The position numbers were made by a program, and so were the translations under genes. Under the pieces are notes generated by a model. The model searched no databases, had not been told where the DNA came from, and saw only the letters and a program-made list of their open reading frames with translations. 45,687 nt of DNA, from the NCBI GenBank assembly GCA_030426125.1, contig JAUHZB010000007.1, forward strand, positions 1-45,687, read 5' to 3'. This stretch comes from a bacterium (GTDB lineage Bacteria; Patescibacteriota; Saccharimonadia; Saccharimonadales; AWTP1-31). Positions 1 through 45,687 of this stretch are shown piece by piece (within the stretch, counting starts at the first letter, position 1; each line of letters begins with the position of its first letter).

Positions 1-1198
<1,198 letters not shown>

Positions 1199-1341
1199 AA
1201 GTGTTTAATCTTAAGATCAAAAACAAACCATTGTTTTATCTGAAAAACAATGAAAAAACTGACGTTGATTTACACGATTCAATTTTTAATGTCCTATTTT
1301 CTAAACAAACTTCTATCTGTCCCACGAAAATATCTCAATGT

Positions 1342-1370
1342 ATGATATATACACCACAAGCAATTGTCAA
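1342..1370 (-). promoter_or_regulatory. sigma70-type rRNA promoter
   Basis: Minus strand TTGACA (1370-1365), 17 nt spacer, TATCAT (1347-1342), upstream of the 16S gene. Confidence 0.7.
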
Positions 1371-1405
1371 GTGTTATCTAACCTATTTTGTAGTCAATAA
1401 AACAA

Positions 1406-3955
1406 CTATCTTTTAGGCTTTGATTTTGGCTTTTCCTTTTCTTTATCTTCCGCCTCATCAGCCTCTTCAGAAGCTGTGTTATCTATTAGAGCGATAGAAA
1501 CAACCTTGTCATCTTCTTTGAGGCGCATAATCCGAACGCCTTGAGTCGCCCGACCAAGCTTCGGAATGTCTCCCATACCTAGCCTAATAGTTTGTCCTTG
1601 CTCGGAGATAATAATAACCTCTTGTTCAGATTCGCTATTTAAGGTTTTTACAGTTACTAGCTCACCGGTCTTTTTATTTACTACCGCTGAACGAATACCG
1701 ACTCCACCTCTGGTGTGTGGCGTAAACTGAGCAACTTTAGTTTGTTTTCCATAGCCTGACTGACTAATTACAAAGATGCTGGAACCTTCTTTAACAGTGT
1801 CCATACCTATAACTCTATCGCCAGAGCGAAGCCTGATACCGCGGACGCCCCTAGAGGCCCTTCCCATAGCTCGTACACCCTGTTCATGGAAGCGAATGGC
1901 TTGACCAAGCGAGGTAGAAATAATTATCTCGTTATCTCCACTACTGATAGTCACCCACTTAAGCTCATCACCCTCATCGAGATTAATAGTGATAAGACCG
2001 GAGCTTCGGACGTTGTGATACTGCTCAAGTGCAGTCTTCTTAACCACTCCACGGACCGTACACATGAATAGGAAGCCTTTATTATCTGTTTTAGACAGAT
2101 TAATTACCGAGCTGACCTTTTCTTCTGGTTGAAGCTGCAAGAGGTTAACAATAGCAATTCCTTTGGCGTTTAGGTTAGCAGCTGGCACCTCATAAGTCTT
2201 AAGCCTAAATACCCGACCCTTATTAGTAAAGAAGAGTAAGTAGTCATGGGTGCTAGCGTTAATGACATGTTCAATAACGTCTTCTTCCCTGGTGACCATT
2301 CCGCGCTTTCCTTTACCGCCTCTGTTTTGTTTACGGTAGTCAGCAATTTGCGAACGCTTAATGTAATTTGCAGAAGTTAGAGTAACCACCACCTGCTCAT
2401 CAGGTATGAAATCTTCGTCAGACATCTTACCAAGTTCACCTGGGATAACTACCGTTCGGCGATCATCGCCGTAAGCTTTCTTCAGCTCTAGGAACTCATC
2501 TTTAATAATCTTTAAGATCTTCTTTTCGTCTGCTAATATTTCTTCTAATTTAGCGATGGTTTTTAGTAACTCAGCTAATTCATCTTCAATCTTCTGACGT
2601 TCTAGACCAGCTAGCGTACGTAGTTGCATAGCTAAGATGGCTTTGGCCTGTAGCTCGCTAAGCTTAAATTTCTTTATTAAGTTCTTACTGGCGTCCTCAG
2701 TGGTTTCACTGGATCGAATAGTGGCAATAACTTCGTCAATATTATCTAGGGCAATCTTTAAGCCTTCTAGAATATGAGCCCTGGCTTTAGCAATCTTAAG
2801 CTCATATTCGGTTCGTCGCCTTACTACCACCTGACGGTGCTTTATATGCTCACTCAGGATATCTTTTAGACTAAGGACCTTCGGCTGTATTCCATCAACT
2901 AAGGCCATCATATTAAAGTGGAAAGTTGTCTGCAATGGTGTCAGCTTATATATCTGATTCATTAGTTTCTTCGGATAGGCATCTTTTTTAAGATCTAAGA
3001 CAATCCGCACACTTCCCCTTGAGGACTCGTCACGAAGATCAGATATACCGGTAATTTTCTTTTCACGAACTAATTCAGCAATTTTGAGCACCAAAGTTTC
3101 TTTATTAAGAGCGTAAGGTATCTCAGAAATAACAATCTTACTACGACCCTTCTTGCCTTCTACTATCTCGGCAACTCCACGATTAACCACACCACCGCGT
3201 CCAGTCATATAAGCATTGCGGATGCTTTCCTTCCCGTAGATAATTCCCCCAGTTGGGAAATCTGGCCCCTTAATATACTCTAGCAGATCATCAACCTCGC
3301 AGTCAGGGTTATCGATCATGTGCACCTCGGCGTCTATCAACTCACCTAGATTATGTGGTGGTATGTTAGTAGCCATACCAACAGCGATACCGAGTTGTCC
3401 GTTTAACAACAAACTAGGAATCTTCGAAGGTAGAACACTTGGTTCAGTTGTTGTACTATCGTAGTTTTCCCTAAAATCTACAGTTTCTTTATCGATATCC
3501 GATAACAATTCATCAGCCAAGCGAGCCATTTTGGCTTCGGTATAACGCATGGCGGCTGGCGGATCGCCGTCCATACTACCAAAGTTACCCTGACCATTAA
3601 CCAAGGTATAGCGCATTGACCACGGCTGAGCCATGCGAACCATAGCGTCATAGATAGATGAATCACCGTGCGGGTGATACTTACCCATTACTGAACCAAC
3701 GACGTTAGCACTTTTACGGTGGCGAGCGCTACTTCTGAGTCCTTCTTCGTTCATGCTGTAAAGAATTCGCCTATGGACCGGTTTCATACCATCCCTAACG
3801 TCAGGCAGGGCTCGATCGATAATAACGCTCATAGAATAACGTAGGTAGCTATCCTCCATGACCCTTTCCATAGTTTTAAGTTCTAGGGATTTTGAAGGCA
3901 CAGTTATGTCGCTTAAATCTGGTTGTATTGGTGTGTCTGGTGTCTTGTCTTCCAT
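1406..3955 (-). CDS. gyrA: DNA gyrase subunit A
   Basis: 849 aa ORF with GyrA motifs ([55 protein letters not shown]); abuts gyrB. Confidence 0.97.
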
Positions 3956-5935
<1,980 letters not shown>

Positions 5936-6092
5936 TCATTACCTTTACTAAGCCGGAATTGTTATATTTTTCTCCACTCTTAGGTCCTATTATAAATGAT
6001 AGTCAGCAATTGGACAACATAAGTCTTGTTAAATTGGACTAATATATGGTTCAATAAGCTTAAGGATAATTAACATACAGAAAGAATAAAAT

Positions 6093-8051
6093 ATGTTTAA
6101 TAAATTAATTAGCAATCTACCCTTTAATCCCAGCTTAATTGATCAAGTATCTTTTTACGCGAAAAGACTCCAAAAAGAGTCAGGCATCCGTCGTGTTGGC
6201 TTAGGTCTAGTCGCTCTTACTCTGTTAGTGCAGGGTTTTGCAGTAATGGCTCCAGCCCAGGCCAATGTCAGTTGTGATCCTTCCGGTAACGATATTATTC
6301 AGTGTGGTTTTAAGACAAAATCTGAAGCAATAAACAAATGTCGAAGTAACGCCCAAGGGTTCTCAACTATTCTTAAGCACTACGGCTTGAACTGTGACAG
6401 CGTAGCTGGAGCTGGAATACAAAACCTACGATCAACTGATTCTAATCGAGCGTTAATGTCTTTAGGTCGTAAACCCTACCAGAAACCTGGCGAAACATCA
6501 GTTCAAATTGCTGGCTTATCGCAAAGTTTATACCAACGCCCTCTATGGAGTTGGGATAGCAGAGGTCCATCAACCTATAAAGTACTAACCATGCACACCG
6601 CAGATAAACAGCCGGTATATATCATGTATGAATGTGGAAACATTGTAACCCTAAACAACTTCAAACCACCTTCCCCACAAGTCCCAGCCAACCTAAAACT
6701 GGCTAAATCCAACCAGCCAACTGGATTTGTTAAACCCGGCCAAACCATCGACTATACCCTTGCTTTCACTAATAAGGGTGGTCAAGCCATTTTCTTCTCA
6801 GTAAATGATATCCTACCGCCAACAGTAGATTACGTCAGTTCTTCTTACGGTAACTGGGTATTTGAAAACAAATCTCCAAACCTAAAATGGTTTAACAATA
6901 CACCGCCGTTCTACACCTTCGGAAACACCGATGCCTTCGGTACACCAGGCTTTATTAAGCTAAAAGTTAAAGTAAAAAATAATGTTACCAACGGAACTCA
7001 AATATGTAACCGTGCTTACTTACAAGACGTAAAAGTCGGCACCTCAACCGCAAGAAACACCCCACAGGTTCAGGTATGTAACACTGTAAAAATTGACTGT
7101 CCAACTGGGCAAATACTAGGTAGTGACGGCCGAACCTGTGAAGATGTAGTCGTACCTGATGCCCAATGCACATCGCTGACCGCTTTTATAAAGCCAGATG
7201 AAACTAACACCCGTAAATACACTTTCGAAACCAAAGCTAATGCCGTTAACGGAGCTACCGTTGAGAGTTACACCTACGACTTCGGTAACGGGGACACCAA
7301 AACCAACAATAACAGTGAATTAACTGATCAAATTGAATATGAGTTCAATCAAGTAAAAAGCTATGACGTTACAGTGACCGTAAAGAGTAGTGTTGGCGAC
7401 AAAGCTAGCCTAAGCTGTCAGACCAAAGTAACCATAAACCCACCAGACGAAGAACCAGTCCTCAGTATCAGTAAAAAAGCCAAGAATATTACACAAGACA
7501 AAGAGGATGCCAATAATACAGTTGCCAGAGCTGGCGATGTTATTGAATATAGCCTTACAACTAGCAATGTAAGTAACGTAGACGCTAAAGATACTGCTCT
7601 GCAACCTGAAGATCTAACCGATGTTCTAGAATATAGCGACCTAGACCTAAACACTCTAGATGGTGGAGTCTTTGACGATCAGACCAAAGTTCTAGCCTGG
7701 AATGAAAAAGTCACCATCAAAGCCAACCAATCTACTACCAAAACCTTCCGAGTTACAGTCAAAAACCCTATCCCGAGCACCCCTCGTCCAGACATTCAAA
7801 ACAACCGCTCTTCCGGAGACTTAGTGATGCAGAATATTTATGGGAACCAAGTTACCATTAAATTACCTACTACACCTGTAAAAACGACTGAGCAAGTCAC
7901 CACTACCCTACCCAATACTGGTCCAGGAGAAAGTCTAGCGATTGGTTTTGGAGTATTAGTTATAGCTGGTTACTTCTACTCAAGAAGTCGCTTAATGGCT
8001 AAAGAGCTAGATATTGTCAAAAAAGAATATACAACCAGTGGAGGTCTATAA
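6093..8051 (+). CDS. LPXTG-type cell surface protein with DUF11-like and PKD-like domains
   Basis: N-terminal TM segment, DUF11-like stretches, PKD-like YDFGNGDTKT, C-terminal LPNTG + hydrophobic segment + RSR. Confidence 0.8.
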   Translation: MFNKLISNLPFNPSLIDQVSFYAKRLQKESGIRRVGLGLVALTLLVQGFAVMAPAQANVSCDPSGNDIIQCGFKTKSEAINKCRSNAQGFSTILKHYGLNCDSVAGAGIQNLRSTDSNRALMSLGRKPYQKPGETSVQIAGLSQSLYQRPLWSWDSRGPSTYKVLTMHTADKQPVYIMYECGNIVTLNNFKPPSPQVPANLKLAKSNQPTGFVKPGQTIDYTLAFTNKGGQAIFFSVNDILPPTVDYVSSSYGNWVFENKSPNLKWFNNTPPFYTFGNTDAFGTPGFIKLKVKVKNNVTNGTQICNRAYLQDVKVGTSTARNTPQVQVCNTVKIDCPTGQILGSDGRTCEDVVVPDAQCTSLTAFIKPDETNTRKYTFETKANAVNGATVESYTYDFGNGDTKTNNNSELTDQIEYEFNQVKSYDVTVTVKSSVGDKASLSCQTKVTINPPDEEPVLSISKKAKNITQDKEDANNTVARAGDVIEYSLTTSNVSNVDAKDTALQPEDLTDVLEYSDLDLNTLDGGVFDDQTKVLAWNEKVTIKANQSTTKTFRVTVKNPIPSTPRPDIQNNRSSGDLVMQNIYGNQVTIKLPTTPVKTTEQVTTTLPNTGPGESLAIGFGVLVIAGYFYSRSRLMAKELDIVKKEYTTSGGL

Positions 8052-8052
8052 A

Positions 8053-8631
8053 ATGAGTGAAAAATTAAAGATCCATATTGAGCAAGACAACGACACGCCA
8101 GAGAGCGCAGAGTTCCAAGACAGCAAAGCTCATGAATCAGAGAATACTAAGCCAGAGCAACACAGCGAGCAAACCAAAGCTGAAAAACAAGAAGAGCTGT
8201 CAGCTATTCGACAAGAAATCAACAAAGAAGCTAAGTCGCTAAACAAAAGTGAGATTGACTCTACTAAGCCAGAAAAAAACCCTGGAGCCCAAGGCCCTAT
8301 CAACAAAGAGCTCAAAGACATGATGCGCACCAGAACTCTTACGCGCATTCGTAAAGAGCTCTCTGCTCCGAACAAAACTCTAAGTAAAGTCATCCACTCC
8401 AAGCCTGTTGAGAAAGCCAGTGTTATTGGTGAGAAAACCATAGCCCGACCGATAGGTCTGCTAGGAGGAGCCTTGATAGCTTTAATTGGTAGCGTAGCAA
8501 CCCTGTATATGGCCAAACACTATGGCTTTGAATACAACTTGCTGCTATTCTTCATCCTCTTTGCCGGTGGATACCTAGCCTTCACCATAGTTGAAGTACT
8601 TATACTGATTGCTAAAAGAATCAAACAATAG
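8053..8631 (+). CDS. hypothetical protein with two C-terminal TM segments
   Basis: Listed ORF starts at 8014, but the ATG at 8053 directly follows the upstream stop (8049-8051) and is in frame; charged N-terminus, two hydrophobic C-terminal stretches. Confidence 0.6.
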   Translation: MSEKLKIHIEQDNDTPESAEFQDSKAHESENTKPEQHSEQTKAEKQEELSAIRQEINKEAKSLNKSEIDSTKPEKNPGAQGPINKELKDMMRTRTLTRIRKELSAPNKTLSKVIHSKPVEKASVIGEKTIARPIGLLGGALIALIGSVATLYMAKHYGFEYNLLLFFILFAGGYLAFTIVEVLILIAKRIKQ

Positions 8632-8670
8632 AAGCTAAATAGTATTGGTCAAAAACTTAATAGCTAATTA

Positions 8671-11574
8671 TTAGCTATTATCGCCGTCTCGATCAATAAC
8701 CATAGTCTGATCATGGTCTGCGCTAGCTTTGGCTTGATGACGATCACTGATAGGTAGTTCACTACCCTCCGAGCTTGGGCTACCAACATTTAGCGATTGG
8801 TTCATAGAGGGAGTAGGAGGCGTATTCTGTGCAGGAGTGTAACCATTTACATTATTGTTCGAATTTACCGCTGTAGGGCCTGTCTGTGGCTGATAGGGCC
8901 GATTTGGCATTGGGCTAGACTGCCCCATGGTACCTGCACCCATAGATCCCGCTCCGGTACTCATCGGACGACGCGGTTGAACTGCTTGACCTGTTCTGGC
9001 CTGCTGTTTAGCCATCCAGTTATCGAAGAATGACCCTCCGCCTGGACGTGCTGCTGCTGGCCTTGGACCAGCGCCTGGTTGGCCTGTCAATGAGCCTGGT
9101 GCGCCAGGACGACGGGCTGGCTTCTCAGCCACTCTCAACCGTTCAGTAATCTCCTTGTCTACTTCCACTTTGGGCCGACCATATTTGGCACTTGAAAGCT
9201 GTTTTAAGGCTTGCCCGAGCTTCTCGTTAGGTGTACCAATTGGCGCTAAACCAGCCATACTAAATGGCTGAGTTGGCACACCGCCTATAAGTGTCCTGAT
9301 TACAGTATTCCAGTTTGGTATACGTAGTAAATCATCACCGTCAAAATGCGGCTGGAAGTATCTAGACAAAGCTTCGACATCATTCTGACCGATACGGAAT
9401 GAAACGATGGTACCCATGTTACCAAATACAGCATCCCGAATTTCATCTGAAAGCTGAGTAGTGAACTGGTTAGCCACTACTAAGTTAAGGTGGTACTTTC
9501 TAGCCTCTGACATAATCGTAGCGAAGGAGTCAGTTGAGAAGTTCTGGAACTCATCAACGTACAGACAGAAGTCCTGCCTTTCGCTTTCCGGGACATTGGC
9601 CCTGCTCATAGCTGCCGCCTGAAACTTCATAACGAAGATCATACCCATCAACTTAGAGTTAAGATCGCCCATCTTACCCTTACTTAGATTGACTAATAGA
9701 ATCTTTTTGTTATCCATTATTTCACGCATGTCGAAGGCACTCTTGGTCTGACCAATAATATTGCGCATCATTTCGTTAGAAAGAAAAGCCCCAAACTTAC
9801 TAACTACCCAGCTGGTGACTTCTCCAGCCTCATTAGATCGTTGAGCGTTGGGCCACTCTTTTGTCCAAAAGTCGATAACATTCTGATCAGTTACGTACTT
9901 AAGTTTTGGCTTCATGAAATCTGGGTCAATTAATAGCTTAGGTATATCTACAAAGGTTCCACCTCTAGGATCAGCCATCAATAGCTGAGCACAATTAGTA
10001 AATATACGCTCAAACCGAGCACCTATCATACCCTGGCGATTGGGGTCGTATAGCTTATACAAGATGTTGATTGCTTCCTGTATCAGGAAATCTTTCTGAG
10101 CCTCAGTGGAAAACTCGAACAGGTTTAAGCCCATCGGGAAATCCATATCCGAAGGACTAAAATAGATAACATCTTCAGTTCGATCCTGTGGAACCATTCC
10201 TAGCAAGTTATCAGCAGTGTCACCATGTGGGTCTACAAAAGCAAAACCATCACCGTTAAGCATGTCCTGTACGGCGAGATTTTCTAAGAAGGTCGATTTA
10301 CCGGTACCAGTTTGTCCAACAACATACATATGACGCTGTCTATCATTTAAGGTAAGCCTAATTGGCTTTTTAGCCCCACGGAAAAGGTTATACCCAAGTA
10401 GCAATCCATCGTCAGGAATATTTCTAGGGGCGTCTACTTGCTTAGAGGCCTGGCGTTGCAACTGAGCTGTAGGAATGTTTTTCTGGTCTGGGAAATGGAA
10501 TAATGTTGCTAATTCAACAGCATTAAGCACGTTATTATCTATCTCCGGCGGGAAGAACCTAAGTATGTAAGAAGTCACAAAACTTTCTATGTCTTTGGCG
10601 CTTGAGAACTTAAAGCCATTCTTGCTAGGAGCATCATATAAGAAGAAAGCAGCTACGATATTATTCAACAAAGCCTGTGATCTCTGTGAGATATTTGAGG
10701 ATGTTACTACCCTGATTAGAACCTCATAACCAGGATGTCTAGTTTTTTCCTCTATAGCGTCGGCAATTGATTGATCTAGATTAGAAATTTCTTTCTTCTT
10801 CTCACCACCAGAATCAGACTTGTCTTCAGGAGGCTTTACAGCAGCCACTACTAGCTGTTTAGCCCACCAGAAAAGATTATCTGACACGGTTTTATCTTTT
10901 TCACCAGATCGTTTTTTATTGGCAACTGAATGGGACTGTTTTCTCCAGCCACTTTTTGCAGGTCGGATTAAGATCTGAATACCGGCTCCATCTTCCTTGT
11001 CTAGAGTAGACAAAGCGTTAAGTAGGGCCTGCATTGAGTCCCGTTTAATCTCTTGGTAAGTTGCAATCGGATAAGCGTAATTCTCTTTCAAGGTTAACTC
11101 TCCACCCATAGTGCCGGCTAGCTTACCCACTGGACTAAAAATATTATGTTCAGTTACTTCTTCTAGTTGAGCCGAAGGATAGGCGCTAATAACAGCTTGG
11201 GTTACAACATCCACCATAACCACTGGAACAACAGCGTAAAATTTCACAAAGCCCTTTGCGCCAATAATCTCAAAACTAAAGTGACGCTGGCCATAAAACT
11301 CGCCCTTGAAACCTTTTTTGTAAGTAGAAGCGATTATGCCATATAGAGTCTGAGCTTTAGAGATATTCTCTTCACTAACGTCACGAGTATCACGCCCATT
11401 ACCTTCAATATCTTCACTCGACGGTGGTAGATGGATTTCTAGAGGCACCATCTTTAGACCCCTCTCATAATTTTTCTGCTCGCGTAGGACCTTCTTATAG
11501 TGTAGATATACAATAAACATTGTCACAGATACAACAAGTAACAATAAACTGATAAGAATAATTGATAACATCAT
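8671..11574 (-). CDS. VirD4/TraD-like type IV coupling-type ATPase, Pro/Gly/Gln-rich C-terminus
   Basis: N-terminal TM; Walker A VVGQTGTGKSTFLENL; Walker B FCLYVDEFQNF; low-complexity tail. Confidence 0.8.
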   Translation of the reverse strand: MMLSIILISLLLLVVSVTMFIVYLHYKKVLREQKNYERGLKMVPLEIHLPPSSEDIEGNGRDTRDVSEENISKAQTLYGIIASTYKKGFKGEFYGQRHFSFEIIGAKGFVKFYAVVPVVMVDVVTQAVISAYPSAQLEEVTEHNIFSPVGKLAGTMGGELTLKENYAYPIATYQEIKRDSMQALLNALSTLDKEDGAGIQILIRPAKSGWRKQSHSVANKKRSGEKDKTVSDNLFWWAKQLVVAAVKPPEDKSDSGGEKKKEISNLDQSIADAIEEKTRHPGYEVLIRVVTSSNISQRSQALLNNIVAAFFLYDAPSKNGFKFSSAKDIESFVTSYILRFFPPEIDNNVLNAVELATLFHFPDQKNIPTAQLQRQASKQVDAPRNIPDDGLLLGYNLFRGAKKPIRLTLNDRQRHMYVVGQTGTGKSTFLENLAVQDMLNGDGFAFVDPHGDTADNLLGMVPQDRTEDVIYFSPSDMDFPMGLNLFEFSTEAQKDFLIQEAINILYKLYDPNRQGMIGARFERIFTNCAQLLMADPRGGTFVDIPKLLIDPDFMKPKLKYVTDQNVIDFWTKEWPNAQRSNEAGEVTSWVVSKFGAFLSNEMMRNIIGQTKSAFDMREIMDNKKILLVNLSKGKMGDLNSKLMGMIFVMKFQAAAMSRANVPESERQDFCLYVDEFQNFSTDSFATIMSEARKYHLNLVVANQFTTQLSDEIRDAVFGNMGTIVSFRIGQNDVEALSRYFQPHFDGDDLLRIPNWNTVIRTLIGGVPTQPFSMAGLAPIGTPNEKLGQALKQLSSAKYGRPKVEVDKEITERLRVAEKPARRPGAPGSLTGQPGAGPRPAAARPGGGSFFDNWMAKQQARTGQAVQPRRPMSTGAGSMGAGTMGQSSPMPNRPYQPQTGPTAVNSNNNVNGYTPAQNTPPTPSMNQSLNVGSPSSEGSELPISDRHQAKASADHDQTMVIDRDGDNS

Positions 11575-11582
11575 ATATTTTA

Positions 11583-11996
11583 TTAACTATCCATGGGTTT
11601 TATATCTTTACTAAATCTGGTCTTTAGATAATCGGCTTTAAAGCGATTTAGTTGAATATTCTGCTGACTGGGGTCATTCTTTGTCTGCTGAACAATAGCC
11701 TTAGCCTTGTTTACCCACTCTTTTTCAATTAAATCTACATCTTCGGCAACCATAGGTGATCCACTACTATGCTTAGCGCTTAGCATGTTCTGATCAACAA
11801 TAGGCTGGCTGGTTAGTTGTTGAGGAGTCGGACTGGCGGAGCCGCCAGCGCTCCCCTGATCAACTGATTGAGGCATAGCTACACTAGGTAAGCCAGTTGC
11901 CGGTTGCCCACCTTGGTTATTGCCATCCGTAGTATCAATTGGTTGCTGTGTTGGTGTGTTATTCATAGATCCATATATTTGTTGATCACTCATCAC
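11583..11996 (-). CDS. hypothetical Gln/Ser/Pro-rich protein
   Basis: 137 aa ORF directly upstream of the ATPase on the same strand. Confidence 0.5.
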   Translation of the reverse strand: MMSDQQIYGSMNNTPTQQPIDTTDGNNQGGQPATGLPSVAMPQSVDQGSAGGSASPTPQQLTSQPIVDQNMLSAKHSSGSPMVAEDVDLIEKEWVNKAKAIVQQTKNDPSQQNIQLNRFKADYLKTRFSKDIKPMDS

Positions 11997-12031
11997 TAAA
12001 TTATACCAGATCTACATCTGGAAAAGCTAAA

Positions 12032-12400
12032 CTATGATTTTGTCACTTTGAATCTAGAAATATACAGCAAGACTATCACCCCTAAGACTGAAAGTAGTAG
12101 TAAATCTTTAGCCGTTAATTGGTTTATTGATATCAACATCAACACTAAAGTGGGCACAATCCCAATAAAAAATGAATACAAAATCAACTTTCTATTACTG
12201 CTTAAAGTCTTCAACTGTAGAGTTCTTAAGATGTGCATAGATAGCAGAGAGACGATCAAATAAAACCAAAATAGAACGATTAACACGGCAAAGATTGGTA
12301 AGTTTTGTGGATTAGTGAACGATAGAAATAACAATAATCCGACCACTAGTAACCCTAAGAATTTGTAGGAGTTAAATGTCTTTTTTATAGAAGGTAGCAT
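12032..12400 (-). CDS. hypothetical multi-TM membrane protein
   Basis: 122 aa ORF with about four hydrophobic segments. Confidence 0.5.
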   Translation of the reverse strand: MLPSIKKTFNSYKFLGLLVVGLLLFLSFTNPQNLPIFAVLIVLFWFYLIVSLLSMHILRTLQLKTLSSNRKLILYSFFIGIVPTLVLMLISINQLTAKDLLLLSVLGVIVLLYISRFKVTKS

Positions 12401-12410
12401 ATATAAATAA

Positions 12411-12432
12411 TAACCCGAAATAGCGGGTTATC
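12411..12432 (-). terminator. terminator-like hairpin upstream of the 12400 ORF
   Basis: Minus strand ATAACCCG-ctattt-CGGGTTAT followed by TATTTATAT. Confidence 0.4.
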
Positions 12433-12468
12433 ATAGAAAGTTTGATTTGGTTTGTTGGTTATAAAGGT

Positions 12469-12608
12469 GCTAGACGGTAAATCCGCTTATGTAAATAAAC
12501 TATTGAAGCGCTTACCTGTCTAGCTTGACTGACCGCTCTGGCTACCGTTAGGAAGACCAAGAGCGACAAAAAGAGAGTTTTGTAAGTATTAAGACAAAAA
12601 ATACTTAC
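12469..12608 (-). ncRNA. candidate structured RNA/leader (strand inferred)
   Basis: Three hairpins: GCTAGAC/GTCTAGC extended by GGTAA/TTACC and GCTT/AAGC; CGCTCTGG/CCAAGAGCG; GTAAGTATT/AATACTTAC. Confidence 0.45.
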
Positions 12609-13548
12609 GCTTATCAATGTAGATTATATATTATAATTTGTCAACAACTTAGCGTTGTGTTTTTCATAACCTTCTCTTAATCACAGGTGTATATATTCGA
12701 TTATTGCAATTTTTATAACAAAAATGTTAGATGTTATATATACTACATAGTCTGTATATTCATGATTTCTCCCAAATTATTTGTATAATTACTGGCAATT
12801 TATATGTAATTATTTTGGCACTCTATTACATTGATAATTTATATATTTGTAATACAAATTCCTGCAGGATATTTTAAAAATATACAATCAATTTCCACTA
12901 AATTGGATTTATAATATTCTGCAAAATGACTGAATTGTATATAAATTTTGAGTAAATAATGTTTCGTAAATTTTCCATTTAATAAACTAAAATGAACTTG
13001 TGCGCAACCCTAACCTATTTTGCCTGCAATCAAACATGTATATTTCCAACATTGCGTCGGATCTCATTAATATTTTGCACCAGCTAGCAAATTCACTATT
13101 ATTTAGTAATCCATATAATTACATTTCATTTTCTAATGCAACGCGGGTAGTTAAATGATCGAAATCATATACATTATTTCGTTTTCATGCTTATGGTATT
13201 AAATGGCTACCTATAATATAGTATAGTCCGTTTGTTAATACTTGCCTTCAATATCGTCATGACTTATAGCATATTACACATCTATATAAATATAATCGCT
13301 CTGAATCGGTCTATTACTTGTTATTATTTCCAACTATTTATTACTAATTCTCTATTATTTTATTAACTATAAAGTATTTGAATAAGCGATCGTTAGTTTT
13401 GGCAATTTGAATATATTTTATTCAATTTTACCTATAAAAGACGAATTTGGGTTTAGCTAATTATAGATCAGCCTTAGGATAGGATTCAGGATCGAACAAA
13501 CTACGAATGACTTATGCACAGATTAGTAAAAAAACTAGCATAATCTTG

Positions 13549-13575
13549 TTGACAGGAAGCTAAACTCTTTATAAT
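13549..13575 (+). promoter_or_regulatory. promoter of candidate ncRNA
   Basis: TTGACA (13549-13554), 15 nt, TATAAT (13570-13575). Confidence 0.55.
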
Positions 13576-13581
13576 ATGTCA

Positions 13582-13745
13582 GTAGCACTTGAATAAAAAA
13601 AGTGCTCAAAAACAAAAAAGTATCAAAAGTAACAGATTGAAAATGACGTTACAACAAAAATAAGAGCGATACGGTCACAAGACTTAAGCTCAAAAACAAA
13701 CAACAAAAAATTAAACGGCCCTACTCGCAAAGGGCCGTTTTTTTA
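13582..13745 (+). ncRNA. candidate stand-alone A-rich small RNA
   Basis: Promoter upstream; hairpins AGCACTT/AAGTGCT and GTAAC/GTTAC joined by A-rich linkers; strong terminator; no ORF. Confidence 0.5.
13713..13745 (+). terminator. Rho-independent terminator
   Basis: AAACGGCCCT-actcgcaa-AGGGCCGTTTTTTTA. Confidence 0.9.
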
Positions 13746-13966
13746 TGCCCAAACTTATGAACTAAGCTAGCTTTATTTCCAACCCAATCAGCTATTTAGT
13801 AATGGAGTATTGTTGGATATTATCAATTTTGTGCACTGCGGGAAGCTTTCCAATTATTCAAGTTCATGCGCTTCCTGTCTACATGGTTTTGTTAACCAGT
13901 AGTCCGATATAGCCAATTCCCGCTAAATTGTTATTTGCTAAATTCCTACTAAAGATAAAATATTTC

Positions 13967-13995
13967 TTGACCCCTGTTGCATATTTTGGTACACT
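13967..13995 (+). promoter_or_regulatory. infC operon promoter
   Basis: TTGACC, 17 nt, TACACT, about 30 nt before the SD of infC. Confidence 0.6.
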
Positions 13996-14031
13996 TGAAG
14001 CTAACCTTAAACAACACGAAGGAGTTTAATA

Positions 14032-14541
14032 ATCGCCAAGACTACCCGTCTGAATAATATGATTCGGGCAAACGAATTACGGGTCATAGACCAGGAAGGA
14101 ACCCAATTAGGGGTACTATCCCGCTCTGAAGCACTTCAATTAGCTGAAGAACAAGGTTTAGATCTAGTGGAAATTTCGCCAGATGCGAAACCTCCAGTTG
14201 CTAAAATCATAGATTGGGGCAAATTCAACTACCAGAAGACTAAACAACTGCAGAAGAACAAGAAGAACGCTAAGTCCTTCGAAGTAAAACAGATGCGCTT
14301 TGGTCTAAAGATAGGTGATCATGACCTAGGCGTAAAGGTTAATAAAATAAAGAGTTTCTTAGAATCTGGGAACAAGGTTAAAATAACTATCTTCTTCAGA
14401 GGACGAGAAATGGCTCATAAAGACCTTGGCTTTCAACTAGCAGATAAGGTTTTAGCGGCCTTCGGTGATACAATAGCAGTTGATCAGAAGCCTCAACTGA
14501 GCGGCAAACAGTTAAATTTCGTAATTAGGAGCAATAAATAA
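14032..14541 (+). CDS. infC: translation initiation factor IF-3 (probable AUC start; listed ORF starts at 14059)
   Basis: IF-3 homology (IRANELRVI, DLVEISPDAKPPVAKIIDWGKFNYQK, FRGREMAH). In-frame extension adds IAKTTRLNN, matching the usual R-x-N-x-x-I-R-A IF-3 N-terminus; AAGGAG SD 7 nt before ATC. Confidence 0.85.
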   Translation: MAKTTRLNNMIRANELRVIDQEGTQLGVLSRSEALQLAEEQGLDLVEISPDAKPPVAKIIDWGKFNYQKTKQLQKNKKNAKSFEVKQMRFGLKIGDHDLGVKVNKIKSFLESGNKVKITIFFRGREMAHKDLGFQLADKVLAAFGDTIAVDQKPQLSGKQLNFVIRSNK

Positions 14542-14738
14542 TGCCAAAGCTAAAAACACACAGCGGTACAAAAGACCGCGTCAGAGTAACAAAGAACGGT
14601 AAAGTTCTACGTCGTCATTCTATGAGCAATCACTTCCTTCAAAAGAAGAGTGCTTCTAGAAAACGCAAACTAGCCGGTCTAGAACAGGTTCATGGTAAAC
14701 CCAAGAAGAACCTCAAATCAATGTTAGGAGTAAAATAA
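14541..14738 (+). CDS. rpmI: 50S ribosomal protein bL35
   Basis: [44 protein letters not shown]. Confidence 0.93.
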
Positions 14739-15082
14739 TGCGCGTTAAACGAGGAGTTACAACTCACGCCAAACACCAGAAAATCCGTAAAGCCACCAAG
14801 GGTATGACTCGGGGCAACCGATCTAGTATCAAACGCGGTAAACAAACCGTTACTAAAGCTCTACACTACGCCTACCGTGATCGACGAAATCGCAAACGAA
14901 CCTTCCGGGCTCTTTGGAATGCTCGAATAAATGCAGCCGCCAGATTAAACGGTACTACTTATAGTAAGTTTATTGCCAATTTGAAATCTTCAAAGATTGA
15001 ACTTGATCGTAAAGTATTAAGCGAAATCGCTGTAAACGAGCCTGAAGCTTTCACAGCTATTGTAAAAGCCAGCTCTAAATAA
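14738..15082 (+). CDS. rplT: 50S ribosomal protein bL20
   Basis: [23 protein letters not shown]...[29 protein letters not shown]. Confidence 0.95.
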
Positions 15083-15090
15083 TAGTCATA

Positions 15091-15432
15091 AGGTTGCTAG
15101 GCTATCTGTAAGCCGGGTTCTGTAGTCAGTAGTGACTGCCGACCATCTATCTAGTCGTTGAATTGCTCCAACGATCAAGCGGTTAATCGATGCACTAAGC
15201 CGGATACTCTAAATGCACATCTCCTTGCAACGGACAGGGTTTACCCTTCTATTATCGTCACCGATAAAGAATGCGAGCTCTTACCTCGCTCTTTTCACCC
15301 TTACCTGCAAAAACAGGCGGTATAGTCTCTGTGGCACTTTCCCTAAAGTTACCTTTGGTTGTCGTTAACAACTGTCCTTCCGTATGTTGCCCGGACTTTC
15401 CTCCCTCTCGTAATCGAGACGGTAGTCGGCCA
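15091..15432 (-). ncRNA. rnpB: RNase P RNA (class A type)
   Basis: Minus strand GAGGGAGGAAAGTCCGGGCAAC near the 5' end and ACAGAACCCGGCTTACAG near the 3' end; P1-like pairing GGTTATTGGC/GCCTAGCAACC. Confidence 0.93.
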
Positions 15433-15450
15433 ATAACCTAACGTTTAGTA

Positions 15451-16242
15451 TTATACCACTTTTTTACTGTTTATGGTATCTAGTACTTGATTTACTAAAG
15501 AATCTGCCTTCTTATTCTTTTCCCTGGGGACATGGGTGAATGTAATCTTATCGAATTGCTTAGAACTCTCTTGCGCAGCCCGATACAACGGAATTAAATC
15601 GTGATTTTTAACTTTAAATTTTCCCTTCATCTGGTTAATAACTAATAAGCTATCCATATAGACATCTATTTTAGTTACGCCTCTAGCCAAAGCTGTTTCT
15701 AGCCCCATCTTCAACGATTGGTATTCAGCCTGGTTATTAGTTGTAACCCCTAAATAACCGCCATCCTCAACTATTATCTTGTCGGCAGCGTCATAGATTA
15801 CATATCCGTAGGCTGAAGGTCCAGGATTGCCCCTAGAACCACCGTCACCGAACAGCTTTGCTTCGACCACTTTAAGGTTCTGCTTAACGTCTTCTATAGG
15901 GCCCAAGAAGTCAAAACGAATCAGCTTCATTGGTGTCTGATCATCAACCTGTGGACCATAGTAACCTCTAAAAGTCTTTAGTAGCTCTTCAGTTGAAATA
16001 AATCTTTCACTTCCAACCATATCTTCTTGGGTGATTTTTCCAATCTGCTTTTCTAGGATACTAGTAATTACTGCTTTTCCGATCACCACATAAGAATCGG
16101 GTTCATTAGGTTTAACCTTATCAATCAAATGGATGACATCGTTTACATGCAGGTCCTTATCGTCATTGATCCGCCAAGTTGAGGTAGCTTCTCCGCTAAG
16201 GATTGTTTTTGCGAAATCATGACTGACTTTTAAGCTTTTCAT
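15451..16242 (-). CDS. ASCH-like domain fused to ribonuclease HI
   Basis: C-terminal RNase HI (LFGDGGSRGNPGPSAYGYVI, NNQAEYQSL, YMDSLLVINQM, REKNKKADSLVNQ); N-terminal about 110 aa resemble ASCH. Confidence 0.8.
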   Translation of the reverse strand: MKSLKVSHDFAKTILSGEATSTWRINDDKDLHVNDVIHLIDKVKPNEPDSYVVIGKAVITSILEKQIGKITQEDMVGSERFISTEELLKTFRGYYGPQVDDQTPMKLIRFDFLGPIEDVKQNLKVVEAKLFGDGGSRGNPGPSAYGYVIYDAADKIIVEDGGYLGVTTNNQAEYQSLKMGLETALARGVTKIDVYMDSLLVINQMKGKFKVKNHDLIPLYRAAQESSKQFDKITFTHVPREKNKKADSLVNQVLDTINSKKVV

Positions 16243-16284
16243 TGGTGTTATTGTCTCATATTAGATTATTAATACTAAATTCAT

Positions 16285-16360
16285 TGGTCAGGGTGAGAGG
16301 ACTTGAACCTCCGCTCTCTGGACCCCCAGCCCAGCGCTTTACCGACTAAGCTACACCCTG
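16285..16360 (-). tRNA. tRNA-Pro(GGG)
   Basis: Acceptor CAGGGTG/CACCCTG, anticodon arm CTGGG-CTGGGGG-TCCAG, T-arm GGAGGTTCAAGTCCTCT, encoded CCA. Confidence 0.95.
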
Positions 16361-16365
16361 TTACT

Positions 16366-16503
16366 AACAAAAATAGGCTGGTTACCAACATGACAACCTG
16401 GAATTAGTCCCAGGTGGGAATCTTCACGCTATGGCCACGGCTATAGCAAATATTAGAATCCCTTATGATAAGTATTCAGATTATCATATTGTTGGCTCCA
16501 GCC
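16366..16503 (-). ncRNA. candidate structured ncRNA, four-way-junction fold
   Basis: Closing stem GGCTGG..CCAAC/GTTGG..CCAGCC encloses three perfect or near-perfect hairpins; TATTTTTG tail on minus strand; promoter-like boxes upstream. Confidence 0.6.
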
Positions 16504-16509
16504 ACTTAC

Positions 16510-16539
16510 ATTGTAGCTAGAAACGGTCGTCCATAGCAA
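16510..16539 (-). promoter_or_regulatory. promoter-like boxes for the 16366-16503 RNA
   Basis: Minus strand TTGCTA (16539-16534), 18 nt, TACAAT (16515-16510), 6 nt before the start of the closing stem. Confidence 0.45.
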
Positions 16540-16578
16540 CCGAATATAATTAATAGTTATAAATGGCCAGGTTTATCT

Positions 16579-17235
16579 CTATCCTAGAATAAATTTATAA
16601 AGGAAATCTATACTATTAACTACTACCGGACCAGCAAGAGGATACAGGAAGAACATAAACAGCACAATCGACATTAAACCGCCGGATTCAATCATATACA
16701 TTAACCTTTGAAGTGGTTCCGGAGCTACAGCGTAAAGCAACCTAGATCCATCTAGTGGCGGGAATGGAATCATGTTGAATACAAAGAAACTTAAATTTAT
16801 CAAAATAAAGATGCTAAAGACGTTAAACACATCTGTTCCAATTGCGATGCCGAATATTCTGACAATCAGTCCAGCGATAACCGCAAGACTGAGATTGGTC
16901 AACGGTCCGGCTACTCCAATCAGCGCCGATCCAAACTCCTCATAGCGGACGTTGCCTGGATTGAATGGAACTGGCTTGGCGATAAAAAACGGATGTAAGC
17001 CTAGTAGAATGAGACCCATGGGTAGCAACAAAGTGGTGAATACATCAATGTGTTTGAACGGATTCAAAGATAGCCTGCCCAAGTCTTTAGCGGTTGGATC
17101 CCCCAACCAATGGGCAGTAAAGGCGTGCATCGCCTCATGAATCCCCATGGAGAACAAAATTGAACCGAAGACAATAACTAGATCTATTGCTGTAAGGCTA
17201 GAAAACATACCACTTAAGTATAGCAAACTCAGCAA
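16579..17235 (-). CDS. site-2 protease family (M50) membrane metalloprotease
   Basis: HEAMHAFTAHWLGD (HExxH), NMIPFPPLDGSR motif, multiple TM. Confidence 0.88.
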   Translation of the reverse strand: MLSLLYLSGMFSSLTAIDLVIVFGSILFSMGIHEAMHAFTAHWLGDPTAKDLGRLSLNPFKHIDVFTTLLLPMGLILLGLHPFFIAKPVPFNPGNVRYEEFGSALIGVAGPLTNLSLAVIAGLIVRIFGIAIGTDVFNVFSIFILINLSFFVFNMIPFPPLDGSRLLYAVAPEPLQRLMYMIESGGLMSIVLFMFFLYPLAGPVVVNSIDFLYKFILG

Positions 17236-17318
17236 CTACCTAACTTCATCTAGCCGACCCCTTGACTTAGACGCAGTTTACAGATAAAATAACAGCTTGA
17301 ATCTATAAGGAATTAATC

Positions 17319-17513
17319 ATGCAAAAATGTCAGCTAACGGGAAAAGGCAAGCAATACGGAAGTAACGTAAGCTTCTCTCAAAGACACACTAAGAAAGTTT
17401 GGAAACCAAATCTACAAAAAAAGACTATTGTTGTAGATGGTCAAAAGCTAACTCTAAAAATTAGCACTCAAGCTATCCGAACCCTCAAGAAAAAAGGCCT
17501 AATAACTAACTAA
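17319..17513 (+). CDS. rpmB: 50S ribosomal protein bL28
   Basis: MQKCQLTGKGKQYGSNVSFSQRHTKKVWKPNLQKKTI. Confidence 0.9.
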   Translation: MQKCQLTGKGKQYGSNVSFSQRHTKKVWKPNLQKKTIVVDGQKLTLKISTQAIRTLKKKGLITN

Positions 17514-17533
17514 ACTACAAGCGGCTCAGCTGA

Positions 17534-18163
17534 CTATTGTCTCTCTAAGACAATATAGCTTGGCTTTTCGGTGAATTGATCAGTATTCTTGATCTTTAAC
17601 TTAGCTAATTTCTCTTTTGGCTCAACTGCTAACTCTTTCAGTACGCTATCTAGATCAGTTACTGGTACCGGGTATTTGACTGCTTTATCTGCGTAATTTG
17701 TTGGAATAACCACTTTAGGATCAATATCTTTTATTAATTTCTGAGCTCCTTTACTATCCAGCGTAAAACCATTGCCACCAACTGGGACAACTAATATGTC
17801 CATCATTCCAATTTGCTCTAGCTGTTTTTCGTCTAATTCTGGGTAAATATGGCCAACCACAACAACTCTAATGTCTCCGACTACAATCTTATAGATAACA
17901 GCTTTGTTGGTACCCTTTTCATCAATATGTAGCTGGGCAGGTATACCAATAATTGAAATATTGGATAGTTCATACTCACCAGGTCGATTAATCGCAAAAT
18001 GCGCTTTATCTTCCAATTCATCAGCGCTATTAGTATGCAGCGTAATATCGTTTGGCTTAACTATTGATTTCAGTCCCAACTGCTCTAAATTATCATCAAT
18101 GACAATACTAGCCTCTTTTGTCGTCAGTTTAATACAGTTACCACCGAAATATTGTAATTCCAT
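17534..18163 (-). CDS. metallo-beta-lactamase-fold protein (motif-degenerate)
   Basis: MELQYFGGNCIKLTTKEASIVIDDN start typical of the family; GHIYPELDEKQLEQIG; canonical HxHxDH not seen. Confidence 0.6.
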   Translation of the reverse strand: MELQYFGGNCIKLTTKEASIVIDDNLEQLGLKSIVKPNDITLHTNSADELEDKAHFAINRPGEYELSNISIIGIPAQLHIDEKGTNKAVIYKIVVGDIRVVVVGHIYPELDEKQLEQIGMMDILVVPVGGNGFTLDSKGAQKLIKDIDPKVVIPTNYADKAVKYPVPVTDLDSVLKELAVEPKEKLAKLKIKNTDQFTEKPSYIVLERQ

Positions 18164-18167
18164 CTAT

Positions 18168-18782
18168 TTACTTCCCCTTCTTTGAATTCATTATATTTTG
18201 TTTATCTACTAATATCTGTACCTTGGAATTAAACACATTATTAATAAACCGATCATTTATTTGGTTGCGGTAGTTAAATTCTTTCATGGTCATTACTGTA
18301 TAGCGCAACTCTTTATTTTCATTTTTCTCAAGCTCGGCAACATATTTTTCAAGCTGGACGTTATTAATATCGCCGACAACCAAGAAATCTACTCCACTAT
18401 GCTCATCTCTAGTAAATTGTCCCGTAAACAACGCTAATTGAACATTTCCAAGCATCTTTAGTGGGTTATCTGCTTTTTTGGAAATTCCAGCTTTTTTAGT
18501 CTTAGGTGACATTACCGCTCCAGAATTAAATATCTCGGACAGTGGCTTGTAATAGGTGTACTCTTGGTTAACTTCATAGTACAACTTGTTGTTATTGGTA
18601 TCTGAAGTATTGGAAGTAATAATACCGACGCTTAATAAATTTGCTAATTCCCTTCTAACCGAATTAATCTGTTCGTCTATCTTCCGAGTTATCTCACGAA
18701 CAAAGAAAGAACGATTTGGATTGCTGTAGAAAAGTTTTAGTAGTTTTACGCGTGTTTTGGAACCGAATAGTTGTTCGACCAT
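18168..18782 (-). CDS. winged-helix transcriptional regulator with NTase-like C-terminus
   Basis: MVEQLFGSKTRVKLLKLFYSNPNRSFFVREITRKI wHTH; VDFLVVGDI. Confidence 0.65.
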   Translation of the reverse strand: MVEQLFGSKTRVKLLKLFYSNPNRSFFVREITRKIDEQINSVRRELANLLSVGIITSNTSDTNNNKLYYEVNQEYTYYKPLSEIFNSGAVMSPKTKKAGISKKADNPLKMLGNVQLALFTGQFTRDEHSGVDFLVVGDINNVQLEKYVAELEKNENKELRYTVMTMKEFNYRNQINDRFINNVFNSKVQILVDKQNIMNSKKGK

Positions 18783-18868
18783 TGTATTACCTCTGTTTTG
18801 TTAGTAGTCACCAAAAAATGAATTTCAGTATTTATTTACCCTAAACTACCCATATTGTAGCAGAGATG

Positions 18869-19741
18869 TTACTCATTACGAATGAAGTTGTTCACTAATT
18901 CTGTTGTAGAAGAGACATATTGACTAGGGTTTTTTAGCCAATGAATACTTTTATTTCTTTTAAACCAAGTGGCTTGCTTTTTAGCTAATTTTTTGTCGGC
19001 TAAAACGTTCTTTTGAGTTGCTTCAGCAATATTCATACTACTCTCTAGATAGCCTCGAAAGCTTAGGTAGGCTGGCGCCTGAAGCGCGTATGGCTCCCAG
19101 CCAAACTCATCAACCAAGCCTTTTAGCTCAGCTATCAGCCCAGCCTCCAAACTTGCTTCTACGCGCTGCTTAATGTTCTTTAGAAGCCTTTCCTTTCCTG
19201 GGTCTAGGCCAATGATCAGACAATTGTCCCTTAGCCTCTTATTATTTGGTGGATTCTGGCCAGACTGCAGCACCCCAATTAAGTGGCGTCTATTTTTACG
19301 GTTCTCTGGTAACTCTAGTCCCTGGTCAGCAACAGCCTGCTGTAGTTGCTCAATAGATAAACTAGGGTCAACTTTTTGCTTCTTCTCTCTGAACTGATAG
19401 TCATATATAACCGAATCTATATACAAACCACTTCCACCAACCATTAATGCTAACTTGGAGCGACTAGCTATATCTTCTATTGCTTCTATGGCTAGTCGTT
19501 TAAAATCTGATACATTAAACGGCTGATCAGGCTCTACTATGTCTAGCAGATGATGTCTGACTAGCTCCTGATCTTGCTTACTAGGCTTAGCTGTTCCGAT
19601 GTCCATGCGCCTATACACCGTTCGAGAGTCAGCACAGATAATTTCAGCATCGAATTTTTTGGCAATCTCCATAGCTAAGCTAGACTTACCGCTGGCCGTC
19701 TGCCCTAGAATTACGACTAAAGGAGGTGTTATCTGGTCCAT
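18869..19741 (-). CDS. miaA: tRNA dimethylallyltransferase
   Basis: ILGQTASGKSSLAMEIAKKFDAEIICADSRTVYRRMDIGTAKPS. Confidence 0.95.
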   Translation of the reverse strand: MDQITPPLVVILGQTASGKSSLAMEIAKKFDAEIICADSRTVYRRMDIGTAKPSKQDQELVRHHLLDIVEPDQPFNVSDFKRLAIEAIEDIASRSKLALMVGGSGLYIDSVIYDYQFREKKQKVDPSLSIEQLQQAVADQGLELPENRKNRRHLIGVLQSGQNPPNNKRLRDNCLIIGLDPGKERLLKNIKQRVEASLEAGLIAELKGLVDEFGWEPYALQAPAYLSFRGYLESSMNIAEATQKNVLADKKLAKKQATWFKRNKSIHWLKNPSQYVSSTTELVNNFIRNE

Positions 19742-20040
19742 AGATACCTATCTATATTAACCGTGTAATCATCACCCACTTGAAATCCTTCCGTCTCCAG
19801 AGCTTTCTGATGACCATCTAAGCCACCAGGATAACCCCTGGCAAGCCCACCATCTTTTCTAACCACTCTTTGCCATGGCAGGTTGTCCGGACCAGTGTGA
19901 GCTATCTGACCTACCTCCCAGGCTGCCCAAGGGGCCCCAGCCATAGCAGCTACTGCTCCATAAGTAGTCAGCTTATCCTGCGGTATTTGAGCCACTACCT
20001 CATAAACCTTATCTTTAAAGTTAGAATCAACTCTTGGCAC
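19729..20040 (-). CDS. alkyltransferase-like (ATL) protein, MGMT family
   Basis: VYEVVAQIPQDKLTTYGAVAAMAG...VGQIAHTGPDNLPWQRVVRKDGG; PWQR in place of PCHR. Confidence 0.85.
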   Translation of the reverse strand: MPRVDSNFKDKVYEVVAQIPQDKLTTYGAVAAMAGAPWAAWEVGQIAHTGPDNLPWQRVVRKDGGLARGYPGGLDGHQKALETEGFQVGDDYTVNIDRYLWTR

Positions 20041-20049
20041 TTATCCTAC

Positions 20050-21888
20050 CTACTTTAAAGTTTTTACGAAATCGGAAAGCTCTTCAATCTTGATCTTCTG
20101 CTCATCATCACCAGTCCGTACGCTGACCTGACCACTAGCTTGATCTTTAGGCCCAACAATCAACAGTAGTGGTATCTTGAGTGCTACAGCGTCCTTAATC
20201 TTCTTACCTAGTGACTGGTTGCGTTCATCGGTGGTAAAGCGCAGTTCGTTGTGCCTTAAGGGTTTTTCTAAGACCACCCCAGACAATACTTCTTGTATTT
20301 GTTCCACGTAAGGCTTTACAGAGTCATTAATAGTCAAAATTCGGGCCTGTTCAGGTGCTAACCAGAACGGTAACCAGCCAGCAGTTTTTTCTAAGTAAAA
20401 GCCCATAAAACGCTCTAAGGAACCAAGTATGGCCCGGTGAATAATTAGCGGTTGCTGTTCTTTATTCTCGGAGTCTACGTATTTTAGTCCCATTCTGGCT
20501 GGAATCAGTAGATCGATCTGTGATGTAGCGATAGAATCTTCTTTTCCAAGCACATTTCTTGTTTGAATATCTACTTTCGGGCCATAAAAAGCGGCTTCAC
20601 CTTCGGCTTCTACAAAATCTGCGCCAAAGTCTTCCAGTGCACTACGAATGATATTACCAGCCTCTTGCCATGCCTGCTTGTCACCTTCAAACTTATCCTT
20701 GGCAAAATCTGGCAACGATAGTCTATACCAATAGTCTTCGATACCAAATACATCATAGACCTGCTTAAACATTTCAAGCACCTTTATAAACTCAGTCTTC
20801 AGTTGCTCAGCAGTTACATAAATATGGGCATCATTCTGAGTTATTGGCCCTCTAACCCTGATAAGCCCAGTAAGAGTACCGGAAAGCTCATGTCGATACA
20901 GTCCACTTTGCTCTGCTAACTTAAGTGGAAGATCGTTATAGCTAATAACTAACTTCTCGTAAAGCTTATGATGATGCGGACAATTCATTGGTGATACGTA
21001 GAATTTCTGGTCTTCAGAGTCAATGATGGTGAACATATCTTCAGCGTAGAACTGAGCGTGACCAGATTTTTGGTACAGTTTCTCATGAGCAATTACAGGT
21101 GTATCAACATAGGAGTACCCTTCAGCTTCTTCGATCTGTCGCATATAGCGACCTAGGAGCGTTTTAACAGTTGAACCTCTCGGTAATAGTAGCGGGAGCC
21201 CCTTACCGACGTCTTCGTTTATGGTAAATACTTTTAGCTGTTCACCTAGCAAGCGGTGATCGCGTGCTTTAGCCTCCTCTAACATCTTTAGATAGTCATC
21301 TAACTCCTGTTGGGTCTGGAAAGCAACACCGTACAGCCGCTGCATCTGAGGATTATCTTCTTTTCCGCGCCAATAAGCCCCGGCAATTTTTGTTAACTTA
21401 AAAACACCTACCTGAGAAGTGTTGTCTAAATGTGGGCCGCGACATAAATCGGTAAAAGGACCATTACTATAAAAAGAAACCTTTTCTATCTTACTTTGAC
21501 CTTCACCTTCAATGCCTAGCTCCTCACTAGCAATATCTTTAGCAGCAGTGGTACCAGCGCGCTTGAGATCATTTAATAACTCCAGCTTATACGGCTGGTT
21601 ATTCTCTTTCGCCCAGTTAATGGCCTGATCGATATCCATTTCAGACTTCTTGAACTCCTGCCCCTGTTTAATGATCGATTTCATCTCTTTCTCAATGACT
21701 TTAAAGTCGGCTTCAGAAAGAGTTACCTCACCTAGATCTAAGTCATAATAGAAACCATTTTCGATAACTGGACCGACACCAAACTTTACGTTTGGAAACT
21801 TCTTTTGCACTGCTGTAGCCATAATATGGGCTAGCGAATGTCGCATAGCGTGAAGTTTATCACTGTTTTGCTGATTTCTGGCCATCAT
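20050..21888 (-). CDS. thrS: threonyl-tRNA synthetase lacking an N-terminal TGS domain
   Basis: HSLAHIMATAVQKKFPNVKFGVGPVIENGFYYD editing domain; class II motifs; MNCPHHH. Confidence 0.96.
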   Translation of the reverse strand: MMARNQQNSDKLHAMRHSLAHIMATAVQKKFPNVKFGVGPVIENGFYYDLDLGEVTLSEADFKVIEKEMKSIIKQGQEFKKSEMDIDQAINWAKENNQPYKLELLNDLKRAGTTAAKDIASEELGIEGEGQSKIEKVSFYSNGPFTDLCRGPHLDNTSQVGVFKLTKIAGAYWRGKEDNPQMQRLYGVAFQTQQELDDYLKMLEEAKARDHRLLGEQLKVFTINEDVGKGLPLLLPRGSTVKTLLGRYMRQIEEAEGYSYVDTPVIAHEKLYQKSGHAQFYAEDMFTIIDSEDQKFYVSPMNCPHHHKLYEKLVISYNDLPLKLAEQSGLYRHELSGTLTGLIRVRGPITQNDAHIYVTAEQLKTEFIKVLEMFKQVYDVFGIEDYWYRLSLPDFAKDKFEGDKQAWQEAGNIIRSALEDFGADFVEAEGEAAFYGPKVDIQTRNVLGKEDSIATSQIDLLIPARMGLKYVDSENKEQQPLIIHRAILGSLERFMGFYLEKTAGWLPFWLAPEQARILTINDSVKPYVEQIQEVLSGVVLEKPLRHNELRFTTDERNQSLGKKIKDAVALKIPLLLIVGPKDQASGQVSVRTGDDEQKIKIEELSDFVKTLK

Positions 21889-21909
21889 TCACCTTTCTCT
21901 AAATTATAT

Positions 21910-22094
21910 AAAAAACACGCTTACCGCTGGTTGATTTAAGTATTCTCGTAACTATACTCAAAAACCGCCGTAGCGTGTCTTGGTCCTGTCTCCAGGAGGT
22001 TCCACCTAGACATTTACTCTTGTAAGCTGTTTTATACCCTTACCTTACCTTGTGCTGGGTTTGCTCATCGGTTGGTGAGTCCGAATCATTGCAC
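21910..22094 (-). promoter_or_regulatory. T-box riboswitch leader of thrS
   Basis: Stem I GTGC/GCAC; GTAAG/CTTAC stem; antiterminator GTCTAGG-[TGGAACC]-TCCT-ggagac-AGGA-CCAAGAC; terminator AAGACACGCT.../AGCGTGTTTTTT. Confidence 0.85.
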
Positions 22095-22098
22095 TGTC

Positions 22099-22125
22099 AG
22101 TATAGCACAGCTCCCCTGTTAGCAA
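22099..22125 (-). promoter_or_regulatory. thrS leader promoter
   Basis: Extended -10 TGCTATACT with -35-like TTGCTA upstream. Confidence 0.5.
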
Positions 22126-22403
22126 CTAATATTTTAGGTCCATAAAAGAAAAAAGATTGAATGATTTCGCATGACATTCAATCTTCTTTGGCTGGTTTTA
22201 AAAAACCTTCTCAAAACTTCACTTCATCAATCATAGCAGTGATAGCATTATAAGGCTAGTAAATTAGTATTGTTATAAATACACTACTATGTGTGTACAT
22301 CTCTTCACTATTTTATATCCTGTGTGATATATATTTTGGCCATGAGTATATCCTAAATTTTGCGACATAAAAAAAGACCTTTGATCTAAGGTCTTTGTTG
22401 CTA

Positions 22404-22480
22404 TGGTGGGCGATGCAGGATTTGAACCTGCCACCTCTTCAACGTCAATGAAGCGCTCTAGCCAAATGAGCTAATCACCC
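22404..22480 (-). tRNA. tRNA-Val(GAC)
   Basis: Acceptor GGGTGAT/ATCGCCC; anticodon arm CTTCA-TTGACGT-TGAAG; CCA encoded. Confidence 0.95.
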
Positions 22481-22630
22481 TTATCTGTTTTAGTGAGTTA
22501 ATAATACCCTATAAATGAGTGAAATTCAATGCTGGCTAAGTGCGCATCGATATGACTTAACACTTACCAGCTATTGATATTTCCGAGTTTTTGTGTTATC
22601 ATAAGCGTGTTAATTGAGGTAATTTTTGGT

Positions 22631-22744
22631 TTGAGTACCAACAAGCAAACGGCTTTAGCTGGTTTTCAGCTTTTCTATGAAGAGCTACCATCATCAAAGC
22701 TGATCCGAAGAGTACGACGTTCTAGACCTTCAAAAAAAGCTTAA
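22631..22744 (+). CDS. candidate 37-aa basic small protein (TTG start)
   Basis: MSTNKQTALAGFQLFYEELPSSKLIRRVRRSRPSKKA; GAGG upstream; followed by strong hairpins. Confidence 0.35.
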   Translation: MSTNKQTALAGFQLFYEELPSSKLIRRVRRSRPSKKA

Positions 22745-22773
22745 TTTTTTTGAAGAAGAACGATATTAACGGG

Positions 22774-22805
22774 GGCCTGGTTCGTTATACCCAGGTTCTT
22801 TTTAG
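22774..22805 (+). terminator. Rho-independent terminator
   Basis: CCTGG-ttcgttatac-CCAGG-TTCTTTTT. Confidence 0.7.
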
Positions 22806-22849
22806 TTTATCCACTAGCTTTTTTAATAGCTGTATGACAATATGTAGTC

Positions 22850-23257
22850 ATGGTATGTATATATTGTGGATCAAAAACTAACGTTTTAAACTCCCGTGAT
22901 CAGAAACGAAGTAATACCAAGTGGCGCAGAAGGTCCTGTAGCGGCTGTAAGGCGATAATGACTACTATTGAGTCTTTTGATCTATCTACCTCCCTATCTG
23001 TTACAAGACCAGATTCACTCTACCCCTTCTCAAGAGATAAACTGTTCGTGAGCATCTATTATTGCTGTAAGCACCTCACTGACCCCGAAAGAATCGCCTC
23101 AGATCTGACGAACACCGTAACCTATAAATTATTACCCTATATATCCGATGGCAGCATCACCAGCAACCAGATTATAAAAACCACCGCTGAAACTTTAAAG
23201 AATTTCGATAAACCGGCCCAAGTTCAATACTTAGCCTACCACCCACTAAACAGCTAG
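22850..23257 (+). CDS. nrdR: NrdR-like transcriptional regulator
   Basis: CIYC..RRRSCSGC zinc ribbon then divergent ATP-cone region (YPFSRDKLFVSIYYCCKH). Confidence 0.75.
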   Translation: MVCIYCGSKTNVLNSRDQKRSNTKWRRRSCSGCKAIMTTIESFDLSTSLSVTRPDSLYPFSRDKLFVSIYYCCKHLTDPERIASDLTNTVTYKLLPYISDGSITSNQIIKTTAETLKNFDKPAQVQYLAYHPLNS

Positions 23258-23293
23258 ATTCTTAATGCCTTCGGTTGATCTATAGAACAATTA

Positions 23294-24910
23294 TTAAATT
23301 ACTCTTTTTTTGTCTTTTGTGACTACTGCTTTATCGGTAACATCGAACTTATCTAGATATTTGCCAAACATTAGTCTGGTTTGTGAATATAGTGCCGCCA
23401 AAGCACTATAGAAAATAGTAGTAATTGGCAGGTACAACCACTGAATAACCATAAAAATTGAACGATGCGCTTTATAGCGCGCTGGCTTTGGTGGCAAAGT
23501 CCGTAAACTAAAGAACAGTGATATCATAATTCCGAACATTGCCAGACGCTGTAAGTCACTAACTATAATCGGAAGCTGATTGGCTCCGAAATCCTTGGGG
23601 TTCAGTAGAACTGGAATAAATGCTGAGAAAGTAATAATCAGCGCTGATGTTGCCCAAGAGACATGGCCTTCCAACAAACGAAGAGTTTTAGCTACCATAT
23701 CGAATCTCGGAATTTTATTCTTTTTAAAAAACCCAGTCCTAATTACATAGGCAATATCTGAAGCTCCCCAGGACCAACGTTGCATTTGCACGAATTGCGC
23801 TTTGAGCGTTTTTACGTAAGTTGTAGACAGCACAGCGTCTTGGTAGATCGGTAGGAAAATCGGATAGACTTCATGTCGTCCATCGTATCGAAAGTAGGTT
23901 CGCCAAAATTGATGACCATCCTCAACGACAGTCCGAACACTCCAATAATCTGTCTCAATTAAAGTCTGCATACTTTGAGCGTGAGCAGAAAAGTTGCGCA
24001 GTATATGGGGTCGAAGAGCTACAATGGTTTGCCAAAAAGAGTTACCCGTCGCAACTACCCGCATTGGTGCTGGCGCATCCCAGATATTATTTGTATACAA
24101 AGGAATCGGTTGGTAGGAAACATACTTAGGGTCTTCGGTCATGCAGTATGTATAAGTAAGTGCCGCTAGATAACCTGGGTGTGGATGATTATCTGCATCA
24201 AGTGTTGTTAGGATAACATTAATTGGTTTAATATTTTTGTCTTCTAGGTAAGATTCAAGCTTACGGGCTGCATAGGTTATGTTCCCCCCTTTACCTATTA
24301 CTTCACCAGGAATATCTGCTGGATGTTCGACTGCAAAAGCATCTTGAAACTGTGATTTATACTCTGAAATGAGGCCATCTACCCTCTTCTTAACTTCAGC
24401 TCCGCCTCTCTGTTCGTGAGCAATAACTAAAATCACCCGATTAAGATCATAATTTGATGCTAATACTGACTCAATGGTCGGCACCAATACTTCCCTAGCC
24501 TCTTTGTAAGTTGCAATCATAACAACATGCGTAACGTCATCTGGCTTTACTTTTCTTGGCTTTTCTTTTAATAGTTTCAAATTCGAGAGGTGCCAGTCAG
24601 GTCTAGCTAGTTGCTTATCTATCTGCTCCTCAAGCTGAACTTCACGTAGTAAACTAGGCCAATCTAGCTTCTTTTGTTTGTCCATCATTCGCCAACCCTG
24701 GATAGCCCGAACACTCATGCCTAAAGATTTAGCAAACCACAGTAGCATATAGCTAATAATGAAAAAGACGGTTAATCGAGGATTAAAAATACTCAGTACA
24801 AATGGCAGTATTAGAATCGACCAGCTAAGCAGTCCTGGAAGGATTTCAAATACCCGATAGCCAATACTTCTATCCTTCTCATAGGGAATCTCAATGTCAG
24901 GTACTTTCAT
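23294..24910 (-). CDS. family 2 (cellulose-synthase-like) membrane glycosyltransferase
   Basis: TLDADNHPHPGYLAALTY; QMQRWSWGA (QxxRW); multiple TM. Confidence 0.85.
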   Translation of the reverse strand: MKVPDIEIPYEKDRSIGYRVFEILPGLLSWSILILPFVLSIFNPRLTVFFIISYMLLWFAKSLGMSVRAIQGWRMMDKQKKLDWPSLLREVQLEEQIDKQLARPDWHLSNLKLLKEKPRKVKPDDVTHVVMIATYKEAREVLVPTIESVLASNYDLNRVILVIAHEQRGGAEVKKRVDGLISEYKSQFQDAFAVEHPADIPGEVIGKGGNITYAARKLESYLEDKNIKPINVILTTLDADNHPHPGYLAALTYTYCMTEDPKYVSYQPIPLYTNNIWDAPAPMRVVATGNSFWQTIVALRPHILRNFSAHAQSMQTLIETDYWSVRTVVEDGHQFWRTYFRYDGRHEVYPIFLPIYQDAVLSTTYVKTLKAQFVQMQRWSWGASDIAYVIRTGFFKKNKIPRFDMVAKTLRLLEGHVSWATSALIITFSAFIPVLLNPKDFGANQLPIIVSDLQRLAMFGIMISLFFSLRTLPPKPARYKAHRSIFMVIQWLYLPITTIFYSALAALYSQTRLMFGKYLDKFDVTDKAVVTKDKKRVI

Positions 24911-24916
24911 AAAATA

Positions 24917-25273
24917 CTACCTCAGAACTAATAAAGCATTACTAACAATAGTTGCCAACAGACCTAGTAAACTACCGAGACCTAGGACAATAATTGCGTA
25001 ACTACGATGATGTGAATATACCTTCATGCTCATTAAAGTATTTGCTAGTAGCACAATTACCAGAAAAGCAATGAAAGCCAAGATATCTAACGCCTGGCCA
25101 CCATAATATGCACTAATACCTAAGTTTGCTCGATAAGTAACTATAAAGTTACTGCTCTGCCCAGCACTTAGCCTCCACAATATTAAGCTACTACCTAAGA
25201 TTGTAAGGAAAGAATTAATCGTTAAAAACAGTAGTATTGTTCGGTCGCTAAAATAGTTTTTTGGTATATGCAT
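24917..25273 (-). CDS. hypothetical membrane protein (listed start 25330 overlaps tRNA-Thr; internal Met MHIPKNYF preferred)
   Basis: Hydrophobic TM segments. Confidence 0.5.
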   Translation of the reverse strand: MHIPKNYFSDRTILLFLTINSFLTILGSSLILWRLSAGQSSNFIVTYRANLGISAYYGGQALDILAFIAFLVIVLLANTLMSMKVYSHHRSYAIIVLGLGSLLGLLATIVSNALLVLR

Positions 25274-25329
25274 TTTTTCTATTTTACACTTTTTAAGTCG
25301 AACTAACCAGAGAAAAACTGAGTATTTCA

Positions 25330-25406
25330 TGGAGCCGATGGTGGGAATCGAACCCGCGACCCCCGCTTTACGAAAGCGGTGCTCTAGCCAACTGAGCTAC
25401 ATCGGC
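25330..25406 (-). tRNA. tRNA-Thr(CGT)
   Basis: Acceptor GCCGATG/CATCGGC; anticodon arm CCGCT-TTCGTAA-AGCGG; discriminator U; CCA encoded. Confidence 0.95.
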
Positions 25407-25519
25407 AGTGTAGCAATACACATATTGTAGCAACATCAATAATAAACCTACTATTTAAGTTGCTTTTTACCCCTTATATTGCTATTATTTGATCTGTCAG
25501 AAGCCAGAATCACGGAATA

Positions 25520-25597
25520 TGGGCCCGTGGTGTAGCTGGCCTAACACGCCTCCCTGTCACGGAGGAGATCGCCGGTTCGAATCCGGTCGGGCCCGCC
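25520..25597 (+). tRNA. tRNA-Asp(GTC)
   Basis: Acceptor GGGCCCG/CGGGCCC; anticodon arm CCTCC-CTGTCAC-GGAGG; CCA encoded. Confidence 0.96.
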
Positions 25598-25617
25598 AAG
25601 CATAAGCAATATGGAAG

Positions 25618-25639
25618 GAAGCCATCAAGGCTTCTTTTT
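25618..25639 (+). terminator. terminator after tRNA-Asp
   Basis: GAAGCC-atcaa-GGCTTC-TTTTT. Confidence 0.85.
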
Positions 25640-25653
25640 GCTATCATTGGTAC

Positions 25654-26088
25654 ATGGCAAAAATGACACAAGAAGAATGGCAAAAATCCGTAGAGTGGGT
25701 CGGCGTAGTGGCAGGCTGTGTTCTTAAGGAAGATGGTAAATACTTATTAGTCCAAGAGAAGCAAGCTAAGGTATATGGCCTGTGGAACGTACCCGCTGGC
25801 CATGTTGATAAAGGTGAGGCTATTGAACAAGCAGCCGTACGTGAAGTTAAAGAAGAGACTGGGCTTAACATTAAACTAGGCGGTAAAATAGGTCTTTATC
25901 ACGAAGGCATACCTAAACCCGTAATGCACATCTTTTCAGCTGATATAACGGGAGGTGATTTACATGTACAAGAAGATGAAATACTTGATGCAAAGTGGTT
26001 CACCTATGCCGAAGTTCAAGCACTCGGTAAAGAGAATAAATTGCGAGCACCTTGGATACTTGATGCAATATCTAAACTTGAACAATAA
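25654..26088 (+). CDS. NUDIX hydrolase (cassette 1)
   Basis: Nudix box GHVDKGEAIEQAAVREVKEETGL; stop TAA abuts repeat 1. Confidence 0.92.
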   Translation: MAKMTQEEWQKSVEWVGVVAGCVLKEDGKYLLVQEKQAKVYGLWNVPAGHVDKGEAIEQAAVREVKEETGLNIKLGGKIGLYHEGIPKPVMHIFSADITGGDLHVQEDEILDAKWFTYAEVQALGKENKLRAPWILDAISKLEQ

Positions 26089-26117
26089 TTCCACATAGCC
26101 TCTGTCACGGCCCGCCA
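26089..26117 (+). repeat. cassette site R1
   Basis: TTCCACATAGCCTCTGTCACGGCCCGCCA. Confidence 0.9.
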
Positions 26118-26126
26118 GCATAGACA

Positions 26127-26155
26127 AATAACACTTTTGTGGTATTATTTATTTT
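26127..26155 (+). terminator. hairpin/T-rich junction element overlapping a promoter-like sequence
   Basis: AATAACAC-tttt-GTGGTATT-ATTTATTTT; TAGACA N16 TATTAT then 7 nt to ATG. Confidence 0.55.
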
Positions 26156-26962
26156 ATGGCAAACAACATACTTGAAGTTGGCTACGGCTATTCTGGAAGA
26201 AGCGCAGTACTGTCAGGTGGAGAAGTATTTGAATATCCCGACACGGTTTATTTTGGTACGGATATACCACAAAAAATCAACAGCATTGGTAGTCCAGACC
26301 ATCTAGATCAAATAAGACCAACTGAGGCACACTGGGCTGCACTACCATATATAGATAGCGCGTTTGGCGCAGTTGTAATGCGCAACTGTTTTGGTCAATT
26401 CTTGGATACCCCGAAGCTATGGGTTTCTCAGTGCTGGTCGCTAGGTCCAGCTCTTGGAGAAGTTGCACGTGTACTGAAGCCTGGTGGCAAGTTGTTTATT
26501 AGTGAAGAAAATACTCCCGATGATCTTAGCCACGTTGTACCTATTGTTTTAGAAGCTGGGTTTGATATTGAGACAATTGAAAAGGAGGTTGACATAGACT
26601 CCAAAGAGGCGAACCCTGGATACCCTCCCCTAAGAAAACAATTTTTTGGTGATGAGTTAGGCGGTTTTGCTGGAGACGGCTTTTTGTTTAATTATAGATA
26701 CGTTATAAGTGCGTTTAAGCCTAGTGATCGCGAGTTTACTTCTGGATATTTTGATGCTAGTCATGCACTTCAGTATAGAGCGGACTATACTGATGAATGG
26801 CGTGCGGCTGAGGATGGTACGGTGTTAAAGACACTCATACCAGAAGATAGCGAAACAGCTGAAGGCAACCTCAGAATTGCGAGAGGGCTGGTCAGACACC
26901 TTGGTGATACGTATAAGGACTACCTGGCTCAACTTGAGTCTGAGCAAAATAGTTCCACATAG
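26156..26962 (+). CDS. class I SAM-dependent methyltransferase-like protein (cassette 2)
   Basis: LEVGYGYSG near start; EVARVLKPGGKLFISEEN; stop codon lies inside R2. Confidence 0.75.
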   Translation: MANNILEVGYGYSGRSAVLSGGEVFEYPDTVYFGTDIPQKINSIGSPDHLDQIRPTEAHWAALPYIDSAFGAVVMRNCFGQFLDTPKLWVSQCWSLGPALGEVARVLKPGGKLFISEENTPDDLSHVVPIVLEAGFDIETIEKEVDIDSKEANPGYPPLRKQFFGDELGGFAGDGFLFNYRYVISAFKPSDREFTSGYFDASHALQYRADYTDEWRAAEDGTVLKTLIPEDSETAEGNLRIARGLVRHLGDTYKDYLAQLESEQNSST

Positions 26963-26981
26963 CCTCTGTCACGGCCCGCCA
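26953..26981 (+). repeat. cassette site R2
   Basis: TTCCACATAGCCTCTGTCACGGCCCGCCA, identical to R1. Confidence 0.9.
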
Positions 26982-26989
26982 GCATAGAC

Positions 26990-27015
26990 AAAATACCATT
27001 TTTATGGTATTTTTT
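26990..27015 (+). terminator. terminator/promoter junction element
   Basis: AAATACCAT-ttttt-ATGGTATTTTTT; TAGACA N17 TATTTT then 7 nt to ATG. Confidence 0.7.
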
Positions 27016-27020
27016 GTTTT

Positions 27021-27536
27021 ATGTCACAAGGGATTGAACTAGTTACCTTTCGCCCAGTTACAGTCGAAGATGAACCTTTTCTGGAAGAAATGGGATACTT
27101 GGCCGCATTCGCTATAAATGGAAGCCTCCCAGAGGGTACGCCAACCCTTCAAGAAACAAGGCAAACTGACTGGTTCCCAGATAATAATCAAGGATGGGGT
27201 CGTGAGAGCGACTTTGGATTAATTGCAACAGATGGAGTTAACTCTGTCGGTGCGGCCTGGTATCGCAAACTTGGGTGGAATGGCTATCCGCCAATCACGG
27301 TATTCATTGGCATAGATCAAGCCAATCAGGAACGGGGGCTTGGCACAAAACTCTTAGTCTCACTGCTCGGGCATGCACAAGAACAAAACGTTCCTGAGGT
27401 TGTACTACAAGTTCGTAAAGAAAACACCATAGCAAAACACGTCTACGAAAAGTTAGGCTTTGTAGTCGTGGGTCAAAACAGCAAGGATGACTGTGACGTA
27501 ATGACAGTGTCAACCTCTGCTTTTCGAGAAAAGTAG
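27021..27536 (+). CDS. GNAT family N-acetyltransferase (cassette 3)
   Basis: ITVFIGIDQANQERGLGTKLLVSLLGHAQEQNVPEVVLQVRKENTIAKHVYEKLGFVVVG. Confidence 0.9.
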   Translation: MSQGIELVTFRPVTVEDEPFLEEMGYLAAFAINGSLPEGTPTLQETRQTDWFPDNNQGWGRESDFGLIATDGVNSVGAAWYRKLGWNGYPPITVFIGIDQANQERGLGTKLLVSLLGHAQEQNVPEVVLQVRKENTIAKHVYEKLGFVVVGQNSKDDCDVMTVSTSAFREK

Positions 27537-27565
27537 TTCCAGATAGCTAAAGTTAAGGCCCGCCA
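27537..27565 (+). repeat. cassette site R3
   Basis: TTCCAGATAGCTAAAGTTAAGGCCCGCCA. Confidence 0.85.
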
Positions 27566-27616
27566 GTATTTTGAACCCTGTTATTTTCATATAGGGCAAA
27601 CCGGATATTAGAACTA

Positions 27617-27640
27617 GACCACCGTTAAAGTGGTTTTTTT
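27617..27640 (+). terminator. junction terminator after R3
   Basis: ACCAC-cgttaaa-GTGGTTTTTTT. Confidence 0.8.
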
Positions 27641-27666
27641 ATAATAAGTAGCCTAAAGAAAAGCCG

Positions 27667-28539
27667 CTAATCTTCTGGGTTAAAATCATAGTCATCCAGT
27701 ATCTGCGAAGCAACTAACCTGGCCATAAGTTCAGGGTTTTCGTAATATCGATGGTTAGCCATAGTCCCCTCACCATTATGCATTTGTAGACCGAGCCTAC
27801 CATCTACGCCAGCGTTTTCTGCGAGCGTTTCTAGAGCTTGGATTGAAACTGGATTACCCAAATGACTATCGCCAGCAAAATATACTGTCGCCACCATATC
27901 AGGATGCTTGAGTAATGACCCAACTATAGCTTTTTGAGGGTCTGTAGTTGTCATATCGTGCCAGTGCAATGTACCCCGATTAAGGATCACATCTATCATG
28001 TATTTTGCGGGTGAATAGTTTTCTGACGGAGTAGCCTCATACGGAGAAAATACTTGAGAATGGTCTTCTTTGTAGCGAGTAAAAGTATTATAGAAGTGAT
28101 ATGGTACAGCAATAAGACGATTGGACCAATGCTTAGTCATAGGCTCAAACATAGTCAGAGTTGCTATATCGACCCCTTCTGGTGACCCCTCTGCAAGAAA
28201 TGCGGCTGAGTATGCTCCGCCAGAGAAGCCGGCAATATGAACACTAGGCCGTTCAGAAACTCCATATTTTTCCTCTAAGCTCTGCCATATGCTTGGTGTT
28301 AAATCAGCATAAGATTGCATGCCGCTAGGTGCAGCATAGCTATCACCAGTGCCTGGATGATCGTATGTTACAACTTGCATACCCAACTCATCTCCAAGCA
28401 TCTTAACTCTGTCCTGCCCATACTCGTTTACAGGTGAAAAGGTTGCGGTTGGCACCACAAGCAATTCGTCAGTTCTCAGAATTTCTGGAGTGTAATCAAC
28501 TATGGCAAGTTCGCCATGGTTTCTCAAAGTCTCAATCAT
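27667..28539 (-). CDS. alpha/beta hydrolase (cassette 4, reverse orientation)
   Basis: VVTYDHPGTGDSYA, GFSGGAYSAAF nucleophile elbow. Confidence 0.82.
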   Translation of the reverse strand: MIETLRNHGELAIVDYTPEILRTDELLVVPTATFSPVNEYGQDRVKMLGDELGMQVVTYDHPGTGDSYAAPSGMQSYADLTPSIWQSLEEKYGVSERPSVHIAGFSGGAYSAAFLAEGSPEGVDIATLTMFEPMTKHWSNRLIAVPYHFYNTFTRYKEDHSQVFSPYEATPSENYSPAKYMIDVILNRGTLHWHDMTTTDPQKAIVGSLLKHPDMVATVYFAGDSHLGNPVSIQALETLAENAGVDGRLGLQMHNGEGTMANHRYYENPELMARLVASQILDDYDFNPED

Positions 28540-28565
28540 AATCTAAATCTTTTTACTATAATATT

Positions 28566-28594
28566 ATTATACCAGTTTTAAGCATAAATTTCAA
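28566..28594 (-). promoter_or_regulatory. promoter of the reverse-oriented hydrolase cassette
   Basis: Minus strand TTGAAA (28594-28589), 17 nt, TATAAT (28571-28566). Confidence 0.75.
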
Positions 28595-28622
28595 TTAACG
28601 TCCCCTTTTTTCAGAAAAATAA

Positions 28623-28651
28623 TTCCACATCTCTAAAGTAACGGCCCGCCA
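28623..28651 (+). repeat. cassette site R4
   Basis: TTCCACATCTCTAAAGTAACGGCCCGCCA. Confidence 0.88.
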
Positions 28652-28701
28652 GCGTTTGACCCCTGTTATCTGTACGGAGGGCAAACCGGGTATTAGAACT
28701 A

Positions 28702-28726
28702 GACCACCATTTAGGTGGTTTTTTGA
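28702..28726 (+). terminator. junction terminator after R4
   Basis: ACCACC-attta-GGTGGTTTTTT. Confidence 0.8.
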
Positions 28727-28738
28727 TACTATATGACT

Positions 28739-29194
28739 ATGTCAAACATGAATGAAGTTGTTGGGGCGTGGCAAGGATACCTTGATAGTGCGCCGCACTG
28801 GGAAAAGCTAGTTGAAGGTATAGAGCCGAAAGTTGGTGGTTGCGGGTTAGTCTATGAGGTGTCCAACCCTATTGATAGACCAGACGAAAGCTTTGCAATT
28901 GCCGATATGCGTAGCTTAGACGTTTCTGAGCCTCATAAACATATTAATGGAGAGACTGAAATTTATTTTGTGCTAGAGGGTGTCGGCAAAATCGCCGTGG
29001 GCACCCAAGTTCAAGATTTACAACCAGGTACGGTCATTGTTACGCCCCCAGACACCATGCACGTTACTCTGCCTAACAAAGATCTGGTACTTGCTGTAGT
29101 GAACACTCCTCCTTTCGAACTAGATAACTATGTTGTCGTGAATGAAGATGACCCAATCGTAGTAAGTGCACTTGGCGAGCTTGGTGCGAAATAA
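28739..29194 (+). CDS. cupin-fold protein (cassette 5); first ATG is at 28733
   Basis: EPHKHINGETEIYFVLEGVGKIAVG...LQPGTVIVTPPDTMHVT. Confidence 0.88.
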   Translation: MSNMNEVVGAWQGYLDSAPHWEKLVEGIEPKVGGCGLVYEVSNPIDRPDESFAIADMRSLDVSEPHKHINGETEIYFVLEGVGKIAVGTQVQDLQPGTVIVTPPDTMHVTLPNKDLVLAVVNTPPFELDNYVVVNEDDPIVVSALGELGAK

Positions 29195-29223
29195 TTCCAC
29201 ATAGCCTCTGTCACGGCCCGCCA
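29195..29223 (+). repeat. cassette site R5 (distal boundary)
   Basis: TTCCACATAGCCTCTGTCACGGCCCGCCA, then AAGCGTAAGCATATT resembling AAGCATAAGCAATAT after tRNA-Asp. Confidence 0.9.
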
Positions 29224-29237
29224 AGCGTAAGCATATT

Positions 29238-29264
29238 AAAGTCTCTCATCTTGGGAGACTTTTT
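29238..29264 (+). terminator. terminator after R5
   Basis: AGTCTC-tcatcttgg-GAGACTTTTTG. Confidence 0.8.
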
Positions 29265-29586
29265 GTTACATAATTAAGAATGAAAAATAATTTAACCGAT
29301 GCAACCGAAAACAATTTAACTGGATTGTCCTAATAATAGTAAAATTTGTCAACCTAGAAACTGTGATGACGTTGATTATTCTATACTTAATTATCTACAT
29401 GTAGATACCGTGAAATAATCTTAATTATAGTATTTATAGAAAAGTAGTTAACCCGGCTACTATATCTGGAAGTAGAAATAATTCAAGAAACCTCTTTCAT
29501 GACCACTCAAGTTACTGCACTAATCACATATGCAGGCTAGTTAGACAAACGTATATGTTATATAATAACTATAGAAAGAAAATAAT

Positions 29587-30270
29587 ATGAATAAGATAGT
29601 AATCGGCATATTTGCCCACCCCGATGATGAGAGCTTTGGGACTGGCGGAAGTCTAGCACTATATAAAAAACAAGGTATTCCTACCTACGTAATTACTGCA
29701 ACTGACGGAGTTCTTGGTGGCGAAGATAAAAATATTGTTCAAGTTCGAAAAGAGGAACTCAACAAAGCATCGAAGATATTACAGCTTAGTGGGCACTATG
29801 AGCTAGGCTTTGCTGACGGCAGTTTATCTAACAATATGTACCAAAAGGTGTTGAGTAAATTAGTTGCGCAAGTAAAGGAAATAGTAGGATCTGAGCCCGG
29901 TGAGGTCACTTTCATAACTTTTGATCGAACTGGCATTACTGGACACCTCGATCACATTGCCATGTCCATGATAACCACCTATCTATACCAACACTTGGAT
30001 AAACTAGTGCCCAGCATAGCAAAAGCCCAGTTACACTACTTTTGCTTGTCTAAGGAACAGAGGCCCAAATCTGACAAAACCTATTTTGTGTACTGCCCTT
30101 GTGGCTGCGATGAAGACGAAATAGATATTTCCCTAGATGTCTCATCAGTTCTAGATATTAAAAAACGTGCAATCTTAGCTCACGCCTCACAAAACCCAAA
30201 AGCAATACTAGCTAGTGGAGATAAACTTTTAGCAACTGAGCACTTTATTATCTACAAAGACGACAAATAG
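29587..30270 (+). CDS. PIG-L/LmbE family deacetylase
   Basis: IFAHPDDESFGTGGSLALYKKQG (AHPDDE). Confidence 0.92.
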   Translation: MNKIVIGIFAHPDDESFGTGGSLALYKKQGIPTYVITATDGVLGGEDKNIVQVRKEELNKASKILQLSGHYELGFADGSLSNNMYQKVLSKLVAQVKEIVGSEPGEVTFITFDRTGITGHLDHIAMSMITTYLYQHLDKLVPSIAKAQLHYFCLSKEQRPKSDKTYFVYCPCGCDEDEIDISLDVSSVLDIKKRAILAHASQNPKAILASGDKLLATEHFIIYKDDK

Positions 30271-30299
30271 TAGCTAGCCTGATTATTAGTAAAGACCAG

Positions 30300-31358
30300 T
30301 TATTGAAGATGAATATACAAAGTTGTTTTGTTTTTGTCTTTATAGTCGTTTAAGTAGCTATTAATGTCTTTATAGTTAAAGGCAATATGAGCTGCTTTAA
30401 TCTTGTCGCCTTCCGGTTGAATATTCTTCACAATCTCTAGACTATAACCAGCATTAATGACATCAGAGACTTCGCCTTTTTTAAGCTCAAATAGAGCTGA
30501 AGTAGTTTTAGCTGAAATATCTCGGTTAGACTTATCTATGGCATAGCCATATTCCCCGCCGTTATTCTTAGTAGAGGCATCGTTAGAGTATTTCTTGGCA
30601 ACATCAGCGAACTTAGCACCATTGTCTAATTCCTGCTTGGCTTTATCTGCTTGCTCTTGAACCGAAGGATCAAGTACTGGTAATAGTTTTTGGGCTAGTA
30701 GCTGTTGCCTTAGGCTTCGTTTGAAATCGTCTACTGACCATCCCCAATACTCTTTTAACACGTCTTCAAACACTTTATCACTTCCACCAAGTCTATTTTG
30801 ATCACGTACTACCTCTATCTCAGCTTCTACTTCTTGGTTGCTTACAGTTACATTATTCTCTTTAGCTAGTCGCTTAATATAGGCATCATTTACTACTTTA
30901 TCTAGCGCTCGTTTCTTAAATTCAGCTAGCTGTTGCTGACCTGATTCAACCTTAAAATCTAGTTTCTGCTGATTCTCGTAATAATGGATATAGTGCTTTA
31001 ATTCAAAAAGGTAATTCTCATAGGCCACAAAATCTGAACCAGCTTTTGCTACTGGAAGTGGAAGCACCTTGGAAACACCGTACAGGAAAGAAGAGTATGA
31101 CTTTAGTTTATAAAGCGATATCATAGTATAGCTAAAGAACACTAGGATAGATAGAATAAACAGGCTGGTAGTTATAAGAACTATCTTGTGCTTGGAGTGC
31201 TGTAAAGGATAAATATACTTTCTAGCACTAGAGAGTACTTCTTCTCGGTGTTCGGAAACCGTCTTATTGGTAATATTAGGAGTCTGACTGTTATACTCCT
31301 CTTCTGTTTTAGGTTTCTTATTGTATTTGTCTTTAACTTTTTTATAATATTTTTTCAT
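30300..31358 (-). CDS. membrane-anchored PpiC/SurA-type peptidylprolyl isomerase
   Basis: TM anchor; FADVAKKYSNDASTKNNGGEYGYAI parvulin motif. Confidence 0.85.
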   Translation of the reverse strand: MKKYYKKVKDKYNKKPKTEEEYNSQTPNITNKTVSEHREEVLSSARKYIYPLQHSKHKIVLITTSLFILSILVFFSYTMISLYKLKSYSSFLYGVSKVLPLPVAKAGSDFVAYENYLFELKHYIHYYENQQKLDFKVESGQQQLAEFKKRALDKVVNDAYIKRLAKENNVTVSNQEVEAEIEVVRDQNRLGGSDKVFEDVLKEYWGWSVDDFKRSLRQQLLAQKLLPVLDPSVQEQADKAKQELDNGAKFADVAKKYSNDASTKNNGGEYGYAIDKSNRDISAKTTSALFELKKGEVSDVINAGYSLEIVKNIQPEGDKIKAAHIAFNYKDINSYLNDYKDKNKTTLYIHLQ

Positions 31359-31368
31359 CTAAATTCAC

Positions 31369-31917
31369 TTATTTATCTGCTATTTCTGATGGATCTAATA
31401 ATTCAGCGACTATTCCTTGGTCTTTCAATATTGTTGATATATTCCTTATAACTTTCTCTGGATGATAGACCTCATGAACAACCATATCACCCATGTAAGT
31501 CTGTACTACTATTGTACCAAATCCTAGTAAAGTTGCCTGTATTCCTTTTATCTCATAATTAGTAGATTGTATCTTAGATAAGCCAATATCTACCACGCTA
31601 CGACTAAACAGCCCTCTCTGGGTAATTTGCAGTAACCTCTGGTCGGTAACAATAAAAATGCTGTAGTACCAAGCAATCCAAGCCGGTAGCATTATTAGAA
31701 AAGCCAATACAAATCCCAATCCTAACCCGCCAAAGAAATAGCCAAAACCAAGCGAAGGCTTAACAGCTGCTGGAATAACCCCGATTAAGGGCCCAAGACA
31801 AGCAAAAACTAAAGCTTTTCGCATTACTATCGGATGTTTTCGAAAGATATACAGCACTTCTTCGTCGTCGTACTGATCATCGAATACTTTTTGATGTTCT
31901 GCCTTCTTTTCGGACAT
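31369..31917 (-). CDS. bacterial PH domain membrane protein
   Basis: Two TM segments then IVTDQRLLQITQRGLFSRSVVDIGLSKIQSTNYE. Confidence 0.75.
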   Translation of the reverse strand: MSEKKAEHQKVFDDQYDDEEVLYIFRKHPIVMRKALVFACLGPLIGVIPAAVKPSLGFGYFFGGLGLGFVLAFLIMLPAWIAWYYSIFIVTDQRLLQITQRGLFSRSVVDIGLSKIQSTNYEIKGIQATLLGFGTIVVQTYMGDMVVHEVYHPEKVIRNISTILKDQGIVAELLDPSEIADK

Positions 31918-31993
31918 ACATATAGGGTAATGCTTTTTTTAGAAGTAGTCCATAGATTGTCTGGCCATTACAGGGTATACTATCTGTTAGCCT

Positions 31994-32070
31994 GGTCCGG
32001 TAGCTCAGCTGGATAGAGCGCCGCCGTCCTAAGGCGGGCGTCGGGGGTTCGAATCCCTCCCGGATCACCA
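31994..32070 (+). tRNA. tRNA-Arg(CCT)
   Basis: Acceptor GGTCCGG/CCGGATC; anticodon arm CCGCC-GTCCTAA-GGCGG; CCA encoded. Confidence 0.94.
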
Positions 32071-32082
32071 GCTTAAATTGAT

Positions 32083-32604
32083 TTATTTCTTACTTTTCTT
32101 TCGTTTCTTTGGTTGAGTGTATACTTCGTGAGTTGTTTGGTAGTCGAATAGCTCATTCTGAGAGAACCAGTGTGATACTTCTTGTTTAGCTTCCTCAGGA
32201 TCTCCTGAAGCGTGAATAATATTTGGCACGCCAATCCCTTCAGCATTAGCATGCGTAAAGCTCATGTGAGCATAATCACCTCTGATAGTTCCAGGAAGTG
32301 CCTTTTGTGGTTCTGTGTCACCAACCATTTTTCGAACTAAACTGACAGCCCCTAGGCCTTCTAAGACAAAGGCTAGCACTGGGCCTTCTTGCATCATTTC
32401 TAGAGTTACATCAAAAGCTTCCTGACCACGGCGTGAAACCATCTTACTAATAGTCTCGTAGTGGTGATAAAACTCGTCATAATCCGGCTTTAACATCTTA
32501 GCGCCAACAACCTTAAGCCCTGCCTTTTCAAAGCGCATAAGTATCTCACCTATCAGTCCGCGCTTAACAGCATCAGGCTTTAAAATTACTAAAGTTCGTT
32601 CCAT
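32083..32604 (-). CDS. ndk: nucleoside diphosphate kinase
   Basis: ERTLVILKPDAVKRGLIGEI; NIIHASGDPEEAKQEV. Confidence 0.95.
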   Translation of the reverse strand: MERTLVILKPDAVKRGLIGEILMRFEKAGLKVVGAKMLKPDYDEFYHHYETISKMVSRRGQEAFDVTLEMMQEGPVLAFVLEGLGAVSLVRKMVGDTEPQKALPGTIRGDYAHMSFTHANAEGIGVPNIIHASGDPEEAKQEVSHWFSQNELFDYQTTHEVYTQPKKRKKSKK

Positions 32605-32689
32605 TAATCTACTCCTTAATTTTCAAATTAACTTCTTATTAGTCTACCACAACTGGGGTAGAATAAGATAATACTTAAGTAAAAACTAA

Positions 32690-33607
32690 CTATTTTTTCT
32701 TTTCGCCGTGGAACTTTTCATGAACCGCCTTTAAGTGCGGGTTAGTGACGTGGGTGTATATCTGAGTAGTAGCAATGTTACTGTGCCCTAGCATCTCCTG
32801 AACGCTTCTTAGATCTGCCCCGTTCATCAGTAAGTCTGTAGCAAAACTATGTCTGAGTGAATGCGGTGATACTTTTTTTGTTATTCCTGCTAGAGTAGCA
32901 TAACGAGCGACTAGGCGCTGAACGCTTCGAGCAGTTAATCTATGGAAATTACCGCTGTTGTCTGACTGCTTACTGCCGCTATACCTAATAAACAAAGGCG
33001 GAGCATTGTCAGAGCGCATTTCAAGATATCTTTTCAGCCAATCTGCCGCTTCAGAGCTAATAAATATGGGTCGATCCTTTTGACCTTTTCCTCTAATCAT
33101 AAATTCTCTGCGTTTAATATTAATATGGCCTTTATCTAAACCAACCAGTTCTGAGACACGAAGCCCACTACTAAATAGCAGCTCCAGAATAGCCCGATCA
33201 CGTAGGCCAGCTTCAGTGCTGGTATCAGGCTGAGAAAACAAACGCTTCAATTCTTCCGGGGTTAGAAAAGTAACCTGTTTGCGTACAGTCTTAGCTAGTT
33301 CCACCTTGGTTGGGTTAAGGGCTGGAATATCTCGCTTGGAACAGAATTTTAAAAAACTACGTAGTGCAATAAGATGGTAGTTCTGAGTGGTTTTCTGTAG
33401 CTCATCAGATACATTAGTACCTAAACGATTCAGCCACAAGCGCCATTTACGGATTAGATCACTGTCTATGTCGGCTACCTTAATATCTCCAGCAAAATCT
33501 ATTAACCGAGTAATGTAGTGGTCATAATTAGCAATTGTCCGCTGTGAACGATTCTGCTCAACTTCAAGGTATTCTAGAAAGTCGGTTTTGGCTCTACTTA
33601 GTAACAC
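32690..33607 (-). CDS. XerC/XerD-type tyrosine recombinase
   Basis: SGLRVSELVGL, HSLRHSFATDLL, LGHSNIATTQIYTHV (R..HxxR..H..Y). Confidence 0.92.
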   Translation of the reverse strand: MLLSRAKTDFLEYLEVEQNRSQRTIANYDHYITRLIDFAGDIKVADIDSDLIRKWRLWLNRLGTNVSDELQKTTQNYHLIALRSFLKFCSKRDIPALNPTKVELAKTVRKQVTFLTPEELKRLFSQPDTSTEAGLRDRAILELLFSSGLRVSELVGLDKGHINIKRREFMIRGKGQKDRPIFISSEAADWLKRYLEMRSDNAPPLFIRYSGSKQSDNSGNFHRLTARSVQRLVARYATLAGITKKVSPHSLRHSFATDLLMNGADLRSVQEMLGHSNIATTQIYTHVTNPHLKAVHEKFHGEKKK

Positions 33608-33639
33608 TTCACTAAACCTCGCCGCTAATTATTAATATA

Positions 33640-34662
33640 TTAACAGCCGTCACTCTCGTCAGAAGTTGGTGTAACCTCTAGTAACTTACAGATGGTTTCG
33701 GCGCTATCTAAGGTATATTCTGGTATAGTCTCGCTACCACTTGCAAATGGATCGGTACCGACTCTTACCTGGACTCTCTTCAAGACGTCAGCCGCTTTAG
33801 CAGTAACATCTATCTCAGCTTGAGCACCTATCAAAGACTTGTTTGGATTGCATCCGTAGCCATCACTTGGGCAGATTACAACATCAGCGACGTTATATAT
33901 AGCTTTCATTCTTAAGTAATACTTACCTGTTGGGTTTGCAAAGCCATTAATCTGTACAGCGCATTCCCGTTTTGATGATCCGGAACCACAATTGGCTGCT
34001 ACCTTTAATCCCTGGTTGGTGGGACCTTGAGCGGCGCCAAGTGATACCACTGCATTATCACAGCTTGAGGGTACCAAGAAAGCTGTGAACATATTATCTC
34101 GCATATCATCTAGGCTTAGAGTGTCTACAGGCACTAAATCAACTCTTAGTACCCCAACCTTATCGCCCCAGTCACTAACATCACTAAAGACATTCCCTAG
34201 AGGACCACAACCTATACCGGTTGGGTTATTATCTCCGTCTGTATTCTGCCAGCTAATAGTTAAACTGCCAAGGTCATCACCCTCTTCTTCGATTGGTACT
34301 ACCTCTGAAGAAGTAGTTTGTACATTTTCGTACTTCAGTTCCGGTAGACCGTGATCAATAAGGATACAAGTTGGTCGTTCATTTTCATTGCCAATAGCAG
34401 AAATTTCATCCTTTAAACCACTACAATCATCATAAGGATCAAGATCACCACCAGCAATTAGGTCTTCAGCATAATTAATACCTGACTCAGCAGCGTAGAG
34501 AGCTTGAGAGGCCAACTGCCTATCTAATGCTTCACGCTGTTCTCTTCTAGCCAATTGAGCAAACCCAGTGACAATAAGTGAAAGTATCAACATAATAATA
34601 AGGGTTACAATAATAGCTACTAGTCCCTGTTCATTATTCTGTGTTTGTTTAAAACTACTCAC
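33640..34662 (-). CDS. PilX-like pilus assembly protein
   Basis: N-terminal NEQGLVAIIVTLIIMLILSLIVTGFAQLARREQREALDRQLASQALYAAESGINYAE. Confidence 0.7.
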   Translation of the reverse strand: MSSFKQTQNNEQGLVAIIVTLIIMLILSLIVTGFAQLARREQREALDRQLASQALYAAESGINYAEDLIAGGDLDPYDDCSGLKDEISAIGNENERPTCILIDHGLPELKYENVQTTSSEVVPIEEEGDDLGSLTISWQNTDGDNNPTGIGCGPLGNVFSDVSDWGDKVGVLRVDLVPVDTLSLDDMRDNMFTAFLVPSSCDNAVVSLGAAQGPTNQGLKVAANCGSGSSKRECAVQINGFANPTGKYYLRMKAIYNVADVVICPSDGYGCNPNKSLIGAQAEIDVTAKAADVLKRVQVRVGTDPFASGSETIPEYTLDSAETICKLLEVTPTSDESDGC

Positions 34663-34671
34663 TGTTTCCCC

Positions 34672-35244
34672 CTACTTTAACCTTCGCTTTACGGTTTCTG
34701 TTAATCCAGAGGTTGCACAGAACTGACTGTCCCGTCCCCCCTTACAAAAGCCTGTTGCTTCATCATACAGATCAGTTTCACCGAAAGACACCTTTATATT
34801 AACAGTATAAGCGGAATCTGTCTGCTGAACAATTGAAAACTCTCTAACATGCATGTTTTCTGCTATCAGGTTTTGTTCCTGGGTGGTATGTCCAGTTACA
34901 GAGTTACAATCTCCAGTGGATCTAGAAACTGAAAACTCCTGATCCTTCACTACATACTTCTTATTGCCAATACAAACTTCGCTGGTGTCTCCAGGAGTAA
35001 AAGATATTGCTTCCGGACTAGGCGCACTAGCTCCATAGGTAATTGACTGAGTAATATCATCAAGAACGGCTCTAGTTACATTCTGAGTCCGAGAAACTAT
35101 TGAACCTTTGTAGTAGTTTCGCCCTATCTGAATAAGTCCGTAGGTGCAAAGCAGTAGTATCACTGAGAATACGGTGGTTGCTATCATCAACTCTACTATA
35201 GTAAATCCAGATTGCTCCTTTGTGTGAATCCTCCTAAAAAACAT
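34672..35244 (-). CDS. minor pseudopilin (PilW-like)
   Basis: EQSGFTIVELMIATTVFSVILLLCTYG. Confidence 0.75.
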   Translation of the reverse strand: MFFRRIHTKEQSGFTIVELMIATTVFSVILLLCTYGLIQIGRNYYKGSIVSRTQNVTRAVLDDITQSITYGASAPSPEAISFTPGDTSEVCIGNKKYVVKDQEFSVSRSTGDCNSVTGHTTQEQNLIAENMHVREFSIVQQTDSAYTVNIKVSFGETDLYDEATGFCKGGRDSQFCATSGLTETVKRRLK

Positions 35245-35708
35245 TATGGAGTTTCCTCCGGTGTCTTAACTCTATAGGTAAAGGTAGAATTTTGCTCATT
35301 CCCATTTAAGCCATCCCAAGTTACTTTAACTGTAAAATTATTATCCTCTTCTTTGTTAATTTCTGTTAGGTAACGGCCTAGTTTACAGGTATCCGGTGTT
35401 GATGCGTTCAAAGGGACATACTTATTATCTGCATCCAAACCTATGCAAAATTTTGAAGGACTAGGATTTGCCTCGGTTAAATACTTCGGGTTATCTTTAA
35501 CAAATCCATCAAGTTTCTCAACTGAGGAACTAGCTAGTTTCTGAGCTTCAGTTTGTTCCTGAGCCATTTGAACCTGCTGCAAAGATCTATTACTAATAGC
35601 AAATGCGCCAGTAAGAACAGAGCCAACAATCGCAATAGCTATTAGAACCTCAACTATAGTATCCCCGCGTTGCGACAATCGTTTGAAATTTACAATCATT
35701 ATGAACAA
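35244..35708 (-). CDS. minor pseudopilin (PilV-like)
   Basis: RGDTIVEVLIAIAIVGSVLTGAFAISNRSLQ. Confidence 0.7.
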   Translation of the reverse strand: MFIMIVNFKRLSQRGDTIVEVLIAIAIVGSVLTGAFAISNRSLQQVQMAQEQTEAQKLASSSVEKLDGFVKDNPKYLTEANPSPSKFCIGLDADNKYVPLNASTPDTCKLGRYLTEINKEEDNNFTVKVTWDGLNGNEQNSTFTYRVKTPEETP

Positions 35709-36538
35709 CTCCCTTGCACGGTTGTAGAAATGGTAGCTGACCGATTTTCACCACCAATGTCAATAATCCCAAACTGATCCGTTGTGCCACTCCTAAAACA
35801 TATCCTAACCCCTTTTTGAGGGTTTTTATTAGCATCATACTCATTCCTAAAGTCACCCCCAATGTAACCAGGAGTTCTGTTTTCATCACTCAACATACCA
35901 TTAGTTATTGCTATGTAATTAGTACTAAGCCCCCCTGAAGCCAACCTAGTACCGCCATCACCATCGGGCTCAGTGTCGCCAAGTGAAGTAAAAAATCCAA
36001 TGGAGTTGTAGTTTGGTGTGGTTTCCCCAATTGAGGTTATACTCTCAATTTTTATACCGTTTTTTAGCTGTATTTCTTCAAAACCATTCAGTACAGTAGC
36101 TTTCGAGTCTGCCATATTAGTATTCAAGACTCCAGCAGACTTCCTAGCTCCAGCAACACTGTAAACTCTGAAATTATCCTGGTTGCTAAATTGTATTACT
36201 CTACCCAAGTACACACAATTTACGGATTCGCCCAATTCTGAAGTACCTATAAATTCTAGCTTATCACCACTAGGAGCAACTCTACACCCTTCGTCTTGGC
36301 TAGGATAATATCCATTAGCCACATTGTTTATCACCTTAGTTATCTGCTCACTGACGTCATTCATGGCAGTATTAAACTGCGTCTTACTCTGTGAGCCGCC
36401 AACTAAAACTAATGCACTGACCAAAATGACACTCGAAACTGCCAAAAAAATTAATGTTTCGACAATAGTAAACCCTTTGGGAGTAGACCCACGCTTCATG
36501 ATCTTAATTATAGCATAAGGGTTATCTATAATTTGCAA
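35699..36538 (-). CDS. minor pseudopilin
   Basis: PKGFTIVETLIFLAVSSVILVSALVLV; ATG KIMKRGS likely internal start. Confidence 0.7.
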   Translation of the reverse strand: MQIIDNPYAIIKIMKRGSTPKGFTIVETLIFLAVSSVILVSALVLVGGSQSKTQFNTAMNDVSEQITKVINNVANGYYPSQDEGCRVAPSGDKLEFIGTSELGESVNCVYLGRVIQFSNQDNFRVYSVAGARKSAGVLNTNMADSKATVLNGFEEIQLKNGIKIESITSIGETTPNYNSIGFFTSLGDTEPDGDGGTRLASGGLSTNYIAITNGMLSDENRTPGYIGGDFRNEYDANKNPQKGVRICFRSGTTDQFGIIDIGGENRSATISTTVQGSCS

Positions 36539-36544
36539 TAAAAA

Positions 36545-37420
36545 CTATAAGATAAATAGATTCTTGTACCAATCAATCATACTACCACCAAACAAAACAA
36601 CAATCACTGTAGCGGCTATTAAATATGGTCCAAATGGTAGTTGCTTCTTTAAATTAAACTTTTTAGATAACAATAGCACTCCTCCACCAATCATAGAACC
36701 CAAGAAAGAGGCAATAAATAATAATAGAAAGGCTTCCACTACTCCTCCAGCCAAAGCTCCAAGCAAAATTGCCAGCTTTACGTCCCCTCCGCCAATCCAC
36801 TTACCCGAAGAAAGCTGGAATAATAGCCAAAACAAGCCACTAATAGTTAAGGAGCCAATAATAATACTCAAGAGCCCTCTAAGACTAAGTTCACCGCTTA
36901 GCGCCTGATAAAGCATCTGCAAACCAAATACAGCAAGCAAACTATAGACAATCTTATTTGGAAGTAACAACCATCTTAGATCAAAGATAATAAGTGCCAT
37001 AAAACCCACTAAATACACCAACCAAAATGCAAATAGTACTACTTGCTCAACGCCAACTATGCCCACTGGCCAATACACATAAGAAAATACAAATAAAGCG
37101 GCTGTAGCTAGCTCCACTAGCGGATACTGCCATGAGATTGCCTTCTTGCAGTACCGACACTTACCACCCAGAGAAAGCCAGCTAAATAGTGGGACCAGAT
37201 CAAGAGCGGAAAGCTGGTGCTTACAGTTAATACAGATTGAGCGGCCATTTATGATAGATAGATTTACCTTACCCTTAACCTTACTCTGACCCGTAGTATT
37301 CTTTTTAGATTTTATATCTAGACCGTAACTATGTTTATCCTGCTCATACAGACGATAAACGAAAGCATTTACAAAGCTACCAAGACAAAGTCCAAGCAAG
37401 ATAAGAATAAGTATTATCAT
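36545..37420 (-). CDS. pilD: prepilin peptidase
   Basis: CINCKHQLSALDLVPLFSWLSLGGKCRYC; FDLRWLLLPNKIVY; GGGDVKLAILLG. Confidence 0.92.
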   Translation of the reverse strand: MIILILILLGLCLGSFVNAFVYRLYEQDKHSYGLDIKSKKNTTGQSKVKGKVNLSIINGRSICINCKHQLSALDLVPLFSWLSLGGKCRYCKKAISWQYPLVELATAALFVFSYVYWPVGIVGVEQVVLFAFWLVYLVGFMALIIFDLRWLLLPNKIVYSLLAVFGLQMLYQALSGELSLRGLLSIIIGSLTISGLFWLLFQLSSGKWIGGGDVKLAILLGALAGGVVEAFLLLFIASFLGSMIGGGVLLLSKKFNLKKQLPFGPYLIAATVIVVLFGGSMIDWYKNLFIL

Positions 37421-37436
37421 TTGCTTAGTTTAGCAT

Positions 37437-37463
37437 AAAAAACAGCCCCTTTTGGGGCTGTTT
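37437..37463 (-). terminator. terminator downstream of pilin gene
   Basis: Minus AAACAGCCCC-aaaa-GGGGCTGTTTTTT. Confidence 0.9.
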
Positions 37464-37494
37464 AAACAATATAGTAAGTGTCTTACTTAATATA

Positions 37495-37941
37495 TTACGT
37501 AGTTATACAGCGGGTTGCTTCTCCCTGAGCTGTTTCTACCTTGAATACGACTGCAAAATCTCTGTCTCGGGTACTTGAGCTCGGTGCACCATCTACACAA
37601 GTTTGATTAAATTGCCATCGAGCCTGTAACTCACTAGCTGAATTAAGCGAACCGTAAGCTGGATCAGTAGTCAACTCATTTGATTTATCAGTATCATAAG
37701 ATACGTTATTTTCATCTAATGTTCTGCAATTTGTAGTGCTTCCATTCTTATTTGTAACACAGTCATTAACTGCAGCAGCTAATAGTGACGCATCGTTCTC
37801 ACGTCCTCTGTTCCTACTATTCCTCTGCAGTGCTGGAACTGCTAAGAATACGATTAACATTATTAATCCTGCTATAGCTAGTACAATCAAAACTTCAATA
37901 ATGGTGAAGCCTGACTCTTGTTTTTTTAGTTTTTGTAGCAT
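37495..37941 (-). CDS. pilA: type IV pilin (major pilin candidate)
   Basis: QESGFTIIEVLIVLAIAGLIMLIVFLAVPALQ. Confidence 0.88.
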   Translation of the reverse strand: MLQKLKKQESGFTIIEVLIVLAIAGLIMLIVFLAVPALQRNSRNRGRENDASLLAAAVNDCVTNKNGSTTNCRTLDENNVSYDTDKSNELTTDPAYGSLNSASELQARWQFNQTCVDGAPSSSTRDRDFAVVFKVETAQGEATRCITT

Positions 37942-38037
37942 TTATGTATGCCCCCTACATTATGGTTACGTTTATTGATAGTCTTAATATATATCTACTG
38001 CTTATATATTGCAAGCTTTTTTATACCCTTACTACCT

Positions 38038-39255
38038 CTAGCCAGCTAAGTTTTGGCCGGCTAAGCCGTAGATAGGTAGCAATACAGCAGCAACAATAAT
38101 AAAAGCGAAGATTCCAATAATTACCATCAGTAATGGTTCAATAATACTAGAGATGGTTCTAATCTGTTGATCAACCTCTTTTTCGTAGTAACTTGCAATT
38201 TTCTCTAGCATGGCCTCAATCGCACCAGATTGTTCACCAATCTGAAGCATATTTGGTACTAGCGGCAAGAAGTTAGGATCACCCTGCAGAGATTCTGACA
38301 AGGCCTTACCACCCTTTACTTTTTCAGAAGCCTTGGCTAGTGCTGCTTCAACGTGAACGTTGTTGATTGCATCACCAGTAATCTTTAGCATCTGAAGTAG
38401 CGGAACTCCACTACCAACCAGAGTAGTTCCAGTCCTAGCAAATCTGGCCATATACAATTTCATAAAGAGTGGTCCGACTGGCCAAGCTTTCATCTTCATG
38501 CGATCAATTGTCGCTCTTCCACCCGGGGTTCTAACCCACCGGCCGAAGAAAACAGCGGCTATTACCGTTAAAACTATCACTATATACCAGTAATCTATTA
38601 TGAAGTGAGACAAAGCAAGTAGTGCCACTGTTACAAACGGCAAAGTTGCTCCAGGAAGGTCTTCGTAGAGAACTTCAACTTGCGGTAGCACCTGGACTAT
38701 CATGAAGCCAACAACAGCGAACATCACCAGTATTACTACTGCCGGATATACTAAAGCTCCCCTAACCTTGCTGATTATCTCGGCATCCTTTTCTTGCTGA
38801 TCGGCTAATCTTTGCAAGGACTTATCTAGGGTTCCAGATACTTCACCCGCAGCCACCATGCTAATAAAGACACTATTGAAAGCCTTAGGGTGGCTACCCA
38901 TCGCCTTAGACAAAGATGAACCACCTTCTACATCGGCTATCACCTGATTAATTATTGACTTCAGCGGCTTATTCTCAGTTTGCTGAGCAACATTTCTAAG
39001 ACTTTGAACCAGCGGTAAACCAGCGTTAATAAGGGTAGAAAGCTGTCTAGAGAAAAGAACTTTGTCGGAAGTCTTTATCCTATTTGTAAACTTACTAAAA
39101 ATTCCACTTTCGCTATCTTTAAGCTTGATGCTAAGTGGTGACATTCCTTGCTGACGGATAAGCTTAGCAGCTGCTTGTTCAGAGTCAGCTGACACTTCAG
39201 AGTGAACCTTCTCTCCGGTCTGACTGTTTCTAGCGGTAAAGTCAAAAGTTAACAT
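38038..39255 (-). CDS. pilC: type IV pilus inner membrane platform protein
   Basis: FSRQLSTLINAGLPLVQSLRNVAQQ; MLQIGEQSGAIEAMLEKIASYYEKEVD. Confidence 0.95.
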   Translation of the reverse strand: MLTFDFTARNSQTGEKVHSEVSADSEQAAAKLIRQQGMSPLSIKLKDSESGIFSKFTNRIKTSDKVLFSRQLSTLINAGLPLVQSLRNVAQQTENKPLKSIINQVIADVEGGSSLSKAMGSHPKAFNSVFISMVAAGEVSGTLDKSLQRLADQQEKDAEIISKVRGALVYPAVVILVMFAVVGFMIVQVLPQVEVLYEDLPGATLPFVTVALLALSHFIIDYWYIVIVLTVIAAVFFGRWVRTPGGRATIDRMKMKAWPVGPLFMKLYMARFARTGTTLVGSGVPLLQMLKITGDAINNVHVEAALAKASEKVKGGKALSESLQGDPNFLPLVPNMLQIGEQSGAIEAMLEKIASYYEKEVDQQIRTISSIIEPLLMVIIGIFAFIIVAAVLLPIYGLAGQNLAG

Positions 39256-39256
39256 A

Positions 39257-40318
39257 CTAGCTTCTCATTAACCTATCTAGTTCATCTATATCTACGGCGT
39301 AGTTTCTAGCTTCTTCATAGGTAATTGTTCCATTATGAATCAAGCCAACTAAGGTCTTATCCATAGATTGCATACCAAATTCAGCACCTGTCTGGATAAC
39401 GGCTTCTAGCTGGTGACTCTTCCCTTCACGGATGATGTTTCGTACTGCTGGTGTAGCTACTAGGATTTCAGCTGAAGCCACCCGACCACCTCCGATTGAT
39501 GGTATCAGACGCTGAGAAACAATAGACATCAAGATGTTAGCTAACTGAGAACGAATCTGTGGTTGCTGGTGTGGCGGGAAAACGTCAATCATACGATCGA
39601 TACTCTGGGCTGCACTGTTAGTGTGTAGTGTCGCAAACACTAAGTGACCAGTTTCTGCAATTGTAATAGCGGAGCTGATAGTTTCTAGGTCACGCATCTC
39701 ACCAATTAGCACCACATCCGGGTCTTGACGCAAGCTAGAGCGAAGTGCTGCTGAGAAGGAATAGGTATCGTAGTGAACTTCACGCTGGACTATAACTGAC
39801 TTAATGGATTTATGAGTAAACTCAATCGGATCCTCGATGGTTACGATGTGCGTAGCCCGTTCATGGTTAATTTTGTTTATCAGAGCGGCTAGTGAAGTAG
39901 ACTTACCAGAGCCAGTAGGACCAGTGACTAGCACTAGGCCTCTAGGGTAATCAGCGAATTTGTTAACCACTGCCGGTAAACCAAGTTGCTCAATGCTGAG
40001 TATCTCGTTTGGGATTAACCTTAGGGCTGCTGCTAGGTTTCCCCGCTCGTGGAAAGCATTTACCCTAAATCGTCCTAAGTCGCCAAAGGCAAACGAAAAG
40101 TCGAATTCTTTATCTTTAAGCAGAATCTGCTTCTGATCTTCATCGAGTATCGCAAATATTAGAGCTTCGATAGTTTCCTCTGTTAGAGGATCAGTTCCAG
40201 TAACTGGCGTCAATGCACCGTCAATACGCAACATTGGTGGTAAGCTAACTTGCAAGTGAAGGTCAGAGGCCTTCTTTTTAATTACTTCTTCTAGTAGGAT
40301 TTCTATTCTTGGTTGCAT
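39257..40318 (-). CDS. pilT: twitching motility ATPase
   Basis: ASDLHLQVSLPPMLRIDG; GPTGSGKST; AETGHLVFATLHTNSAAQSIDRMIDVFP. Confidence 0.95.
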   Translation of the reverse strand: MQPRIEILLEEVIKKKASDLHLQVSLPPMLRIDGALTPVTGTDPLTEETIEALIFAILDEDQKQILLKDKEFDFSFAFGDLGRFRVNAFHERGNLAAALRLIPNEILSIEQLGLPAVVNKFADYPRGLVLVTGPTGSGKSTSLAALINKINHERATHIVTIEDPIEFTHKSIKSVIVQREVHYDTYSFSAALRSSLRQDPDVVLIGEMRDLETISSAITIAETGHLVFATLHTNSAAQSIDRMIDVFPPHQQPQIRSQLANILMSIVSQRLIPSIGGGRVASAEILVATPAVRNIIREGKSHQLEAVIQTGAEFGMQSMDKTLVGLIHNGTITYEEARNYAVDIDELDRLMRS

Positions 40319-40340
40319 ATTGTGCCCTGTTTAATACCCC

Positions 40341-42140
40341 TTATGTGTTATCGGCTGCTGCCACCCTGTTAACTTCAGCTAGTGTAGTTTGTCCGGTTAG
40401 TGCTTTTAAGTATCCATCTTCTCGCATGGTTATCATACCTTCAGCTATTGCTTGCTTCTGTATTTCCGCACTAGTTGAACGTTTAAGTATTAAGTTCTGA
40501 ATGGTTTCACTAATGCCGAATACTTCGTATAGCCCCATTCTACCTTTATACCCACCGGGTGTTTCGGGAGCATCATTGCCCTTAAATAAAGTATAAGCTT
40601 TTTGACCCCTAAGTGGCAAGTTATCATACCCAAGATTATCTTTAGCTTTAGCTCTCTCCGCTTCTGACCCCGGTAACAACTTACCAAGCGTAGCGTTAAT
40701 TGCAGTGGTTTCAGTAGGAGTAGATTGGTAAGAAGTCTTTTCATCGCTTGTTCGTCGCACCAATCTCTGTCCAATCACAGTGTGTACCGTACTGGCTATT
40801 AAGAAGGGTTCAATGCCCATATCTAATAACCGAGGAAGAATTCCAGCCGCTGAGTTGGTATGCAGGGTACTAAACACTAAGTGCCCCGTTAAAGCGGCCT
40901 GGACCGCTAACTGGGCCGTCTCTTTATCACGAATCTCTCCAACCATCACGATGTTAGGGTCCTGACGCAAAATAGAGCGCAGGCCGTTGGCAAAAGTTAG
41001 ACCGACCTCAGGATTAACCTGAATCTGATTAATGCCAGCCATCTTATACTCAACCGGGTCTTCGAGAGTAACAATGTTTACAGTGTCATCCTTGATTTCC
41101 TGAAGCAAAGCATACAGCGATGTCGACTTACCCGAACCGGTTGGACCACTGGTGAGGATCATTCCGTTGGTCTGTTTTAATCCCTCTCGTATAGTTCTCA
41201 GCGCCTGACCGTGATAGCCCATATCTTCTAACTTAAGGCTGGTACCACTTTTATCCAGTAGCCTAATTACTACCTGCTCACCCCAGACGACTGGGCTAAT
41301 AGAGATACGTAAGTCAATAGCATGGTTGTCGACCATTATGGCAAAGCCACCATCCTGAGGAATGCGGTGTTCATCAATCTTTAGATTCGATAGAATCTTT
41401 ATTCTAGAAACCAGTGGTGCTTCCGTACTTTTTGGCAACTGCATAATTTCCCTAAGCACTCCATCAATCCGAGCTCGAATACGAAGCATCTTCTCTAGCG
41501 GTTCGATATGGATATCGCTAGCTCGGTTCTTAGCAGCGTATTCCATAATGGTAGACAGCGCCTTACTGATCGGCGAATCTTGAACTATGGTCTGAACAGC
41601 ATTCTTATCTTTATTAGCCTCAGCTTTCTTAGCTGCATCAGCATCACTAAGCTTATCTGAGGTATCCTGAAGATCACCAACTAAGCGGTTATCTAGGCGT
41701 TCTGAATACTGTTTTAGTATCCGCCGAATACCATTTTCGCTAGCCGAATACACCTTTAAAGGCCGACCTATCTTATTAGCCAAGAAGTCAGCTGCTTGGA
41801 CATTGTCAGCATCGAGCATGGCGACCACTAGACGGTGTTGCATTTCGCCAAGTGGCACAGCCATATAACGTTCGGCTATTTCTTGAGGCAGAAGTTGCAG
41901 AACATCAGAGTCAACTTTAGCATCGCTAAGATTTACATAGGGAATGTTATTTACCTTAGCTATGGTTCGAGTTAGATCTTCGTCACTAATATGGCCATCG
42001 CTAATCAGTAAACTAAAAAGCGGAATCGCTTCTTTTTCGGCTTTGGCGTGGATTGTTTCTAGCTTTTTATCGTCTATCAGCCCTTGGTCAATTAGATCAG
42101 CCTCGACTTGTTTTTGAGTTGTGGCAGAAAGTACGCTCAC
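40341..42140 (-). CDS. pilB: type IV pilus assembly ATPase
   Basis: RASDIHIEPLEKMLRIRARIDG; TSGPTGSGKSTSLYA; VGEIRDKETAQLAVQAALTGHLVFSTLHTN. Confidence 0.95.
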   Translation of the reverse strand: MSVLSATTQKQVEADLIDQGLIDDKKLETIHAKAEKEAIPLFSLLISDGHISDEDLTRTIAKVNNIPYVNLSDAKVDSDVLQLLPQEIAERYMAVPLGEMQHRLVVAMLDADNVQAADFLANKIGRPLKVYSASENGIRRILKQYSERLDNRLVGDLQDTSDKLSDADAAKKAEANKDKNAVQTIVQDSPISKALSTIMEYAAKNRASDIHIEPLEKMLRIRARIDGVLREIMQLPKSTEAPLVSRIKILSNLKIDEHRIPQDGGFAIMVDNHAIDLRISISPVVWGEQVVIRLLDKSGTSLKLEDMGYHGQALRTIREGLKQTNGMILTSGPTGSGKSTSLYALLQEIKDDTVNIVTLEDPVEYKMAGINQIQVNPEVGLTFANGLRSILRQDPNIVMVGEIRDKETAQLAVQAALTGHLVFSTLHTNSAAGILPRLLDMGIEPFLIASTVHTVIGQRLVRRTSDEKTSYQSTPTETTAINATLGKLLPGSEAERAKAKDNLGYDNLPLRGQKAYTLFKGNDAPETPGGYKGRMGLYEVFGISETIQNLILKRSTSAEIQKQAIAEGMITMREDGYLKALTGQTTLAEVNRVAAADNT

Positions 42141-42161
42141 TTGGTCTACTCCGTTCTATGG

Positions 42162-42419
42162 CTAATTATTGACGTCCTTGAAAGGATCAGTATTGGGGTC
42201 TTCTCCAATTTTTATCAGTTGCGTTGGGTTATTGGCTTTGCTATTGAAATACTTATCGTTTTGCTCAGGCGTATCAAAATCGGCAGAAATTAGATCGACT
42301 ACTTCGGCTTTTTGTTTCTTAACACTGTCAGGAGTAAATAAATAGTTAGAGGCAACTACCGAGAAAATGGCACTAATAAAAGCAACTAAAATAAATACAG
42401 CTATATCTTTTTGCTTCAT
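42162..42419 (-). CDS. hypothetical single-TM protein within the pilus cluster
   Basis: 85 aa, N-terminal TM, between pilO-like and pilB. Confidence 0.55.
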   Translation of the reverse strand: MKQKDIAVFILVAFISAIFSVVASNYLFTPDSVKKQKAEVVDLISADFDTPEQNDKYFNSKANNPTQLIKIGEDPNTDPFKDVNN

Positions 42420-42420
42420 A

Positions 42421-43083
42421 TTATTTTACCTCCTCCTCTTTAATCTCTAGCTTCTTCTCTGGTTGGTAATAGGTCTTCATATCTATTGTAGCTTTCATGT
42501 CATTTGCCCCACCCTCAAGTACTATCTTCTCGATAGAGAATGGTCGGATCGACCGCTCTAGAGTAGACACTAATCGTTGAATGTTGCCAACTGAACCACT
42601 AACTACAATTTGAACTGGCATCTCCTGAATAGTACTATCAGTTATCTGGCTCTGTGCAACTTCGTCGTCAACACCGGTAATTTCATCTAAGTTCAACTTT
42701 TTGTCTTTAACGATTTTCTCAATGCTGGAAGTCATAGCTGGGAAATCATATTTACTTGGAAGAGCGTCTAGAACTAAGCGAGCGTTGTCGCCATCTTTTT
42801 CACCGTTGCCCTCAGGGTTTCCATCGAGCATATTCGGTGAAAGATTAACGAATTCTTGGTAAGACTGCACTAGATCACCGACTGTATCTAGGTTCTGCTC
42901 ATTATTGTCTCTAGCTAACTCTTTTTGTTCCTTAACCTTAGTCTGATACAAACTCTGGCTGAACAAAGCTCGGGAAGAAATTATTGAGAAGACTGCCACA
43001 AACACAGCTGCCGCAATAAAGCCGACAATAGTAGCCTGGGATTTATCTATTTGTAGTCTTTTGCTTATTATTTTCTTTGCCAT
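42421..43083 (-). CDS. pilO: PilO-like protein
   Basis: Single N-terminal TM, coiled coil, PilO position and fold type. Confidence 0.7.
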   Translation of the reverse strand: MAKKIISKRLQIDKSQATIVGFIAAAVFVAVFSIISSRALFSQSLYQTKVKEQKELARDNNEQNLDTVGDLVQSYQEFVNLSPNMLDGNPEGNGEKDGDNARLVLDALPSKYDFPAMTSSIEKIVKDKKLNLDEITGVDDEVAQSQITDSTIQEMPVQIVVSGSVGNIQRLVSTLERSIRPFSIEKIVLEGGANDMKATIDMKTYYQPEKKLEIKEEEVK

Positions 43084-43781
43084 TATTGTGCCTGTACCTC
43101 TGGTTCCGGCAAAGCCTGGAACACGTCATCTGGTTTCTCTGTTTCGGATCTAGTAGTAGTCTTATTCTTATCTACAACTAGCTTGATAGACTGGTTATTA
43201 TCGAAAATTATGGGGTCAAATTTTAATTCAATAGTGTATTTTACTGAAGACTCGCCTTCACTGACCTCTAGAGCTAGAACGACATCAGAAAATGGTCGTG
43301 GTTCACTATCTAGAGGTTCAGAGGTATTTTGGTACTTAGTGAATTTCAAGGTGTCGACAAATTGGTTAATGTTACTAATAGCATTGGACTCACCTTCAAA
43401 GATTATAGTGTTCTCTTCAAAATCTAAATCGGTTTTACCAATACTTACTTCAGCTGGGGTTACTTGAGTGATATAGGTAAACAATCTACCTGTAGCTGGC
43501 TTGGAGTCATGCAGACCTGGCAATTCATTTAGCTGATTCTGGATGGTGAGCACTTTATTTAGATCAGGAATCTTTTCAAGCTGAGCTTGTGATTCTTGGA
43601 TGTCCTCGGTAACTCTTTTAATATGTCCAGGCTGATCAAAGCGAACAATAATGAACAAGAACAAGAAAACCGCAAAAGAAATTGAAGCTACTAAGAATGA
43701 AATGACAATAACTGTCCGTTTTATACGCTTTGCCTTGATGTATTGCAGTTTAATATCTGGTAGTAAGTTAAACTGAATCAT
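43083..43781 (-). CDS. pilN: PilN-like protein
   Basis: MIQFNLLPDIKLQYIKAKRIKR start typical of PilN. Confidence 0.8.
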   Translation of the reverse strand: MIQFNLLPDIKLQYIKAKRIKRTVIVISFLVASISFAVFLFLFIIVRFDQPGHIKRVTEDIQESQAQLEKIPDLNKVLTIQNQLNELPGLHDSKPATGRLFTYITQVTPAEVSIGKTDLDFEENTIIFEGESNAISNINQFVDTLKFTKYQNTSEPLDSEPRPFSDVVLALEVSEGESSVKYTIELKFDPIIFDNNQSIKLVVDKNKTTTRSETEKPDDVFQALPEPEVQAQ

Positions 43782-44821
43782 TACTCTTCTCTCTCCGCTA
43801 GTCCTGCCGCAACACCAAAGTGGTTAGACGCAGCCAGCAGTTCGTTTTGCCGGTTAGCTGGGAAGGAGACATTTCGCCATGCATTACCAATCTCTACGTT
43901 AAGACCAAACTTATTGGCTACGTATAGCGGGAATTCTGGTAAAGCTGAAGCGCCACCAGTCATAATTATTCGTTCAATCTTTACCCCAGGATATTTAGTC
44001 TGGAAGAATTTGATAGATTTTTCCATCTCAGTAACTAGTATATCAATGGTCCCGATAATAGCGTTATATATCTGGCCTTCTAGTTTATCTTTATTTAACC
44101 CAAACTTATTCACGAACTGTGTAGCTTGTTTTTCGTCAATGTTCAGAGTCTGAGTTGCTGAGCGGATAATTGCTTCTGATCCGGTTGGAATAGCCCTAGC
44201 GAGGTGTGGAGCGCCGTTGACACTTACTACTAAATCAGTTGATCGATTACCAATATCTACTACCATCTGCGGAGCAGTAGTGTTAAATGGAATAACTGCC
44301 CTAGCCAAAGCCATATGATCTGGCTCAAAAGCAATAACATTTAGTCCAATTGACTCCAGCATATCCAATCGACTCTCGACGAATTCATTGGTAACACTAG
44401 TTAGTAGTACCTCTACCTTGTTCTTATCCTTGGGTGATTCCCCAAGCACAGCCCAGTCAATCTTTGATTCTGCTAAAGGAGTTGGGATCAATGAATCTGC
44501 CTGATACTGAATGGTCTTGGCAATCTCCCCTTCACTGAGCTTGTCTATATCTACAACTGTAGTAAATACTCGCTGACTAGGCAGTCCAACAGCTACATTT
44601 TTGGTAACTACGTTAGCTTGGCTAATAAGTTCATTAATAGCGTGGGCTAGTTTCTGCAAGTCGCCTGGGGAGTCACTCATAGCAATAGTGCTATCTAGTG
44701 GAACGTAAGCGTATTTAACTAAGGCTTTGGTTTTACCACTGTTATGAAGTTGCACTAAACGAACGGCTGTGGTGCCGATGTCTAATCCGAAAAATTCTGA
44801 TACCCCACTCAGTACGCTCAT
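43781..44821 (-). CDS. pilM: type IV pilus assembly protein PilM
   Basis: FFGLDIGTTAVRLVQL; DIGNRSTDLVV; IIMTGGASALPEF. Confidence 0.93.
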   Translation of the reverse strand: MSVLSGVSEFFGLDIGTTAVRLVQLHNSGKTKALVKYAYVPLDSTIAMSDSPGDLQKLAHAINELISQANVVTKNVAVGLPSQRVFTTVVDIDKLSEGEIAKTIQYQADSLIPTPLAESKIDWAVLGESPKDKNKVEVLLTSVTNEFVESRLDMLESIGLNVIAFEPDHMALARAVIPFNTTAPQMVVDIGNRSTDLVVSVNGAPHLARAIPTGSEAIIRSATQTLNIDEKQATQFVNKFGLNKDKLEGQIYNAIIGTIDILVTEMEKSIKFFQTKYPGVKIERIIMTGGASALPEFPLYVANKFGLNVEIGNAWRNVSFPANRQNELLAASNHFGVAAGLAEREE

Positions 44822-44895
44822 ATTGAATAAATTATAGCACAGTAATGCTAATGTTAAGTACTTTTTTGTTAGGATTTATCAGAGATATACACACC

Positions 44896-45687
44896 CTAAA
44901 GCAATGGAGGTAGCTCTGTAATGAAGTCGTAAGGGGTTTTGCCTGTTTCAGCTGGTTTCTTTTGTGGTCTAACTATCCACTGTTCTGGGGTAAGGCTAAA
45001 TACTTCAGCGGCTGCACTGCTTCCAGGTGTATCTTGGTTGTTTTCATCTCGTATAGAGCCAATGGCTCGTCTGAACTTAACCTCTTTGGCTGTTAGTGAA
45101 CCATTGACCACTAGTCTGGTTCCACAAGAGTTCATCAAGGGGCTTGTACCATTGAAGCAAGTATCAATTACTCCACTGCCTGTGACTCCGCTCTTTGGTT
45201 GAGCTACGAACATACCAGTTATTGTTTCTACATTGCTTCTAATATTTATGTTACCGGAGACAAAGACGTGTAGTGATGGGATCTCATCAAGAGAACCCCA
45301 GTTTGTAGTTGCATAGGTAATATTGTCAGTAATAGTGAGATCACCATCAATGAAGATGTTTGCCCTGAAGCCATTGTTTAGAGATCCTGACATAGTTAAG
45401 CCACCATAGTGTTTGTTGCCAGAATCAGCAGAGTCAAAGTTAGATAGATTAATTGAAGTAGTACCACTGGCAGGAAGATCACCTACATCGGAGGCATAGT
45501 CAGGAATACATTCAGCGGCACCGAAGCCACCACCATAGCCATCGCTATCTCCTTCATCGTTTGCAAAGGTTAGACCTTTTGGAGCACCACCATTGAGATT
45601 AGAGCTAGTGAAGCCAGAAATTGAATCATAGGCAATGACGGCCAGTTGGGCACCTGAACCTTGGAAGCTTGCTGGGCCACGGTTGGA
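44896..45687 (-). CDS. secreted/pilus-associated protein, 5' end outside window
   Basis: Frame of the 44896..45393 ORF stays open to the window edge (..SNRGPASFQGSGAQLAVIAYDSISGFTSS..). Confidence 0.65.
   Translation of the reverse strand, partial: SNRGPASFQGSGAQLAVIAYDSISGFTSSNLNGGAPKGLTFANDEGDSDGYGGGFGAAECIPDYASDVGDLPASGTTSINLSNFDSADSGNKHYGGLTMSGSLNNGFRANIFIDGDLTITDNITYATTNWGSLDEIPSLHVFVSGNINIRSNVETITGMFVAQPKSGVTGSGVIDTCFNGTSPLMNSCGTRLVVNGSLTAKEVKFRRAIGSIRDENNQDTPGSSAAAEVFSLTPEQWIVRPQKKPAETGKTPYDFITELPPLL

Follow-up and report, generated by a model that had tools for sequence, protein, structure and literature searches.

A compact T-box-type leader upstream of thrS in a Saccharibacteria genome and its relatives across Patescibacteria

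The thrS locus and its leader

The stretch of DNA considered here (the window, 45,687 nucleotides) belongs to a bacterium whose nearest named relatives are Candidatus Saccharibacteria, in keeping with the Saccharibacteria/CPR host proposed in a preliminary description made from the letters alone. On its minus strand, at 22097-21910, lies the leader of thrS, a tRNA-sensing element of the T-box type. From 5' to 3', the order is a -10 box, Stem I, the sequence ACCC, a GUAAG/CUUAC hairpin, a purine string, the antiterminator, the terminator and thrS itself, as follows.

22099..22104, minus strand: -10 box TATACT, from which, at the usual spacing, the RNA would begin near the base of Stem I
22061..22094, minus strand: ultrashort Stem I, consisting of C-helix UGC/GCA, 3-nt bulge AAU, tandem GA/GA (K-turn) and NC-helix UCGG/CCGA
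22072..22080, minus strand: apical loop ACUCACCAA of Stem I, from the covariance alignment and coordinates
22074..22076, minus strand: specifier codon ACC (Thr) in the Stem I apical loop, from codon counts in 100 thrS leaders
22057..22060, minus strand: 5' half of a pseudoknot, ACCC (within AAACCCA), complementary to 22039-22036
22022..22048, minus strand: GUAAG/CUUAC hairpin, placed as Stem II would be, with an apical GGGU (22039-22036) that pairs with ACCC
22013..22021, minus strand: purine string AAGAG-U-AAA, which fits RRRxG-(Stem III)-AA but has practically no Stem III
21977..22011, minus strand: antiterminator, A1 GUCUAGG/CCAAGAC and A2 UCCUG/CAGGA, from covariation
21998..22004, minus strand: T-box bulge UGGAACC, its UGGA complementary to the 3' UCCA of tRNA-Thr
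21910..21981, minus strand: intrinsic terminator AAGACACGCU..AGCGUGUUUUUU with a U6 tail, its 5' arm common with the 3' arm of A1
20050..21888, minus strand: thrS, threonine--tRNA ligase, 612 aa (TIGR00418, 564 bits, cutoff 384)

Further upstream, a separate terminator at 22373-22396 (minus strand), just 3' of a tRNA-Val gene (22404-22480), sets that gene apart from the thrS leader.

Distribution and comparative evidence

A covariance model, R1, was built from 14 thrS leaders of relatives. Among 293 order-level genomes, 125 have an R1 match, with one leader in each, and in the genome that contains the window the model gives exactly one strong match (E 2.9e-20), no second thrS-type leader being found there by the R1 search (next best E 4). 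In all 100 aligned R1 matches, thrS lies directly downstream on the same strand, at a median distance of 61 nt. Across the phylum, 51 of 382 Patescibacteria genomes (Saccharibacteria included) have matches; among those outside the Saccharibacteria, automatic parsing places an ACN specifier before thrS in 24 of 29. This compact T-box variant is widespread in Patescibacteria.

Covariation across Saccharibacteria thrS leaders, which the preliminary description had proposed as a check, is present in every helix of the R1 structure. In 100 leaders whose alignment was fitted to that structure, so that pair counts lean towards it, standard pairs occupy 88.4% of pair cells, the shuffles reaching 70.8% and the structure slid by 1-3 columns no more than 44.6%, and two-sided changes occur at 27 of 27 pairs. 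The evidence from the codon, the K-turn, the terminator, the promoter and gene linkage is independent of these counts. Such comparative evidence is needed because free-energy folding is uninformative on the sensing half, which is no stabler than shuffles (z 0.31), and misfolds Stem I.

Stem I, the specifier codon and the predicted 5' end

Stem I is about 34 nt long, with an NC-helix of 4 bp (UCGG-ACUCACCAA-CCGA) on the K-turn. Its helices 1 and 2 are 96.0 and 97.8% paired over the 100 leaders, with two-sided changes at 8 of 8 pairs, and the GA on the 5' side of the K-turn is found in 99 of 100. An unusually short Stem I had been noted earlier and is confirmed, though with other pairing than was then drawn. 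The original GTGC..CTCA/TGAG..GCAC helix is 59.4% paired in the 100 leaders as against 60.5% with shuffled letters, has a covariation of 0.078 as against 0.090, and is already disrupted in the closest relative (L005/L106, 81% identical). The first choice of specifier, the ACC of AAACCCA, likewise gives way to the ACC of the apical loop, AAACCCA sitting in the pseudoknot.

At the apical position, the 100 thrS leaders carry ACC (86), ACG (7), ACU (6) or ACA (1), all of which are Thr codons, and the same loop position carries AUC before ileS and GGA or GGC before glyS. In several thrS leaders outside the Saccharibacteria, the loop reads CUACCAA where ileS leaders show CUAUCAA.

A TATAAT-like hexamer with at most one mismatch lies upstream of Stem I in 91 of 100 homologues, compared with 66 of 300 control windows, and its offset is equal within one base in 68 of the 100. 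This promoter sequence predicts a start of the leader RNA near the base of Stem I; since the -10 box sits beside that base, Stem I, on this prediction, probably does not extend into a longer stem.

The pseudoknotted hairpin and the purine string

Between Stem I and the antiterminator, the GUAAG/CUUAC stem stands as first drawn and is, as helix 3 of the alignment, 80.5% paired with covariation at 5 of 5 pairs. Its loop pairs with the 3' flank of Stem I, as ACCC/GGGU in the window leader, CGU/ACG in most others and ACUAG/CUAGU in L033/L085. A Watson-Crick run of at least 4 is found in 47 of 86 homologues, against a mean of 27 and a maximum of 37 in 1000 permutations of loops between leaders, and in 6 when the loops of the same 86 pairs are shuffled. 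The pseudoknot thus joins the Stem I 3' flank to the loop of the next hairpin, a connection that differs from that of Class III Stem IIA/B. In a leader that lacks the elbow contact and the S-turn (the motif AGUAGA occurs in only 2 of 100 thrS leaders), any added contact or scaffold is most plausibly provided by this conserved pseudoknot.

The purine string follows the RRRxG-(Stem III)-AA motif as defined in PMC7583486: RRRxG with AA within 3 nt is found in 90 of 100 thrS leaders, and a real Stem III in about 9 of 100. Minimal thrS leaders occur in other Patescibacteria (L215, L224 and L242, at about 301-390); these have a K-turn Stem I, a short linker and the antiterminator, are without Stem II, and measure about 75-90 nt.

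Antiterminator, tRNA complementarity and terminator

The antiterminator GUCUAGG-[UGGAACC]-UCCUG..CAGGA-CCAAGAC lies at 22011-21977 as it had been proposed. A2 is 96.7% and A1 84.6% paired, both with covariation, and the UGGA bulge is kept in 95 of 100 thrS leaders; neither a loss of A1/A2 covariation nor a loss of UGGN, either of which had been named as grounds for doubt, is seen in relatives. The pairing logic of UGGA with the UCCA end of tRNA-Thr also stands, with one correction to the partner: the tRNA-Thr in the window has the anticodon CGU, and the ACC-reading tRNA-Thr(GGU) is encoded in another part of the genome. The tRNA-Thr with anticodons GGU, UGU and CGU all end in UCCA, and among the 33 tRNAs of this genome that were read U73 is present only in those for Thr, Lys and Cys. 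Bulge and tRNA end agree for Thr (UGGA/UCCA), for Ile (UGGU/ACCA) and, in G402, for Gly (UGGA/UCCA).

The terminator overlaps the A1 3' arm CCAAGAC, and the two folds are mutually exclusive, as the preliminary description had it. In isolation the terminator has a free energy of -27.8 kcal/mol, as compared with -10.5 kcal/mol for the antiterminator module of the window leader, and the minimum free energy structure of the tRNA-free leader includes the terminator; termination would therefore be the default, and the antiterminator would need stabilising. A stem of at least 8 bp followed by a U run and starting in the A1 3' arm is found in 87 of 100 leaders, against 6.6 expected from dinucleotide shuffles. 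A terminator loop U(U)GCGAGA is recurrent in Saccharibacteria outside this genus (e.g. L081, L090 and L091); it is not enriched in the present genome, where TTGCGAGAA has only 2 copies.

This terminator bears on one alternative, a Class III T-box that controls translation and in which, as for actinobacterial ileS, the hairpin that follows would mask the ribosome-binding site. A short Stem I with an apical specifier is indeed the hallmark of Class III (PMC10482949), but the hairpin and U run that so often begin in the A1 3' arm, the scarcity of the S-turn motif and, in the window, a U6 run that comes before the start codon and a likely Shine-Dalgarno sequence that the stem does not include make translational control very unlikely.

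Proposed mechanism

The thrS leader is very probably a transcription-attenuating T-box that responds to uncharged tRNA-Thr. Its elements, their covariation, the terminator overlap, the identity of the codon, the complementarity to tRNA and the linkage to thrS can all be read from comparison of sequences. The remainder is modelled on the known T-box mechanism, by which tRNA binding, the rejection of charged tRNA and the direction of the response would be as follows. Uncharged tRNA-Thr(GGU) would pair at two places, its anticodon with the ACC that the short K-turn Stem I presents in its apical loop and its 3' UCCA with the UGGA bulge; together these pairings would hold the antiterminator and keep the A1 3' arm from the terminator, allowing thrS to be transcribed. 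With charged tRNA-Thr, the 3' end could not be seated, the much stabler terminator would form and transcription would stop.

A conserved triplet in a hairpin upstream of thrS would also be expected if ThrRS regulated itself through a tRNA-like operator, as for Escherichia coli thrS, where the hairpin mimics the anticodon arm of tRNA-Thr and binds the synthetase. The triplet here, however, is a codon (ACN) rather than an anticodon (NGU), it differs between leaders in its third base while still specifying Thr, leaders of the same build have Ile and Gly codons before ileS and glyS, and a UGGA bulge and terminator are present, which leaves this explanation highly improbable. Ribosome-mediated attenuation by a Thr-rich leader peptide, which would fit a terminator, an antiterminator and a Thr codon upstream of thrS, is hardly credible with only one conserved Thr codon, held by a hairpin loop where the RNA is predicted to begin, with no space upstream for a ribosome-binding site, and it leaves the UGGA bulge unexplained. 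Both operator mimicry and leader-peptide attenuation were rejected, as the loop codons follow the gene.

Family assignment and Rfam

A search with Rfam RF00230 by Infernal, the other check put forward at the outset, did not detect the leader of the window, even with E values up to 10 allowed. At the gathering threshold of 93 bits, RF00230 is above cut-off in 0 of 118 genomes of the order; its sub-threshold matches in Saccharibacteria are for the most part ileS leaders, among them L001 of the present genome, and within the same lineage they fall in ileS, glyS and one thrS leader. That thrS leader, L182, is matched by both RF00230 (E 5.3e-7) and R1, and the glyS leader L231 by RF00230 at E 0.0018. 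RF00230 being silent on the window leader, the family call comes from the purpose-built model, the correlation of specifier with gene, and L182; the R1 model, this correlation and the invariable linkage to thrS agree with the T-box family and thrS target first proposed.

In the full texts searched, no T-box paper was found for Saccharibacteria or Parcubacteria, nor any mention of a T-box in Saccharibacteria or other Patescibacteria; subscription papers and preprints were mostly outside the scope of this search, and an earlier description is possible. A TBDB search for short-Stem-I forms covered only Actinobacteria and class I matches with a truncated Stem I (PMC7778990), and this scope, together with RF00230 scores below cut-off, would explain why the leader has so far been unlisted.

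Relation to known T-box classes

Ultrashort Stem I elements with an apical specifier are already known from actinobacterial ileS leaders, which are mostly translational; they define Class III, which requires Stem II, whereas the transcriptional Classes I and II have a long Stem I (PMC10482949). As far as the Class III ileS leaders of Nocardia farcinica and Mycobacterium tuberculosis are set out in the accounts available (Sherwood 2015 via PMC7583486, PMC10482949), they have in common with the thrS leaders a short K-turn Stem I, the apical specifier, the UGGN bulge and the lack of an elbow-binding motif. Relative to those same accounts, the thrS leader differs in being Thr-specific, in having a transcription terminator and in lacking an S-turn Stem II, whose place is taken by a small hairpin that forms a pseudoknot or, in some relatives, is left empty; the thrS leaders are also mostly without Stem III, and their loop has 9 nt (7 in some) as against 5-6.

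Class I thrS T-boxes of Bacillota (PMC12452182) share the gene, the Thr specifier and transcription attenuation, but have a long Stem I, an elbow-binding motif and an internal-loop specifier, none of which is present here, and are often arranged as tandem T-boxes (PMC12452182), in contrast to the single element of this locus. Class II glyQS of Bacillus subtilis is, as here, transcriptional and without Stem II, although its Stem I is long where that of the thrS leader is ultrashort. With RF00230 T-boxes in general, the leader has in common the UGGN bulge, the antiterminator and the overlapping terminator. A matching specifier, the UGGN bulge, mutually exclusive antiterminator and terminator, and a K-turn at the base of Stem I are all present, and likeness to Class III is confined to Stem I; the leader is therefore placed within the T-box family and outside its four described classes.

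We lean towards regarding these leaders as a T-box class of Patescibacteria's own, in which an ultrashort K-turn Stem I and apical specifier are combined with transcriptional control, Stem II is a pseudoknotted hairpin or lost, Stem III is usually lost, and the genes served are thrS, glyS and ileS (the last with a fuller Stem II). If so, few tRNA-sensing switches would be smaller than the shortest Patescibacteria leaders, which span about 75-90 nt as far as the antiterminator. A 2020 review states that, as a rule, transcriptional T-boxes bind tRNA fast enough only with a long Stem I holding its elbow (PMC7583486), and a 2023 classification has short T-boxes needing Stem II (PMC10482949). As this lineage seems to do without both, it would offer a natural minimal system for studying the requirements of tRNA sensing. 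The leaders also point to likely control by tRNA charging in Saccharibacteria and other Patescibacteria, whose genomes are reduced.

Sister leaders and other T-box-like matches

Leaders of ileS in Saccharibacteria include L001 1501-1700 (C9 of the present genome), L179, L180, L183, L184 and L187-L190. They have an AGUAGA S-turn-like motif, a UGGU bulge and, in most, a hairpin GUGG-CUAUCAA-CCAC or similar with AUC in the apical loop. The 5' arm of the terminator lies within Stem III, upstream of the bulge, in about 10 of 15; this places the antiterminator inside the terminator loop, such that Stem III, and not A1, would compete with termination. Among the R1 matches in other Patescibacteria, the glyS leaders L226, L230, L231 and L240, whose apical loop carries GGA or GGC, precede a dimeric glycine--tRNA ligase gene confirmed by NCBIfam. 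An R1 match upstream of proS (L238) has an ambiguous loop and was left out of the specifier tally.

At L213 301-423, an R1 match with an ACU specifier lies upstream of a 196-aa ORF without an NCBIfam match, possibly a Thr-regulated gene of unassigned role. Among RF00230 matches, L185 and L191 have a UGGG bulge and lie before ORFs without identity, L195 lies before an argH-like ORF, and the strongest in the order is L176, at 89 bits.
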